DNA from: Microcoleus sp. FACHB-68
GTDB lineage: Bacteria > Cyanobacteriota > Cyanobacteriia > Cyanobacteriales > Oscillatoriaceae
Length of the DNA: 64,000 nucleotides
Assembly: GCF_014695715.1 (NCBI RefSeq)
Contig: NZ_JACJOT010000008.1
Span: 1,054,001 to 1,118,000 of the forward strand
Reading direction: 5' to 3'
In this document: piece by piece, positions 1 through 64,000 of the stretch
Layout of the letters: every line of letters starts with the position of its first letter
How positions within the stretch are numbered: the stretch's first letter is position 1
The notes under the pieces: generated by a model
What the model saw: only the letters and a program-made list of their open reading frames with translations
Told to the model about the DNA's origin: nothing
The model's database searches: none
Made by a program: the position numbers and the translations under genes

Positions 1-92
1 GCGGGGAGACAACGCCAACCGGCCACCCGAAATCGGGGCAGAGAGTGGGTAGAATTCACCTTTACGCTGTTGTTGTGCCATCCCCATCAGGT

Positions 93-884
93 ATGGAATC
101 CCAAACTTTCCTCACCATTGACGATCAACCGATTTCTCTGCGTCAAGCCATTAGTTACCTACGCACCACCGGCGATCTGTCGCGCACGATTCAAATTATT
201 CTGCGGCAACATTTGGTGGAACAACAACTAGAGTCCCGCGCCGGCTTAGAAATCGATCCCCTCCGCATCGAGCAAGCGATCATTAATTTCCGGCTCAAAA
301 ATGGCTTAATTGAGCCAGAAAGCTTTGAGGAATGGCTGCAAACCCAGCGCCTCAGCTACAGGGATTTTCGTAAGCAATTGCTCACCGGCATGAAGCTTAC
401 TCAGCTCAAGGCGGAAGTGACAGCTTCCAAAGTTGAGGAATACTTTAAGGAAAATAAAACACGACTCGATCAAGTTGTTCTTTCTCGCATCGTTGTCAGC
501 GATCAAAATTTGGCTGAGGAATTGACGCGGCAACTCATTGATGATCACCGGCCCTTTGAAACCTTAGCGAGAGAGCATTCGATTGGCAGTGAACGCCTTA
601 TGAATGGGATGATGGGGTTAGTGATGATGGGACAACTGCCAGAGCCAATTCGAGAAGCGATTGAAGGGGCGACGATTGGCGATTTAATTGGGCCGGTGGA
701 AGTTGAAGGGCGCTATCACTTGTTGCGCGTTGAGCAATGGCAGCCGGCCTCCCTAGAAGGGCCGCTAAGACAGGAAATTCAAGAGCAAATGTTTGAGCAA
801 TGGGTGCAAGAGCATCTGAAAAATAAAGCGATTAAACTCCACCTTGATGAATCTCCCTCTGGGCTGTCACAACAGAGAATTTAA
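93..884 (+). CDS. PpiC/SurA-like peptidylprolyl isomerase
   Basis: A 263-residue protein with a SurA-like helical N-terminal half (about residues 1-115) and a parvulin domain (about 120-235). Parvulin hallmarks are SRIVVSD, FETLAREHS, MGQLPEPI and GPVEVEGRYHLLRVE. The family catalyses cis-trans isomerisation of prolyl bonds and acts as a chaperone. No signal peptide is visible, so a cytoplasmic or export-coupled role is likely. In cyanobacteria such proteins often lie beside peptide exporters of the HetC type, but the window begins too late to see that. A GTG at 45 would add 16 residues; the ATG at 93, with AGGT just upstream, gives the more typical N-terminus. Confidence 0.8.
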   Translation: MESQTFLTIDDQPISLRQAISYLRTTGDLSRTIQIILRQHLVEQQLESRAGLEIDPLRIEQAIINFRLKNGLIEPESFEEWLQTQRLSYRDFRKQLLTGMKLTQLKAEVTASKVEEYFKENKTRLDQVVLSRIVVSDQNLAEELTRQLIDDHRPFETLAREHSIGSERLMNGMMGLVMMGQLPEPIREAIEGATIGDLIGPVEVEGRYHLLRVEQWQPASLEGPLRQEIQEQMFEQWVQEHLKNKAIKLHLDESPSGLSQQRI

Positions 885-1089
885 ATGGGAAAATTGTCAG
901 AAAGTGTCGAGGTTGAATGTTGACTCTTGAAAGTTTGGAGCCGGCCATCCAAGCGCCCTTTTCTCACCGCTCATAGAAAAATTTCCCTGTGGAATTTTAT
1001 ATTTAAATACTCACGATCCTCGGTGGAGAAAGCTTAGAATCGGGGATGTTGGGCAGTTGCTCAACACGCGTGTGAGGAGCGCAACCGGA

Positions 1090-2220
1090 ATGAAACTGGC
1101 TGAACAAATAGCACAAGATTGGCGATTACGACTGGCGAATGACTGCCCAAACTATGCCACAAGCACCCATGAAAGTATTATCTGTTGGTTAGTGGGTGAA
1201 AATGTAGCGCGATTTGAAATCTTAACTCTGCCCGAACTGGCTCTGGCTCAGCAAGCGATGGATTTCCGCTACCGGATTTTGCGCCAGCGCTATCTGGGAG
1301 TCACACCGGCTCAGGCATACCGGCATCTCATCCAGCGCTTAGGCAGTTTGGTGCTGCTACGCCAAAAAATTCGCACTTGGGTGGCGCTCAGTCGTGATCG
1401 TCAGCGCTCGGTGGTGGATGTGGTGCAAGAGGTTATTCAAGAAATGTTGCAGGGTGATCGCTATATGCAGCAGCAAATTTCTTGGATCGCTCAGTGTACC
1501 CAAGAGGCACGTCTGCGTAATGCACTGGTACTCGCGACTACCGAAGAGTATTGTATGCGACCTGTTCGCAACCAACCGCTGCTTGTCTACCGATTTGTTA
1601 ATTATCTGCGCCGGTGCCAACGCGGCGGCTTAACCCAAGTGCCGGCAGATGAATTGATCCGGCTTGTGTCTGAAGAAGTTTCTCCCTCTGACACAGAGGG
1701 TTCTATCAGTTTGTTAGATGTGCAGGCAAGTGTTCAACATCAAGAGGTGCAAGCTTGGGAAGAACAACATCTGCTACGAACCTCTGTTCAGCGAGAGTTT
1801 GAAACTTATTTAGCAGAAAATGTCGGCCCAATGGGGGTTCAGTGGCTCAGACTCTATTTGCAGGGTCGTTCTCAAGATGCGATCGCTCAGGAGTTAAAGC
1901 TGCCGGTGAAGCAAGTCTACCGGCTGCGAGAAAAAATTAGCTACCATGCGATTCGGGTTTTTGCACTCAAAATTCAGCCTGAGTTGGTGGCGAGTTGGTT
2001 AGAGACTTCTTTAAGTGAACACAGTCTGGGTTTAACCTCGGCACAGTGGCAGCAATATTTAAACAGTCTGACTGCAGTGCAGCGCCAATTGCTGGAGTTG
2101 CTGAAAGCCGGCGACTCGATTCATGCGATTGCGGAGGCTTTGAAGCTTAAACCTAATCAGGTGATCGGTGAGTGGACTAAGCTATATATTGCGGCTCAAA
2201 TGCTGCGGAATGTGTCTTAA
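1090..2220 (+). CDS. HetZ-family (HetZ-related) regulatory protein
   Basis: A 376-residue soluble helical protein. The C-terminal third (about residues 230-376) has the layout I associate with HetZ: two helix-turn-helix-like segments (QDAIAQELKLPVKQVYRLRE and IHAIAEALKLKPNQVIGEW) separated by a linker with GLTSAQWQQYL. HetZ is a DNA-binding regulator of heterocyst development in Anabaena, where it lies next to patU genes; homologues also occur in filamentous cyanobacteria without heterocysts. The next gene here, PatU-like, repeats that arrangement. A TTG at 1057 would lengthen the protein; the ATG at 1090 has GAGGAG upstream. Whether this is true HetZ or a HetZ-related paralogue cannot be settled by eye. 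Confidence 0.65.
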   Translation: MKLAEQIAQDWRLRLANDCPNYATSTHESIICWLVGENVARFEILTLPELALAQQAMDFRYRILRQRYLGVTPAQAYRHLIQRLGSLVLLRQKIRTWVALSRDRQRSVVDVVQEVIQEMLQGDRYMQQQISWIAQCTQEARLRNALVLATTEEYCMRPVRNQPLLVYRFVNYLRRCQRGGLTQVPADELIRLVSEEVSPSDTEGSISLLDVQASVQHQEVQAWEEQHLLRTSVQREFETYLAENVGPMGVQWLRLYLQGRSQDAIAQELKLPVKQVYRLREKISYHAIRVFALKIQPELVASWLETSLSEHSLGLTSAQWQQYLNSLTAVQRQLLELLKAGDSIHAIAEALKLKPNQVIGEWTKLYIAAQMLRNVS

Positions 2221-3112
2221 TCGTCACGAATTGCCGGCATTTTGTTCAGTCGCTTTCGGGTGTTTGTTGCAGAGAATCCTAGCTTTGGGAAGGAAGCGTT
2301 AAGGTGCATCTCTCCCGTCGCCATCAAGTTTGAGGGGGAAGGGGGTAGAAAAATTTATCAGCTAAGGCACATTTCAATTTGCTCGTTTATACGAACAATT
2401 CAACATCGGCGACTTTCTCCCCCCTGTCTTGATTTGGGGGCGCAGATGAATGTGATCCTAGGAACCCTTCTCTGCCTTGATCCGGGCAGATTCATTAAAT
2501 GCTTCTCTAGCTTAATATTTGGGTGATTCCCAACATTTATATTACAAGCGCCGATTGAAGAGATCGCCTGCCGGCAACACCGATCACTTTTCCTCACAAA
2601 CCTTCCTCCCCCTAAGCGGACTCGATATTATAAGTGAGAAATCGCAACCCGTTAAGTGAGTTGCTGGCAAAAAATGTATTTTTCACTTCTTTTTTCCATG
2701 TTAATTTTCCTTTTCTTTGCTAGATTTTATAACTCTTACATATTAGAATAATAGCAATTTGTCAAGTTAAGTTAATAGTGTTTGAGTGTTCATAGGCCAC
2801 GTAAAACTCAATTTCAAGATAGCTCGAATCGAAAATACTTCGGGTTAGTGATATTGAAAGCTGAAGTGCGGGGTATCCTAAATGGATAATCCGTAGATTT
2901 GGTAAATGCCTTGACAAATGGCAGCTTTTCCTAAAAATCTCTAAAGATTTAAGCCATAAAAACAGCGCCCTGAATTCTTGCAGAAAAGCGTTTTTGAAGG
3001 AGATCCGGAAAAGCTGAAACTCCTGGGGAAGTGGTGCTGAACTCGCCCGTTGAATTCAATGCCACCCAACCGGCACCCGCTGGGCGAACCCACAACAAAT
3101 AGGAATTTCTTC
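2221..3112 (+). other. Long intergenic region between hetZ-like and patU-like genes
   Basis: About 890 bases without a convincing gene; the short open frames have no protein-like composition. It holds a small hairpin formed by CCCCCC and GGGGG around 2420-2440 and an AT-rich stretch near 2690-2770. Its length suggests that the downstream gene has its own promoter or a long leader. Confidence 0.5.
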
Positions 3113-4192
3113 ATGGATAATACTCAGGTTTTTAAGTTAATTGACAGTGTTCTTTCCTTAGAGGTTTGCTTGTACCATCAAGTGTTGCCCTTAGCGCGGC
3201 AGGAAAAAAGCCTGCTACTGGGGATGGTTGATCCACAAGATGCCTCGGCTTTAAACTATGTCCGCCGAATGCTGAAAAATTTAAATTGCACAGTGGTACC
3301 AAGACGGATTTCTGCTGAGGCGCACAAGTCGTTTCTTTCGGCTTACTTGAACTATAAGGGGCAAACGCAAATACAGACTGAACCGGCAAAGGCTTCCGGT
3401 TCTGCCACGGTTATTCAAGAACCGCAGCCGGTGGCACCTAAAATGCAAAAGAGTCCTTTACCGCAAAATAGCCAACAAGTGAAGGCGCAAACGCCTGTAG
3501 GGCAGCGCCCGCCCGTAATGCCGGCGGCGGCTAAGAAACCGGCAACCACACAGCCGCCATCCGATTTGCCGGTTTTGAAAGTGCAGGCATTTTACTTATC
3601 GCGTCCGATTCAGATGCTTGCCAACTTAGGGCCTCAACAATTAATTCAAGAGTTGCTAGGGCGGGTATTATTAGAAGGAATTGGCCGGCTTTATTTAGAG
3701 CGACACCCGGAATACGGTCGAGTTCTCTGGACTCAGCAGGGGGTGTTGCAATCCGCAATCGAAAGTTTGCCCTTACCAGTATTTGAGGGGTTAGTTCAAG
3801 AATTTAAGCACTTTTTCAATCTTCCCTATATGCCGGTGCAACAAGCCACACAGGTGGAGATAGAACGGCTTTATAACAAAACTCATTTACTGTTGCTATT
3901 GCAAGTGACCCCAGGTAAAAATGGTGAAGAGGTAAACCTTCAGGTGTTGCGCGGGGAAGCTTTGAAGTTTTACCAACAGCAAAAAATCGCAGATTTGAGT
4001 CAAGATGCGTTAAAGCTGGCGATGCAACTCCAACGTAAGCTGAGTGAAATTGGTAATCGCTTTGATCGAACCCTGACTTCAGAATCGCTTGAGGTGCTAC
4101 CGGCAATTGATCAGCTGGTTAAAAGCATGGATCGGCAGCTACAGGCACTACATACCTCGCAAGACAATGAAGGGGTGAATGGCGAAGGGTGA
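3113..4192 (+). CDS. PatU-like / PilB N-terminal (MshEN-like) domain protein
   Basis: A 359-residue protein. Residues about 8-85 resemble the MshEN/GspE N-terminal domain, with VLPLARQEKSLLLGMVDPQD followed by a VVPRRIS-like strand. A Pro/Gln/Lys-rich linker (about 90-160) leads to a second conserved region (about 165-340) that looks like the N-terminal part of PilB. There is no ATPase domain, so this is not a pilus motor. MshEN domains can bind cyclic di-GMP, but binding is not demonstrated here. Position after a HetZ-family gene fits PatU, a heterocyst-pattern factor (inference). The ATG at 3113 has AGGAA eleven bases upstream and is preferred over the one at 3050. Confidence 0.5.
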   Translation: MDNTQVFKLIDSVLSLEVCLYHQVLPLARQEKSLLLGMVDPQDASALNYVRRMLKNLNCTVVPRRISAEAHKSFLSAYLNYKGQTQIQTEPAKASGSATVIQEPQPVAPKMQKSPLPQNSQQVKAQTPVGQRPPVMPAAAKKPATTQPPSDLPVLKVQAFYLSRPIQMLANLGPQQLIQELLGRVLLEGIGRLYLERHPEYGRVLWTQQGVLQSAIESLPLPVFEGLVQEFKHFFNLPYMPVQQATQVEIERLYNKTHLLLLLQVTPGKNGEEVNLQVLRGEALKFYQQQKIADLSQDALKLAMQLQRKLSEIGNRFDRTLTSESLEVLPAIDQLVKSMDRQLQALHTSQDNEGVNGEG

Positions 4193-4357
4193 GTGCGGAT
4201 CTCAGTTTTATCCTTGACCCTATGCGCTAGGCGCACACTCCGCTATCACCCTTTACCCTCGTTCGCAATTAAAATGCGCTTCAAATCATCAGGGAATTTG
4301 CATCATCAGCTTCGACTGTTGCCAAGCGCCATCGCACAACTAAGCGCTGGCACTCTG

Positions 4358-4810
4358 TCAAGTTTTTTTCCGGGCTGAGCGCCAAGCCTCGGTCATGCGT
4401 CCAAAATTCGTTGTAAACTCGCTCCAGCCTAACTTGCTTCCCGGTATTTCCTCATCCCAAGAGGCGGAGATTACTCCGTAAGTTAGCCCCAAGACGCCTA
4501 AGCCAAAGAAGCCCATGCTCACTAACACAACGGCTACATTGGGCAACTCAAACAATTTATTCGTGACAATCCAATAGCTGACAACAAATGTGAACATCCC
4601 TAAGAAGGACGGGATGCCACAAAATAGAGCCATGCGAGTGGCCATCCGTTTGCTCACCACCTCTGGGATGGCCGTTTCGTCCCTAGAAACCGGACGCTTT
4701 TTGTCAGCTTTTTCAGCGGCGGGTGCTGTGGTTGGGCTGTTTTTATCCGGTTTTTTGCGATTTTTAGCCGGCTCAAACGGGAGGCGATCCCGTGGGGATT
4801 CTGATGACAT
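4358..4810 (-). CDS. PAM68 family photosystem II assembly protein
   Basis: A 150-residue protein with a charged, Lys/Pro-rich N-terminus (1-55), then two membrane segments (about 62-85 and 92-115) and a conserved tail with SASWDEEIPGSKLGW. This is the PAM68/DUF3464 family of thylakoid proteins, which help assemble photosystem II reaction centres. It starts 7 bases after the rpsO stop and is the last gene of a ruvA-rpsO-pam68 run. It converges on the PatU-like gene. Confidence 0.88.
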   Translation of the reverse strand: MSSESPRDRLPFEPAKNRKKPDKNSPTTAPAAEKADKKRPVSRDETAIPEVVSKRMATRMALFCGIPSFLGMFTFVVSYWIVTNKLFELPNVAVVLVSMGFFGLGVLGLTYGVISASWDEEIPGSKLGWSEFTTNFGRMTEAWRSARKKT

Positions 4811-4817
4811 AAGCTGT

Positions 4818-5087
4818 TTAACCGCGAATGCCCAGGCGAGTGATTAAGGCGCGATAACGATCGTGGTCTTCTTTCAGGATGTATGCCAGCAGACGCTTAC
4901 GCACGCCGATCATTTTCAGCAAGCCGCGTCTGGAAGAGTGGTCTTTTTGATTTGCTTTTAAATGCTCGCTGAGCCGATTAATCCGGTCGGTGAGCATTGC
5001 AACTTGGAGGTCTGCTGAGCCAGTGTCCGTTTCATGACGTTGGTACTCAGACATGAGTTCGTGTTTGCGCTCTTGCGTCAGTGCCAT
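4818..5087 (-). CDS. rpsO: 30S ribosomal protein S15
   Basis: An 89-residue protein of full family length. It has the typical S15 landmarks HETDTGSADLQVAMLT, INRLSEHLK, KDHSSRRGLL and ILKEDHDRYRALI. S15 binds 16S rRNA early in assembly of the small-subunit platform. It lies between ruvA (67 bases upstream) and pam68 (7 bases downstream) on the same strand. Confidence 0.98.
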   Translation of the reverse strand: MALTQERKHELMSEYQRHETDTGSADLQVAMLTDRINRLSEHLKANQKDHSSRRGLLKMIGVRKRLLAYILKEDHDRYRALITRLGIRG

Positions 5088-5154
5088 CGATTTCTCGCCA
5101 ATTTCATATATGCAGCAATTTTTGATTATACCACTGTTTTTTAGGCCGGCAAGG

Positions 5155-5784
5155 TTATTGCCGGCTCAACCAGGCAATGCTGGCGCGAATCCAGGCTTCG
5201 GCATCTGTGTTTTCAGACAAACTGGCGTCTTCAGAGAGGGCAGACAGGGCTTCCATTACCTCTGGACTGGTATATCCCAACGCTAGCAGCGTCATTTCCA
5301 CATCTTCTTGAAGTGCCGTCGCAACCCCTGCCGGCACCGGCATCGCTAATCCCGATTGCTGCCGCCATTCTGCCAGTTTGGTTTTAAGTTCCAAAGCAAT
5401 CCGTTCCGCTGTTTTCGCCCCCACTCCCGGCGTTTTCGCTAGCTGGCGGGTATTACTGGTGACAATTGCCTGGACTAAATCTTGCAATCCTAGGGTATCA
5501 AGCAAGGCAATCGCTAATTGAGCGCCAATCCCACTGACACTCACTAGCTGGCGAAACAAATCCCGTTCCGCAGCGGAGGCAAATCCGTAGAGTACCTGTT
5601 GATCTTCCCGAATTTGTAAGTGAGTGAACACTTGAAATGCTTCTCCGGCTGCCGGCAACTGCTGCACCATGCGCGGCGGGATTTGCAGGTCATATCCCAC
5701 CTGATTTACCTCTAAAGTGAGGGTAATTCGATTTGCCGTGCTTTTATGAATGCCGGCAACTTTACCTTTGAGATAACTGATCAT
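5155..5784 (-). CDS. ruvA: Holliday junction branch migration protein RuvA
   Basis: A 209-residue protein of normal length. Domain I starts at MISYLKGKVAGI, the tandem helix-hairpin-helix region carries SVSGIGAQLAIALL and TPGVGAKTAERIALELK (about 75-130), and a C-terminal three-helix domain follows an Ala/Pro/Val linker. RuvA holds the four-way junction and loads the RuvB motor. The neighbour rpsO probably shares its transcript. Confidence 0.97.
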   Translation of the reverse strand: MISYLKGKVAGIHKSTANRITLTLEVNQVGYDLQIPPRMVQQLPAAGEAFQVFTHLQIREDQQVLYGFASAAERDLFRQLVSVSGIGAQLAIALLDTLGLQDLVQAIVTSNTRQLAKTPGVGAKTAERIALELKTKLAEWRQQSGLAMPVPAGVATALQEDVEMTLLALGYTSPEVMEALSALSEDASLSENTDAEAWIRASIAWLSRQ

Positions 5785-5974
5785 TCACTCTGTAATTAGA
5801 TGTCATTAAACTGCTTACAAAACAATAAAAGAGTAGATTTTTCCGGGATTGGAGCTAGAAAATACCCGAATATCGTTTAAACCGAACCTACCCTGAAAAT
5901 GGTTTGCCTAATCCTTGTAAAATAGTTAAGTTAAAAATTAAATTTTATAATATTTTAACTTTATAAGCTTGTCT

Positions 5975-6445
5975 TTAGTATAATTTTCCAGATTTTACAT
6001 TTTCCCATTCTTGAAAAATTTCTAAATTTTCTTCTTTCATAAAACCTCCCTGAATTTCAATAGAGCTATTTCCTAATTGTTTCATTTGCTGATTGGAAAT
6101 GTTTAGCTCTCTGAAACCGGCATTCTGGGCATCTTCGATGCTGGTTCCGTAGACAATTTTGGAAATATTTGCCCAATGACAAGCACTAAAGCACATGGGA
6201 CAAGGTTCGCAAGTGGAATAAATCACACAACCAGACAAATCAATCGTATTTAATTTTTTGCACGCTTCTCGAATCGCGTGAACTTCGGCATGAGCGGTAA
6301 TATCTGTACTTTGCCAAACAACATTATGCACGCAACTGATAACTTCTCCATCTTTGACAATACACGCGCCAAAAGGAGTTGGCCCTTTTGTTAGACCTTC
6401 TTTGGCTTTTTCGATTGCCATTTTCATGAATTTTTCATCGGTCAT
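5975..6445 (-). CDS. Nucleoside/guanine deaminase family protein
   Basis: A 156-residue zinc deaminase. Zinc ligands and the catalytic acid are visible: HAE with H52 and E54, and PCPMC with C82 and C85. The N-terminal GPTPFGACIVKDG and the tail with EIFQEWENVKSGKLY resemble Bacillus-type guanine deaminase (GuaD) more than the tRNA adenosine deaminase TadA. The likely reaction is hydrolytic deamination of guanine or a related purine. A strong ribosome site (GGAGGAG) precedes the ATG. Substrate is not certain from sequence. Confidence 0.8.
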   Translation of the reverse strand: MTDEKFMKMAIEKAKEGLTKGPTPFGACIVKDGEVISCVHNVVWQSTDITAHAEVHAIREACKKLNTIDLSGCVIYSTCEPCPMCFSACHWANISKIVYGTSIEDAQNAGFRELNISNQQMKQLGNSSIEIQGGFMKEENLEIFQEWENVKSGKLY

Positions 6446-6532
6446 TTTTTAGTTCTCCTCCCTGTTGTTGATGTTAACTATTCCCAAAAGTTGCAATTTT
6501 ACAAGCTTAAATTAGGGAAAGAATCAGGCAAT

Positions 6533-7879
6533 TTACGAACGCTTCTTACCTTTTTTGCTCAACTGACCGGCTATTGCTAATTCTGCCCTAAGAAAATCAA
6601 CAAATTGCCGCGCTGTACGCCCAGAACGACCGTTATGGCGAGTTGCCCACTGTAGTGCTTTATAATCTAAATCTTCTTGACTGAGATTAATGCCGGCTTG
6701 CGCTGCGAGATGGCGGACAATTTTGAGGTAAGTGTCTTGATTTGCCGGCTCGAATGTTAAAGTTAAACCAAAGCGGTCGCTAAATGAAAGCTTTTCTTGA
6801 ACCGTATCCCAAGCGTGAACTTCCTCACCGCTACTCGGACGGGGACGATCATCAAAAAATTCTCGAATTAAGTGCCGCCGGTTAGATGTCGCATAGACAA
6901 TTACATTTTGAGGTCTAGCGGTAATATTTCCTTCCAAAACTACTTTCAGTGCTTTAAAGGCATCGTCATCTTCTTCAAAGGAAAGGTCATCCACAAAAAT
7001 TATAAATTTTTGCGGTAAATTCCGCAACTGCTCAACAATTGTCGGCAAGTCTTTCATGTCAGATTTTGCCACTTCAACAAGACGCAAACCCCGTTCGCCG
7101 CATTCATTCAACAAGGCTTTCACTAACGAAGATTTACCAGAACCACGGCTGCCATAAAGCAAGACGTGCAGCGCTGGAAAACCGGCTAATAAAAATTCTG
7201 TATTTTTAAGTAAGGTTTCTCGCTGAAGTTCATAACCCATTAACTCATTAAGTTTGATAGAATCCGGGTGTGGAATTTTGACTAATTTCCCTGAATTCCA
7301 TCGTACCGCCCGCGCCTCTGCAAACAAGCCAGTGCCGTACTTCTGATAATAATTTGTTAAATTTTCTAGGGCACCTGACCAGTTGTTTTGCGATTGCAAG
7401 AATGATACAATTTGCAGCTTAGATGTAGCTTTTTCTTCAGTCTGTTCATAATCCCAAACAACCGGCGCATCGGGTATTGCGGAAGCAGTTTGCACCCACC
7501 GGCTTAACTGTTCACCGCTGCAATAATACAGACTTTGCAGGGCTTGTAAATCATGTTGGGCGGCAGCGATGAGTGCCGACGGCAAATTGTCGAATTCAGT
7601 TTGCTGCGCGTGTTGGGTAAAGGGATTCTCATCTTTAAGAATTTGAGCGATTAGATAATTTTGCCAGCTTTGATTTTTGGTAGCCAAAGCTTTGAACCAA
7701 CTGCCATAGGCTTGCAGGCAATTCGTACCACTAGCATCGCTTTGGTGGAGGGCTTGCAAGAGGTTGAGGAAAGTTTGACCAACAGTGCCGGTGAGAACGT
7801 TTTGGTAGAGTAGCAGGGAGGCTGCTTGGCGTTGCAGGAACCGGATAGAAGCGATGGTGTGAGTATTGGGAAAAGACAT
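6533..7879 (-). CDS. DUF815-family AAA ATPase
   Basis: A 448-residue protein with an uncharacterised N-terminal half and a C-terminal AAA module typical of DUF815. Walker A is GSRGSGKSSL (about residue 243), Walker B IIFVDDLSFE (about 297), followed by the sensor-like VIVYATSNRRHLI and REFFDDRPRP. The cellular role of this ATPase family is poorly known. The gene is divergent from the GmrSD-like gene, with 118 bases between the two starts. Confidence 0.8.
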   Translation of the reverse strand: MSFPNTHTIASIRFLQRQAASLLLYQNVLTGTVGQTFLNLLQALHQSDASGTNCLQAYGSWFKALATKNQSWQNYLIAQILKDENPFTQHAQQTEFDNLPSALIAAAQHDLQALQSLYYCSGEQLSRWVQTASAIPDAPVVWDYEQTEEKATSKLQIVSFLQSQNNWSGALENLTNYYQKYGTGLFAEARAVRWNSGKLVKIPHPDSIKLNELMGYELQRETLLKNTEFLLAGFPALHVLLYGSRGSGKSSLVKALLNECGERGLRLVEVAKSDMKDLPTIVEQLRNLPQKFIIFVDDLSFEEDDDAFKALKVVLEGNITARPQNVIVYATSNRRHLIREFFDDRPRPSSGEEVHAWDTVQEKLSFSDRFGLTLTFEPANQDTYLKIVRHLAAQAGINLSQEDLDYKALQWATRHNGRSGRTARQFVDFLRAELAIAGQLSKKGKKRS

Positions 7880-7997
7880 GATTACAATTGTATAGCAGTA
7901 AGGGATGCGTTGCTTCCATGTTTAAGGTTATACCTTAGTGAGAGGAGACAACACTTTTCTGAAACGAGAGTCAACCGTACCTAAAATAGGAGTAAGC

Positions 7998-9683
7998 ATG
8001 AGTCCAGCTAAAATTCACGGTGCTGAATATTCTATTGGCAAAGTTTTTAGTGATGATTTTGTCTTTACAATTCCTCTCTATCAGCGTCCCTATGCTTGGA
8101 CAACAGAGCAAGCCGGTGAAATGCTTGAAGACCTCATCGCCTTTTTGGGAGATGGTTACAAATCTATTGAGAATGTCAATCCCTACTTCCTCGGCAGTAT
8201 TGTACTGATTAAAGGCGATTCGCCTGAAGCGGATGTTGTAGATGGTCAGCAACGCCTCACCACCCTCACAATTTTGCTAGCGGCTTTGCGATCCTTGATG
8301 CAGACAGAAAAGGCGAAACACTTGACTCCGTTTCTTTATGAGATTGGGAACCGATTTAAAGGGAGTAAGGACAACTATCGCCTGACTTTACGCGAGCGAG
8401 ATGCAGAGTTTTTTAAAAAAAATATTCAGAAAGAAGGGGGAATTAATAACCTGGCTGAATTAAACTCTGCTGTCCTGTCCGATAGCCAGAAAAATATTAA
8501 AGAGAACGCGCTGCTATTTATTAAACGTTTGCAAGAACTTCCAGAATCTAAACAAGATGACCTCGCTGAATTTATCATCACTCAATGTTTTATGGTTGTC
8601 GTTTCCACTCCCGATATGGATTCGGCTTACCGCATCTTTTCGGTGCTGAATGATCGAGGCTTAGATTTGTCGTATACTGACATTTTAAAATCCGAAATTA
8701 TTGGAAAAATACCTGAAACCGCACAACAAGAAGCCTACACAGCCAAGTGGGAAGCAATTGAAGAGAGGCTAGGGCGCGAGACATTTAAGGATCTTTTCGC
8801 TCACATCCGCATGATTTACCGTAAAGCGAAGCAGAGTGAAAGTATTCTTAAGGAATTTCGCAAAGAGGTGCTGCCGGCGAAAACTCCTCAGCAGTTTATC
8901 GATGAAACCCTAGAGCCTCTTGCTGATGCTTTTTATGATATTAAAAATTTATCTTATCAAAGTGAAAAGTTTGCTGAGAAAATCAATGGAATGTTTAAAT
9001 GCTTAAATCAAATTGATAATTCTGATTGGATGCCCCCGGCAATTTTTTATCTATCGCAGAATTATAACAAACCAGACTTGCTCGTGCGCTTTTTTAATGA
9101 TTTGGAGCGCCTTGCTGCCGGTTTGATGATTCAGCGATTTAATATTAACAAACGCATTGAATCCTACCGCCGGTTATTAATGGCTATCGAACAAGGCGAA
9201 GATTTATACACATCGGCATCTCCGCTTCAGCTTACTCCTGAAGCTCAGAATAATATCCTGCAAATTCTCAATGGGGATATTTATTTAGTTCCGAAAATTT
9301 GCAGTTATACCTTGCTTCGCTTAGACGCCAAACTTTCTGAAGGTGAAGCATCTTATCATTTCCCTAATGTAACGGTCGAACACGTACTACCTCAATCACC
9401 CGCTGCTAACAGCGAGTGGATGCAATGGTTTCCGACTCAGGAAGAAAGACAGAAATATGTACATCGCTTAGGAAATTTGGTTTTGCTGTCCCGCAAAAAA
9501 AACAGTCGGGCACAAAACTACCACTTTGATCGTAAAAAACAGCAATATTTCACAACTCAAAGTGGTGTTTCTGCATTTGCGATAACGACCCAAGTGCTGC
9601 ACGAAAAGGAATGGACAACGGCAGTCATTGAGCGCCGGCAGAAGAATTTAATGGATGTTCTCAAAAACCTTTGGCGTTTATAA
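7998..9683 (+). CDS. GmrSD-like DUF262/DUF1524 protein (single chain)
   Basis: A 561-residue protein. The N-terminal DUF262 domain has LYQRPYAW (about 27-34) and the ParB/Srx-like nucleotide motif DGQQRLTTL (82-90). The C-terminal DUF1524 domain has an HNH-type motif, VEHVLPQSP (H about 461) with HRLGNLVLLSRKKNS. This is the domain order of fused type IV modification-dependent restriction enzymes (GmrSD), which use a nucleotide-dependent module to cleave modified phage DNA. A defence role is likely but unproven. A GTG at 7938 would lengthen it; the ATG at 7998 has TAGGAG at good spacing. Confidence 0.8.
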   Translation: MSPAKIHGAEYSIGKVFSDDFVFTIPLYQRPYAWTTEQAGEMLEDLIAFLGDGYKSIENVNPYFLGSIVLIKGDSPEADVVDGQQRLTTLTILLAALRSLMQTEKAKHLTPFLYEIGNRFKGSKDNYRLTLRERDAEFFKKNIQKEGGINNLAELNSAVLSDSQKNIKENALLFIKRLQELPESKQDDLAEFIITQCFMVVVSTPDMDSAYRIFSVLNDRGLDLSYTDILKSEIIGKIPETAQQEAYTAKWEAIEERLGRETFKDLFAHIRMIYRKAKQSESILKEFRKEVLPAKTPQQFIDETLEPLADAFYDIKNLSYQSEKFAEKINGMFKCLNQIDNSDWMPPAIFYLSQNYNKPDLLVRFFNDLERLAAGLMIQRFNINKRIESYRRLLMAIEQGEDLYTSASPLQLTPEAQNNILQILNGDIYLVPKICSYTLLRLDAKLSEGEASYHFPNVTVEHVLPQSPAANSEWMQWFPTQEERQKYVHRLGNLVLLSRKKNSRAQNYHFDRKKQQYFTTQSGVSAFAITTQVLHEKEWTTAVIERRQKNLMDVLKNLWRL

Positions 9684-9715
9684 TCGCAATAACCTTTGGC
9701 GTTTATAATCCCAAT
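9666..9715 (+). repeat. 25-bp tandem duplication across the stop codon
   Basis: Two head-to-tail copies, 9666-9690 and 9691-9715, of a unit beginning AACCTTTGGCGTTTATAATC, differing at one base. The first copy encodes the last residues (NLWRL) and stop codon of the GmrSD-like gene; the second lies just after it. It looks like a recent slip duplication. Confidence 0.9.
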
Positions 9716-9805
9716 TGGATCGGAAATCAAATTTATTAGACAGTCGCACTGTAACTAAACAAAACAGTACAGATGAGATTGATTAATCGTTAAAAAGATA
9801 AAGAT

Positions 9806-9835
9806 TGCCGGCTGCATTGGAGGTAACAACCGGCA
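9806..9835. terminator. Inverted repeat between convergent genes
   Basis: TGCCGG at 9806-9811 pairs with CCGGCA at 9830-9835 around an 18-base loop. It lies between the converging GmrSD-like and ictB genes. No long T tract follows, so a terminator role is tentative. Confidence 0.4.
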
Positions 9836-9851
9836 TCAAATCTTCTTCCTT

Positions 9852-11261
9852 TTAAACAGCGGAATCTTCGCTAGAGATTCGCTCATCCGCCGTCTGCCGG
9901 TTTGGAACCGTATAGTAACTAGCAACAATCGCCACCATCAGCCACCAAAGCGTACTAACTTCAGGACGATACCAAACCGTATCGACAAAGCCATGAGCGA
10001 GCATACCGGCAATCGTGGCAATTGCTGCGATTAACCAATACCCTTCCGCACTACCCAGCCGGCGTAATCTGGCAAGCTGCACCCGTGCTTGGTTAAACGT
10101 CACTAACAGCAGCCAAATAAAACAAATTAAGCCAATAAAGCCGGTTTCTACTGCTACTTCCAGCCAAATAGAATAGGCACTCAAGGCAGTAAAACGCGGC
10201 TTCATATAAAGCGGGTAAATTTTATTAAAAGCCGAGTTACCTGGGCCAATTCCTAAAATCGGACGATCTCGAATCATCGCTAGTACAGCATCCCAAACAT
10301 TAATGCGGAAATTATTACTGCTGTCCTTGCGATCCAGAAAAATACTGAACACGCGATCGCGCACCGGCTCAACAAACATCACCGCCACAATTAACGCCGC
10401 AACTGCCCCTCCCAACACTGCCGGCATCGCCCAAGTGCGCCAGAAAGGTGGCAACTCAATGCTGATCCAATAAACCAGTAACAGCATCATGATACCCAGG
10501 GAAACCACCATGCCGATCCAGCCACCCCGGCTAAACGTCAGAATCAAGCAAGCTGAATGAACAACCGTCATCGTCAGCGCCAAAGCTTTCGCACCCCAAC
10601 TGCGCCAAGCAAACATCGCCGCAATACTCAATGCCACAGCCGGCAGCAGATACCCAGCTAGAAGATTAGGATTTCCTAAATAGCTGTAAACCCGCGTCAT
10701 ATTCGCACTCGCAGACGTGGGATCTGTCCAAGTTGCCAATGGCGGTGCCCCAAAAAACCACTGCCGCATCCCGTAGACACTGACAATTAGGCAAGTATGT
10801 AAATACAACCCAATTAACCAAGCGCGAATCCGAGGCGAACGCAACAGTCGTGATAAGAGGGCAAACAGCAGCAAATAAAGCGTCAGCTTACCCCAGCCCA
10901 CAAATGCCGCCTTTTTCACCGGCGATAGCGCGGTTGCCACGGTTGCCACACTCCAGTACAGCAACACCATCCAGTGAATCGGAGTCACACCGACTTGCGC
11001 CTCATCCGATAGCGTCAGCAGCAACCAAAAGCAAGCGCAGGCGATCAGTAAAACGCCCACCAAATCGTTTGATACAAAAGGAACCAGCGCAAATATCAAG
11101 CTCACCAATATTGCGGCAATTGGTTCACCCCACTGCATCAACACGCTACCCTTACGCCAAGCACGTAGGGGATCGCCGATTAAACGATAGAAATAGCTAG
11201 CAGTTTGCCACTTGTGTAGCAAAAAGTTTTCCAAAGTTAACTGTTGCCAAACAGAATTCAT
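9852..11261 (-). CDS. ictB: IctB-family membrane protein (O-antigen ligase superfamily)
   Basis: A 469-residue polytopic protein with roughly ten membrane segments. The C-terminal half has the Wzy/WaaL-like region with RDRPILGIGPGNSAFNKIYP and a large extracytoplasmic loop. This family is annotated in cyanobacteria as IctB, first linked to inorganic carbon accumulation; its similarity to O-antigen ligases makes the true activity open. The start MNSVWQQLTLENF at 11261 matches the family; a longer frame from 11357 would add 32 untypical residues. Confidence 0.83.
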   Translation of the reverse strand: MNSVWQQLTLENFLLHKWQTASYFYRLIGDPLRAWRKGSVLMQWGEPIAAILVSLIFALVPFVSNDLVGVLLIACACFWLLLTLSDEAQVGVTPIHWMVLLYWSVATVATALSPVKKAAFVGWGKLTLYLLLFALLSRLLRSPRIRAWLIGLYLHTCLIVSVYGMRQWFFGAPPLATWTDPTSASANMTRVYSYLGNPNLLAGYLLPAVALSIAAMFAWRSWGAKALALTMTVVHSACLILTFSRGGWIGMVVSLGIMMLLLVYWISIELPPFWRTWAMPAVLGGAVAALIVAVMFVEPVRDRVFSIFLDRKDSSNNFRINVWDAVLAMIRDRPILGIGPGNSAFNKIYPLYMKPRFTALSAYSIWLEVAVETGFIGLICFIWLLLVTFNQARVQLARLRRLGSAEGYWLIAAIATIAGMLAHGFVDTVWYRPEVSTLWWLMVAIVASYYTVPNRQTADERISSEDSAV

Positions 11262-11509
11262 GAATTGCCTTTCACGTCCCAGAAACAATCGTTGTGGCTT
11301 TCGAGACCAAACTCGACTGTGAAATTTGCCAGATTCGAGTTCAGTCTCGAACGGCAAAAGTTATAAGCCATTATCTTGTAAAACGACTTAAAAGGCTCTA
11401 AAACAGGAACAAAGATATCCTGCCCATTTTTCTGTTAGCGTCAATTTTTCTTGATATCAGCCGGGATTCGGGCATTGTTTAACGGCTCATTTCCCAGTCC
11501 CGGCTTATT

Positions 11510-13036
11510 TTAGCTACCATAAGGCTCAGTGAAAGAAGCGGTGACTTCTGGCAAACTGACCACATATCGATACCCAGACTCCGGTGAGCCTTGGATTGAG
11601 ATGTCTCCGTTGTGCATTTCTGCTAATACGCAGCTGAGCAACAGTCCTATGCCTTCACGAGAGCGGTTGCCACCAAATTGCCGCGCCGGCTCTAATCTTT
11701 CTGACTCAACCAGTGCCTCCAAATTCGACTCAGCTAGCATTTGCGCGTTCGTTATATGGGGCGTTTCCAGTTCGTCAGGTAGTTTACTGCTCTCATCCGC
11801 TGCTAGGGACTGTGAGAGGGTGAGTTCTGATAAAGGACAGGAAGACAGTGCTGCGAGGGGAAGCCCTTCTCCCAGCCAGGGGTGGGATACCCAAACCGCA
11901 ATATTAAACCCAGAAATTCTGCGAGAGACATGGAGGCGAATAATACTGCCGGCAGTTGCAGATTGAATCACACAGAACAGCAGATTATATAGTAGCTGCT
12001 GGATCTTCAGCTTATCAAGCATCCAAATGCGATGACCCGGTTCGACGGATAAACGTATTTCTTGCTCTCGCCGGCTGGCATCTTGTTCTAAAGCGTTAAT
12101 CACCTGCTGGCACAACATTTCAATATCAATCGCCGTCAGACGCAGTTCCGGCATACTGTCGTCCAGTTCTCCCAGCGCTAAAATTTCATCCACCAGCGAG
12201 ATTAAATAACGGCCACTGCCGTGGATAATTTCTAGATATTCCTGCTGTTTGTTGTTTAAAGGCCCGTAAATTCCTCGTTCCAGTACACTCGCCATCCCCA
12301 TCACTGAAGTCAGGGGTGTCCGTAAAGCCTGAGTAACGTGGGTGAGCATTTCGGCTTTAATTTGCTTGAGAGCCGTCTGGAAACCCCTTTGGCTCTGAGA
12401 GGCAAAACCGGCCCCAGAGCTAGAAAAACGCTGTGCCGGCTCACCGGCAAGGCGCTGGCGCTCAAATTCACTCATACACCAGCGGGCTGTCAGTTCCAAA
12501 AATTGAATTTCTTTAACGGTAAAGGTACGAGGGGCCAGATCCATTACGGCTAGCGTCCCCAAGCAATGGCCGGTCGATGTCAGCAGCGGGACTCCTAAAT
12601 AAGCACGAATGCCGTACTGCTGCACGAGGGAACGATGAGCAAATAGGGGATGATTGGCTGTATCTCGGATAGCCAAAACCTTTGCACTTTCCACCACTTG
12701 GGAACAGAAACATTCATTCCGCAATAAGTGGATCTGAGCTTGCTGTTTCAGCGGCAGCAAATCGCTCAATCCCACCGCAGCTTTTAACCATTGCCGGTCT
12801 TTATCCAGCACTCCCAAAATGCAAATCGGGATTTCCAAAAAGTCAGCCGCTGTTTGGACAGCTTCCTCAAACACCGGCACTTTCTGCGCTTCTAACAATC
12901 CCAATTCTGCTAAGATCAGCAGGCGCTGCTCCTCCTGTGCTACCGCACTCAAACTATCAAGCGAATCCATTTGTTTGTTTTCGGGGGCTATCATAGCGGT
13001 TTTGGGTTGCGATCTAAAAATATTACAAACATTCAT
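11510..13036 (-). CDS. GAF-domain histidine kinase homologue, catalytically degenerate
   Basis: A 508-residue protein: short N-terminus, GAF domain (about 55-190), dimerisation helices (about 220-290) and a HATPase-like domain (about 300-500). The H-box reads VTQALRTPLTS where SHELRTPLTS is usual, so the phospho-acceptor histidine is glutamine (Q236). The N-box NLLFCVIQS lacks the usual ATP/Mg asparagine, and the G2 region is REGIGLLLS. About 60 residues that look unstructured interrupt the ATPase domain. It is therefore probably a pseudokinase that senses through GAF and acts by binding. Starts at 13036, 12994 and 12970 all lack a clear ribosome site. Confidence 0.75.
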   Translation of the reverse strand: MNVCNIFRSQPKTAMIAPENKQMDSLDSLSAVAQEEQRLLILAELGLLEAQKVPVFEEAVQTAADFLEIPICILGVLDKDRQWLKAAVGLSDLLPLKQQAQIHLLRNECFCSQVVESAKVLAIRDTANHPLFAHRSLVQQYGIRAYLGVPLLTSTGHCLGTLAVMDLAPRTFTVKEIQFLELTARWCMSEFERQRLAGEPAQRFSSSGAGFASQSQRGFQTALKQIKAEMLTHVTQALRTPLTSVMGMASVLERGIYGPLNNKQQEYLEIIHGSGRYLISLVDEILALGELDDSMPELRLTAIDIEMLCQQVINALEQDASRREQEIRLSVEPGHRIWMLDKLKIQQLLYNLLFCVIQSATAGSIIRLHVSRRISGFNIAVWVSHPWLGEGLPLAALSSCPLSELTLSQSLAADESSKLPDELETPHITNAQMLAESNLEALVESERLEPARQFGGNRSREGIGLLLSCVLAEMHNGDISIQGSPESGYRYVVSLPEVTASFTEPYGS

Positions 13037-13509
13037 GTACGGTTGCAGGGAAGAGAGTTTTAGCTGATTCGCTCCCTGGCACCCTCCGCGATTGCCTTGA
13101 GTGCAGGCGATGTGCCGTCAGTTTGCCGAGGCGGTAAGAACTGAGGGGTTATTGGTAGCTGTGTACCTGCTGAGATGTTTGCCAGATGCCATCGCCCTTC
13201 ACCCCAGGCAGGATCAACGACCTGGAAAGGGTTTCTGACCTCAGGAAAAACTTAGCACGCTACCTCTGTAGGCTGTGGGAGCAATACCTTACACTTATAT
13301 TTCCCTATCTGCGCTCGTGACGAACACAGCTAGAACACAGATAGTTAGATTTTCCGATTAATCAAATATTTAACGGTGAGGCAGCCACCGCTGCGAGTCT
13401 TGAAAAGAGGGTGGCTTTTGGCACCGGCAGCCGCCGCACACAATCCTATATCCTCTGTGCCGGCTGCTCGTCGCCCACCTTGACTGCTGCCGGCATTTCT
13501 TCATCCCTC
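13037..13509. other. Intergenic region with a possible structured element
   Basis: About 470 bases without a gene between the pseudokinase and gun4. A two-part hairpin at 13195-13231 pairs CCCTT with AAGGG and CCAGG with CCTGG around a 12-base loop. GC-rich CCGGC repeats near 13424-13466 can also pair. I recognise no known RNA family. Confidence 0.35.
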
Positions 13510-14241
13510 CTAATTCGGACGCGCCTCCCAAGCTGGGTGCGTGAGCAACTTTTCCATCACTCTCACGCCCCGTAGTTGGTTTGTCAGTGGCAAATGCCCC
13601 TTCGGTGCACTCAGATCCCAGGTAAATCCTTGGGGGTAGCGAGTCCAGTTATTGCCGGCTTTCCAGTTAATTTTCGGCCACAGTTTGTCCCAGTTTTTGC
13701 CGACGGATAGCCAAATTTCTCGCTGTACAGAAAAACCAAACTTGCCTTCTGAGTAAACCCCCCACAAATAATCGAGGGTTTGCAGATCGGGGATGGGGAA
13801 GTTGTCTACTTCGGTGAAATACAGCCACTTTCTTTGCAATGCACTGGCACCGGCTAACTCACACATCAATTGCAGTGTCAGCCGATCTGCTTCTTGAAAG
13901 TCTTGAGCTGCAAGCATTTTTTGCAGCGGGAGATAGTCGATTCCCCGTTCTGAGCGTAGCGGGACGACTCCGGTGGGAAAGTGAGTGTTCAGGAATTCTG
14001 CTGCTTTGGGTGAATCGGATTGGAAAAGCATCTGGTAAGCTTTCCCGATGGCCACAGTTGCCGGCCCAGACCGGCGCTCTATTAAGAATTCCATTAAAAT
14101 GTCCAAACCGGCCTCACTCGGATCTGCCAGCTGCTGAATCAGTTGCAGTTGGGTTTTCTCTGGTGCCGATCTTAACTGGGAGCCAAAGCCGGTGATATCC
14201 ATTGAGGCGTTGGGGGCTGAGGAAGTCGTCGAGTCAATCAT
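13510..14241 (-). CDS. gun4: GUN4 domain protein (Mg-chelatase activator)
   Basis: A 243-residue protein. The N-terminal helical bundle (about 20-90) precedes the GUN4 core (about 95-243) with GIDYLPLQKMLAAQDFQEAD, DLQTLDYLWGVYSEGKFGFS and WTRYPQGFTWDLSAPKGHLP. GUN4 binds protoporphyrin IX and stimulates Mg-chelatase, the first committed step of chlorophyll synthesis. Four AGCTATC-type heptads lie immediately upstream of the ATG, where a ribosome site would be expected. The ATG of MDITGF at 14202 is an alternative start. Confidence 0.93.
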   Translation of the reverse strand: MIDSTTSSAPNASMDITGFGSQLRSAPEKTQLQLIQQLADPSEAGLDILMEFLIERRSGPATVAIGKAYQMLFQSDSPKAAEFLNTHFPTGVVPLRSERGIDYLPLQKMLAAQDFQEADRLTLQLMCELAGASALQRKWLYFTEVDNFPIPDLQTLDYLWGVYSEGKFGFSVQREIWLSVGKNWDKLWPKINWKAGNNWTRYPQGFTWDLSAPKGHLPLTNQLRGVRVMEKLLTHPAWEARPN

Positions 14242-14245
14242 GAGC

Positions 14246-14273
14246 AGCTATCAGCGATCAGCTATCAGCTATC
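14246..14273. repeat. STRR heptad array upstream of gun4
   Basis: Four consecutive heptads: AGCTATC, AGCGATC, AGCTATC, AGCTATC. This is the short tandemly repeated repetitive type known from filamentous cyanobacteria. It occupies bases 5-32 upstream of the gun4 start codon. Confidence 0.85.
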
Positions 14274-14341
14274 CGCTGAAGCATGAGTTTTAACCTATTG
14301 TACAATCCTCGTCGCGCTCATCTCACGCTTTGGTTAGCGGT

Positions 14342-14845
14342 TTAAGCGGGATTGCCTTGGGGATGCAAGATTCGGTTAATAATGGCGGTGGTGGAGGAAG
14401 GAATTTCAATGTTAACCAACTCGATGCGACCCCCATAAGCTTGAACCGTTGGGGCTTCGGGCAGAGTTTGAATTTGATAGTCGCCGCCTTTAACGTAGAT
14501 ATCCGGTTTCAAGCCGGCAATCAGGTTGGTTGCAGTGGTTTCGCTAAAGATCACGACTCCGTCCACCGGCTTGAGCGCACATAGCACTTCTGCGCGTTGC
14601 ATTTCTGGCACTATAGGCCGGTTGGGAAGTCCCTCCCGGTTGGGTTTGATAGCTTGTACAGAGTGATCGCTGTTTAGCCCGACAATGAGTGTTCGTCCGA
14701 GGGATTTGGCGGCTTGCAGGTAGCGAACATGACCGGCATGGAGCAGATCAAAGCAGCCGTTGGTAAATACAAGGGTTCTCCAGCGTTCGGGTTCTGAGGC
14801 GAGGGCTTGTTGCAGTTCAGTTAAGGTGTAAAGACCAGGAAACAT
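14342..14845 (-). CDS. rfaE2: D-glycero-beta-D-manno-heptose 1-phosphate adenylyltransferase
   Basis: A 167-residue nucleotidyltransferase matching the C-terminal half of HldE (RfaE domain II). Visible motifs are TNGCFDLLHAGHVRYL with the HxGH signature, IVGLNSDHSV, and KGGDYQ. It would transfer AMP to heptose-1-phosphate, making ADP-heptose for lipopolysaccharide or other glycans. The kinase half is not in this window. The ATG at 14845 (MFPGLYTL) is preferred over an upstream codon at 14890. Confidence 0.87.
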   Translation of the reverse strand: MFPGLYTLTELQQALASEPERWRTLVFTNGCFDLLHAGHVRYLQAAKSLGRTLIVGLNSDHSVQAIKPNREGLPNRPIVPEMQRAEVLCALKPVDGVVIFSETTATNLIAGLKPDIYVKGGDYQIQTLPEAPTVQAYGGRIELVNIEIPSSTTAIINRILHPQGNPA

Positions 14846-14953
14846 GATTTTTGGGAGAGTGGGGCGCTGTGCCGGTGTGGGAAAGGACAAATTCTATATT
14901 TTTCCTCTTTTACCCTACACCGACGTGGCACCCACTCCCTTTGATGGTTGCTT

Positions 14954-15145
14954 TTAGCGGTTAGCCGGTTCAAAGTTGAGCGACAACTGGGATCTTTGAG
15001 CGCTGGGCTGCACGATTGCATTCTGAGGGACAGTGGGCTGCCGGTGCAGTTCTGATTCGGTCTGGGGGGCATAGGGGACTTTTACGCCTGAGAACAGGTT
15101 AAGTAAAAATGTGACTGTGGCGGCTAGTAATAATCTTTCAAACAT
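14954..15145 (-). CDS. Small hypothetical membrane-anchored protein
   Basis: A 63-residue frame starting MFERLLLAATVTFLLNLF, giving one N-terminal hydrophobic helix, then a polar tail rich in Gln, Pro and Ser. GGGGGG lies about 8 bases upstream of the ATG. The longer frame from 15298 has an unlikely N-terminus. I do not recognise a family; a short anchored periplasmic tail is the most one can say. Confidence 0.4.
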   Translation of the reverse strand: MFERLLLAATVTFLLNLFSGVKVPYAPQTESELHRQPTVPQNAIVQPSAQRSQLSLNFEPANR

Positions 15146-15384
15146 TTCCGTGTCCCCCCATTTACCGCTCAATAGCGTGATCTCTGTTGCCAGATTTGTG
15201 TCCTTAGATAGATAGTGCCTTGTCTGGCTGCTGTGGTACGTGATTTCAACCGATGAAAGGGTGTGACAATTGCCAGCAAGCAGGGTGAGGCGGATCACAT
15301 GGGTGAAATATTGAGGGGAAAGTGGCGATCCGTTGAGTGCCGGTAAAACATATACCGAGAGCGATGTGCCGGCTGTCTCAACGG

Positions 15385-16029
15385 TTAAGGGTGGATGCTG
15401 CCATCCGGCATGGTTGCCCCACTTAAATCTGCGCCGGTTAAGTTGACGCCGTGTAAATTTGCACCCAGTAGGTTGGCTTGACTTAAATCTGCGGCGCTTA
15501 AGATGGCTTCGTTAAGATTGGCTCGGATCAGGCCGGCTTCTATCAAATCTGCTCCACCTAAGTCTACTTTAGCCAAATTGGCTCCAATCAGATCGGCTCC
15601 TCTGAGGTTGGCACGGCGGAGTTTAACTTCGCACAAGTTAGCGCCATGCAAATCTGCCTGTCGCAAATTGGCTCTCGATAAATTGGCTCCCACCAGGTTT
15701 GCTTCTCGCAGTCTGGCTGCTCTTAAGTCTGCCTTGCTTAAGTTTGTGCCAATGAGTTCTGCCCAACTCAAGTTCGCCACAACCAGCACTGCCTCCGTCA
15801 TATCCGCGCCTGAAAGGTTGGCTCTCCTCAAATCGGCTTTTGCAAGTTTAGCTCCTCTTAAAATTGCGCCGGTGAGGTTGGCGTTGCGTAGGTTTGCCCC
15901 ACTGAGATCAGCTTCACTCAAGTTGATCCCTTTCAAGTCAGCTTCACCCAAGTCAGCCTTCCGCAGGTTAGCTTTCGTAAAATTTCTGGCTCCTGTGGCG
16001 TATTGCTTCAGAATTTCCTCAATGTTCAT
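15385..16029 (-). CDS. Pentapeptide-repeat protein
   Basis: A 214-residue protein made almost wholly of A(D/N)LXX pentapeptides after a short cap, MNIEEILKQYATGARNF. The repeats (about 18-210) predict a right-handed quadrilateral beta-helix of roughly nine to ten coils. Such proteins are common in cyanobacteria and mostly of unknown function. The ATG is preceded by GAGGAG. The cap resembles that of the second pentapeptide protein at 23465-24370. Confidence 0.9.
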   Translation of the reverse strand: MNIEEILKQYATGARNFTKANLRKADLGEADLKGINLSEADLSGANLRNANLTGAILRGAKLAKADLRRANLSGADMTEAVLVVANLSWAELIGTNLSKADLRAARLREANLVGANLSRANLRQADLHGANLCEVKLRRANLRGADLIGANLAKVDLGGADLIEAGLIRANLNEAILSAADLSQANLLGANLHGVNLTGADLSGATMPDGSIHP

Positions 16030-16486
16030 TCTCGCTCCTCAATGCCGTGCCTTTACAATCGTTTTACGGCGCTTGCTTGAGTCGCTCCCTAAAGAAGCTC
16101 AGCGATACAGGTGAGTTTGCCGGTGGCTGTGTGATGAAGGTGCTGCCGGTTTTTGGGGCAGAAGTTTTTTAGGGAGTGATTGCAAGCATGAAGAGGAAGC
16201 TTGTTGAAGTTTTGCAAGATTTTGATGGGGTTTGCCCGCAACTGGAGGAGTTGATCTCCCCAAACCCCCCTTAAAAAGGGGGGCTTTTGAACATGAGAAA
16301 TCAATTCCTTGCTTTAGATACGAGCCAAGGGTTTTTTTGTTCCTATTTCCCTGGCAAATCCATATACAATTCCCATCATTTTATTAGCGGATAGATTAGT
16401 TTTCGTAGTGGCAATGATCGAGTGAATGGGATTGTAGCCTTCTACTGAAAATTTCAACACCTTAATCGATATCTATCTGCTAAAAA
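16030..16486. other. Intergenic region
   Basis: About 460 bases. It contains a hairpin of CCCCCC and GGGGGG near 16264-16285, a widespread type of cyanobacterial repeat, and otherwise nothing I can name. Confidence 0.4.
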
Positions 16487-19400
16487 TTAAGCTTTGGGCA
16501 CTGTAATGAACTTGCTAGGCCATGACAATGTGTTCTGATAGAGTGTGCGAGTGCCGTAGGCTGTGTTATTCCAATTGGATTCAGAAATTAAAATTGATCC
16601 ATCTGGGTTAATTTGCTCAACCACAGCAACATGACCCCATTGCACCGCTCCTCCAGTATAAGGATCCCATACCGCAATACAGGGAACTTGAGGGGTATAT
16701 GTTACAGTAGCGCCACGTGCCGCAGTATCGTCCCATGTACCGGCATCCCCTAACATACTATCTAAAGCATATTCGCTATAGCCTAACTGCATCATTCGAC
16801 CATGAGCGTACCAAGTACAATTTTGACCGGGAGAGGGAAAAGGATTACGAGAAGTGTACTCAGCCCAGTTCGACCAATTGCCAAAGTCTTGTGCTGTAAG
16901 GATAGTTGAAGGGGTGTTAGTTGGAGGTATAACGTTTGGTAAATCCCCTTGGTAATAAGCCGTAGCCGTTGAACCATTCCAAATGATGTATCCACCCTCA
17001 AAAGTTTGCTGGGTAACTCCATTCCCTATACCAGTTTCTGCACTCGTCGGAGCACCCAGAGGGCCATTTAGTCCTCCTGTATTCAAGTATTCCTGACGAA
17101 TACCCCCGTAAAGTGGGAAGATGCCATGCTGGCTGCTGACAACCGAGCCTTTATCAAAAAGTTGATAGCTGATGTTACCTGAATAAAGGATGACATCAGA
17201 TGTAGGATTTCCCATTTGATACTGTTGGGCGATAGAACTGATTGTTGGACTAGATGAATTGTTATTATCAGCCCCCTGAGATCCAGGCACGCCATCAATA
17301 ATTGCAGCCGAAATCCAATCATCTGTGCCAGCAATCCGATACCAGCGATCACTTGCAGTTCCTAAAGAATCACTGTAGTCAACATAATCTCCAATTTTCC
17401 AAGCATCAAACTCCACTGTATCTCTGTAATTCCGAGACCCAACTTCTGCGGAACTTATGGTTGCTTCATCACGAACAATTGCACCGATTGTGGCAATAAC
17501 AGTGCCAGAAAATATTGAAACTTCATTGCTTCCTGTTGAAGTTAGATTACTTGGAGGTAATAACGAGGGTTGACTAGGTGGATAACCGTTGATATAGACG
17601 CTAGGAACCCAGTAATCTGTATCTTTTAGGCGATACCATAAGGCATCGTCGTTGTTATACCAAAAGTCTTGGCCAACTTCACCCCAAGTCCAAGCATCAA
17701 ATTCAAGTAGTGTATTACTCTCTGCAGCAATTCCCTCTCCCCACCTGTCCTCAAATTCAGGAGATCGGCGGTAAGAGACGCCATAGTAGGGTGCGCCAAT
17801 GGGTGCAACACTCCCACTAAAAGATTCATTGGTAATGGAATAATTAAACTCCACTGCTCGTTCAGACGGACTAACTTCCCCCTCACCCTGCCAAGTATCA
17901 GGGGTTAAGAAAGCTGTCGGCATATACTCTTCCGGCATCGTCAACTTCGCAACTTCCACCGCCTTTTCTGTATTGAGTAAACCGGCACCCGTCTCCTTAT
18001 CCCAACCGGCAACATTCAAATCAGTTGCACTCGACTTGAGAACCTCAATCACTTGCCGGTAATTTAATTCAGTATTTGCCTCCCACAGTAGAGATGCGGC
18101 ACCTGTGACTTGTGCGGCGGCAACGGAGGTTCCTGCCATGTTTCCGACATCATCACCGACAGTGGATGTCACCGGCTCGCTTATACTCCCTCCTTCGGCT
18201 AAGATATCCAAGCCGTCGCCATAGCTGGAATAAGCCGCCCGCTCAATTCCATTCGCCGCACCGGCAGTAATAATATTGTCAAACTCTTGGGAAGCTTGTC
18301 CCAAAACTGACATGACATCCCCATCATTGCCGGCAGCCGCTACAATCAAAACCCCATTTTGTCGTGCATATTCCAGCGCTTCTCGTTCACGAGGTGTAAA
18401 TTCGTAGCGGGTTTTGATACTGCCATCTGCTTCAACCTGAGTTAAATCCAAACTTAAATTGACGATCGCGTTGGATTGTCCGGTTTGCTTAGCATAATCG
18501 ACAAATTCCATTAAAGATTCTGCCCACTTGCCAGAACCAATGGCACGCCCTAACCATAATTTTGCATGGTCATTCATCCCATAAATGCCGGTGCCATTAT
18601 TTTGAATCGCGGCAACTAGTCCTAACATAAATGTGCCGTGTTCGTTGCCTTCTCCAGCTTCAATTAAGGGGTTATCATCACCATCAACCCAGTCTTTCCC
18701 TAAAACGAGGCGAGAGTAGTCAAGATCAGGGCTTTTTGCAGCAAATCCAGAATCAATAAAGCCAAGCAACGGCGTTACAAGCGCTGTTTCGCTGACTGTA
18801 AAACTCGTAACTGCGGTGTTACTCTTCCCACCGGCTTTGTCGTAGGCAACACCTTTTAATTGATATTCACCGGGCGCTAATCCACTGATTTGATAATTTA
18901 ACCAGCCCCAGCGATCATCTTTGCTAGACGTTAAAAAATTGGTAGCATTTTCAACTTCCTGACATTCTTTATTATCTTTACGACGCAGAGAAAATTCTAC
19001 CCGCTCTAAATCGCCGGCACCACTGGCATCAAATGCCCACGCATCATTTAATCGAACAGTTTCTCCGTTTAAATATTCTTCCTTCGTCGTCTTAAATTGG
19101 AAATGTTTTGGTGATGGGTTTTTCTTAGAATTCTTCCCACCGGCATTCTCTGGCAACTCCATCGGTGGCGTCGGTTCCGCTTCTAACCCAGATAAGGTTT
19201 TCGGTGGTGTCACGGTGGGTGTCAGCTTCTCTCCCACAGGAGTTTCAGTTGCCGGCGGCGTTGCATTGCCTTCATTGATATCAGTTGATGAATTAGACTC
19301 AGTTACCGGCACTGTTGGATTATCTTCAACATCGCTAGAAGTCACCGGCACTGTTGCATCATCTTCAACCTGGGTAGAAGTTACCGGCACTGTTGAATTA

Positions 19401-20662
19401 TCTTCAGCATCCCCAGAAATTGCCGACACTGTTGGATTATCTTTAACATCGCTAGAAGTTACCGGCACTGTTGGATCATCTTCAGCATCCCCAGAAATTG
19501 CCGGCACTGTTGGATTATCTTCAACATCGCTAGAAGTTACGGGCACTGTTGAATTATCTTCAGCATCCCCAGAAATTGCCGGTGTAGCAGACTCATTTCC
19601 TAAATCTGCTGAATTACCCAAATTCACCGGCACCCGAACCCCATTACCTCCCAAAAATTCACCTGAAAGCATATCTGCACTATTTGGGCAGCATTTACGT
19701 CCCTCAGCAAATCCATGTTTTTGCCAATGCTCAAAAGCCAGCATTTTGTTGTTTCCAAAAGCGGCAGCTAAATCGGCATTGTTATTTAAATAAAAGTCTA
19801 AATCAACTGCCGGTGAAAATTTGCGTCCTTCCGTAACGCCATATTGTTGCAAATGCTCAAGTGCTAGCTTGTAGTTTTCTCCAAATGCTTCTACTAAATC
19901 TGGGTTATTTTCTAAATAATATTTGAGATTTACCCACGGCGAAAAATTGCGTCCTTCCCCTACGCCGTAGTTTTGCAAATGATCCAATGCTAGCTTGGTG
20001 TCTTCTCCAAACACTTCGGCTAAATCTGGATTATTTTTCAAATAATACTTAAGATCGACAAACGGCGAACAACTGCGTCCTTCAGCGATGCCGTGTTTTT
20101 GCCAATGTTCATATAACTGCTGATTACTTGTTATGCCGGCTTCCACTAAATCGGGGTTGCACACTCGATAAAAGTTCAGATTCAGCAACGGTGAGAAATC
20201 TCGCCCTTCATTTAAACCGGCATCCTTAAAATGTTCGTAGAGTTGCTGAGGCGTCGTTATGCCGGCTTTCCCCAAATCTGGATTCATCGCTGCATAACAA
20301 TCTGCATCAAATATTTTGTCAGCGTCTTCTAATTTTAATTCCGAGAGTTCACTGGCGCTTGTTTCAACAGAAGATAACTCGCCGGTGATGGTATCCAGAG
20401 CATTTGTGGCTGCAACCGTGCTATCTTTCTCATTGATGCCGGCTGACAAAACTGACACTGTCGCATCGCTGCCGATAACCAATGCTTCATCTGGCATTGC
20501 TTCTGGACTCATGCCGGCAGAAGTATCCAGAAAATCTCCATTCTTGTTTAAAATTGCACTGCCACTGCCCGGATCGCTCAACCTGAAGAAATTCTCATCA
20601 GGAGGAGTATCTATCAAACCACTGCTGAATTGAGTGCCGATTGAAATTTCAGAATCCAACAT
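16487..20662 (-). CDS. Giant surface protein: NPDL repeats + S8 subtilase + CHAP hydrolase
   Basis: A 1391-residue protein. In order: acidic N-terminus; five to six roughly 40-residue repeats with NPDL and GxxEGR (about 118-325); seven perfect-length 13-residue repeats (364-454); a Pro/Thr linker; an Ig-like domain (about 525-630); a peptidase S8 domain with D637 (IDSG), H675 (EHGT) and S846 (GTSVAAAQ); SH3-like and LGFP-like segments (about 940-1240); and a C-terminal CHAP domain with C1282 (QNCTWYAHG) and H1344 (WGHVAVVE). Subtilases cut proteins; CHAP domains usually cut peptidoglycan amide bonds. No classic signal peptide is present, as in other cyanobacterial NPDL-repeat proteins. GGAG precedes the ATG. 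Confidence 0.88.
19301..19573 (-). repeat. Seven 39-bp tandem repeats inside the protease gene
   Basis: Exactly 273 bases encoding seven 13-residue units such as [13 protein letters not shown] and [13 protein letters not shown]. The SGDAED and SSDVED types alternate in the first five units, giving a 78-bp higher-order period. The stretch is an acidic Thr/Val/Pro spacer, and its copy number is likely to vary between strains. Confidence 0.92.
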
Positions 20663-21226
20663 TTGTCCCTTTCTCCAAAAATTGACACAACTTCCTGACT
20701 TCTGCCGGTAACAAAGCGAAAATGAGACGGCTATACTTAAAAAATAGTTTAAGTATAAAAACTACAAGGTAGATAAATTTACCTACTTGTAAGTAAAGTA
20801 TTATGAATAACTTCACAAACAGGTGTTTTGATGTGCTCGTTTCTAGCTCAGGTAGCAAAAAGCTTTTTCCAGGAAACGATAAGCTCTATCTGAAGGATAA
20901 AAACTGCTCGGACTAGAATGCTTACAGAAATCCTATCTTTGCGTTTTAGGTATGTCCTCTGTGGAATTACAGAGGTTTTCCAGAAAAGACAGTAAATTTA
21001 TAGACAGACGTTTTTGATGAAACTTTGAACAAATTCAGGCAAACCGTATAATAAGACACAACTTTATGTATAAAATATGATTCAGCCGATCCCAGCCATT
21101 AAGCATACAAAGTGTGACTAAAACTGCTAAGCTTCAGCTAGAGGCATTCATAAGTATAGAAAAGTAAAATTACTTAATCAGTTGACTGCCGAACCAAGAA
21201 TGCCTGTCTTTTTATCCTGAAGAGTG
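20663..21226. other. Intergenic region upstream of the giant protease gene
   Basis: About 560 AT-rich bases with no gene. It must carry the promoter of the protease gene. A near-perfect dyad lies at 20769-20786. The rest is unremarkable. Confidence 0.45.
20769..20786. promoter_or_regulatory. Palindromic operator candidate
   Basis: GTAGATAAATTTACCTAC is an 18-base dyad with a single mismatched pair, flanked by CAAG and TTG that extend the symmetry loosely. It lies about 107 bases upstream of the protease start codon. No specific regulator can be named. Confidence 0.35.
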
Positions 21227-21562
21227 TTAAGGTTCTGGCTTTTCAATCACGGATACGATACGTTGCAACGACTCAGTTAATTGCGTCAGTTGATCCATAG
21301 AATCTTGCTGGACTTGCGCGAGAGTTTGCACCGCGTCACTTAAGGCAAAAATTTGATAACCTTGCTGTTGCACCTGTAGCGACTGGTGCTGCACTTGAGC
21401 TGCGAGCGCATCAATACGCTCAGCTAAGCGTTCTACGGTAACGGTTGTAGCGAGTACAGCCTCGCCAATTTGCTCAACAACTGACTCCAAACGATTGATT
21501 TTAACGTCCACTGCCGGCTCAATCCTTTTATCTACAACCCTGATTCGTGCTCTAAGGGTCAA
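21227..21562 (-). CDS. Hypothetical coiled-coil protein
   Basis: A 111-residue protein with long hydrophobic heptads from about residue 20 to 105 (VEQIGEAVLATTVTVERLAE, then Gln-rich VQHQSLQVQQQ), predicting one extended coiled coil. No catalytic motif or membrane segment is visible. The start is TTG at 21562 with AAAGG upstream; a GTG at 21511 is possible. Function unknown. Confidence 0.55.
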   Translation of the reverse strand: MTLRARIRVVDKRIEPAVDVKINRLESVVEQIGEAVLATTVTVERLAERIDALAAQVQHQSLQVQQQGYQIFALSDAVQTLAQVQQDSMDQLTQLTESLQRIVSVIEKPEP

Positions 21563-21813
21563 AATGCCGGCCTTTGGAAATACTAGGCAGCGGCAAACTC
21601 TCAGATCACTTTCAGCAAAATTTTATTAGATTGTAGATGCAGACAAGCTTCCTGATGGAAAGGCCCATTAATCGTGCCTTGTGCGCTATCACAAACAACC
21701 GTTAATGGTTGTGGTGAATCTCATTTGCTGTAATGTTGCATGATAACAAGCAACGTGCGCGTTCTACAACGAACTTTTATTCTGGGTTATAAGCACCTAA
21801 TCTTAACTCTCCA

Positions 21814-23301
21814 ATGTTAGACACCCTAGATTTAAACCAATCTTTAGATAAAGACACCTACAAAACTCAGATTGAAGCCCTGATGCGGGAACTGCGGCAA
21901 CTGCAACAGGCGTGTTGGGAAAAAAAATTGCCGACGATCGTCGTCTTGGAAGGCTGGGCGGCGGCGGGTAAAGGTTCGCTGGTGAAGAAAATGGTGGAAT
22001 ACATGGACCCGCGCGGGTTTGTGGTTCACCCAATTTGGCCGGCCACTGAACAAGAACGACAGTACCCGTTTCTGTGGCGATTTTGGCAAAAACTGCCGGC
22101 GCGTGGCAGCATTGGTTTTTTCTATCACAGTTGGTACACTCACGTCTTAGAAGACCGGCTTTTTGGGCGTTTGCCCGAAACAGAGGTTCACTCAGCAATG
22201 AGTCAAATTAACGCATTCGAGCGCCAACTCATGGATGATGGCGCGACGGTTGTTAAATTTTGGATTCATGTAAGCAAGAAAGAATTAAAAAGCCGGCTCA
22301 AAAAAGCCGGTGCTGATGAATTGAAAGCATGGCGGGTACGCCCAGAAGACTGGCAGCAAGCCAACCGTTATCCAGAATACGCAGCTTTTGCTGAAGAAAT
22401 GGTGAGCCGCACCAGCACCGGCATCGCCCCTTGGACACTGGTAGAGGGAGACTGTCAGCGCTGGGCACGAGTTAAAGTTTTAACGAAAATGGTAACAAGC
22501 CTCAGAGAAGCACTCGACCGGCTACAAAGTCAAGCGCTGCCACCTGTCAGAGATCCACAAGAACAGTTAGACGCGACTGAACCGGATTTCTTAGGGCAAA
22601 CTGATCTGAGTGTCAGCCTTGACAAAAAAGATTACAAAAAGCAGTTACGCAAAGAACAACTGCAACTGCGAAAACTTCAACTGAGCATTCACGAAAATCA
22701 AGTGCCGGTGCTGGTGTTGTTTGAAGGGTGGGATGCTGCCGGCAAAGGAGGAGCGATTAAACGCTTAACCGATGTGCTCGATCCTCGCAGTTATATTGTC
22801 AGCGCCTTTGCCGCCCCCACAGATGAAGAAAAAGCCCATCACTATCTCTGGCGGTTTTGGCGCAGGTTGCCCACCGCCGGCACCATTGGCATTTTTGATC
22901 GCAGTTGGTACGGGCGAGTGCTGGTTGAGCGTGTTGAAGGATTTGCCACCGAACCTGAATGGCGTCGCGCCTACCAAGAAATTATCGAGTTTGAGGAGCA
23001 ACTAACCAGCGCCGGCTGCGTGTTGGTAAAGTTCTGGCTGCACATTAGCCCAGAAGAACAATTAAAGCGCTTTCAAGAACGCGAAGAAAATGCCTTTAAG
23101 CAACACAAACTCACCGCAGAAGATTGGCGAAATCGGGAGAAATGGCCGCTTTACAATGTGGCAGTCAATCAGATGATTGGGCGTACCAGTACACCCACCG
23201 CACCTTGGACAGTGGTTGCCGGCAATGATAAATATTTCGCTCGCGTCAAAGTCATTCAAACTGTTACAGAGGCAATTCGCACTGAGCTGAAACGCCGGTG
23301 A
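21814..23301 (+). CDS. pap: Polyphosphate:AMP phosphotransferase (two-domain PPK2)
   Basis: A 495-residue protein with two PPK2 domains, 1-245 and 265-495, the class II layout that phosphorylates AMP to ADP using polyphosphate. The C-terminal copy has the full Walker A, GWDAAGKGG (G305, D307), plus DRSWYGRVLVERVEG. In the N-terminal copy the Walker aspartate is alanine (GWAAAGKG, G47) and the lid reads HSWYTHVLEDRL, so that half is probably structural or regulatory. This agrees with what is known of the family. Confidence 0.9.
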   Translation: MLDTLDLNQSLDKDTYKTQIEALMRELRQLQQACWEKKLPTIVVLEGWAAAGKGSLVKKMVEYMDPRGFVVHPIWPATEQERQYPFLWRFWQKLPARGSIGFFYHSWYTHVLEDRLFGRLPETEVHSAMSQINAFERQLMDDGATVVKFWIHVSKKELKSRLKKAGADELKAWRVRPEDWQQANRYPEYAAFAEEMVSRTSTGIAPWTLVEGDCQRWARVKVLTKMVTSLREALDRLQSQALPPVRDPQEQLDATEPDFLGQTDLSVSLDKKDYKKQLRKEQLQLRKLQLSIHENQVPVLVLFEGWDAAGKGGAIKRLTDVLDPRSYIVSAFAAPTDEEKAHHYLWRFWRRLPTAGTIGIFDRSWYGRVLVERVEGFATEPEWRRAYQEIIEFEEQLTSAGCVLVKFWLHISPEEQLKRFQEREENAFKQHKLTAEDWRNREKWPLYNVAVNQMIGRTSTPTAPWTVVAGNDKYFARVKVIQTVTEAIRTELKRR

Positions 23302-23328
23302 AAGCGAGGGGGTAGGGAGAAGCATTTT

Positions 23329-23356
23329 GTTGGGTTTTCGCTGCGCTCAACCCAAC
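23329..23356. repeat. Palindromic GTTGGGTT/AACCCAAC repeat
   Basis: GTTGGGTT (23329-23336) and AACCCAAC (23349-23356) form a perfect 8-bp stem around a 12-base loop. This is a common dispersed palindrome in cyanobacterial genomes, and could also act as the pap terminator. Confidence 0.7.
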
Positions 23357-23422
23357 CTACGAAGCTGGGAAGAAGATAGGGGGTGAGAGGGTGAAATATT
23401 CCATACCTTTTAGTTGTCGCAG

Positions 23423-23464
23423 CCATGCCCCATGCCCCATGCCCCATGCCCAATCCCCCATGCC
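23423..23464. repeat. STRR heptad array CCATGCC
   Basis: Six consecutive heptads: four CCATGCC, one CAATCCC, one CCATGCC. The array abuts the stop codon of the pentapeptide-repeat gene on the minus strand. Confidence 0.9.
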
Positions 23465-24370
23465 CTAACAACTCAGCGTTTCCCTCGTTTCTTTGCGCGT
23501 CCAAGTAGTGGTGCCGGCGGCAATTAAGCAGAGATACCGGCGGGTTGATTCAGGGAGCGTGACGCCGGTAAAGTCAGCTCCCTCGATTTTTGCCCCTAAT
23601 AAATGCGCTTCACTGAGATCGGCACCGCTTAAATCTGCGTTTGTGAGATTGCTCCAATTTAGATTGGCTTTGCTCAACAGTGCCTTACTCAAGTCGGAGC
23701 CGGCCAAATTTGCCCCGGTTAAGCTGCCGCCCCGAAGCTTTGCGGCGCTGAGATTTGAAGCCATTAAATTTGCGTCTTGCAGGTTGATGCCACTCAGTTT
23801 GGCTTCCCTCAAATCGACGCCGTTAAGATCGACGCCATTGAGTTCAATCCCATTCAAAAAAGCTTTACTGAGATTCACCCCATTTAAAAACGCTCCATCA
23901 AGGATCGCCCCGCTGAGCCTTGCACCTGACAAATTTGCCCAATTCAAATTGGCTCGGCTAAGGTTAGCTCCCCGCAGATTAATATCGGTGAGATTGGCGC
24001 TACATAAATTTACACGTTGCAGATTGGCACCGCGCAGATTAACGCCGGTGAGATTAGCACCGCTAAGCTTGGCTTTAGATAAATCTGATTTCACCAAAAA
24101 AGCGCCGTTGAGGTTAGCCTTAGTCAAGTCAGCATCAGCCAGATTGCCTTCGCTGAGTTTAACAAAACTTAAATCTGCCCAGTTGAGAAAGGTATCACTC
24201 AGATTTGCCTTTGTCAGGAAAGCGCGACTGAGATTGGCTCCCATGAGATTGGCACCTGTGAGGTTAACCCCGATCAAAGTTACCTCACTCAGGTTTGCCC
24301 CTTGCAAGTTGACACCGGCAAAGTCCCTCTCTCCCGCATCGTAGAGCCTAAGTAGATGACTGACTTCCAT
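23465..24370 (-). CDS. Pentapeptide-repeat protein
   Basis: A 301-residue protein of A(N/D)LXX repeats from about residue 20 to 275, predicting a right-handed beta-helix of about twelve to thirteen coils, followed by a short basic tail (RRYLCLIAAG). The cap, MEVSHLLRLYDAGERDF, parallels that of the protein at 15385-16029. GGAGAG precedes the ATG. Function unknown. The long open frame on the opposite strand is a by-product of the 15-base periodicity. Confidence 0.9.
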   Translation of the reverse strand: MEVSHLLRLYDAGERDFAGVNLQGANLSEVTLIGVNLTGANLMGANLSRAFLTKANLSDTFLNWADLSFVKLSEGNLADADLTKANLNGAFLVKSDLSKAKLSGANLTGVNLRGANLQRVNLCSANLTDINLRGANLSRANLNWANLSGARLSGAILDGAFLNGVNLSKAFLNGIELNGVDLNGVDLREAKLSGINLQDANLMASNLSAAKLRGGSLTGANLAGSDLSKALLSKANLNWSNLTNADLSGADLSEAHLLGAKIEGADFTGVTLPESTRRYLCLIAAGTTTWTRKETRETLSC

Positions 24371-24799
24371 ATTGTGAACTCTCCAGTTGCGACCAGTTTG
24401 GGGCTAGGCCATTGATGGACAAAGCTAAAATTGTGGAACGTGACATGAACAGCGAGGGTGAGTAGCTGAGTTTTATCATGTCGTTAAAATGCCCTTAGTA
24501 GCGAGGAAAATTAACGAATTATCTTTTGGTTTTTGTGAAGATTTTTAAAGTACAATTCAGCAGATGACAAAGCGAAAGACTAGGTAGAAGTAGCCTCACT
24601 CAAACGATAGGGTAATCTCACACAATGATTTCAACCAAAATTTTCAGCCTGAAAACACCCAATAAGGATATTAACCTGGTTAGTATTTAATGCATTTTAA
24701 GAAACAAATATATTTGTCAAGAATTTTTATGCTTGAATTCAGGCGAGCCGGCAAGAATATCGGTAACAAAGTTGTGGCGACAGTTAAGGAAGTTTGCAA
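24371..24799. other. Divergent intergenic region
   Basis: About 430 AT-rich bases between divergent pentapeptide and ydcF-like genes, presumably holding both promoters. I recognise no specific site. Confidence 0.4.
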
Positions 24800-25765
24800 A
24801 TGTTTTCTTTACTAACCCAAGCGCTGCTATGGCTGCTGGTTCTCACCTTTTTGTGGTATGTCTTGCAGCGATTAGTGCCGAAAAACTATTTGGCTGTGTT
24901 GGGCTTCGTAATATTGGTGCTCGCCCTGATACTGCCATTTTTCTACCCAGCTGCTCCATTGAGTGGCAGTGCTTGGAGCATTTTGTCGTTACCGCTGAAG
25001 CCGCTGGGTCTGTCTCTGTTGCTGTTGCTGCTAAGTAAGAAGGGAAAAAAGGCGAATTTAGTCATTTGGGCTATGGTGATTTTGGTGTTGTCGAGCAACC
25101 CTTGGATCTCTCGGTATTTAGAGCGCCAAGTAGCTTCAGCCGGCGTATCAACGGCTCAACTTTGTAATGCGCCGGCCAGTGTGCGAACAGCCGGCACAGT
25201 TGTACTGTTGGGTCGAGGCGTAACCGAGGCGTATCAACCCTACGGGACTCAAATTCCCCAGGTAGATACGAACGAACGCATTCTGGCAGCCGCTGCCGAA
25301 TATCGGCAGCAAGCCAGGTTTGGCGTTCGTCCCCTCATGATCGTCAGCGCCGGCAAGCAGGCAGTGGGGACGACCAAGCAAACTGAAACAGAATATATCA
25401 GGACTATGCTTGGAAATATGGGCGTCCCGGAAGTTACGGAATACAATAGTGTGAGCGTTCACGACAGCGCAGTTAACATCAAACGAATCTTGAACGAGAG
25501 ACGAGTCAATCAGAATGATCGAGTCGTTGTGGTTGCCTCTCCCATTGATGTCGGTCGTGCCCAGCTGACGTATCAAAAGCAGGGGCTAAACGCAATTTCT
25601 AGCGCCAGTAACTTGGAAGAAATCATCTGCGACCCTGCACAAAGACTTTTGACGCTAGCAGACTTTATACCTTCTGCGGAAGCGCTGCTGCGCTCTACAC
25701 GAGCCATTAATGAATTTTTCACGTTAATTTACTACTTTATGCGCGGCTGGCTGAACCTGAGCTAG
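24800..25765 (+). CDS. YdcF family protein (DUF218)
   Basis: A 321-residue protein with three or four N-terminal membrane segments (to about residue 105) and a DUF218/YdcF domain (about 130-290): TVVLLGRGVTEAY, PLMIVSAGKQ, TEYIRTML, VHDSAVNIKRIL and VVVVASPIDVGRA. YdcF/SanA/ElyC proteins are envelope-linked, with roles in cell-wall or polysaccharide lipid-carrier metabolism in other bacteria. AAGGAAG precedes the ATG at 24800; a TTG two codons earlier is less likely. Confidence 0.85.
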   Translation: MFSLLTQALLWLLVLTFLWYVLQRLVPKNYLAVLGFVILVLALILPFFYPAAPLSGSAWSILSLPLKPLGLSLLLLLLSKKGKKANLVIWAMVILVLSSNPWISRYLERQVASAGVSTAQLCNAPASVRTAGTVVLLGRGVTEAYQPYGTQIPQVDTNERILAAAAEYRQQARFGVRPLMIVSAGKQAVGTTKQTETEYIRTMLGNMGVPEVTEYNSVSVHDSAVNIKRILNERRVNQNDRVVVVASPIDVGRAQLTYQKQGLNAISSASNLEEIICDPAQRLLTLADFIPSAEALLRSTRAINEFFTLIYYFMRGWLNLS

Positions 25766-25944
25766 AGATTTTGCAATCGAGTGTAACCGGCATTAGGTGG
25801 GAGGCAGCACCGGCAGCAATTCGTTTAAACTAAAAAGTCGCCATCGCTCAAGATGAAGTGAATGAGCGTTGAACTTTCTGATAGTTGCGACACAAAAAGC
25901 TGTCTCTCCTGCCTAGCCCCTCTCACCTAAAATTAAAAATTGAC

Positions 25945-27708
25945 ATGGCTCGCTCTCGATTGCAAAAACTAGCAAATTATTTGCGGCCCCACTGGAAACC
26001 AGCGGCTTTGGGCGTTTTAGCATTGCTGATTGTTAACGCTGTGGGAGTTTATATTCCTCTGTTAATTAGCAATAGCATTGATCAACTCAGACTTAGTGTA
26101 GAAACAACCGAGCGCACGTCGATACAACCGATTTTGCCCTATGTCGTGCTGATCTTGGTACTGGCGACGGTGATGTGGGGAATTCGCGTCGTCTCGCGGC
26201 TGTTGCTGTTTGGAGTGGGCCGGCAAGTAGAATTTGATTTGAAACAAAATATTTTTCAACACCTACTGACCCTTGAACCGTCTTACTTTGCCACCAATAC
26301 CACCGGCGATCTAATTAACCGCGCGACGTCTGATGTGGATAATATTCGGCGGTTGCTGGGGTTTGCCGTGTTGAGTTTGGCAAATACGGTGTTTGCCTAC
26401 GCGCTGACGCTGCCGGTGATGCTGTCAATTAATCTTCGCCTGACTGTGTTGGCAATTTCAGTTTATCCCATCATGCTGATTTTGGTACAGCTATTTGCCG
26501 ATCAACTCCGCAATCAACAATTAGTTGTGCAAGAAGAACTCTCAGGTTTGAGTGAGTTAATTCAGGAGGATATGAGCGGCATCTCCCTGATTAAAATTTA
26601 CGCACAGGAGGAAAACGAACGCCGTGCTTTTGCCCAGAATAACAATCGGCTTTTAAACGCAAATTTGAAGCTGGCAAGAACTCGAACGTTGCTGTTTCCG
26701 ATTCTTTCTGGGTTAGCGAGTTTGAGTTTGCTAGTGTTGCTAGCGTTTGGTGCAGGGGCAATTGCAGCCCAAGAAATTACGGTTGGAGATTTTATTGCTT
26801 TAATTCTTTATGTTGAGCGTTTGGTATTCCCAACGGCGCTGCTAGGTTTCACGATTACTGCTTATCAGCGAGGTGAAGTCAGTATTGATCGCATCGAGTC
26901 GATTCTTACGGTTGAGCCTAAGATTCAGAACTCTGCGAAAGCGATTGAATTACCGAAGCCGGTGCGGGGGACTTTGCAAGCACGGGGGTTGACTTATACT
27001 TATCCGGGTGCGAAAGTGCCGGCTTTAAAAAATGTCAGCTTTGAGATTGCTGCCGGCGAAACGGTGGCGGTTGTGGGTCCTATTGGTTCGGGTAAATCGA
27101 CTTTGGCAAATGCCTTGCCGCGCTTGTTGGATATTGCACCCGGACAGTTATTTTTAGATGGCTGCGATATTACTGAGGTGCGATTGCAGGATTTGCGGGG
27201 GGTGATGGCTTACGTTCCGCAAGACAGTTTTTTGTTTAGCACGACGATTAGAAATAATATCCGCTATGGCAATCCTTTAGCTGAACAACCAGAGGTGGAA
27301 TATGCAGCGAAACAAGCCCAAATTGAGGGAGAAATTCTCAATTTTCCCCAGCAATATGAAACGATTGTGGGTGAGCGCGGAATTACGCTATCTGGGGGGC
27401 AACGGCAGCGTGCGGCACTGGCGAGAGCTTTGTTGATGGAGGTGCCGGTGTTGATTTTGGATGATGCGCTTTCGAGTGTGGATAATCAGACGGCGACGGA
27501 TATTTTAAATAATTTATCCACGGATATCCACCGCAAGACTGTGATTTTTATTTCCCATCAAATGTCCGCAGCAGCAACCGCTGATCGCATTTTTGTGATG
27601 GATCAAGGTCAGATTGTAGAAGCCGGCACTCATGCTGAGTTGATGCAAAAAGGGGGTTTATATCGCTCACTTTGGGATCAGCAAAAGTTAAAGGAATTGC
27701 TGCGATAA
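25945..27708 (+). CDS. ABC exporter, fused permease and ATPase (MsbA/MdlB type)
   Basis: A 587-residue half-transporter. Six membrane helices lie in about 20-315 and the nucleotide-binding domain in about 345-580: Walker A GPIGSGKST (378), Q-loop YVPQDSFLF, signature LSGGQRQR (482), Walker B VLILDDALSS and the H-loop FISHQ. It should dimerise and export a lipid, drug or peptide. The ATG of MARSRLQK at 25945 follows the usual family start; the frame from 25885 is longer without support. Confidence 0.9.
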   Translation: MARSRLQKLANYLRPHWKPAALGVLALLIVNAVGVYIPLLISNSIDQLRLSVETTERTSIQPILPYVVLILVLATVMWGIRVVSRLLLFGVGRQVEFDLKQNIFQHLLTLEPSYFATNTTGDLINRATSDVDNIRRLLGFAVLSLANTVFAYALTLPVMLSINLRLTVLAISVYPIMLILVQLFADQLRNQQLVVQEELSGLSELIQEDMSGISLIKIYAQEENERRAFAQNNNRLLNANLKLARTRTLLFPILSGLASLSLLVLLAFGAGAIAAQEITVGDFIALILYVERLVFPTALLGFTITAYQRGEVSIDRIESILTVEPKIQNSAKAIELPKPVRGTLQARGLTYTYPGAKVPALKNVSFEIAAGETVAVVGPIGSGKSTLANALPRLLDIAPGQLFLDGCDITEVRLQDLRGVMAYVPQDSFLFSTTIRNNIRYGNPLAEQPEVEYAAKQAQIEGEILNFPQQYETIVGERGITLSGGQRQRAALARALLMEVPVLILDDALSSVDNQTATDILNNLSTDIHRKTVIFISHQMSAAATADRIFVMDQGQIVEAGTHAELMQKGGLYRSLWDQQKLKELLR

Positions 27709-27832
27709 GGAGAAAAGAGAAAGTCAAGGCGCAATTCGTAGTGTGCCCTCTGTGCATCGCATACGAGCGCCATTAGTAAAGGTTTCTAGTCCGAATTCTC
27801 TGCCCCTACTGATTAAATCTTTTTAAATTATC

Positions 27833-27860
27833 AGCGTATGCCAGAGGTCAGGCATACGCT
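27833..27860. terminator. Perfect 10-bp hairpin between convergent genes
   Basis: AGCGTATGCC (27833-27842) and GGCATACGCT (27851-27860) form a perfect stem with an 8-base loop. AAAA follows on the + side and TTTAAA precedes it. It is well placed to terminate both the ABC exporter and the converging lipoprotein gene. Confidence 0.75.
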
Positions 27861-27947
27861 AAAAGCTGCGGTTTCTATCAAAATTTCAACCGCAGATTTG
27901 AGGATTTACAGGCAAGCTTTATGCTACATCTCTACAGCAATTAGCGC

Positions 27948-28502
27948 TTAGTCGTTTTCTAATTTTTGGACGGTTTGAGCGACAACAACTGGCTTATTTT
28001 GGTATTCAGCTTCTATCTTTTTCTTAACGTCCAAATCCCACTGCAAATCGTAGTCTTTCTCAAATTCAGCAAGAACAAAGTTGCGGACTGTGCCGGTGAC
28101 GCTGACCTCATTATCGTCTGTGATAGGTGTCGCGGGGTTGGCATTAATCACCAGCACTTTTTCATTATTAAATAACTGCTGACCTTCCAATCTGAAGGAA
28201 CGAGGGCCAACAATTTCGTCAACTTCTCCCTCGAGAGTTACAGTTTGACCAACCAGTTTGGTGGGGTTATCAGCCACATTATTGACTGATGTTGTAGGCG
28301 GAGGAGCGACTGCTTCTGTTGTTTGCGTGGCTACCGGAGGTGCAGGAGCGACTGCCTCTTTGTTGGGTTCGTTGTTGCAAGCACCCAGAACTGCTGTTAG
28401 AAGTCCTAGGGCCATAATTCCCCCAATATTTCCTAATTTTGAGGTGATGCCGCCGGCACGTTCACGGATGCTAGCATCGTTGTTTTTAAATGTATTTTGC
28501 AT
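27948..28502 (-). CDS. Lipoprotein with OB-fold-like domain
   Basis: A 184-residue protein. A basic N-terminus and hydrophobic stretch lead to a lipobox, AVLGAC, with the lipidated cysteine at residue 42. A Pro/Thr/Ala linker (about 50-75) precedes a small beta domain (about 82-150) beginning GQTVTLEGEVDEIVGPRSF, resembling OB-fold (tRNA_anti-like) folds found in bacterial lipoproteins. AGAGGAGG precedes the ATG. Function unknown. Confidence 0.72.
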   Translation of the reverse strand: MQNTFKNNDASIRERAGGITSKLGNIGGIMALGLLTAVLGACNNEPNKEAVAPAPPVATQTTEAVAPPPTTSVNNVADNPTKLVGQTVTLEGEVDEIVGPRSFRLEGQQLFNNEKVLVINANPATPITDDNEVSVTGTVRNFVLAEFEKDYDLQWDLDVKKKIEAEYQNKPVVVAQTVQKLEND

Positions 28503-28774
28503 GGAAAACCTCCTCTAACTACTGAGTACGTCCTGGCTATTTTGGCCTACAGTCATGCCGGTGAAGAACATCTTGAAGTGACTGCAATACTCGCTTTTTA
28601 ACTTTCTAAGCTCACCCTATCGGAGTTCACTGAGCAGCCACATCTTTCTTTGGGCTTGCAATAGTCTCTTTCTTAGGAGGTATATTTCTGTATCTCGGCA
28701 ATCTTTGTTTTTCAGATAATTTGCATAATTCACGCGCTAACGTGGGAGGGTGAGGCTCCTTTAGCATTGCTTTT

Positions 28775-30568
28775 TTATCCGTAAGACTCAAACTTTAGAA
28801 TAAAAGTCGTTTGCCCGTAACTGCTTTCAACGGATATCTTAATTCCTAACTGATCAGCAAATTTTTTCACCAGTGCTAACCCTAGTCCTGTCCCCCCATG
28901 TTTCCAGGGGTCATTGTTAGGAATGCGGTAGAACTTATCAAAGATTCGATCACATTCATCTGCTGGAATTTCCACGCCAGAGTTACTGACCAAAATTTCT
29001 AAGCCGGTTGGGGTTGCTTGTGCAGATAAAGTGATGGTTTCTCCTGGAGGAGTGTATTTCCAGGCATTATGCAGGAGTTCGGTTAAAATGCGCTCTAGGT
29101 AGGAAAGATCCGTGGTTAACGGAGGTAGATTTTCAGGAATTTTGATTTCTAGTTGCTGCTGGTGATTGCGGGTACGTTCAATAAATGGTTCGGCAACATG
29201 AGGAATATAAAATTCGAGAATAACATCATCAGTGAGATTGAGCGGTTCAGTCCCTGAATCTAGGCGAGTCATATCGAGGAGATCGTTGATTAAACTAATC
29301 TCGCGCTGCCCTTCTTCTTGAAGAATTTTGAAATAGCGGTTAATTGAGCTGGAGTCACTGGCGAATACACCCAAAGGCTCTAAACTAATTTTCAGCATTT
29401 GGGTTGCCATTTTGATGCTAGACATGGGCGTCCGCAGTTCATGGGAAACGGTACTAAGAAAATCATCTTTTAGCTGATTCAGTCGTTCCAGTTCTTGTAC
29501 TTGAAGCTGAGCTGCCTGATACAAACGAGATTGACGCATGGCAATCGCGCAATGATTGGCGACTTGTTGCACTAGCCGAATTTCTAAGTTGTTAAAGCTT
29601 CCTTCTTTTTGCCGGAACAGCCACAGATCGCCTAAAATTCCTTGATCGTCATAGATGGGGCAAGCGAGACTGGCTAATTGGCTAGAACTATGAATTAACC
29701 AATCTGGGGTGATGGCGCAAAATTGAGAGGCTTCTCCTTGCAATAGGGAGGGATAAATAACTGGACGAGGAGGATTTATTTTCTGGACTTGCCCTAAAGT
29801 TGAAGTCGGAGTTTGATTGTATGTGTAAGCAATAGAAACGAGGGTTTGATCAGCATTATAAATAGCGGCATCGCAATATTCGATCCCTAACCCAACTCCC
29901 AATTCTTGCACGGCTGTTTGCAAGATTTGTCCCTCATCAAGACTGTCACGAACTTTATCAGTAATTCGTTGCAGTAATGACTCAAAACTCAGTGCTTGTT
30001 GCAGTTGAGCAGTGCGTTGCTCAACTTGCTCTTCGAGCTGAGCATTGAGTTCGAGCAGCTCTAGTTGCTTGGCTGCCAATTCTACCTGAACTTGCTCTAG
30101 TGCTGCGTTTGCTAGGTTTTGGGCATGAATGGCTGCCTCTGCGGTTTTCTTTGCCTGAAGAATTTCAGCTTCGTACTGAATACGCTGCCGCATCGGCACA
30201 AAGATGCAGTCATTGACAAAGTTCCCTGCACGTTCCCGGCGCACGGCATTCACGAGCATGGGGACATCAGTTCCCTGCTTGGATCTGACGGAGATGTAGA
30301 TCTCCTCTGCTTTGCCGTGCAGTTTTAGCAGTGGGAAGAAATGGGTCTGATAAAAGATGCGGCTGGCAAGTGGTAAAATCGATTCCATCCGCCGGCCCCG
30401 CAATGCATCGAACTCGTAACCGAGTAATTCCAGCAGGGTGGCATTGACGATCATAATGGTGCCATCATCGGTAAACGAGAGGAAACCGCAGGGTGCGGTG
30501 TTTAGCAGCTCGTCTCCGTGGCCCATCATAAACTGTTGGCAGTGCGCCTCAGGTAGCATGAGCGGCAA
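28775..30568 (-). CDS. PAS-GAF sensor histidine kinase
   Basis: A 597-residue kinase: PAS domain (about 18-130), coiled coil (about 140-190), GAF-like domain (about 195-350), HisKA with SHELRTPM and H376, and a HATPase domain with LLHNAWKYTPP, VSNSGV and HGGTGLGLAL. All catalytic boxes look intact. No membrane helix is seen, so it is soluble. The TTG start at 30568 has AAGGAG seven bases upstream, inside the preceding hydrolase gene, and overlaps it by 20 bases; the ATG at 30559 is the alternative. The overlap implies translational coupling to the RsbQ-like hydrolase. Confidence 0.88.
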   Translation of the reverse strand: MPLMLPEAHCQQFMMGHGDELLNTAPCGFLSFTDDGTIMIVNATLLELLGYEFDALRGRRMESILPLASRIFYQTHFFPLLKLHGKAEEIYISVRSKQGTDVPMLVNAVRRERAGNFVNDCIFVPMRQRIQYEAEILQAKKTAEAAIHAQNLANAALEQVQVELAAKQLELLELNAQLEEQVEQRTAQLQQALSFESLLQRITDKVRDSLDEGQILQTAVQELGVGLGIEYCDAAIYNADQTLVSIAYTYNQTPTSTLGQVQKINPPRPVIYPSLLQGEASQFCAITPDWLIHSSSQLASLACPIYDDQGILGDLWLFRQKEGSFNNLEIRLVQQVANHCAIAMRQSRLYQAAQLQVQELERLNQLKDDFLSTVSHELRTPMSSIKMATQMLKISLEPLGVFASDSSSINRYFKILQEEGQREISLINDLLDMTRLDSGTEPLNLTDDVILEFYIPHVAEPFIERTRNHQQQLEIKIPENLPPLTTDLSYLERILTELLHNAWKYTPPGETITLSAQATPTGLEILVSNSGVEIPADECDRIFDKFYRIPNNDPWKHGGTGLGLALVKKFADQLGIKISVESSYGQTTFILKFESYG

Positions 30569-31364
30569 TCAGATACTCCTTAATCAGATCGATAGTCTCC
30601 TGTGGATGGCTCATGTGTGGGCAATGTCCCGTAGCTTTCATCAGTTGCAGGGTGCTTTTAGGCAGGTGGCGGTGGAGGTATTGTCCGACCTCGATGGGAG
30701 CGAGCGTATCCTCACAGCATTGCAAGATTAGTGAGGGTGTCGTCACTTTGGGCAAATCACTGCGGTTGTCGGAGAAAAAAGTAACCTGAGCAAAGCGGCT
30801 TGCGATCACTGGATCGGTCGAGCAGAAGCTTGTTTCAAGCTCATTAGTTAGCTCTGAGTGCTCCTCATTTTTCATAATAATGGGAGCCATAATGTTTGCC
30901 CAACCCATGTAATTTTTCTCCATGATATCAAGCAGCCCCTCAATGTCTCTGCGCTCGAATCCTCCTACATAATTAGGGGGATCATTTATATAGTTGGGTG
31001 AAGGACTGACGAGTATGAGTTGATCAAAGTAATTAGGGGATTCTATGGATGACAAGATGCCAATGGCGCTACTGACGGAATGCCCGACGAAAATCACGTC
31101 TGTTAAATTTAATGCTTTGCAAATATCAAGGACATCCTGAGAATAACCGTTGAGATCGCTGTAGCGCTCAGCATTATAAGCGAGAAGATCCGATTTCCCA
31201 GACCCTACATAGTCGAATAGGATAATTTGGTAGTCGTTCTCAAAGGCCGGCGTTACGAAACGCCACATATTCTGGTCACAACCGAACCCATGTGCAAACA
31301 GCATGGGCTGTGACCCTTGCCCGAACATTGTCACGTTGTTCCGTACCAGAATGTTTTGAGCCAT
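30549..31364 (-). CDS. RsbQ-like alpha/beta hydrolase
   Basis: A 271-residue alpha/beta hydrolase. The nucleophile is S96 (GHSVS), the acid D219 (EDTLAP) and the base H247 (GHCPHM), the same numbers as in Bacillus RsbQ; plant D14/KAI2 receptors have nearly the same spacing. Oxyanion region is FAHGFGCDQNMW. RsbQ works with the PAS domain of RsbP to signal energy stress, probably by making a small ligand. Here the overlapping partner is a PAS histidine kinase. The ATG at 31364 has GAGGAG five bases upstream. Confidence 0.87.
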   Translation of the reverse strand: MAQNILVRNNVTMFGQGSQPMLFAHGFGCDQNMWRFVTPAFENDYQIILFDYVGSGKSDLLAYNAERYSDLNGYSQDVLDICKALNLTDVIFVGHSVSSAIGILSSIESPNYFDQLILVSPSPNYINDPPNYVGGFERRDIEGLLDIMEKNYMGWANIMAPIIMKNEEHSELTNELETSFCSTDPVIASRFAQVTFFSDNRSDLPKVTTPSLILQCCEDTLAPIEVGQYLHRHLPKSTLQLMKATGHCPHMSHPQETIDLIKEYLIAAHAT

Positions 31365-31744
31365 TTTACTCCTCAATGAGTAAAGTATTTTACTGACTTT
31401 AACTAATCTTCTCAGAGTTTAGCTATTTAATTAAACTCAGTTAAATTAAATAATAACTTTTATTTTTTAAAAATAGTTAATTGCTGATAGAAAACTTGCA
31501 TATCTTTTGTAAAGATTAGTACAAAGAAGTCTGTAATTTCCGAATAAAGTAGGCTCAGCTTCTATTATGTAAAGTTATTCAAATATTGTGAGCGTCAGTT
31601 ACTCAGCCGGCACGCAACATCTTTTAAAGAATTGTTAGGAATTTCTGTAATTTAGAGGGGAAAAGGGGGAAGCGAGTTCGCCCTTTTCCGGGAAAGTTAG
31701 GAGGAATTAACCAGTCGTGCCGGCCTCAACAATTTAACAATCGC
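31365..31744. other. Intergenic region upstream of the hydrolase-kinase pair
   Basis: About 380 bases, strongly AT-rich at 31410-31480, lying between the carotenoid oxygenase stop and the RsbQ-like start. It presumably holds the promoter of the hydrolase-kinase unit. No specific site is recognised. Confidence 0.4.
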
Positions 31745-33211
31745 TCAGGCTGGGTTCCAAGTGCCGTGAAATCCCATCGGCACAACGCTGGGTAAAGCCA
31801 ACCGGCACACCGGCGGCGCATCTAGCTGATCGGCATCAAAAATCCAAACTTCGCTGCTGTTGCGTTCGCCATCAAACACGACTGTGATGATCCAACCGCG
31901 ATCTGGATTTTCTGCATCCGCACAATAGAGAGGTTCGGTTGGGTAGCGGTTATCTCCTAAATCAGCCTCTGTGAGGGTGCCGGTGTGATAGTCGAAGCGA
32001 GCGATCGCGCCATAGAGTTCTGGGCCAATATCAACGCCTTGCCGGTGGAGGGTTAGATAAGTAAAGCGCGACGCTTGGCCCATTTCGGCGGGGGCGACCG
32101 TGGGAAACTCGCAACTACGATCAACCACTTCTTGCTGTTGAGTGATTTGACCCGATTGCGGATCGAGACGAAGTTGCCATAGTGTCGCCTTAGCAGCCGT
32201 TTCTACATGGCCGGTTGCCACTTGCTTAAGCCGGTGATTGGTCTGAAAATCTTCGTAGCGGGCAAGATCCACCACCACAGATCCACCGGCATCGACATAG
32301 CCATTACCGAAGTGCCACTGATACCAGGGTTCCGCTTCACTGCGACTGACCACTTCCAAGGTGTTGCGATCAATGACTAAAATCTGGGTTCCTTTTTCTG
32401 GATGCCAAGCAAGTGCGTCGCTGTAGCTTTTTTGCTGAAACAGCACCGGCAGGGGGTTGAGGCGCACCGGCGGGATGAAAAAGACTAAATAGTTGCCGGC
32501 GAGAACAAAATCATGAAGTAGGGGCACGCCATCCAGGGTGATACTGTTTTGTTGCACCAGCTTGCCGGCGCTATTTGATCGGTAAACGTGCAAGACGGCA
32601 TTTTTCCCAGGCGCTACGCCAAAATTATAAATCTCGCCGGTTTCGGGGTCACGTTTCGGGTGGGCGGAGTAGTTCCAAGCGGTTTTTAACCCCTCTAAAT
32701 CATCCAGTCCAACGGTTTCTAGGGTTTGCAGATCCAGTTGGTGGGGGTGCCCGCCTTCCCAAAGGGCTAGCAGCTTGTCGGGTAACGCCAGTACAGAGGT
32801 ATTCGCCGCATTTTTTACGGCTTTCGTCAACCGTCGCCAAATTGGCCCTGTTCCTGTCATGCCATAGCCGCCGTAAAGAAGTTTGCCGGCTGCTTCCTCG
32901 TCTTGGTAGCCGGTGGTTTTCACGTAGCGGTAAAGTCCGGTAGCCGTTCCCTCTTGTCCCTTTTGGTTAAAATGAACCGCTAAAATTGCCCCATCGCCAT
33001 CAAACCAATGGCCCATGCGCTGTCCGCCGCGTTCTAAGCGTCCTGGGCCATTGCGGTAGAGGGAACCGCGTAAACCGGCAGGCAGTTTGCCGGCAAGAAT
33101 TGGCAGGGGTGTGGGGTCAAATTCCGCTGCCGGTGGCATGATTGCTTTTGCCCAAGTCAGGGCCGGTTTCACATCTGTTTTTAAGGGCGTTGTGGAAATA
33201 TTGCGAACCAT
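31745..33211 (-). CDS. Carotenoid oxygenase (apocarotenoid-15,15'-oxygenase type)
   Basis: A 488-residue protein, close to the length of Synechocystis ACO. The four iron-binding histidines are visible: H184 (YSAHPKRD), H233 (LLHDFVL), H300 (QWHFGNGY) and H482 (GFHGTW). Family landmarks LYRNGPGRLERGG and HWFDGDGAILAV occur near residues 50-75. These non-haem iron enzymes cleave carotenoids or apocarotenals, for example to retinal. AGGAG lies upstream of the ATG at 33211; a longer frame from 33271 lacks support. Confidence 0.93.
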   Translation of the reverse strand: MVRNISTTPLKTDVKPALTWAKAIMPPAAEFDPTPLPILAGKLPAGLRGSLYRNGPGRLERGGQRMGHWFDGDGAILAVHFNQKGQEGTATGLYRYVKTTGYQDEEAAGKLLYGGYGMTGTGPIWRRLTKAVKNAANTSVLALPDKLLALWEGGHPHQLDLQTLETVGLDDLEGLKTAWNYSAHPKRDPETGEIYNFGVAPGKNAVLHVYRSNSAGKLVQQNSITLDGVPLLHDFVLAGNYLVFFIPPVRLNPLPVLFQQKSYSDALAWHPEKGTQILVIDRNTLEVVSRSEAEPWYQWHFGNGYVDAGGSVVVDLARYEDFQTNHRLKQVATGHVETAAKATLWQLRLDPQSGQITQQQEVVDRSCEFPTVAPAEMGQASRFTYLTLHRQGVDIGPELYGAIARFDYHTGTLTEADLGDNRYPTEPLYCADAENPDRGWIITVVFDGERNSSEVWIFDADQLDAPPVCRLALPSVVPMGFHGTWNPA

Positions 33212-33403
33212 TGGTGAATTCTCCTGTTTTAGCTGTGGGCTTCTAAATGCACTTATTCTTTGTTTTGTCAAGTTAAATTTGTGAGCAAACCCTCGGTTGC
33301 CGTGATGACCACAGCCTTGCTTGCCAGTGCCGGTGAATAAAGCTTTTTGGTGCCAGACTTCATCTGCAAATTTTGGCTAAGGCAATCAATTGCCAGACTG
33401 TTT

Positions 33404-33418
33404 GGGGTGAAGCACCCC
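33404..33418. repeat. Small hairpin GGGGTG/CACCCC
   Basis: A perfect 6-bp stem with a 3-base loop in the divergent gap between the carotenoid oxygenase and the DprA-like gene. It could act in the leader of the latter. Confidence 0.4.
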
Positions 33419-33509
33419 CTAGTTCCCATTTTGCTGTGAGAATTTGAGCCATGCCACACCTTCTGTCTGCTACAATGTCGTGGTTGTTCTGTTCAGCGTT
33501 ATAGCGTCT

Positions 33510-34013
33510 TTGAGTCAATCGATAGACATCCCCAAGATAGATACACTGGCGCAAGAACTAGCGACGATCCAGCAAACCGGCGCTAAGCGGATTGCCCTTT
33601 TAGGATCGCGCCATGTTCCCATTACCCACCAGCACCTGATTGAGATGATGAGTTACGCCTTGGTTTTATCCGGCAACCGTCTCATCACCTCTGGTGCCAC
33701 CGGCACGAATGCAGCGGCGATCCGAGGAGCAATGCGGGCTGATCCCAACTTGCTAACGGTAATCTTGCCGCAAAGCTTGGCTCGTCAGCCAGCCGAGTCT
33801 CGCGAACCCCTTGAGCACGTGATGCACTTAGTCGAAAATCCTGGTAACGACACGCTGTCGCTTGCAGAAGCAAGTGCTTTGTGCAACCAAGAGATTGTTT
33901 CTCGCTGCCAGCAGTTAATCTGCTTTGCATTTCACGACAGCCACACGCTGTTACAGACGTGTCAAGAAGCCGAGGAACAACGGCGAGTTGTGACTCTGTT
34001 TTACTTTGATTAA
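33510..34013 (+). CDS. DprA-like Rossmann-fold protein ("DNA recombination-mediator protein A" family)
   Basis: A 167-residue protein highly conserved in cyanobacteria under the name DNA recombination-mediator protein A. Motifs include RIALLGSRHVPITHQHLIEM, LITSGATGTNAAAIRGAM and LICFAFHDSHTLLQTC. These match a short DprA/LOG-like nucleotide-binding fold, but the full DprA DNA-binding core is missing, so a recombination role is only by name. The family start is MSQSIDIP, here a TTG at 33510; an upstream TTG at 33444 would add 22 untypical residues. Confidence 0.8.
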   Translation: MSQSIDIPKIDTLAQELATIQQTGAKRIALLGSRHVPITHQHLIEMMSYALVLSGNRLITSGATGTNAAAIRGAMRADPNLLTVILPQSLARQPAESREPLEHVMHLVENPGNDTLSLAEASALCNQEIVSRCQQLICFAFHDSHTLLQTCQEAEEQRRVVTLFYFD

Positions 34014-34022
34014 CGAGTTCTC

Positions 34023-34445
34023 ATGCAATTACCTGTGTCTGCCATTCTGCTAGATTGCATTGCGGCGGCAGCTGCTTTGATTTATTTTCCATTCCTGGTG
34101 GTGGGTTATGCTCGCCTTCAGGTGGGGATGGACATAGCAGCGCCCCGCGCTATGTTTGATAAACTGCCGGCATACGGTCAAAGAGCAACTTGGGCGCACC
34201 AAAACTCATTTGAAACGTTTATGGTGTTTGCGGCAGCTGCACTGATGGCTTATGTGACGGGTCAGAATTCTACTTTGGCTGCCGGTGCGGCGATCGCATT
34301 TGTGGTAGCGAGGTTGCTGCACTCGGTTTTTTATATTTTGAATGTGCCTTTGGCGAGATCGCTGATGTTTGGCATTGGCTCTCTTTCAACGCTCACATTA
34401 TTTGCTCTCAGTTTACTGGCTGTTAACAATTCTGTGGCGCTTTGA
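34023..34445 (+). CDS. MAPEG family membrane protein
   Basis: A 140-residue protein with four hydrophobic helices. The MAPEG pattern is visible: GYARLQVGMDIAAPRAMFDK, then RATWAHQNSFETFMVF and ARLLHSVFYILNVPLARS. MAPEG enzymes are membrane glutathione-dependent transferases/peroxidases; this bacterial branch is uncharacterised. It begins 9 bases after the DprA-like stop and is probably cotranscribed. Confidence 0.87.
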   Translation: MQLPVSAILLDCIAAAAALIYFPFLVVGYARLQVGMDIAAPRAMFDKLPAYGQRATWAHQNSFETFMVFAAAALMAYVTGQNSTLAAGAAIAFVVARLLHSVFYILNVPLARSLMFGIGSLSTLTLFALSLLAVNNSVAL

Positions 34446-34536
34446 AGCGATGGGTGTTGTTTAAGGCACTTTTCACTTTTTTTTCGATGCGCTAAGAGCG
34501 CCGGCGAGGCGAACACTCTTCACTTTTTACTTTGTT

Positions 34537-35028
34537 ATGGCTTCTACTTATTCATTTGATATTGTCAGCGATTTTGACCGGCAGGAATTGGTGAATGCGG
34601 TTGACCAAACTGAACGGGAAATCAAGAGCCGGTATGATCTCAAAGATACGAACACCAGCCTAGAATTAGGCACTGAGTCGATTATCGTTAATACAGATAG
34701 TGAATTCACCCTAGAAGCGGTTCACGGTGTTTTACAAACAAAAGCTGTTAAGCGTAATTTGTCGTTAAAAATCTTTGATTACGGCAAGGTTGATTCAGCT
34801 AGCGGCAACCGAGTTCGTCAAGAAATTAAGCTACAAAAGGGCATTAGCCAAGAAATCGCCAAGCAAATTAGCAAATTAATCCGCGACGAATTTAAAAAAA
34901 TTCAAGCCTCAATTCAAGGCGATGTTGTGCGGGTTTCTGCTAAATCTAAAGATGAGTTGCAAGAGGTGATTCAACGCCTCAAGCAAGAAGATTTGCCGGT
35001 GGCTTTGCAATTTACCAATTATCGGTAA
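34537..35028 (+). CDS. YajQ family nucleotide-binding protein
   Basis: A 163-residue protein of full family length. It has the typical start [30 protein letters not shown] and [20 protein letters not shown]. YajQ proteins have two RNA-recognition-like domains; some bind cyclic di-GMP and regulate transcription. Function in cyanobacteria is not established. Confidence 0.95.
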
Positions 35029-35070
35029 TATTGCTTTAACCGAAATATGTATTATGTCTGTAGGGGCGAA

Positions 35071-35121
35071 GCATCCGCGCACAAAATATTGTGGGTGACG
35101 AAAATATGTAAACGCGGATGC
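35071..35121. repeat. Inverted repeat GCATCCGCG/CGCGGATGC
   Basis: Perfect 9-bp arms at 35071-35079 and 35113-35121 around a 33-base AT-rich loop, preceded by TAGGGGCGAA. This belongs to a family of dispersed palindromes (GGGGCGAAGCAT...) frequent in cyanobacteria. It sits just before the DUF202 gene. Confidence 0.65.
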
Positions 35122-35161
35122 TATGCCTAATGCCGGCTTGTGTTAATTTGGTATCATTTTT

Positions 35162-35662
35162 GTGAGCGATCAACAAAGAGAAAATGTGCCGAAAATTGAC
35201 CGGCAACGAGAGCATCAAGCGAATGAAAGAACCTTTCTTGCTTGGCTGAGGACTTCAATTGCATTGATTGGGTTTGGCTTTGCAATTTCACGATTTGGCT
35301 TATTTTTAAGGCAACTGCAAATTAGTATCACCGGCAAGGCGATTGTTACCCATTCTTTCCTTAGTTCTGAGACGCTTGGTATCGGCTTATCCATTATCGG
35401 AATTATTTTAATAGCATTAGCTGCATGGCGTTACAATCGAGTTTTCTGGCAAATAGAACGTGCTGACTATAAACCAAATCGCCTCCTCGTTTGGATAACT
35501 GCCACAATTGTCATGATTTTCGGTGCCATGAGTATTCCGGTCGTTTTATGGAGACAGCCGGTTTCTCCGAGTTCGCCTTCTCCTAAACGCAGTAATGTTA
35601 GATATAGAGAATTTACGGTTCGCCGGCTGCCTCCTGGATATGATTGGCACAAGAAGCAGTAG
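35162..35662 (+). CDS. DUF202 (YidH family) membrane protein
   Basis: A 166-residue protein with the DUF202 signature ANERTFLAWLRTSIALIGFG and three membrane helices (about 32-52, 72-95, 110-130), then a Ser/Pro/Arg-rich tail of about 35 residues. Function unknown. The start is GTG (GTGAGCGATCAA) at the edge of the preceding palindrome. Confidence 0.85.
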   Translation: MSDQQRENVPKIDRQREHQANERTFLAWLRTSIALIGFGFAISRFGLFLRQLQISITGKAIVTHSFLSSETLGIGLSIIGIILIALAAWRYNRVFWQIERADYKPNRLLVWITATIVMIFGAMSIPVVLWRQPVSPSSPSPKRSNVRYREFTVRRLPPGYDWHKKQ

Positions 35663-35902
35663 AAGAATAGATTGCTTATAAAAGCTGTGGTTTTTAATTA
35701 TAACTACAGATAAACACAGAGGGTTTACAAGGATATTTGGCTTTTGCCGGTGGTTTAATTGTTGAGAGAAGAAATGGGGAGAAGAGGAGGCAGGTTTAGA
35801 TAATTTGTTATAATAAAATTCTGCAAAGGTTACTCAGATTTTAAAGCGCGACGGGCTAATTTTGCATAAGTTTTCACAGTTTCATAAGGCATTTCTAAAT
35901 CA

Positions 35903-36724
35903 TCAGTATGGCGCAAATTTTCCCAATGTGTAAAATAGGCGCTCAAATTCAGAATGCGCGGTTGCCTCCCGCACTAAACGATATTCTACCGAGCCGGTGA
36001 ACCCTGTTACCATTCCTTTTTTGCCGGCAGCCACCTTTGCAGACTCTAGCTTGTGGCGAGTGATCAGCACTTTCTCATCCACCCACTCTAAAAACGCCTC
36101 CTGATCAACCGGCATTTGGGAAAAGTCATTCCAGCGACGCGAATAACTGTGAAATACATTAACCGGCCAAGGTAAAGGCAAATGATAGCCTTTGCGGCGA
36201 AAACTTGTTGGCGAAGTAAAACTCAAGCTGATAGATGCCGGTGAAGGAAAATCTGCCTCATAAAGCGCTTGATAAGTAGTAGGAGGTAATGCAATTTCAC
36301 AGGAGCGAATCTCTAACGGCGCATTGCGTAATTCTACCTCTGCCGGCAAGTGTTTTCTCCACTCAATCATCCACGCCACTACTCGTGATGAAAGCGCCGT
36401 TACATACCACCGATAAGTTTCATCTTCGTGCAATTGAAACTCTTTACCAGAAGTTAACAACGAACCTTCTAAACCCGAAATTGTAAAAGGTTTCTCCGAT
36501 TCTCCATCATGCAAATAAGCTGAAAGTTCTGGGTCAGTTTGACGCACTTGATCGAGAAACCAAGCGTGTAACCCTATTGTATATTGAGCATAAAGATAAT
36601 CTGCTGCACGGGGATTTAATTCAAATATCAACCCCACCAGTTCAGTATCAGCCGGCCAGTCAAGCATTGGTTGAGATGGAGCGTCAGATTTACGTTTTTT
36701 CGTGCGAGGAGTTGGTTTCACCAT
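35903..36724 (-). CDS. cas6: Cas6 CRISPR endoribonuclease, C-terminally truncated
   Basis: A 273-residue Cas6. The first ferredoxin-like domain starts ELVGLIFELNPRAADYLYAQ with the likely catalytic histidine in GLHAWFLDQV; then HDGESEKPFTIS, YHLPLPWPVNVFHS, RRWNDF and GFTGSVEYRL. Cas6 cuts CRISPR precursor RNA within the repeat. It stops at GKFAPY, exactly where the conserved glycine-rich loop (GxGxxxxxGxG) should follow, so it has lost its C-terminus. No other cas gene is present. A one-spacer array begins 72 bases upstream of the ATG chosen here; a TTG at 36751 is an alternative. Confidence 0.82.
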   Translation of the reverse strand: MVKPTPRTKKRKSDAPSQPMLDWPADTELVGLIFELNPRAADYLYAQYTIGLHAWFLDQVRQTDPELSAYLHDGESEKPFTISGLEGSLLTSGKEFQLHEDETYRWYVTALSSRVVAWMIEWRKHLPAEVELRNAPLEIRSCEIALPPTTYQALYEADFPSPASISLSFTSPTSFRRKGYHLPLPWPVNVFHSYSRRWNDFSQMPVDQEAFLEWVDEKVLITRHKLESAKVAAGKKGMVTGFTGSVEYRLVREATAHSEFERLFYTLGKFAPY

Positions 36725-36796
36725 AGCCGGCTCACTAAAAAATAGTAGCAATTACAAAAGTTGCTATGAACTTGTCAATGGAAAGATTATGAGGAT

Positions 36797-36911
36797 AACA
36801 CCCATAACAGAATCCCCGTCAATCGGACTGAAATCATCGTTGTCTGGTGCAGATACGCGTCAGTCAAGTCAGCACTTTCAACTAAGAAAATCCCCGCAAG
36901 GGGAGTGAAAC
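36797..36911 (+). CRISPR. Relic CRISPR array: two repeats, one spacer
   Basis: The intact 37-base repeat is 36875-36911; it starts CTTTCAAC, ends GAAAC and has the core palindrome TCCCCGCAAGGGGA. A decayed copy is at about 36797-36834, keeping ATCCCCG, GGACTGAAA and scattered 5' matches. The 40-base spacer at 36835-36874 has a normal length for cyanobacterial type I-D/III arrays. By analogy with similar repeats ending in CTGAAAC, crRNA would read on the + strand. Confidence 0.72.
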
Positions 36912-37065
36912 TTGAAGTAATAATTTTAAACAACATCCTGCTGTTGGGTGAACCGGCAGGCTTACTTCTAATCACCCATTTGAATGCATCGGACAGATGA
37001 GGTGTGAAGAGGCCGGCAGCCCTATCTTGGGAAATGTAGACACTTAACTTAAAGGAAGATTCATT

Positions 37066-37554
37066 ATGTTATCTACCAACCTAGACAATTCTGTTAAAGC
37101 CTATGTCAGTAAGCCCCAATTGCAACTCGGATCTCAAGGCGCTGCCGTAATGGAATTGCAAAAGCTATTAAAGCGCTGGGGAGTCTACCGGCAAACCAAT
37201 ACCGGCATATTTGATAAATCAGTGGAATTTGCCGTCAAAATGTTTCAATTTAGCGTTTTTCTCCCAGAGGATGGCATGGTCGGCCCTCTTACCTGGCAAG
37301 CACTGGCCACCGGCACCCCAGTTAATATGCCGATGCTGGAACAAGGTTGTTCAGGTCAGGCTGTCAGAACCGTGCAGCAGGTTCTCTGGTTGACGGGTTA
37401 CTATAACGGCGTCATTGATGGAAACTTTGGGTTCCTGACCCACAAGGCTGTCTGCGTCTTCCAAAAAACCTTTGGTCTAGCAGCCGATGGCATTGTCGGT
37501 CAGCAGACTTGGAATGCGCTCAGCCAAGTTCCCCGTGGCTACAACCCGAATTGA
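37066..37554 (+). CDS. Peptidoglycan-binding (PG_binding_1) protein
   Basis: A 162-residue protein with two PG_binding_1 domains (about 18-80 and 88-155): GAAVMELQKLLKRWGVY then GIFDKSVEFAVKMFQ, and GQAVRTVQQVLWLTGYY then GNFGFLTHKAVCVFQ, each closing with DG(M/I)VG and TW. No catalytic domain or signal peptide is seen. AAGGAAG precedes the ATG. Likely a cell-wall-binding protein. Confidence 0.88.
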   Translation: MLSTNLDNSVKAYVSKPQLQLGSQGAAVMELQKLLKRWGVYRQTNTGIFDKSVEFAVKMFQFSVFLPEDGMVGPLTWQALATGTPVNMPMLEQGCSGQAVRTVQQVLWLTGYYNGVIDGNFGFLTHKAVCVFQKTFGLAADGIVGQQTWNALSQVPRGYNPN

Positions 37555-37556
37555 GG

Positions 37557-37720
37557 GGGATTGGGGATTGGGCATGGGGCATTGGGCATGGGGCAAGGCT
37601 GCGCCAACCTAAAGGTAGGGGCATTGGGGATTGGGCATTGGGGATTGGGTACTGAAACACTCACTACTCTCCGACTCTCCCACTCAAGACTCAGGACTCA
37701 GGACTCAGGACTCAGGACTC
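37557..37720. repeat. STRR heptad arrays upstream of psaD
   Basis: Two heptad families. GGGGATT/GGGCATG/GGGCATT units fill 37557-37597 and 37617-37652. ACTCAGG units fill 37682-37720 (ACTCAAG, four ACTCAGG, then ACTC). They lie between the peptidoglycan-binding gene and psaD. Confidence 0.9.
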
Positions 37721-37831
37721 TCCTTACCTAAAGAACTGTAACAGTTCGTGACCAAGTTTATAGATAGGGGGAGTCTCGGTGATACGATTCCATAAAAATT
37801 GCCTGAAACATTAAGTAAGAGAGAGTCATTC

Positions 37832-38257
37832 ATGGCACAAACTTTAACTGGACAATCTCCGATCTTTGGCGGCGGCACCGGCGGCTTACTGTCAAAAGCA
37901 GAAGTCGAAGAAAAATACGCTATCACCTGGACTAGCCCGAAGGAACAGGTCTTTGAATTGCCCACCGGCGGTTCAGCTATCATGCGGCAAGGTGAAAACC
38001 TGCTGTACTTAGCCCGTAAGGAATACTGCATTGCCTTGGGTGGCCAGCAATTAAGGGCCAAGTTCAAAATTACGGACTACAAAATTTACCGGATTTACCC
38101 GAACGGCGAAATCCAGTACCTACATCCTAAAGATGGCGTCTTCCCTGAAAAGGTGAACGAAGGCCGTCCCTATGTGGGCAAGAATGACCGTAATATCGGC
38201 AGCAACCCGGAACCCGCCTCAATCAAATTCAGCGGTAAAAAGACTTACGAAGTTTAG
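37832..38257 (+). CDS. psaD: Photosystem I reaction centre subunit II
   Basis: A 141-residue protein of full length. It has [20 protein letters not shown] near the start, then [40 protein letters not shown] and [20 protein letters not shown]. PsaD is on the stromal (cytoplasmic) face of photosystem I and docks ferredoxin. The usual start MAQTLTGQ is at 37832; an upstream codon at 37799 would add 11 residues not seen in the family. trpE follows, as in many cyanobacteria. Confidence 0.98.
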
Positions 38258-38700
38258 TTTTGGGGTGCTTCCCTTAAAACTGTGCGTCGTTACTTTTTGC
38301 AGATAAGGAGGGGGCGGGTTCACAGCCTGCCCTTTCCTTATCGCCTGTCTCAACCCTTGCACCCAAAAGCGTAGATGAGGAGACAGACCAAGAGCAGGTG
38401 AATTCAATCACTCTAGAACGGTTAATCTGACGAAACTGCTTCTCAACGATCAACCGATACCGGCAGAGTACGCTGCCCTATCATCTGCGGTTATTATTAA
38501 AAACACAGTGCCGGCAACAAGCTTGCTGGACAGTACAGCTCAGACTCTTTTAAATTTTGAATTTCTAAATTTTAAATTAAGCTCTAAGTGCGTGTAATCT
38601 GATTAAAAAGTTAGACATCTCAGGCTGAGCAGGTTGTTCTGGTCTTTGCAGCTCTAACGCAAATAAAAGTATTGCTAATGAACTACAGGTCGTTGCGTCC
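38258..38700. other. psaD-trpE intergenic region with hairpin
   Basis: About 440 bases. An extended hairpin at about 38303-38341 pairs AAGGAGGGGGCGGG with CCTGCCCTTTCCTT (with some G-U pairs) and is a likely psaD terminator. The rest includes an AT-rich stretch at 38550-38580. No trp attenuator-like leader peptide is evident. Confidence 0.5.
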
Positions 38701-40245
38701 ATGATTTTACCGGATTTTTCACAGTTTTCTCAGTTAGCCCAGCAAGGAAATTTTGTGCCGGTGTACCAGGAATGGGCGGCGGATCTTGATACGCCGGTGT
38801 CTGCTTGGTACAAAGTTTGCGCCGGCCAACCTTACAGCTTTCTTTTGGAGTCAGTGGAAGGCGGAGAAAAAATTGGCCGCTACAGTTTTCTCGGTTGCGA
38901 TCCGCTTTGGGTTCTGGAAACAAAAGCCAATCGCACCACCCAAACTCACCGCACCGGCAGCGTAGAAGTATTTGAAGGCGATCCCTTTGAAGTTCTGGCT
39001 AACTGCCTAAAACCCTATCAGCCGGTGAATTTGCCGCAACTGCCACCAGGAATCGGGGGTTTATTTGGTTTTTGGGGTTATGAACTCATTCCCTGGATTG
39101 AACCGCGTGTGCCGGTTTACCCCGCAGAAGAAACCGACTTGCCGGACGGGTTGTGGATGCAGGTAGATAACCTGCTGATTTTTGACCAAGTGAAGCGCAA
39201 GATTTGGGCGATCGCTTATGCGGATTTGCGGGATGCCGGTGGGGATTTAGCCGGCGCTTACCGGCAAGCCTGCGATCGCGTCAAAGCACTGGTGAGCAAA
39301 CTCCAGATGCCCCTATCGAGTCAAGATACACTTCTCGCTTGGACGCCACCAGAAAGCAAGGGAACCCAAGGGCCGGAATTAACTTATACCAGCAATATTT
39401 CCCAAGAGCAGTTTTGCGAGAATGTGCGAAAGGCAAAGGATTATATCAAAGCTGGGGATATTTTTCAAGTCGTTTTATCTCAGCGGCTACAAGCCGAGTA
39501 CACCGGCGATCCCTTTGCCCTTTATCGCTCACTGCGTTTAGTTAATCCTTCGCCTTACATGGCGTATTTGCACTTCGGGGACTGGCAGATTATTGGTTCA
39601 AGTCCAGAAGTCATGGTCAAAGCTGAGCGAACCGCAGATGGCAGTCAACAAGCGCTGCTGCGACCAATTGCCGGGACGCGCCGGCGGGGCCAAACGCCTC
39701 AGGAAGATGACGCCCTCGCTGAAGAATTGCTACGAGATCCCAAGGAAATTGCCGAACACGTCATGCTTGTAGACTTGGGCCGCAATGATGTAGGCCGCGC
39801 CTGTATCAACGGCACTGTTAAGGTTGACGAATTAATGATTATTGAGCGTTACTCTCATGTGATGCACATTGTCAGTAACGTGATTGGTCAATTAGCGAAG
39901 GATAAAACAGCCTGGGATTTACTGAAAGCTTGCTTCCCCGCCGGCACAGTTAGCGGTGCGCCTAAAATTCGGGCGATGGAAATTATTCATGAGTTAGAGG
40001 GATGCCGGCGCGGCCCTTATTCCGGTGCTTATGGCTATTACGATTTTGAGGGTCAGCTCAATAGTGCAATCGCCATTCGCACAATGGTGGTTCGCAGCCA
40101 AGGCAATGGGCAAAATATTGTATCTGTTCAAGCCGGTGCCGGTTTGGTTGCCGATTCTGAGCCAGAAAAAGAATACGAAGAAACCCTCAACAAAGCCAGA
40201 GGGATGCTGGAAGCCATTCGCTGTTTAAGCCGTGTTGATCGCTAA
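38701..40245 (+). CDS. trpE: Anthranilate synthase component I
   Basis: A 514-residue protein. N-terminal landmarks are YSFLLESVEGGEKIGRYSFL (the usual tryptophan-binding region); C-terminal chorismate-binding landmarks are GDIFQVVLSQR, SPEVMVK, PIAGTRRRG, LVDLGRNDVGR, FPAGTVSGAPKIRAMEII and YSGAYGYYDF. It makes anthranilate from chorismate with the TrpG amidotransferase. The LLES motif suggests feedback inhibition is retained. Confidence 0.95.
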   Translation: MILPDFSQFSQLAQQGNFVPVYQEWAADLDTPVSAWYKVCAGQPYSFLLESVEGGEKIGRYSFLGCDPLWVLETKANRTTQTHRTGSVEVFEGDPFEVLANCLKPYQPVNLPQLPPGIGGLFGFWGYELIPWIEPRVPVYPAEETDLPDGLWMQVDNLLIFDQVKRKIWAIAYADLRDAGGDLAGAYRQACDRVKALVSKLQMPLSSQDTLLAWTPPESKGTQGPELTYTSNISQEQFCENVRKAKDYIKAGDIFQVVLSQRLQAEYTGDPFALYRSLRLVNPSPYMAYLHFGDWQIIGSSPEVMVKAERTADGSQQALLRPIAGTRRRGQTPQEDDALAEELLRDPKEIAEHVMLVDLGRNDVGRACINGTVKVDELMIIERYSHVMHIVSNVIGQLAKDKTAWDLLKACFPAGTVSGAPKIRAMEIIHELEGCRRGPYSGAYGYYDFEGQLNSAIAIRTMVVRSQGNGQNIVSVQAGAGLVADSEPEKEYEETLNKARGMLEAIRCLSRVDR

Positions 40246-40255
40246 TTGCTCTTGG

Positions 40256-40274
40256 GGCCGGCATCTTGCCGGCC
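40256..40274. terminator. Compact hairpin after trpE
   Basis: GGCCGGCA and TGCCGGCC form a perfect 8-bp stem with a 3-base loop, 10 bases after the trpE stop. No T tract follows, but position and stability suggest a transcription end. Confidence 0.65.
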
Positions 40275-40333
40275 TCAAAGAAGAATAGCGAGTTTGTGGC
40301 AAAATAAGCTTTCCCACATCTAATACCTATTCT

Positions 40334-40780
40334 CTAAAAGTTCACTACAGATAGAGCTGATAAGACATCATGCCGTACAGTAATTGATGCGAGAATTGGT
40401 GGCGTTAATTTTTCCAGTTCGACTTTGAGATCTTGCCGCAATTCCTCTAGATTTTTTGGCATCGACCAATGCCAGGGGCGCTTGAGATATTGCCAAACTT
40501 GTTCATAGGGCTTCGCCCCGCCGCAGGCGTAAGGATTTAATTGCGTACAGTACGCCGGCTAAAAGAATAAAATGATACTGAAAGAATAAAATGATGTTGT
40601 TTGGCAAGAAAGAGCCGTTTCGCTTTATGAAAGGCTCCATTATCCAATTGGATAATTAATAGCGAATCTTCAAACTGTTGAGAAATCAAATTCAAAAAAA
40701 TTTGAAAACAATCTGTATTTAGGTAAGAAAACTCCCAAAAGAAATTTTCTCCCCTTAACGGTGTTCCTCGAATGATGACA
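40334..40780 (-). pseudogene. IS630-like transposase remnant (left)
   Basis: Minus-strand reading gives DDE-transposase pieces in more than one frame: NFFWEFSYLNTDCFQIFLNL and LLIIQLDNGAFHKAKRLFLA (about 40590-40760), a damaged stretch, then EQVWQYLKR and MPKNLEELRQDLKVELEKL with a TAG at 40334-40336. These match the middle and C-terminus of an IS630-family transposase (second catalytic D in LDNGAFH). The N-terminus is missing and a frame break removes activity. Confidence 0.72.
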
Positions 40781-40927
40781 CTTGAAAGTTCACGCGAATC
40801 AATGGACAAGATGATCGACAGTCACACCGACCAAGCCAATGTTGCTCATGCACTGCTGCAAAGTAATGCTCCAGACGAGCAGGCGATCGGCACCGCAATA
40901 CAGGGAAACCTTGAACTGCAAAAATAA
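40772..40927 (+). CDS. Small ORF upstream of the PLP-enzyme gene
   Basis: A 51-residue frame beginning MMTLESSRESMDKMIDSH and ending GNLELQK, finishing 20 bases before the PLP-enzyme ATG. It is acidic and soluble, with no known motif and no clear ribosome site. It could be the residue of a gene truncated on insertion, or a leader ORF. Confidence 0.3.
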   Translation: MMTLESSRESMDKMIDSHTDQANVAHALLQSNAPDEQAIGTAIQGNLELQK

Positions 40928-40947
40928 CTCAGGAGATCTTTCACTTC

Positions 40948-42162
40948 ATGTCAGCAAATAATTTCGAGTTTCAAGGGTTGCAAACGACAGCAATTCATGC
41001 TGGAGAAAAACCTGATAGCACTACTCGTGCTTCCTCCCCCAATATTGTAATGTCATCATCTTTTGTGACCGATGCAGATACTCCTTTCTCGGCTGAGAAT
41101 TTACAGGGTCAAACAACGTTCTTTTATACCCGTGAGGGCAATCCAACTGTTCAACAGCTAGAGCAAAAATTGGCAGCTTTAGAAGGCGCTGAGGCTTGTG
41201 TGGCATTTGGGAGCGGTATGGCAGCCATTTCAGCCTTGATGTTTCACCAGCTTAAGTCGGGCGACCACTTGGTGATGAGCGACGTTGCTTATGTTGGCGC
41301 GGCTGAATTGATGAAGGGATTGATTCCTAGTTTTGGGATTCAGGTAACGCGAGTCAACACAACAGATTTGAAGGCTGTAGAAGCAGCAATCCAAACCAAT
41401 ACCAAGCTGATTCATATTGAAACCCCTTGTAACCCGATTGTTAGATTGTCGGATATTAGGGCAATCGCACAAATAGCTCATGCTGCTGGTGCAAAGCTCT
41501 CGGTTGATTCGACCTTTGCCACCCCTGTAGCAACTCAGCCCCTCAGTTTAGGTGCAGATTTTGTCGTCCACTCCCTAAGCAAGTATTTATGTGGACATGG
41601 GGATGCAATTGGTGGAGCAGTTCTGGGGGCAAGCGATGAACTATCAGGAATTCGTGATCTGCTGGTTCATCTGGGGGGTGCGCTTAGCCCATTTAACGCT
41701 TGGCTGATCATGCGGGGGATCGCTACATTGCCTATCCGCATGAAAGCTCATCAGGAAAATGCACTGAAAGTGGCACAATTCCTGGAATCTCATCCTCAAG
41801 TCAAACAGATGATTTATCCAGGTCTACCCTCCCATCCGCAACACGAATTAGCAAAACGGCAGATGCGAAACTTTTCTGGCATGATTGCTTTCCAGGCCAA
41901 AGATGCTCTTGCCGTTGCTCAAGCTTTTGCCCAGCGATTGCAAGTCATTCACTATGCTGTGTCTCTTGGTCATCAGCGTAGTCTTATCTACTATATTTCG
42001 ACTCAGGAAATGCTAGAAACCTCTTTCGCACTCGATGAGACGCAGGCTGAGGCGTACCGCAACTTTGCAGGGGATGGGGTTTTCAGACTATCAGTGGGAC
42101 TTGAAGACGCGGAGGATCTCTGTAGGGACTTAGATCAAACAATGTCAAGCGTTGGAGGGTAA
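40948..42162 (+). CDS. PLP-dependent Cys/Met metabolism enzyme (trans-sulfuration family)
   Basis: A 404-residue enzyme of the cystathionine gamma-synthase/gamma-lyase/methionine gamma-lyase family. The PLP lysine is K212 in HSLSKYLCGHGDAIGG; FYTREGNPT, FGSGMAAISA and RLSVGLED are family motifs. The Tyr-x-Cys typical of methionine gamma-lyase is AYVG here, so the exact reaction is open. AGGAG precedes the ATG. The gene lies between inverted transposase remnants and contains no CCGG, unlike the rest of the window. Confidence 0.85.
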   Translation: MSANNFEFQGLQTTAIHAGEKPDSTTRASSPNIVMSSSFVTDADTPFSAENLQGQTTFFYTREGNPTVQQLEQKLAALEGAEACVAFGSGMAAISALMFHQLKSGDHLVMSDVAYVGAAELMKGLIPSFGIQVTRVNTTDLKAVEAAIQTNTKLIHIETPCNPIVRLSDIRAIAQIAHAAGAKLSVDSTFATPVATQPLSLGADFVVHSLSKYLCGHGDAIGGAVLGASDELSGIRDLLVHLGGALSPFNAWLIMRGIATLPIRMKAHQENALKVAQFLESHPQVKQMIYPGLPSHPQHELAKRQMRNFSGMIAFQAKDALAVAQAFAQRLQVIHYAVSLGHQRSLIYYISTQEMLETSFALDETQAEAYRNFAGDGVFRLSVGLEDAEDLCRDLDQTMSSVGG

Positions 42163-42184
42163 GCTATTGTCGCGTAGCGAGCTA

Positions 42185-42343
42185 AATGGATTCTTACGCC
42201 GATTGCGTTGGTCGATGCCAAAAAATTTAGAAAAATTGCGGCAAAATCTCGAAGTCGAGCTGGAAAATTTAACGTCACCAATTCTCGCATCAATTACTGT
42301 ACGGCATGATATCTTATCAGCTTTATGTGTAGTTGACTTTTAG
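42185..42343 (+). pseudogene. IS630-like transposase C-terminal fragment (right)
   Basis: Codes for MPKNLEKLRQNLEVELENL and the following ILASITVRHDILSALCVV, ending with TAG at 42341. It is a diverged inverted copy of the C-terminus in the left remnant (40334-40470). Only the last 40-50 codons remain. The open frame runs on from the end of the PLP gene by chance. Confidence 0.72.
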
Positions 42344-42408
42344 AGAATTAGTATACATTTGCTCTCAACACGAGCGAGCAGAAATTCCTTGTGTTTCTCC
42401 TCTCTTCC

Positions 42409-43695
42409 CTAGCTTCTAGTCTTTTGCATGACGACAGCCTCCACCGGCACGACTCCAGATTCCACACTATTGAGGCATCGGGCTGCCTCACGGGAGAGAT
42501 CCAAGGCTCTATCCCCAACATAAGGGCCACGATCATTGACTCGCACAATCACGGTCTTGCGACTTTCCAGGCTGGTTACTTTCAAATAGGTATCGAAAGG
42601 CAAGGAGGGATGGGCGGCAGTAAGTTCTGTTTGCCGATACGTTTCACCTGTGGCAGTGGGGCGACCTTCAAAATAAGGCCCATACCAAGAAGCCAACCCC
42701 GCAATTTTCCTTGGTGTTTCCACCAATTGATGCATCTTCGCTTGAGCTTCTACTAGGGTTAATGGGGGAGTTTCTAGAGCAATTCGGAGATTGTTCACCC
42801 ACTCAATCGCTAGTAATTCGCGGTTAGTTTTAAGACCGGCACTTAGTTTTTTATCGATTGTCAGGATTATGCGAGTGCCGGCTTTAAGCGCAGGCATTCC
42901 ATTCACCATTGTCGGCTGTAGTTGTGCCGGCTGGAAATGCCGGTCTTTTAAAGATTGTTCTAAAGCCTGAGCAATCTTATTTGCTTGGGCGCGTCCGGGC
43001 ACTTCTGCAATCACATATTCCTTCACCCGAACCTGAAACGTCTCCAGGTTGGAGGATGAGCCGGCAGCCTCCCGATCCTGTCTCGACTTCAAATTTCGCC
43101 AAAAGCCTTGCAGCTTGGTGTCTCCAGCCTTAGCTTGAGTGCTGCCGGCTTGAGCGTTTTGCTCGGTGCGAATAACCACCACCGACACCGGCACCGTCTG
43201 AGAGGGGGGTTCAACTCTCTCGGTTCGAGGCACTAAATTGTGAAAAAACTCAAAAATTTTATTCGCGGAATCGCTTTCAACTGGAACTTTGACATCCAAC
43301 GGTTCAAACGGCTGCTGAGTGGTTTGTGAAACCGTGATTAATTGAGGGGTTTGCGGCACTTGCTCAGAAGGGCAAAGCGGTTTGTCTGCAAAATTTAGCC
43401 ACGGCCAAGAACGGAACGGTTTGACTCGCTTTAGTTGAGGGGAATTGCGTCCCCGCTGAAGCATCCAATTAAGCGGCAGCAGGACAACTGGGGGAGCAAA
43501 TGAACTTGAAATGCTTGTACTTGCTTTTGCCTGAGAGAACCAAGAATGAGACCAATTAATCTCAAAACCGGCTGCCGATAAACCTTTGGCTGGAACTGCG
43601 CTGATTAAGGGAACGGGGCTTTTGGCTAACCCGTGACCAGATGCCACTACACAGCTCAAACAAGGTGTTATCCAAATAAGTCCGAGAAACGGCAT
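42409..43695 (-). CDS. rlpA: RlpA-like septal ring lytic transglycosylase family protein
   Basis: A 428-residue protein with a hydrophobic N-terminus (signal-like, about 1-25), a long Pro/Ser-rich middle and a C-terminal double-psi beta-barrel (about 335-425): GLASWYGPYFEGRPTATGE, LPFDTYLKVTSLESRKTVIV, VNDRGPYVGDRALDLS. RlpA proteins act on denuded glycan strands in the cell wall or bind them. Cyanobacterial forms carry the barrel at the end of a long stalk, as here. GAGGAAAG precedes the ATG. Confidence 0.87.
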   Translation of the reverse strand: MPFLGLIWITPCLSCVVASGHGLAKSPVPLISAVPAKGLSAAGFEINWSHSWFSQAKASTSISSSFAPPVVLLPLNWMLQRGRNSPQLKRVKPFRSWPWLNFADKPLCPSEQVPQTPQLITVSQTTQQPFEPLDVKVPVESDSANKIFEFFHNLVPRTERVEPPSQTVPVSVVVIRTEQNAQAGSTQAKAGDTKLQGFWRNLKSRQDREAAGSSSNLETFQVRVKEYVIAEVPGRAQANKIAQALEQSLKDRHFQPAQLQPTMVNGMPALKAGTRIILTIDKKLSAGLKTNRELLAIEWVNNLRIALETPPLTLVEAQAKMHQLVETPRKIAGLASWYGPYFEGRPTATGETYRQTELTAAHPSLPFDTYLKVTSLESRKTVIVRVNDRGPYVGDRALDLSREAARCLNSVESGVVPVEAVVMQKTRS

Positions 43696-44265
43696 GGGCT
43701 TTCCTCTGCTACAAGTTGTGTGCGATCAGTTGGCTCCTTAAAAAATAGAAACGATCCTTCATAATTCGTAACGTATATGCACCACTAAGTAAATAGTAAT
43801 AAGCGATACCCCAGCCGAAAGTCAACCTTTTTGTCTACGAATGCTGTGATCCCAGGCCCAAAAGCTGCTTATTTTCGTCCATACAGATTGCCGGCAACCA
43901 GCCTGTTTCCCTGTTTAGCAGGGGCACTTGAGGGGCAGATAGCGCTCAAAAATTAGCGATGGCACCCGTGAGTAAACAGCGGCGTTCGGCTGTAAAATAC
44001 AACATCTGTTGCTGTTGAGATCAGTTAGAGCCTTGCAAACCAGTGCGGAATCTATCGAGAATCCTTTACTTTTTCAATGAAAGAGCCGGTTGCATCGCCG
44101 GCTTAATCAGGCTGCCGGTGATGCGAGTGAGCCTGAAAAAATGGCCAATTGTGATCATTGGATGCGCGATAGACTTAACCGAGTGCCGGTAAAAAAACAA
44201 AAATAGGCTCTTTAATTGGTTACAGCTTCAGTAAAATATTCTCAAAGAATTTCCCTTTAGTTGTT
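43696..44265. other. Divergent promoter region rlpA/natB
   Basis: About 570 bases between divergent genes. It must hold both promoters. Several TGCCGG palindrome copies are present (for example near 43890, 44115 and 44182). No NtcA-type GTA-N8-TAC site was found by eye. Confidence 0.45.
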
Positions 44266-45495
44266 ATGAAAAAATTTGCTGTTCATCGTACCTGTGCTTT
44301 ATTTGTTACTTTGGCTGTATTGCTAAGTGCTTGTGGTGAGACAAATAGTGCTTCAAATTCCTCAACTGAAACCACGTCTTCAACAACAGCCGGCTCATCT
44401 GGGGCAATTCCTATTGGCGTTGCGGTAGGACAAACCGGCAACGTTGGTTTAATCGGTCAAGAATCTGTTGCCGGTGCAAAAATTGCTGAAAAATATTTCA
44501 ATGACAAAGGCGGTGTTGACGGCACCCCCATTAAACTGATTCTTGAAGACACGGGAGGGGATGAAGCCGGCGCGATTAATGCCTTTCAATCGTTGATTAC
44601 TAAACACAAAGTCGTTGGCATTGTTGGGCCGAGCCGGTCACAGCAAGGGTTTGCTGCCCAGCCGGTGGCAAATAACGCCAAAGTGCCGGTACTTGGGCCT
44701 TCTACTACGGCTAAAGGAATTCCCCAAATTGGAGACTATATCGCTCGCGTTTCAGCACCCGTAACGATCGTTGCACCCAATGCAGTGAAAGCAGCAATTA
44801 AGCTCAATCCTAAGCTCAAAAGAGTTGCCGTTTTTTATGCTCAAGATGATGCTTATAGCAAATCTGAAACAGACATTTTTCAGCAGACTGTGAAGGAACA
44901 AGGACTTGATCTTGTCACCGTCCAAAAGTTCCAAACAACTGACACAGACTTTCAAACCCAAGCAACTAACGGGATGAATTTAAAACCCGATCTAGTGATT
45001 ATTTCTAGTCTAACTTCTGACGGAGGAAACTTGGTTCGGCAATTGCGAGAACTCGGTTATAAAGGCTTAATTATTGGGGGTAACGGTCTCAATACTCCTA
45101 ATGTCTATCCAGTCTGTAAAGCACTTTGTGATGGGGTGTTAGTTGCCCAAGCTTACAGTCCTGAGCATTCGAGCGAAATCAATAACGTGTATCGCACAGC
45201 TTATACCAATCAATATAAAAAAGATCCCCCTCAATTTAGCGCTCAAGCTTTCACCGCTGTTCAAGTATTCGTAGAAGCCCTAAAAGCAGTCGATCAGAAA
45301 ACTGACATTTCTAAAATGTCCCTTCCTCAACTGCGAACAGAACTGAACAAACAGATATTAGCTGGAAAGTACGATACGCCCATCGGTGAGATTTCTTTTA
45401 CCTCAGAAGGAGAAATCGTTCAGAAAGATTTTTACGTCGCTCAAATCAAAATGGATGCTGATGGAAACAAGGGTAAATTTACTTACCTGAAATAA
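44266..45495 (+). CDS. natB: Amino-acid ABC transporter substrate-binding lipoprotein
   Basis: A 409-residue lipoprotein (lipobox LLSAC, C23) with a Ser/Thr linker and a Leu/Ile/Val-type binding domain: IPIGVAVGQTGNVGLIGQES, GIVGPSRSQQG and VLGPSTTAKG. The order of the five transporter genes that follow matches the cyanobacterial neutral amino-acid system NatABCDE. A urea-binding UrtA is less likely from the sequence. Confidence 0.75.
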   Translation: MKKFAVHRTCALFVTLAVLLSACGETNSASNSSTETTSSTTAGSSGAIPIGVAVGQTGNVGLIGQESVAGAKIAEKYFNDKGGVDGTPIKLILEDTGGDEAGAINAFQSLITKHKVVGIVGPSRSQQGFAAQPVANNAKVPVLGPSTTAKGIPQIGDYIARVSAPVTIVAPNAVKAAIKLNPKLKRVAVFYAQDDAYSKSETDIFQQTVKEQGLDLVTVQKFQTTDTDFQTQATNGMNLKPDLVIISSLTSDGGNLVRQLRELGYKGLIIGGNGLNTPNVYPVCKALCDGVLVAQAYSPEHSSEINNVYRTAYTNQYKKDPPQFSAQAFTAVQVFVEALKAVDQKTDISKMSLPQLRTELNKQILAGKYDTPIGEISFTSEGEIVQKDFYVAQIKMDADGNKGKFTYLK

Positions 45496-45517
45496 GGGTA
45501 TTGCTTTTAAGAAGTCA

Positions 45518-45562
45518 CGCAAAGGAACGCAGAGTCAATGAAAATCTTTGCGTTTCTTTGCG
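45518..45562. repeat. Imperfect palindrome between natB and natC
   Basis: Arms at 45518-45534 (CGCAAAGGAACGCAGAG) and 45546-45562 (CTTTGCGTTTCTTTGCG) match at 15 of 17 bases. The element belongs to a common cyanobacterial repeat type. After a binding-protein gene it may stabilise the natB message, giving excess NatB over the membrane parts (inference). Confidence 0.7.
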
Positions 45563-45614
45563 TTTAGTATAAAATAAGCGCGTCCCTAATCGATGGAGAT
45601 CAATTAGAATAATT

Positions 45615-46565
45615 ATGGATTTAACTTTATTTTTTCAACAATTTCTTAACGGGTTATCGATTGGGAGTGTTTATGCCATTTTTGCACTGGGATACACTCT
45701 CATCTTCTCTATTTTGGGCATTATTAATTTCGCACATGGGGCAATTTTTACCCTAGGTGCCTACTTTACTTATGCGTTGATGGGTGGTGCCTTCGGTTTT
45801 AATGGATTATTAGCAAACGCACAATTGCCTATTCGCTTACCTTTTATCTTGGCATTGCTTTTAGGCAGTACCCTAGCCGGTTTGGTTGGAGTGGCTGTGG
45901 AACGTTTGGCTTTTCGACCTTTGCGCCGGCAGGGTGCAGATCCGCTGCTGACGGTGGTTTCAAGCTTAGGGGTGGCCTTAGTTATTGTCAATTTAATTCA
46001 GTATTTAGTGGGGGCAGAAAGCTACACATTTCCCGCTAATACTTATGGCAATTTGCCCCCATCCATTAACTTTGGTACGCCGGAAAACCCCATCCCTATT
46101 CGCACAGTTCAGATAGTAATCTTTGGGGTTTCTGTGTTAATTTTGCTAATCCTCACTTATTTCATCAATCGCACGAAATACGGGAAAGCAATGCGGGCTG
46201 TTGCTGAAGATGGGCTGACGGCTAGTTTGCTTGGGATTAACACGGATTTTTTTATCGTTCTGACATTTTTTATCAGCAGCTTTTTGGCAGGATTGGCGGG
46301 AACGTTAGTCGGTTCTAGCGTGAGTATTGCCGGCCCTTATTTTGGAATTGCTGTTGGGCTTAAAGGCTTAGCAGTGATTGTGTTGGGAGGTTTAGGCAGT
46401 ATTCCCGGTGCAGTGGTGGGGGGTTTGGCAATTGGACTGGTGGAGGCGTTTGTACCGGGAGAATTTTCTGCCTATAAAGATGCGGTTGCCTTTGGGATAT
46501 TGTTTTTCATGCTATTAGTTAAACCTGAAGGCTTGCTGGGCCGCCGGTTTGTGCAAAAAGTGTAG
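45615..46565 (+). CDS. natC: Branched-chain/neutral amino-acid ABC permease (LivH type)
   Basis: A 316-residue protein with about eight membrane helices. LivH hallmarks are FLNGLSIGSVYAIFALGYTL, IINFAHGAIFTLGAY and the coupling-loop region RAVAEDGLTASLLGINTD. It forms the channel with NatD. The DUF2887 gene begins 40 bases downstream and interrupts the operon order. Confidence 0.85.
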   Translation: MDLTLFFQQFLNGLSIGSVYAIFALGYTLIFSILGIINFAHGAIFTLGAYFTYALMGGAFGFNGLLANAQLPIRLPFILALLLGSTLAGLVGVAVERLAFRPLRRQGADPLLTVVSSLGVALVIVNLIQYLVGAESYTFPANTYGNLPPSINFGTPENPIPIRTVQIVIFGVSVLILLILTYFINRTKYGKAMRAVAEDGLTASLLGINTDFFIVLTFFISSFLAGLAGTLVGSSVSIAGPYFGIAVGLKGLAVIVLGGLGSIPGAVVGGLAIGLVEAFVPGEFSAYKDAVAFGILFFMLLVKPEGLLGRRFVQKV

Positions 46566-46605
46566 GGCATCAGGCTTTTAAAATGCTTTTTAATCTGCCT
46601 AAGTC

Positions 46606-47394
46606 ATGAAAACAGATAGCCTCTTTTATCAGATTTTTCAAACATTTCCCGGCATTTTCTTTGAGTTAATCGGTCAGCCGGCATCCGAAGGCAATGCTTA
46701 TCAGTTCCAGTCAGTTGAAATTAAGGAAACCGTTAAACGTATTGATGGCGTGTTTGTGCCGGCAACTGAGACTCAACAGCCGATCTATTTTGTTGAAGTT
46801 CAATTTCAGTCTGACAAGGATTTTTACTACCGATTCTTTACTGAAATTTTCCTCTATCTAGGGCAAAACAAACCAAAAAAAGATTGGCGTGCAGTGCCGG
46901 TGTTTTATCAACGCCGGCTCGATCCAGGAGTCCCCATAGAATATCAGTGTCTGCTTGCCAGTCAGCAAGTGCAGTGGGTTTACTTAGATGAATTAGGTGA
47001 AACCGCAAACCAATCACTGGGAGTGGGAATGGTGCAATTAGTGGTTGAAGATGAGGCAACCGCACAGCGACAAGCCAGACAGTTAATCCAGAAAGCGCAG
47101 ATAGAGCTTGAGGATGAGGCAATTAAGCGAAAGGTGATAGAATTTATTGAGACAATCTTGCTCTATAAATTTCCCAATTTAAGCCGGCAGGAGATAGAAG
47201 CCATGTTTGACTTAAGTGAGTTAAAGCAGACGAGATACTTTCAAGATATTAAGGAAGAAGGCAAGTTAGAAGGCAAGTTAGAAACAGTGCCTCGGCTAGT
47301 GCAATTAGGGTTAAGTTTTGAACAGATAGCAGCAGCATTAGAGTTGGATATTGAAAGGGTAAGGCAGGCATCTGAAAGACAATCTGATAGCTGA
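46606..47394 (+). CDS. DUF2887 / Rpn-type PD-(D/E)XK nuclease-like protein
   Basis: A 262-residue protein. The N-terminal nuclease-like core includes D47 (RIDGVF) and E64/Q66 (FVEVQFQ), a PD-(D/E)XK variant, and KTDSLFYQIFQTFPGIFFEL at the start. The C-terminal tail (about 205-262) is helical, with EGKLEGKLE and a small LGLSFEQIAAALEL helix-turn-helix-like end. Relatives promote DNA recombination or are linked to transposition. It lies between natC and natD on the same strand. Confidence 0.85.
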   Translation: MKTDSLFYQIFQTFPGIFFELIGQPASEGNAYQFQSVEIKETVKRIDGVFVPATETQQPIYFVEVQFQSDKDFYYRFFTEIFLYLGQNKPKKDWRAVPVFYQRRLDPGVPIEYQCLLASQQVQWVYLDELGETANQSLGVGMVQLVVEDEATAQRQARQLIQKAQIELEDEAIKRKVIEFIETILLYKFPNLSRQEIEAMFDLSELKQTRYFQDIKEEGKLEGKLETVPRLVQLGLSFEQIAAALELDIERVRQASERQSDS

Positions 47395-47509
47395 ATTTAG
47401 GGAGTGGCTAATTGGTAAAAAGCCGATCGCAGTTGCGATAAAGTTGCTGAGTTTCAAAATTGTAAAAAGTAACCGTTAATAATATTTGTAATGGGTATCG
47501 TTAATTGCA

Positions 47510-48439
47510 ATGGAAAATTTTTTCAGTACCTACGGATTTCTAATTGTATCCATGATCATGGGGGCGTTGCTGGGACTGTCCTTGTATTTGCCACTGATGG
47601 CTGGGCAACTCTCTCTAGCTAGCCCTGGTTTTTATGCCTTGGGCGGGTATATTTCGGCAATATTGTCAACTAAAGTTTTTCCCCCTACTGAGGGTTTCTT
47701 TCCCTTCCATCTGCTGCTTTTAGAAATGCTGATTGCCGGCATTGTTAGCGGAATATTAGGTCTTTTAGTCGGAATACCGGCACTGAGATTGCGAGGAATT
47801 TATTTAGCGATCGCCACTATCGCTTTTGTTGAAGTTCTGCGAGTTTTATCCCTGAATTTAGAAATCACTGGCGGCGCAGTTGGAATTTTTGGGATTCCTC
47901 AACCTTTTGCCACTCCCCTTGAATATTTGTGGGTGGCAGTGCCGTTACTAATAATTAGTATGGTTTTACTTTACCGGCTCGAACGCATTCGCGTCGGACG
48001 GGCGCTGACAGCTATTCGTGAGGATGAATTGGCTGCCGGTGCAGTAGGGATTAATCCAACTTACTACAAAGTTTTAGCATTTACTTTAGGTGCAATTTTA
48101 GCCGGCATTGTTGGAGCCATTAGCGCTCACTTTCTCAATACTTGGAACGCCCGTCAGGGTACATTTGATGCCAGTATCGTTTACTTAACCTCAGTTTTAA
48201 TTGGTGGCACCCGAACCTTTGTCGGGCCGGTGTTAGGAGGTATGGTATTTACAGCACTGCCTGAAATATTGAGATCCCTTGCAGAAATCCCTCGCTTACC
48301 CATTTGGTTAGCAGAATTTTTGCGAGATGGGCGGCTAATTATTTTTGGTGTGCTAATTGTTGTAGGGACAATATTTTTCCCCCAAGGTTTAGTAACGCCC
48401 GAATTATTTAAAAAACGCCGGCAGACGCAGCGATGGTAA
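47510..48439 (+). CDS. natD: Branched-chain/neutral amino-acid ABC permease (LivM type)
   Basis: A 309-residue membrane protein with eight or so helices. LivM features are GQLSLASPGFYALGGYISAI, GIPALRLRGIYLAIATIAF and the coupling loop RIRVGRALTAIREDELAAGA. It pairs with NatC. Its stop overlaps the ATG of natA at 48433. Confidence 0.87.
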   Translation: MENFFSTYGFLIVSMIMGALLGLSLYLPLMAGQLSLASPGFYALGGYISAILSTKVFPPTEGFFPFHLLLLEMLIAGIVSGILGLLVGIPALRLRGIYLAIATIAFVEVLRVLSLNLEITGGAVGIFGIPQPFATPLEYLWVAVPLLIISMVLLYRLERIRVGRALTAIREDELAAGAVGINPTYYKVLAFTLGAILAGIVGAISAHFLNTWNARQGTFDASIVYLTSVLIGGTRTFVGPVLGGMVFTALPEILRSLAEIPRLPIWLAEFLRDGRLIIFGVLIVVGTIFFPQGLVTPELFKKRRQTQRW

Positions 48440-49275
48440 TTTATAACTGTATGAAAGCACAAAACACAAGCCAAGATTCAACGGCTACAAATGAAAGAAC
48501 TTGCCTAGAAGCAAAGACTTTAACTCGCAAATTTGGGGGTTTAGTTGCTGTCAATGAAGTGTCTTTCACCGTAAAGCAAAATGAAATATTCGGCCTGATA
48601 GGCCCAAATGGAGCAGGAAAAACAACGCTATTTAATTTAATGACTGGAATGATCGTTCCTTCTAGCGGGGAACTGATTTATCAAGGGCAAAACATTTCCG
48701 CCCTCAAACCGCATCAAATTGCCGCTAAAGGAATTGCCCGAACCTTCCAAAATATTCGTTTATTTGCCGATTTGTCAGCACTAGAAAACGTGATGGTTGC
48801 TAGACATCTCCATAATCGCGGCGTAGAAAATCCTTTATTATCTTGGGTAATTGGGGTGCTGGGTTTGCCACCGGCACCCAAAGAAGAACGTCAAACCCGC
48901 GAAAAAGCTTTGGAATTACTAAATATGGTAGGGTTGAGCGATCGCGCCGGCGAAAAAGCCAAAAACTTTTCCTACGGCGATCAGCGCCGCCTGGAAATCG
49001 CCAGAGCACTAGCTTTAGAACCGCAAGTGTTACTGCTTGATGAACCGGCTGCCGGTATGAACACCAATGAGAAGCAACAACTAAGTGAATTTATCCGGGA
49101 GATGCGTGATTCTTTTAACTTAACCATCATCTTAATTGAGCATCATGTGCCCTTAGTTATGGGTTTGTGTGAGCGCATTGCTGTCTTGCATTTCGGTCAA
49201 TTAATTGCTTTGGGAAACCCCGCATCCGTCAGAAGCGATCCCGCCGTAATTGAAGCCTATTTAGGAGATGAATAA
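48433..49275 (+). CDS. natA: Amino-acid ABC transporter ATPase (LivG type)
   Basis: A 280-residue ATPase: Walker A GPNGAGKTT, LivG-type insert ARTFQNIRLF and ENVMVARH, signature YGDQRRLEIARAL, Walker B VLLLDEPAAGM and IEHHV. It energises the NatC/NatD pore with NatE. The ATG at 48433 overlaps the natD stop by 7 bases; the ATG at 48451 is an alternative. Confidence 0.88.
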   Translation: MVIYNCMKAQNTSQDSTATNERTCLEAKTLTRKFGGLVAVNEVSFTVKQNEIFGLIGPNGAGKTTLFNLMTGMIVPSSGELIYQGQNISALKPHQIAAKGIARTFQNIRLFADLSALENVMVARHLHNRGVENPLLSWVIGVLGLPPAPKEERQTREKALELLNMVGLSDRAGEKAKNFSYGDQRRLEIARALALEPQVLLLDEPAAGMNTNEKQQLSEFIREMRDSFNLTIILIEHHVPLVMGLCERIAVLHFGQLIALGNPASVRSDPAVIEAYLGDE

Positions 49276-49341
49276 AAAATTAATAGGGGAAATGGGAAGG
49301 AATTTAAGTTAAAAATATTTTTAAATTAATCTGAGGTTTGC

Positions 49342-50064
49342 ATGGAATTAACTAGCACATTGTTATTAGAAATTAAGGAATTATATGTTAATTATGGCGG
49401 AATTCAAGCATTGCAAGACATTAATATAACAATTAACAGCGGCGAGGTGGTAACGCTGATTGGCGCAAATGGAGCCGGTAAAAGCACAACATTGCGAGCG
49501 ATTTCTAAAATTGTCAATCCGCGCAAAGGTAAGATTTTCTACCGGGGGCGCGATATTACGCGACGCCAAGCTCATGAAGTGGTGCGCCTAGGCATTGCTC
49601 ATAGTCCAGAAGGACGCCGAGTGCTCGCGCGGCAAACGGTTCTTGATAACTTGGAATTAGGCGCATATATCCGCTCGAATTTGACGGAAGTGAAGGCAGA
49701 TTTGGATCGGCAATTTGAACTTTTTCCGCGTCTAGCAGAACGCCGGCAGCAGTTAGCTGGAACACTCAGCGGCGGCGAACAGCAAATGCTGGCGATTGCG
49801 AGGGCGTTAATGAGCCGGCCAAAATTGTTACTTTTAGATGAACCTAGTCTGGGGTTAGCACCGGCGATCGTGCGCGAGATTTTTTCGATCATCCAAAACT
49901 TGCGTACCACCGGCGTCACTATTCTTTTGGTCGAACAAAATGCTAGCCTCGCATTGCAAACTGCTGATCGGGGCTATGTCCTCGAAGCCGGTCACATTAC
50001 CCTCACCGGCGCAGCGTCAGACTTACTAAAAGATGAGCGAGTCAAGCAGGCTTATTTAGGGTAA
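49342..50064 (+). CDS. natE: Amino-acid ABC transporter ATPase (LivF type)
   Basis: A 240-residue ATPase of LivF length: Walker A GANGAGKST, IAHSPEGRRVLARQTV (LivF mark), signature LSGGEQQMLAIARAL, Walker B LLLLDEPSLGLAP and LLVEQNA. GAGG precedes the ATG. It is the last gene of the nat operon; no strong terminator is seen in the following AT-rich stretch. Confidence 0.88.
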   Translation: MELTSTLLLEIKELYVNYGGIQALQDINITINSGEVVTLIGANGAGKSTTLRAISKIVNPRKGKIFYRGRDITRRQAHEVVRLGIAHSPEGRRVLARQTVLDNLELGAYIRSNLTEVKADLDRQFELFPRLAERRQQLAGTLSGGEQQMLAIARALMSRPKLLLLDEPSLGLAPAIVREIFSIIQNLRTTGVTILLVEQNASLALQTADRGYVLEAGHITLTGAASDLLKDERVKQAYLG

Positions 50065-50817
50065 AGCGAAAGGCCGTCATACTTTTGCCTGGAAAACAAC
50101 TTAATTAAATGCTTGAACCAGCATTTCTCACAAGCCCATTTCATTTGGGTAATTGAGAGAATTTTTTTTATTTATTTTTGAGTATTTGAAGCCTCTTCAT
50201 CCTGAAATTTTTATTGACTTGTGCTTTAACTCTCAATTAATCATGGGTGATTTATAGCTTTTCTGAAACTTTCATGGTTTGTAGTTTTTTTAATTCACTA
50301 AAACCTTACTACAACAAAATCTGTTAGTTATCTGAGAGTTATCCGGTTTCATTTGAATCAAATTTTATTGTTATATAAAAATTACCTAACTGCCTCTTTA
50401 TTTATTTTTTTGCTTTTTCTTTCATATATAAATTTTCATTTTAATTTTAACCTAACTGATTAAGCAGTTCCTCTTAAAGACTTGCCATCGGCCCAAATGA
50501 CATGGTTGGTGGCGATCCCCATCTGAAACACATCCTCTGCCTGTAGAATAAACAAGCCCAGTTCAATTATGCTGAGGTGATGTGTTCAACAAGACCTGTA
50601 GCCTCTCAACAACTACGGCAAAAGCCTCTAGGCGTTCTGGAATGATCACGAGGGGCCAAAATCAAAACAAATTTTTGATTGAAGCCAACACAACATCACG
50701 ATCATTTATAACCTTGGAAACGCTCAATCTCTGTGACTTTCCTCGCTGAAACTTTAACCTCTGTATTAATGTCAAGCTTTTATTAACCAGAGATGTGCAT
50801 TGCTCAAAACAAAGAAA
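50065..50817. other. Long AT-rich intergenic region with possible degraded coding remnant
   Basis: About 750 bases, very AT-rich to 50460. On the minus strand, 50463-50660 reads as short protein-like pieces in two frames, including IIPERLEAFAVVVERLQVLL and VFQMGIATNHVIWADGKSLR ending in TAA. I do not recognise the family. It looks like a decayed gene end rather than a working gene. Confidence 0.35.
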
Positions 50818-52530
50818 ATGAACAGATTCGACTGGCAGTTGTGGCAGCAGTTTTTGGCGCTTGCCAAACCCTATTGGTATTCTGAAGAAAAATGGAAAGC
50901 CAGGGGATTACTGGCGATTTTGCTGTTGTTGTTGCTGTTAGTTAGTGGCATTAATGTGACCATTAGCTATGTAAATAGAGATTACATGACCGCCCTCTCC
51001 AACAAAGATGCTTCCAAATATTTTCATCTATTGTTTGTTTATGGCGGTGTGTTTGCGGTTGCCACTCCAATTGTGGTGTTTTATCGCTACGTGCGAAAAC
51101 AACTCAGTCTTTACTGGCGGGAGTGGCTAACCAATTATTTTGTAGATAGATATTTTCGCAACCGCGCGTATTATCAAATTCATGAGAATAGAAACATTGA
51201 TAATCCAGATCAGCGCATCTCTGAAGATATCCGATCATTTACTCAAGAAAGCCTTGAATATTTGTTGATTTTGCTCAATGCCGGCATCGATTTGATAGCC
51301 TTTATTGGCATTCTCTGGTCAATTTCTATCCCACTTGTGAGCGTGCTCGTTCTCTACGCGACAGTCGGCACCGGCATGACCATTTGGTTCGGTAAGCGAC
51401 TGATCGGGTTAAACTTCAACCAGTTGCGAAGAGAAGCCAATTTTCGTTATGGCTTAGTGCGTATTCGTGACAACGCCGAATCTATTGCATTTTATCAGGG
51501 AGAACAACAGGAATCAAATCAGGTAAAGCGACAATTAATGGAGGTCATTCGCAATTTTAATATTCTCATTGGTTGGGAACGAAACTTAGATTTTTTCACC
51601 ACTGGCTATCGCTATCTTGTCGTCATTGTACCTTCATTAATCGTCGCTCCCTTGTATTTTGCCGGCCATGTTGAATTTGGAGTAATTACGCAAGCAATTT
51701 TTGCTTTCAGGCAGGTTTTAGACGCCCTCTCTGTGATAGTCGATGAGTTTGACAAACTCAGCGTGTTTGCGGCTGGAATTAATCGCTTAGAAGGCATTAC
51801 TGAAGTTTTGGAAAAACCCACCCCAACTCGCAAGCTGGAAACACCTTGCATTGAAAGGAGAACCGGCTCTTATTTAGCCCTTAAGCATCTAACTTTGCAA
51901 ATTCCCAACTCGAATAAAATTTTGGTTAGGGATCTGTCTGTTACGATTCAACCGAGTGAAGGATTATTAATCGTTGGTCCTAGTGGTGCCGGCAAGAGTT
52001 CCTTAATGCGTGCGATTGCGGGATTGTGGGACAGTGGCACCGGCTCTCTGATCAGACCGAATTTAGAGGAAATGCTGTTTTTACCCCAGCGTCCTTACAT
52101 GATTTTAGGTTCCTTACGCACCCAATTACTTTACCCCAGCACTCACCGAAATATTGCAGACAAAGAACTCAAAAAAGTGTTGCTGCAAGTCAACCTTGAA
52201 TATCTGCTAGATAGAGTAAGTGGGTTTGATGCAGAGTTAGACTGGGGAGATGTTTTATCGGTTGGGGAACAACAGCGCCTCGCCTTCGCCCGTCTACTGC
52301 TTTCTTCACCGCGCTACGCCTTTTTAGATGAAGCCACAAGCGCTTTAGATATTAAAAATGAGCAGTCTCTTTACCAGCATTTGCAAGCGACAAACACAAC
52401 ATTTATCAGTGTTGGTCATCGTGCTAGCTTGCTGAAGTATCACCAGCACGTTTTAGAGCTAAAAGGAGATGCCAGTTGGCGGCTGGTGCCGGTTGAAGCT
52501 TATGCTGCCGGCGCAAGTTCTTTAGTCTAG
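50818..52530 (+). CDS. SbmA/BacA-like (ABCD-type) ABC transporter, fused
   Basis: A 570-residue protein. The N-terminal SbmA/BacA-like region (about 1-330) has six helices with INVTISYVNRDYMTALS and the EEA-like NPDQRISEDIRSFTQESLE; the ATPase (about 360-555) has Walker A GPSGAGKSS, LFLPQRPYM, signature LSVGEQQRLAFARLL, Walker B AFLDEATSAL and SVGHR. Relatives move peptides, vitamins or very-long-chain fatty acyl groups. The ATG at 50818 is chosen; a TTG at 50800 is possible. Confidence 0.87.
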   Translation: MNRFDWQLWQQFLALAKPYWYSEEKWKARGLLAILLLLLLLVSGINVTISYVNRDYMTALSNKDASKYFHLLFVYGGVFAVATPIVVFYRYVRKQLSLYWREWLTNYFVDRYFRNRAYYQIHENRNIDNPDQRISEDIRSFTQESLEYLLILLNAGIDLIAFIGILWSISIPLVSVLVLYATVGTGMTIWFGKRLIGLNFNQLRREANFRYGLVRIRDNAESIAFYQGEQQESNQVKRQLMEVIRNFNILIGWERNLDFFTTGYRYLVVIVPSLIVAPLYFAGHVEFGVITQAIFAFRQVLDALSVIVDEFDKLSVFAAGINRLEGITEVLEKPTPTRKLETPCIERRTGSYLALKHLTLQIPNSNKILVRDLSVTIQPSEGLLIVGPSGAGKSSLMRAIAGLWDSGTGSLIRPNLEEMLFLPQRPYMILGSLRTQLLYPSTHRNIADKELKKVLLQVNLEYLLDRVSGFDAELDWGDVLSVGEQQRLAFARLLLSSPRYAFLDEATSALDIKNEQSLYQHLQATNTTFISVGHRASLLKYHQHVLELKGDASWRLVPVEAYAAGASSLV

Positions 52531-52723
52531 AAAAAGGAAAGAAAGAGAAAGTAAACAGTAAAATCTACTTTTACTTTCCTCTTTTCCTCCCATACTTCAA
52601 TTGAAATTGCTTGTTTTGCTCAATAACTCTAACTTAAGGATGATGACCGGCAGCCCCTTAAGATGAACAATTATTGCAAGTCTATTACACTCCTTCTAGT
52701 GCAAAATTCTTATCTGATAGCTT

Positions 52724-53587
52724 ATGCTTTGGTTTCTTCTATCTTTTTTGACAGCTTTCTTTGAAGCGATTAAAGATGTTTTCGGTAAACAAGGTCTTAA
52801 AAATAACGATGAATACGTCGTTTCTTGGGCGCTCACTTTTTTTTGCGCTGTTTTTTTAATTCCTTTTACAATCTTATTTAAAATTCCTCCTTTGGGAAAC
52901 CTGTTTTGGATCTCCCTGGCCATTGGTGGCCTTCTAAATACGATCAGCACCCTGCTTTACATCAAAGCCATTAAAGAATCCGATTTATCACTGACGCTTC
53001 CGATGATCGCTTTAACGCCTTTATTTATGGTGATCACCTCTCCTTTAATTGTGGGAGAGTGGCCAGACAAATTTGATCTGGTGGGGATTGTGCTATTAGT
53101 AATCGGCTCTTATCTATTAAATATTAAAGAAAAATCTAAAGGTTACTTAGCTCCATTTCGAGCGTTGGTGCAAACCAAAGGGCCACGCTATATGTTAATT
53201 GTGGCATTTATCTGGAGCATTACCTCCAACTTTGATAAGCTGGGTGTGCAAAATTCCTCGCCTGTTTTTTGGGTCATGGCGTTGTTTATCGTAATGACGT
53301 TAATGTTACTACCTATCCTGTTATTCAAAACCTCTCAGCCGGCAAAGAAAATTATCAAAGGATTGCCCGTTTTACTGGCAATGGGTCTGTGCTGCGCTTT
53401 AGCCGTAATTTTCCAAATGCAAGCGCTAACGATGACCCTGGTTGTTAAGGTCATTGCTATCAAGCGTACGAGCGTTTTAATGGGAGTATTATTGGGTTAC
53501 TTTATTTTTAAAGAAAAAGGCATTAAAGAGCGATTTCTCGGCTCAGCAACAATGATTGTAGGGGTTTTATTCATGACATTATTCTAG
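52724..53587 (+). CDS. EamA (DMT) family transporter
   Basis: A 287-residue membrane protein with ten predicted helices in two EamA halves (about 1-140 and 150-287). Motifs include FFEAIKDVFGKQGL, LYIKAIKESDLSLTLPMIAL and FQMQALTMTLVVKVIAIKR. Substrate unknown; drug/metabolite exporters of this type carry small polar molecules. Few TGCCGG motifs are present. Confidence 0.85.
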   Translation: MLWFLLSFLTAFFEAIKDVFGKQGLKNNDEYVVSWALTFFCAVFLIPFTILFKIPPLGNLFWISLAIGGLLNTISTLLYIKAIKESDLSLTLPMIALTPLFMVITSPLIVGEWPDKFDLVGIVLLVIGSYLLNIKEKSKGYLAPFRALVQTKGPRYMLIVAFIWSITSNFDKLGVQNSSPVFWVMALFIVMTLMLLPILLFKTSQPAKKIIKGLPVLLAMGLCCALAVIFQMQALTMTLVVKVIAIKRTSVLMGVLLGYFIFKEKGIKERFLGSATMIVGVLFMTLF

Positions 53588-53593
53588 AAAAAG

Positions 53594-54085
53594 TTAGGGT
53601 AATAGATGCTTGACATATACCCGATCACACCGGCTCGTCTCTACCCCAGTTGCCGGTTGATAACCGCTGCTTTCATAGAGACGTGTAGCTTCTTTCAATA
53701 CGCTGGCGGTTTCAATCCAAATCGTTTGAAAATTGCGATCGGCAATCGCTTTTTCTAGCTGTTGCAGTAAGAATTTACCTAATCCTTGTCCTCTTGCTTC
53801 GGGCAAAAGATACATTTTGCGAATTTCCACCGCATTAATGCCCCGCTTCACCGGATAATAAGCGCCGGTGCCCACCAGTTGAGCCTGCTTTTCAATTACC
53901 CAAAACTCGCCGCCGGCAGATAAGTAACACGCTTCAATTTCCAATACATCCCGATCTGCACCGGCAGCTTCCCAACCCAAACCATACTCAGCTAAAACGT
54001 CCCGAATGATCGCCGCAGCGCCGGCTCGATCCTGCGGTTGCCACGAACGAATTAAAAAATCTTGATAAAATGTCTTGCCTGTCAT
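53594..54085 (-). CDS. GNAT family N-acetyltransferase
   Basis: A 163-residue acetyltransferase. Motif A (acetyl-CoA pyrophosphate loop) is visible as KMYLLPEARGQGLGKFLLQQ, with motif B WIETASVLKEATRLYESSGY. The substrate cannot be inferred. It ends 6 bases from the converging EamA gene. Confidence 0.9.
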   Translation of the reverse strand: MTGKTFYQDFLIRSWQPQDRAGAAAIIRDVLAEYGLGWEAAGADRDVLEIEACYLSAGGEFWVIEKQAQLVGTGAYYPVKRGINAVEIRKMYLLPEARGQGLGKFLLQQLEKAIADRNFQTIWIETASVLKEATRLYESSGYQPATGVETSRCDRVYVKHLLP

Positions 54086-54357
54086 GAATAACCAGTGTTC
54101 AAATTTAAGCTGCGTGAATGTACGGGTGCTATTATCCGTGAACTTACGGAAAGCAACGTTTGATGACTTTTCGGAGGTTAAACTGAGATCATTGAGATTA
54201 TACTTTATAAATTATAAATAGAAAATTTCTCCCTTACTCCCAATTGCCGGTTAATTATATCTCTGTCAATTTTAAATTTTGTTCAAACGCTACAAATTTA
54301 ACTTATAAGAATCGGCGAAAATCATAGAAATAACCCTTCTGAGAGGCAGAGAAACAA

Positions 54358-56607
54358 ATGGCTCAAGTTAGTTTAAAGAAAATTCTTTCTAAAAAAGAAT
54401 GCTTGTCTGCGCTCCAGAACCTCATTGCTGCAATGGGTAAAGCCATTAGCGTTGAGGATACAGACGGCAAAATCTTGATAGGAAGCGAACTCAAAAATCC
54501 CAGCGAGAAGTATCCTGTCGAAGTTTCAGATGAAGTGATTGGCTCGGTAAGTGGAGACGAGAGTGCATCTGCTGTCGCCGGCTTGCTTTCTTATTTAGCA
54601 AATAAAGAACTAGAAAAGAAAACCCTAGCACTTGAATTATTAGATAAATATAGAGAAAGTGAATTTTTTTATGAAACCTCTCAAAAAATCACTGCTAGCT
54701 TGGATCTTAAAGAAGTTACTAAATTGATCGTTGAGGAAGCCCAAAGACTAATAGAGGCAACCGGCGGCTCAGTCATGTTAGTAAATGAAAGTACCGACAA
54801 GCTTGAGATCGTTTCCGCATTCGGTCAAGAATGGAATTTAAACCTAACCCGAAAACTCGGTGAAGGCATCGTTGGCAGCATTGTATTAACCGGCAAAGGA
54901 GAAATCGTTAACGAAGTCTTATCAGATGCTAGATATATTGCCGATCATGAGCCAATTAGCTCTTTAATTTGCGTTCCTTTAAAAACCAAAGATAAAGTCA
55001 TCGGTGCCCTCGCACTCAGTAGCACTTGCCCGTTCACCTATCGGGCAGAGGATCTTAAACTCCTCACCATGCTTGCTTTTCAGGCAGCCTCAGTCATCGA
55101 AAACGCATTGCTTCATGAAAACAAGCTCAAAGAAAGCCGGCGAGATGCCTTACTTTTCCGGTTGGCTAGCCAGATCCGTTTATCCTTAAACCTCGACACT
55201 ATTTTAGAAACGGCAGTGAGCGAGATTCGCACACTTTTACAGATTGATCGCTGCCAGTTTATTTGGTATCGACCGGCAGCCCAGAAAAAAGAAGAATTGA
55301 GATTGAAACAAGAAGAATTTGTTTTTCCCCATTCTCAACTATCAACCCTTAATTATAGTAGTTGGGAAGTGGTACATGAATCAAAAAAATCTGATTTACC
55401 AAGCTTGTTGGGCTGCTGTTCTGCTGTAGAAATTGGAAGTTTCACGCAGAACCTGCTAAAGATGGAAAGGTTTCAAGCCGATGCGGTGGCAAATCTTAGC
55501 GATCCGGTTCTGCAAAAATTCTTTGAGGGACGAGGCATTAAATCTGTATTAGCGCTGCCTATACAAACGCGATCAGGGGCAATTGGTGTAGTGAGCTGTG
55601 CGAGTAGTGAAAACGTGCGACCCTGGAGTGAGCATGAAGTGGAACTCTTGCACGCGATTGCCAATCAACTCGCACTGGCACTCGATCAAGCAGAACTTTA
55701 CGATCAAACTCGCATTGCCGCCGCTGTTGCCCAAGCGCAAACCCAAGAGTTGCAGCAAACCCTCCACGAATTGCAACAAACCCAATCTCAATTAATTCAG
55801 AGCGAAAAGATGTCTTCTTTGGGACAATTGGTTGCCGGTGTCGCTCACGAAATCAACAATCCCGTTAACTTTATTTACGGCAATCTTTCCCACGCCCATG
55901 ACTACACCCAACAGTTACTTCAACTGTTGGAACTTTATCAGCAGGGCAACCAAAATCTAATTGAAGCCTATGCAGAAGAGATTGAACTGGAATTCTTAAT
56001 CGAAGATTTACCCAAATTACTGTCATCTATGCATCTGGGAGTTGATCGCATCCGCCAGATTGTGCTGTCATTGCGAAATTTCTCGCGAGTGGATCAAGCG
56101 CAGATGAAGCCGGTAGATATTCACGAGGGAATTGATAGCACTTTGTTGATCTTGCAGCATCGCTTGAAAACAACATCAGGAAAGACAGGAATTCAGGTTA
56201 TTAAAGAGTACGGCAATCTGCCACAAGTGGAATGCTACGCCGGCCAACTTAACCAAGTTTTTATGAACATTCTGAGCAACGCCCTCGATGCTTTAGAGGA
56301 GCAGGAACAACCGGGTATTATCACCATTTCTACCGAAGCTTTAGAACCCTATGCGGGCGGCGTGACGATTCGGATTCGAGATAACGGCCCAGGCATGACT
56401 GAGGCAGTTAAATCAAAATTGTTTGACCCGTTTTATACCACAAAGCCGGTGGGAAAAGGCACCGGATTGGGGCTATCGATTAGCTACGAAATTGTGGTAG
56501 ATAAACATCGGGGAGTTCTCAGGTGCTTATCTCAGCCGGGAGAGGGAACAGAGTTTGTTATAGAAATTCCGGTAACACAATCAGCAGCCTTTAAGCTTGC
56601 CGGTTAG
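54358..56607 (+). CDS. Tandem-GAF sensor histidine kinase
   Basis: A 749-residue kinase. N-terminal region with V4R/short sensor character (1-80), GAF 1 (about 95-245), GAF 2 (about 265-455), coiled coil (about 465-490), HisKA with GVAHEINNPVNF (H497) and HATPase with NILSNALDAL, RDNGPGM and GKGTGLGLSISYEIV. All catalytic boxes are intact; no membrane segment. The kinase core is closely similar to that at 62166-64000. Confidence 0.9.
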   Translation: MAQVSLKKILSKKECLSALQNLIAAMGKAISVEDTDGKILIGSELKNPSEKYPVEVSDEVIGSVSGDESASAVAGLLSYLANKELEKKTLALELLDKYRESEFFYETSQKITASLDLKEVTKLIVEEAQRLIEATGGSVMLVNESTDKLEIVSAFGQEWNLNLTRKLGEGIVGSIVLTGKGEIVNEVLSDARYIADHEPISSLICVPLKTKDKVIGALALSSTCPFTYRAEDLKLLTMLAFQAASVIENALLHENKLKESRRDALLFRLASQIRLSLNLDTILETAVSEIRTLLQIDRCQFIWYRPAAQKKEELRLKQEEFVFPHSQLSTLNYSSWEVVHESKKSDLPSLLGCCSAVEIGSFTQNLLKMERFQADAVANLSDPVLQKFFEGRGIKSVLALPIQTRSGAIGVVSCASSENVRPWSEHEVELLHAIANQLALALDQAELYDQTRIAAAVAQAQTQELQQTLHELQQTQSQLIQSEKMSSLGQLVAGVAHEINNPVNFIYGNLSHAHDYTQQLLQLLELYQQGNQNLIEAYAEEIELEFLIEDLPKLLSSMHLGVDRIRQIVLSLRNFSRVDQAQMKPVDIHEGIDSTLLILQHRLKTTSGKTGIQVIKEYGNLPQVECYAGQLNQVFMNILSNALDALEEQEQPGIITISTEALEPYAGGVTIRIRDNGPGMTEAVKSKLFDPFYTTKPVGKGTGLGLSISYEIVVDKHRGVLRCLSQPGEGTEFVIEIPVTQSAAFKLAG

Positions 56608-57252
56608 CAGCTACGACGCATTGAATTAATTTCACAGAATTCTTCATCGGGCATCCTTCACGTGTGTCTGATGAACTGACTAAAAGGACTAGATTAAGCA
56701 AGTGGTATAAGGGCAGAGGAATTGTATAAAAATTGAATTAATTTCACAAAGATAGTTGCTATCTTTTAAAGTTCTTCCCTGACGACTTGTTCCATAAACT
56801 GAGCAACCGACCCATCGTTTCGCATCCTTAAGGGTACACAATAGTCCTAAATCTTTGAAGCAGCGGCGCGTTAGTTCCATTCGCTGCAGAGCTTGCGCTG
56901 CTCTCCCTTGCCGGGTGAATGTGAAAAGGAAGATCGCCCACAGCAATTCTGGAACCCAAAATTAGAGGCGCAGAACACCGAGAATACTAGCTACACCCGA
57001 TGCTACGCTGTACAATACACTCCGTTCTAAGCCTCATGCTACACATCGTGTTACATAGATTGTTATACATAATACTACATTCAGTAAACAACAAATAATA
57101 CATCTAATGCTATACCCGATTAAATACAGATGATAGGGGAGGGTGCCGGCAGATAAATGCAGATAAGGTTAATAAGCAAATAGGGTATGTCTACCGGCAG
57201 GCAGGCATACCCCTAGCTGTGTGAGCTTCTAAGGTTTTTGTAAGCAGTCCGC
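56608..57252. other. Intergenic region with quasi-periodic TACA/TGCTA tract
   Basis: About 645 bases between converging genes. At 56985-57125 short elements such as TGCTACAC, TGTACAATAC and TTATACATAA recur about every 15-16 bases. A hairpin lies at 57183-57212. Open frames in the rest look like chance. Confidence 0.4.
57183..57212. terminator. Hairpin GGGTATG/CATACCC downstream of slt
   Basis: GGGTATG (57183-57189) pairs with CATACCC (57206-57212) around a 16-base loop, 40 bases beyond the transglycosylase stop. Likely an end of transcription for that minus-strand gene. Confidence 0.5.
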
Positions 57253-59433
57253 TCATTTTTTCGATGTAGTTTGCATCGCTTCTGAGTGTTCGGCTAAGCG
57301 TTGGCTTAGTTCTGGATTGTACAGTCTCAGGTAATTCCAGTAGTTGCCAAAGACAGATTTGACGTAGGTTTGAGTTTCCTCGAAAGGAATCTTTTCTACA
57401 AAGATATCGGGATCGCTGAAACCGTATTTAGCAATCCAATCAGCTACATTACTAGGGCCGGCATTGTAACTCGCTACGGCTAACAAAGAGTTATTTTTGT
57501 ATTCGCGGTGCGTGAAATCTAAATAGCCAGTCCCTAGTTGGATGTTGTCATCTGGATTGTCTAGTTTGTATTGTTTAACGCCAAACGTTTTAGCAACTTC
57601 AGCGCCCGTTTCTGGCATTACCTGCATTAATCCAACTGCACCCACACCCGATTTAATTGCCGGCATAAAACGCGATTCCTGCCGAATCAAGCCGGTTACC
57701 AGTAGGGAATTGAGCTTGCGAGCTTCAGACCAGTTAACAATACTATCCAAAAATGGAAATGGATAAAGCGCGTGCCAGTAAGCGCGTTCTTGTTTGAGGG
57801 TTTCGTATTGCAGTTTCTCTTCAGGTTTATCTCGCTGATCTAAACTGCCTATCATGAAAAGGGCTTCTAAATTATCGCCAACTGCCAGCCGCATTAAACC
57901 ATCTGTAAACTGTTCTGCAACCGTTGGCTCCATCGGGGTTTTAAATTCTACGTGCCAAAGTCTCCAAGCATCCACTCCTTGACCAAGTTGGTAGAGTTCT
58001 TTTAACACCTCAGAACCTGTGGGCAGATTGGGCAGCACTTCTGGCTGTAGTACAAGCGGTGTGCGATCTCTAACGGTTGTGAAGTCTCCCACATCCCAAC
58101 CCAATAGGACAGCAGCACGCCAAGCATAGTAAGATTCTGGATACTTTGCGAGCACCCACTCAAACGCTTGCTTAACTTCGGCATCTTTGCCTAAAATCTT
58201 CCCCCATTTGCCGGCCCAGAAAGCCGCCTCTGGCGCTTGCTCACTGTCAGGGTTTTCTGTAATAATTTGCTGCGCCAATTGCCAAGCTCTTTGCACATCG
58301 GTCACAGCGGCTCGTTGCTGAGCCTGAGTCCAGCGCAACTTTGCAGCAGCGTTAGATTTGCTGTGTTCGCTCAGAAGTGTTTTACGCACTTGTTCCGCTG
58401 CTTTGGCATTTTTCCGGCTGTCTAGAACTTTTGCTTTTTCTAATAGAGCCTCCGGTGCTTTTTCTGGAAACCGCTTGACAACTGCATCAAGATAGTCAAT
58501 CGCCTGTTTGGGACTGACTAACTCTTGCAGGCGCAACAGTCCTGTGGCAGTTTCTTCAGCTGCTGGATATTCTCGCAACAGCTTTTTATAAGCACTCTCA
58601 GCCGAGTCTTGTTTTTCCCCTAGCTGCAACCCCCGACCGGCACGGTATGCGTTGCGCGGTGTGCGGGTGGCTTTGGCGTAGGCAGCGCCGGCTTTGCCAT
58701 ACACCTGCTTTTCCCAATAACCGAAGGCGACGGCTTCCCACTCTTCTTCCGTCAGTTTTTCCCCAAACTTAGTGTCGAGCCGGTCTAACACAGAAATAAT
58801 ATCTGGGTGGTAAAGGCCGTGTTTCGCCAGTACCATCAGCATCTCCTGCTGATTGGGCTTTTTCTGCAACCGAAGGCTGGCAATTTCAACGCTGCGGGGG
58901 TGCTTGGGAAATTCCTCGATTGCTCGATCCCAGTATTTGCCATCTTTTTGGCCCAGCGCAAACAAAGCTTCTGCCGCCACCGGCTCTTTACCATGACGCT
59001 TGAGAACTTCTTGCCAAGCCTCCTCAGCCTTCCCGGCATCCCCAGCGACTTCATAAGCGCGGGCGCGTTGCACAGCAATATGGCCGGCGAGAAGCGGATA
59101 ATCATTCTCCAACCCTTCCAACCATTTCAGCGCCTCAGTTCCCTGCTGCTGCCCAATCAGATCGCTGGCGAGAAGATAACGAGCGCGGCTGCGATCTTGC
59201 GATTTTGGCTCCTGCGCCAGCGCCTCCAGCTTTGACGCCCGTTTTTCCGGTGATAACTGCGCTAGCGGCAACACTTCCGATTTCGGGTCTTGGACATCCA
59301 CCTGCTTCAGCTCGTTTTGGAACATCCCGACTCCGTTCCATATTATTACCGGCAAGCTAATTCCGAGTACCAGAACACAGATTCCTGTCCCGATTGCCAC
59401 AGAAACGTTGGGTTTGCGTCGTTGCTTGAACAT
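57253..59433 (-). CDS. Soluble lytic murein transglycosylase with TPR-like stalk
   Basis: A 726-residue protein. A basic start (MFKQRRKPN) and one membrane helix (about 12-35) anchor or export it; a long TPR-like helical superhelix follows (about 50-540); the C-terminal SLT domain (about 565-700) has the catalytic glutamate E586 in RQESRF, GAVGLMQVMPET, NIQLGTGYL and ASYNAGPSNV. It cleaves glycan strands with 1,6-anhydro formation, as Slt70 does. The ATG at 59433 is preferred over a longer frame from 59484 with a repetitive N-terminus. Confidence 0.92.
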   Translation of the reverse strand: MFKQRRKPNVSVAIGTGICVLVLGISLPVIIWNGVGMFQNELKQVDVQDPKSEVLPLAQLSPEKRASKLEALAQEPKSQDRSRARYLLASDLIGQQQGTEALKWLEGLENDYPLLAGHIAVQRARAYEVAGDAGKAEEAWQEVLKRHGKEPVAAEALFALGQKDGKYWDRAIEEFPKHPRSVEIASLRLQKKPNQQEMLMVLAKHGLYHPDIISVLDRLDTKFGEKLTEEEWEAVAFGYWEKQVYGKAGAAYAKATRTPRNAYRAGRGLQLGEKQDSAESAYKKLLREYPAAEETATGLLRLQELVSPKQAIDYLDAVVKRFPEKAPEALLEKAKVLDSRKNAKAAEQVRKTLLSEHSKSNAAAKLRWTQAQQRAAVTDVQRAWQLAQQIITENPDSEQAPEAAFWAGKWGKILGKDAEVKQAFEWVLAKYPESYYAWRAAVLLGWDVGDFTTVRDRTPLVLQPEVLPNLPTGSEVLKELYQLGQGVDAWRLWHVEFKTPMEPTVAEQFTDGLMRLAVGDNLEALFMIGSLDQRDKPEEKLQYETLKQERAYWHALYPFPFLDSIVNWSEARKLNSLLVTGLIRQESRFMPAIKSGVGAVGLMQVMPETGAEVAKTFGVKQYKLDNPDDNIQLGTGYLDFTHREYKNNSLLAVASYNAGPSNVADWIAKYGFSDPDIFVEKIPFEETQTYVKSVFGNYWNYLRLYNPELSQRLAEHSEAMQTTSKK

Positions 59434-60392
59434 GGATAAGGTTAAGCCTTCAAGAGTTTTGAGTTTTGAGGTTTGAGCCTGCAAGAGTTTTGAGTTGGGA
59501 CTTCACTCCTATCCGGGCGAAGCCTGAGCGGGCTTTTTGGGCAATCGCCCCTACGACTCCTGACTTTTGACTCTCACTTTGATGAGCTAAGCGCTGGCTC
59601 CTGACATATTAACTTTTATTTTTATAAATAGTGACTCAAATCATAAACAATTGCAAACGTTTAGTTGGCCCGCAAGTTATCTCAGGTTTGTCAACCACAA
59701 CACCCTAACTGCCGGTTAAAGGCATTGGAGATGGCGCTACAACTGAGATTCAGGATTTTATTGATGTCAGCGTTAATCCATATTTGCTAACCATCCGGCT
59801 CAGGCACAATCGAAATATCAGCGAATTCGGCTTCCCAATGCAATGTTATCTCGCTAACCAGCCTGAAGAATACACTAAATTTTTGACAACTCTCGCTTTA
59901 TTGATAAAATCTAGCGCTTCTTAATCTTAGGAAACACGGAAAAGACAGAAAGTCATTGGGGGGCTTCCCCCCAAACCCCCCATTGGGGGACGCACCCGTC
60001 CCCCAAACCCCCTCCACAAGGGTTCATCGGCTATGCCTCATGGATCTAAGAATTGCTATATTAGAGCCAAATTAAAAAAATATAAATTATGATTTAAATC
60101 GCTTATGAATTTCCTAAAATCTGCTAATAGTTAAGCTATATTTTTTCTCTATAATAAAATTTTCCGGGTTTATAATTCTCAAAATTTAAAAGTAAAAATA
60201 GACTTAGGCCAAATGAGGTAAAAAGCAGCAGTATCACACCCCTTATGCAGACGAACCAGGATGCTCGGCCAGAGATTTCCGCACAAGGACTTTGGCCGAA
60301 TCGGCGCAAACAGCCCAGACGTTTTAATTATAAAATTGAATAAGTTTTGCCATAGTAGTAATGGTATAAGTAATCAAAAGGTAGAAGGCAGA
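59434..60392. other. Long intergenic region upstream of pepA
   Basis: About 960 bases between divergent genes. Contents: GAGTTTTGAG-type short repeats at 59450-59500; a GGGCGAAGCC...GGGCAATCGCCCC palindrome-type repeat at about 59515-59550; one arm of the pepA-flanking inverted repeat (59939-60022); and an AT-rich stretch at 60060-60200. No gene is supported. Confidence 0.5.
59939..60022. repeat. Left arm of inverted repeat flanking pepA
   Basis: About 84 bases nearly identical, in inverse orientation, to 62008-62090. Each arm has two internal hairpins, TTGGGGGG/CCCCCCAA and GGGGGACG/CGTCCCCC. This is a multi-copy palindromic element type in cyanobacteria. Confidence 0.85.
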
Positions 60393-61871
60393 ATGGATTT
60401 TCGAGCGACTGAACTTAGCTTCTTGGATTGGTCAGGGGATGCCCTAGCGATCGGATTGTTTGAGGATGCCGTGGAATTAACCGGCAATTTGGCGCAACTC
60501 GATGAAAAGCTAGCCGGCACCTTGAAAGAACTGATTGAAGAAAGCGAATTTAAGGGAAAAGACGGCAGCAGCGCCGTAACTCGCGTTGGCACCGGCAGCC
60601 CCATTCGCAAAATCATTGTAGTCGGTTTGGGCAAAGCAGACGCCCTGAAATTAGACAGCTGGCGTCGGGCTGCCGCTGCGGCTGCGCGATTGGCAAATAA
60701 AGAAAAGTGCAAAACTTTGGGGTTAGCGCTGCCGGTGTGGCATGAGGCACCGGATGCCACAGCAGAGGCGATTGTGGAAGGCGCAGAACTGGCTCTCTAT
60801 CAGGATAATCGCTTTAAGTCAGACACAGAAAATAAAGGGCTAAAACTAGAACACATTGATTTGCTGGGGTTAGCCGGCACAGAAGCATCCATCACCCGTG
60901 CTCAGCAAATTTGTGCCGGTGTGATGCTAGCACGCCAACTCGTTGCAGCGCCGGCGAATTCGGTAACGCCAATCACAATGGCAGAAGCCGCCCAAGCAAT
61001 TGCCTCGGAACACGGCTTAGAGATTGAAATCCTTGAACGAGAAGCCTGCGAAGAACTCGGCATGGGAGCCTTTTTAGGCGTTGCTCTAGCCTCGGATCTG
61101 CCGCCCAAGTTCCTCCACCTCACCTACAAACCAGAAGGGACGCCGCGCCGCAAACTGGCAATTGTGGGCAAGGGTTTGACCTTTGACTCTGGCGGTTTGA
61201 ACATCAAAGTTGCCGGCAGCGGGGTGGAGATGATGAAGGTAGACATGGCGGGTGCCGGTGCAACCCTAGGTGCGGCTAAGGCGATCGCGCTGCTCAAGCC
61301 AGATGTGGAGGTTCACTTCATCTCAGCCGTGACTGAAAATATGATTAGCGGCCACGCCATGCGCCCCGGTGACATCCTCAAGGCTTCAAATGGCAAAACG
61401 ATTGAAATTAACAACACGGATGCAGAGGGGCGTTTGACCCTGGCAGATGCCTTAGTGTTTGCAGAAAAGCTGGGGGTTGACGCAATTGTAGATTTAGCGA
61501 CCCTCACCGGCGCGTGTATTATCGCGTTGGGCGATGATATTGCCGGCTTATGGAGTCCTGATGATGCAGTGGCAAATCAACTGCTCAAAGCATCGGAAAT
61601 GGCCGGTGAAAAGTTCTGGCGGATGCCTTTGGAAGAGAAATATTTTGAAGGCTTAAAATCTCCGATCGCGGATATGAAAAATACCGGCCCGCGTCCCGGT
61701 GGTTCAATTACTGCCGCTTTGTTTCTGAAGCAATTTGTTAAAGAAACGCCTTGGGTTCACCTAGATATTGCAGGGCCGGTTTGGACGGATAAAGAAAGCG
61801 GTTATAACAGCGTCGGGGCCACCGGCTTCCCCGTTCGCACGCTTGTTAATTGGGTGTTAAGTGATGCTTGA
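60393..61871 (+). CDS. pepA: Leucyl aminopeptidase (M17)
   Basis: A 492-residue M17 peptidase. The catalytic half shows [23 protein letters not shown] and the signature NTDAEGRL (from N341), with [10 protein letters not shown]. It binds two metal ions and removes N-terminal residues from peptides. The family start [13 protein letters not shown] is at 60393, with AAGG upstream; the longer frame from 60261 has an untypical N-terminus. Confidence 0.96.
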
Positions 61872-61924
61872 TGGGGATTTTTAACCGCAGATTCCGCAGA
61901 TAAACGCAGATAACAGATGGATGT

Positions 61925-61958
61925 ATTTCTTCCTCGAATTAAAATAAGAGGAAGAAAT
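61925..61958. terminator. 11-bp hairpin after pepA
   Basis: ATTTCTTCCTC (61925-61935) and GAGGAAGAAAT (61948-61958) form a perfect stem with a 12-base AT loop, about 55 bases after the pepA stop. It follows a CGCAGATAAACGCAGATA repeat. Probable terminator. Confidence 0.65.
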
Positions 61959-62007
61959 ATTGAGTAAATCCTAGCAAGCTCTAGGTTTAAGACACTCAAC
62001 AGATTAA

Positions 62008-62090
62008 CCCTTTTGGAGGGGGTTTGGGGGACGCAACCGTCCCCCAATGGGGGGTTTGGGGGGAAGCCCCCCAAGGTCTTTCTGCCTTTC
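62008..62090. repeat. Right arm of inverted repeat flanking pepA
   Basis: Inverse copy of 59939-60022 with only a few differences, most of them in the centre of the GGGGGACG hairpin (GCAACC here, GCACCC there). It lies between pepA and the multi-sensor kinase gene, which converge. Confidence 0.85.
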
Positions 62091-62165
62091 ATCCAATTGA
62101 GATTGGGGCAATCTGATTCAGGTTGCCCCAATTTTATGAGCAGCAAAGCAAAAAGTTTGCAGAGT

Positions 62166-64000
62166 TTAGCCGGCATCATTTGAATAAACAGCCGGCACTT
62201 CAAGAATAAACTCAGTTCCCTCTCCGGGTGCCGAGACACAGCTCAATTTTCCCCCGTGTTTTTCAACCACAATTTGGTAACTAATCGATAATCCTAATCC
62301 AGTGCCTTTACCCACCGGCTTTGTTGTGAAGAAAGGATCAAACAGACGTTGCGTCACTTCTTCAGGCATCCCTGGCCCATTATCAGAAATCCGAATCACC
62401 AGCCAGCCGGCGCTGAGTTCTGTGCGAATTTTGATGCGATTGGGATTTTGTTCAATTTCCTTGTAGGAACGATGCCGGTTGCTCTCATCTAGCGCATCAA
62501 TTGCATTTGCCAAAATGTTCATAAACACTTGGTTAAGCTGGCCGGCATAACATTCTATCTGAGGCACTTCCCCATATTCTTTCATCAGAAGAATTGCCGG
62601 ACGTTCTGCATTTGCTTTCAGGCGATGTTGCAGAATCATTAGTGTGCTGTCAATACCCTGATGAATGTCTGCCGGCTTTTTCGCTTGCTCATCCACGCGG
62701 GAGAAATTGCGTAACGACTGCATAATCTCCCGAATGCGCTCTGTTCCCACCTGCATAGAAGAAAGTATTTTAGGCAAATCTTCAATCAAGTAATCAAGTT
62801 CGATTGCTTCTGCTTCTTCTTGAACTTCTGCTGGTGGGTTCGGGAATTTTTCATGATATAAATTCAGAAAGTTGATCAAATCTTGTACATAATTAGAAAC
62901 GTGGTGCAGGTTGCCGGTGATAAAGCTAACGGGGTTATTCACTTCATGCGCGATTCCTGCAACCAGTTGCCCCAAACTTGATATTTTTTCGGTTTGAACC
63001 AGTTGACTTTGAGTTTGTTGCAGCTTGTGAAACGCTTGTTCAAGTTCTTGGGTTTTTTCGCTCAAGGCAGTATTTTTGACTTCCAGCTCTTGGGAATACG
63101 CTTGTAAGTTTTTGTACAAACTAGCGTTTTCAATGGAAATAGCTACTTGAGAAGTCAAAACTTTCAGAACTTCTAAGCGTTCTGGGGTAAACGTTCCCGC
63201 TGTCAAGTCATTCTCCAGATAAAGAATGCCGGTTAACTTCCCTTGATAAAGAATGGGCAACCCTAAGATAGACTTAGGTTGGTTTTTCACAATATAGGGA
63301 TCGGTTGTAAAAAGTCCTTCAGTTGTCGCTGCATCAACAACCACTGTTTTTTGGGTTCTTTCGATATAGTTAATCATCGAAAGTGGCAAATTTTCAACCG
63401 CTTCTACGGGAATCGCGTGCAGCACTGAACAAGTGTGGTTGGCCACATTTTTTTCTGCAACCACCACCAATTTTTCTGCTTCTTTAAGCAGGAGAAATCC
63501 TTTTCGCGCACCGGCATTTTCAATCAAAATGTGCATTAATTTTTCGAGCAGCCGGTCAAGAACAATTTCCGAAGAAATAGCAAGCGAAGCTTTCATCACC
63601 GCCGCCAAATCTAACGCTGCTGAAACTGTTCCCGTTGTCGAGGTTGTCGTCCGCGTCACTTCAAGATTGCTGGTTTCTCTAGCAAGTAGGCGAGCGAAGA
63701 AACCTGGATATCTTGAAGCCAAATCTTTTGCTTTTGCTACAGCTCCCCAACGGATATAGCAGTAGTAAGCTTCAGTTAAATAAGCTTGAGCGATCTTCTC
63801 TTTCTCACACTCAAAATAGAACTGCGCCGCCAGTTCATTTGCCATCGCTTCTTCTTGAACATAGCCTTGGTTTCTGGCTGCTTTTATGCAAATGTCATAA
63901 AATTCCATTGCAACCAAAGGTTTGCCTAAAACCCGTGCTTTTTCTGCTTCTACTAGATCGTACTTGTGTTGGAAGTTTGCGGGAGCGTGCTGCGCCCAGA
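62166..64000 (-). CDS. C-terminal part of a large multi-sensor kinase (partial)
   Basis: At least 611 residues, running off the right edge: the frame stays open to base 64000 (HKYDLVEAEKARVLGKPL before the internal MEFYD). Seen here are TPR-like helices ending ANELAAQFYFECEKEKIAQA, a GAF domain (SILGLPILYQGKLTGILYLE), a coiled coil, HisKA with GIAHEVNNPVSF, and HATPase with NILANAIDAL and GKGTGLGLSISYQIV. This end matches the giant cyanobacterial proteins that join a Ser/Thr kinase, an AAA ATPase, GAF and histidine kinase (about 1800-2000 residues). The N-terminal domains are inferred, not seen. Confidence 0.88.
   Translation of the reverse strand, partial: WAQHAPANFQHKYDLVEAEKARVLGKPLVAMEFYDICIKAARNQGYVQEEAMANELAAQFYFECEKEKIAQAYLTEAYYCYIRWGAVAKAKDLASRYPGFFARLLARETSNLEVTRTTTSTTGTVSAALDLAAVMKASLAISSEIVLDRLLEKLMHILIENAGARKGFLLLKEAEKLVVVAEKNVANHTCSVLHAIPVEAVENLPLSMINYIERTQKTVVVDAATTEGLFTTDPYIVKNQPKSILGLPILYQGKLTGILYLENDLTAGTFTPERLEVLKVLTSQVAISIENASLYKNLQAYSQELEVKNTALSEKTQELEQAFHKLQQTQSQLVQTEKISSLGQLVAGIAHEVNNPVSFITGNLHHVSNYVQDLINFLNLYHEKFPNPPAEVQEEAEAIELDYLIEDLPKILSSMQVGTERIREIMQSLRNFSRVDEQAKKPADIHQGIDSTLMILQHRLKANAERPAILLMKEYGEVPQIECYAGQLNQVFMNILANAIDALDESNRHRSYKEIEQNPNRIKIRTELSAGWLVIRISDNGPGMPEEVTQRLFDPFFTTKPVGKGTGLGLSISYQIVVEKHGGKLSCVSAPGEGTEFILEVPAVYSNDAG

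Follow-up and report, generated by a model that had tools for sequence, protein, structure and literature searches.

A stretch of 64,000 nucleotides from Microcoleus sp. FACHB-68 (contig NZ_JACJOT010000008.1, positions 1,054,001 to 1,118,000; hereafter the window) contains an alpha/beta hydrolase gene that is overlapped by the gene of a PAS-GAF histidine kinase and preceded by a carotenoid oxygenase gene. The questions raised by this locus are whether the two overlapping genes form a sensory pair and, if so, what the hydrolase does for the PAS domain. The original prediction was that the hydrolase is of the type of Bacillus RsbQ and that it makes or presents a small ligand for the PAS domain of the kinase. 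The features that bear on these questions are collected in Table 1.

Table 1 Features of the hydrolase-kinase locus, given as feature, position in the window, strand and basis of assignment.
RsbQ-type alpha/beta hydrolase, 271 aa	30549..31364	minus	PDB best match, triad, tree
Catalytic Ser96 codon	31077-31079	minus	window hydrolase
Catalytic Asp219 codon	30708-30710	minus	window hydrolase
Catalytic His247 codon	30624-30626	minus	window hydrolase
AAGGAG ribosome-binding-like site, 7 nt spacer and TTG, within hydrolase gene	30566..30581	minus	
PAS-linker-GAF-linker-histidine kinase, 597 aa from TTG	28775..30568	minus	Pfam PAS, GAF, HisKA, HATPase_c
RsbP-type PAS, kinase residues 17-128	30185..30520	minus	class residues C27 L30 L65 R70 F72 Y73 H76 P79 E89 P103
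PAS-GAF linker, long, charged, helical-looking	29954..30184	minus	sequence; coiled coil assessed visually
GAF domain, kinase residues 213-344	29537..29932	minus	Pfam E 1.3e-08
HisKA domain	29252..29470	minus	Pfam E 6.1e-16
Phospho-acceptor His376 codon	29441-29443	minus	HisKA of window kinase
HATPase_c ATP-binding domain	28790..29110	minus	Pfam E 1.3e-21
Stable hairpin 3' of oxygenase gene, possible terminator before the pair	31650..31695	minus	-15.5 kcal/mol, z -3.5
Carotenoid oxygenase, RPE65 family; neighbour outside the module	31745..33271	minus	Pfam E 1.3e-136

Among solved structures in the PDB, B. subtilis RsbQ (1wom) matched the window hydrolase best, with 366 bits and E 8.5e-109, against 207 bits for the top plant entry. 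The protein, which is read on the minus strand from an ATG at 31364 to a stop codon ending at 30549, is 58% identical to B. subtilis RsbQ over 262 residues and 37-39% identical to the four plant KAI2/D14 rows of our alignment. Its S96/D219/H247 triad is intact and carries the same residue numbers as that of B. subtilis RsbQ, and the Ser-Asp-His triad was invariant in all 94 RsbQ-clade hydrolases of our collection (26 cyanobacterial and 68 non-cyanobacterial loci, 80 of the total being named loci from GTDB genomes). Upon construction of a tree by a quick method, all 96 RsbQ-clade rows (the 94 loci plus B. subtilis RsbQ and Olei00960, the last on a very long branch and of unsure placement) fell on one branch of length 1.13 with an SH-aLRT value of 100. 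The window hydrolase sat among the cyanobacterial rows of that clade, and the plant KAI2/D14 proteins (four rows, including a reconstructed ancestor) lay across the branch together with KAI2-like cyanobacterial hydrolases. In this quick tree the window hydrolase therefore groups with RsbQ and not with KAI2/D14. Best match, triad and clade all bear out the predicted RsbQ type, and the sequence marks the protein as a true RsbQ. The likeness to D14 and KAI2 that had also been proposed holds at the level of the alpha/beta-hydrolase superfamily, including the triad, but goes no further, because the plant proteins lie outside the RsbQ clade on the far side of a well-supported branch and the window hydrolase lies inside it. 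In plants, KAI2 and D14 act by way of an F-box protein and the degradation of a repressor rather than a PAS domain.

Residue 120 is glycine in 65 of the 68 non-cyanobacterial RsbQs, whereas the 26 cyanobacterial RsbQs have Gly (11), Ser (9), Ala (3) or Cys (3); the window hydrolase has Ser120, which distinguishes it from the published RsbQ-PAS module. The 24 KAI2-like cyanobacterial hydrolases have Gly (13), Ser (7), Asp (2) or Cys (2) at this place, and the equivalent position of KAI2, residue 119, is a serine said to disturb the catalytic histidine (PMC3548789). As Ser120 replaces the usual glycine, catalysis by the window hydrolase may differ from that of other RsbQs, and the residue-120 pattern taken with the KAI2 serine leans weakly toward a receptor rather than an enzyme.

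The overlapping gene encodes a PAS-GAF histidine kinase as predicted, Pfam profiles for PAS, GAF, HisKA and HATPase_c all matching its product. The kinase had been proposed to start at TTG 30568, which gives a 20-base overlap with the hydrolase gene and places an AAGGAG site within that gene. Both are present in the sequence as described, but the start codon itself fared less well. Of five homologues compared, L036 alone retains the TTG (congener L035 has CTG), and all six sequences (the window, L035, L036, L037, L038 and L085) have an ATG at the corresponding position of the alignment, as read by eye. In the window this in-frame ATG lies at 30559, which would shorten the overlap to 11 bases and give a long spacing of 16 nt from AAGGAG. 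Since the ATG is conserved and the TTG is not, alignment makes ATG 30559 the likelier start, with TTG a possible one. Clustered cysteines were also noted as a candidate redox centre. Scans of positions 28400-33500 gave eight promoter-like matches (shuffle mean 6.6) and five terminator-like matches (6.3 in shuffles), an excess in neither case; we claim no promoter, because promoter-like matches were no commoner than in shuffled sequence.

According to Nadezhdin et al. (2011, PMC3183031), RsbP-PAS domains that have an RsbQ partner bear nine marker residues and lack a DIT motif. The residues are those at RsbP positions 10, 13, 48, 53, 55, 56, 59, 72 and 86, to which P62 is added. At the published spacing and with no gaps, residues C27, L30, L65, R70 and F72 of the window kinase fall on positions 10, 13, 48, 53 and 55, and Y73, H76, P79, E89 and P103 on positions 56, 59, 62, 72 and 86. 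The window PAS has no DIT motif, its end reading CIFVPMRQR. Across 87 aligned RsbP-type PAS domains, position 55 was Phe in 82, position 59 His or Tyr in 86, position 62 Pro in 87 and position 72 Glu in 82. Five control PAS domains (L032, which ranks next among the PAS domains of the window's genome, and four from related loci) scored 2.5-38.8 bits on the RsbP-PAS profile; the cyanobacterial partner PAS domains scored 143-176 bits on a related profile, which was not that used for the controls. A phmmer search with the window PAS as query gave no solved RsbP-PAS relative at E 0.01. The comparison with the RsbP type that the original prediction had called for thus came out in its favor: with the class residues present and the DIT motif absent, the partner PAS is by its residues a member of the RsbP class.

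To follow the pair through the phylum we surveyed 386 cyanobacterial genomes, the window's own included, that were drawn evenly across it, scoring at most six first-look candidates per genome for the hydrolase and at most 11 for the PAS. RsbQ-superfamily hydrolases (E <= 1e-45) were found in 22 of the 386 genomes, and 10 of those 22 have RsbQ proper, with at least 64% identity where the hydrolases ranking below reach 46% at most. RsbP-PAS domains (E <= 1e-12) were found in the identical 10 genomes and in no other, an agreement with a chance of about 6e-20 if the genomes were independent, the true figure being larger owing to kinship. In nine of the 10 the hydrolase and PAS genes lie within 0.9 kb of one another. 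Tight adjacency is dispensable, because 814 nt and a small ORF separate the genes in genome G103 and 115 kb separate them in G368. Both ORFs are truncated in G101, as if the pair had decayed jointly, and sequencing error could also account for this. The module is rare and patchy, being present in seven of 40 genomes of nearer relatives, the window's own included. In 91 of the 94 RsbQ-clade loci the PAS and hydrolase genes are fused or lie less than 1 kb apart. The three exceptions are L088 (the locus of G368), L105, where the contig ends after the hydrolase gene, and L107, whose contig has no RsbP-PAS and ends 156 nt from the start of the hydrolase gene. The pairing, which is found also in Bacillus, Bacteroidota and Gemmatimonadota, is hence conserved in relatives, as had been anticipated.

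The 91 partners differ in output. Assignment with profiles built for this analysis, with which Pfam agreed for the part of the partners where it was run, gave 47 kinases (six of them hybrid), 22 GGDEF proteins, 12 PPM phosphatases, one class III cyclase and nine undefined partners, the last consisting of four Paenibacillus PAS-only proteins, one hydrolase-PAS fusion and four broken or cut frames. The cyclase is joined to the PAS of Planktothrix L122, whose gene lies upstream of the hydrolase gene, and the fusion, a single chain of 390 aa from Modicisalibacter luteus (L145), combines hydrolase and PAS. On the hydrolase tree, a quick one with many weak forks, output changed at least seven times over 82 labelled rows, and five times when only the 22 cyanobacterial rows were counted. 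Mirror-tree comparison of hydrolase and PAS gave r 0.67 for 86 of the 91 pairs, the other five being left out for their short PAS stretches, and r 0.82 for the 24 cyanobacterial pairs, a value that none of 500 permutations reached. For 44 of the 47 kinase pairs the correlations were 0.66 (hydrolase-PAS), 0.50 (hydrolase-kinase) and 0.43 (PAS-kinase), the last being lower than the first despite PAS and kinase sharing one chain; for 10 cyanobacterial kinase pairs they were 0.89 (hydrolase-PAS) and 0.42 (hydrolase-kinase). Hydrolase and PAS are the evolving unit, and the output domain is exchangeable.

The idea of a sensory pair of RsbQ-type hydrolase and kinase PAS is thereby supported but is not new, because the RsbQ-PAS module, kinase output included, was published in 2011 (Nadezhdin, Brody and Price, PMC3183031). 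With the kinase-output branch of that module the window shares an RsbQ homologue immediately upstream, an N-terminal RsbP-type PAS with the class residues and no DIT motif, and a histidine kinase output. The outputs named in the portions of that paper used here are three, PPM, histidine kinase and GGDEF, usually reached through a coiled coil, and class III cyclase is not among them. The window has the kinase and a linker that to the eye resembles a coiled coil, but a GAF domain is inserted between PAS and kinase, whereas the same portions mention extra PAS domains and not GAF. The 45 cases given there are of organo-heterotrophs, whereas the window pair is cyanobacterial. The RsbQ-RsbP pair of B. 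subtilis, the energy branch of sigma B, has the same triad numbers and PAS class as the window pair but puts out through a PPM phosphatase rather than a histidine kinase. We found no paper on cyanobacterial RsbQ in the open-access literature as judged by titles and abstract openings. To the known kind the present analysis adds members from cyanobacteria, a GAF inserted between PAS and kinase, a class III cyclase as output and a hydrolase-PAS fusion.

Taken as a whole, the locus is best explained as an RsbQ-PAS input module of two genes that feeds a histidine kinase (probability roughly 0.75); that it holds an RsbQ-PAS module controlling a kinase we regard as very likely. To our knowledge no ligand, regulator or phenotype has been described for the cyanobacterial pair. 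In the proposed mechanism the hydrolase would bind a small molecule, probably hydrolysing it slowly, and would dock on the Falpha helix of the PAS, where F72 and H76 are the counterparts of RsbP F55 and Y59. The resulting change would travel down the helix of the linker, be joined en route by input from the GAF domain, and set autophosphorylation of His376, from which phosphate would pass to a response regulator. The regulator is presumably encoded elsewhere, because the stretch from 1.5 kb upstream to 3 kb downstream of the hydrolase gene yielded no ORF with a receiver domain. Yeast two-hybrid assays with the B. subtilis proteins showed that interaction with RsbQ requires the RsbP PAS and that this domain suffices for it, and the F55A substitution breaks both binding and signalling (PMC3183031). 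An AlphaFold2 model in a 2025 paper puts RsbQ at an interface of PAS domains and linkers (PMC12143880). Our AlphaFold2 model of the L145 fusion consists of two well-folded domains (pLDDT 93.4) whose relative placement is not settled (pTM 0.74), and hence hydrolase-PAS docking stays inferred; a Foldseek search with this model gave only hydrolases among the 50 matches listed, RsbQ first.

Three other accounts of the locus must be weighed against this one. Bacterial genes often overlap by a few bases, and two unrelated neighbours could do so by chance, but exact co-occurrence in 386 genomes, adjacency in distant phyla, a fusion and the mirror-tree correlations make this explanation negligible. 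A closer contest concerns the part played by the hydrolase. It could cleave a small molecule and deliver the product to the PAS pocket, the PAS then being the sensor, which is Model 1 of PMC3183031 and close to the wording of the original prediction. Triad substitutions abolish signalling in B. subtilis (PMC3183031), which together with the unvarying triad of the 94 hydrolases favors such a ligand maker, but that invariance also fits a receptor that hydrolyses its own ligand, and the Ser, Ala or Cys found instead of Gly120 in 15 of the 26 cyanobacterial RsbQs (11 keep Gly) hints at relaxed catalysis. We therefore consider the ligand maker unlikely, though a serious contender, and incline slightly to a hydrolase that acts as a docked receptor. 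The RsbQ ligand was unknown as of the 2011 paper (PMC3183031).

The remaining account gives the neighbouring oxygenase the task of supplying an apocarotenoid ligand, as in strigolactone signalling. The oxygenase is present as stated, an RPE65-family protein encoded on the same strand 380 nt from the pair, and the arrangement is kept in both congeners. These three loci of one genus are, however, the only ones of the 26 cyanobacterial RsbQ loci to have it, and the only ones among 119 loci scanned in all, the scan covering flanks of limited and unequal length (the cyanobacterial loci span 7 to 19 kb). Moreover, RsbQ-PAS occurs in Bacillus, Bacteroidota and Gemmatimonadota, the window hydrolase is RsbQ proper rather than KAI2-like, and a stable hairpin separates the oxygenase gene from the pair. 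None of 200 shuffles was as stable as this hairpin, which was chosen from the alignment by eye, is not listed by the terminator scan and has no clean U-run after its stem; its counterparts in the congeners have z -2.7 with a U-run (L036) and z -2.0 without (L035). An apocarotenoid link is thus very improbable, and a carotenoid-cleavage signalling operon is not supported, given linkage confined to one genus among the loci scanned and the hairpin between the genes.

The window's genome encodes two further hydrolases of the RsbQ superfamily. One of these, L034 (G000:C18:383188-383970), is 51% identical to moss PpKAI2C (282 bits) and 43% identical to RsbQ (244 bits). The gene 375 nt past it encodes a partner with a conserved N-terminal part, hydrophobic and membrane-like by eye, followed by a GAF-like part, a PAS and a kinase. 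This PAS ends in a DIT-like motif and, with a score of 2.5 bits against the RsbP-PAS profile, is of another type. Within cyanobacteria, where we looked at this arrangement (two broken hydrolase matches, in genomes G003 and G007, left aside), a partner of the L034 type follows all 12 hydrolases examined in the KAI2-like clade, with gaps of -19 to 376 nt and kinase (four), hybrid kinase (six) or class III cyclase (one) outputs, the twelfth (L051) being cut by a contig end. The partner N-terminus was found in five of the 386 genomes, exactly those that hold a KAI2-like (L034-type) hydrolase. In three picocyanobacteria of one genus a more distant hydrolase adjoins a GAF-PAS-GGDEF protein (three of three), the GAF being judged from an alignment of 18-20% identity. 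No such partner was found beside three near copies of the genome's third hydrolase (L033, L041 and L042) or beside six more distant hydrolases (L090-L095). We did not find a module of KAI2-like hydrolase and GAF-PAS sensor described in the literature. We tentatively suggest, as a possibility short of an even chance, that cyanobacteria run two parallel hydrolase-sensor modules with swappable outputs, one of RsbQ and RsbP-PAS and one of a KAI2-like hydrolase with a membrane-like GAF-PAS sensor; the co-occurrence of KAI2-like hydrolase and GAF-PAS kinase is our boldest lead.

A cyanobacterial kinase with RsbQ-PAS input offers a two-component read-out with which ligands could be screened outside the sigma B network, and the swaps of output around a fixed hydrolase-PAS pair support the view of a portable receptor. 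The natural KAI2 ligand was called undiscovered in a 2023 review, according to which KAI2 possibly arose by transfer of a bacterial RsbQ (PMC10504578). If real, the KAI2-like module would connect signalling in bacteria with the origin of the karrikin and strigolactone receptors. It would be the closest counterpart of those receptors in bacteria for which a partner is identified, and would point to an earlier role of KAI2-type hydrolases as receptors linked to PAS and GAF domains, their coupling to an F-box protein being a later change made in plants.

The genome from which the window derives encodes a second hydrolase (L034) that is closer to moss KAI2 than to RsbQ. Its gene adjoins that of a membrane-like GAF-PAS histidine kinase, and in the cyanobacterial survey hydrolases of this type and their GAF-PAS partner were present in the identical 5 of 386 genomes. 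The third hydrolase gene (L033) adjoins an M1 peptidase gene, and no sensor partner was found at the locus, which the loci of two congeners (L041 and L042) resemble, as judged by ORF sizes.

The Modicisalibacter luteus RsbQ is fused to a PAS domain without an output domain, and the fusion gene adjoins that of a GAF sigma-54 activator. In Planktothrix paucivesiculata a class III cyclase is joined to an RsbP-type PAS and the gene order is reversed, the PAS-cyclase gene lying upstream of RsbQ. Four Paenibacillus loci (L136, L140, L142 and L174) encode PAS-only proteins of 152-185 residues adjoining RsbQ, in which no output domain was found (by Pfam for L136 alone). At L082 both the hydrolase and PAS partner ORFs are truncated, as if the pair had decayed jointly, or the truncations may be sequencing errors.

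Coordinates of the hydrolase and partner features
Feature	Locus	Position
KAI2-like hydrolase and partner kinase	L034 (G000:C18:377000-393000)	6174-9362
Third superfamily hydrolase	L033 (G000:C9:220000-236000)	5811-6611
Natural RsbQ-PAS fusion, M. luteus	L145	5983-7155
RsbP-type PAS with class III cyclase, P. paucivesiculata	L122	4880-6819
Truncated hydrolase and PAS partner ORFs	L082 (G101:C4)	6261-7374
Cys29 codon	window	31278-31280
Residue 120 codon	window	31005-31007
Cys181 codon	window	30822-30824
Cys216 codon	window	30717-30719
Cys248 codon	window	30621-30623

Residue 120 is glycine in 65 of the 68 RsbQs from outside cyanobacteria and varies (Ser, Ala, Cys or Gly) among the 26 cyanobacterial RsbQs; the window hydrolase has serine, as does KAI2. 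Four cysteines of the window hydrolase (29, 181, 216 and 248, the last directly following the catalytic histidine) are 96-100% conserved within the RsbQ clade, and cysteines at these positions occur in at most one quarter of the KAI2-like relatives. A redox or metal role for these residues is possible.
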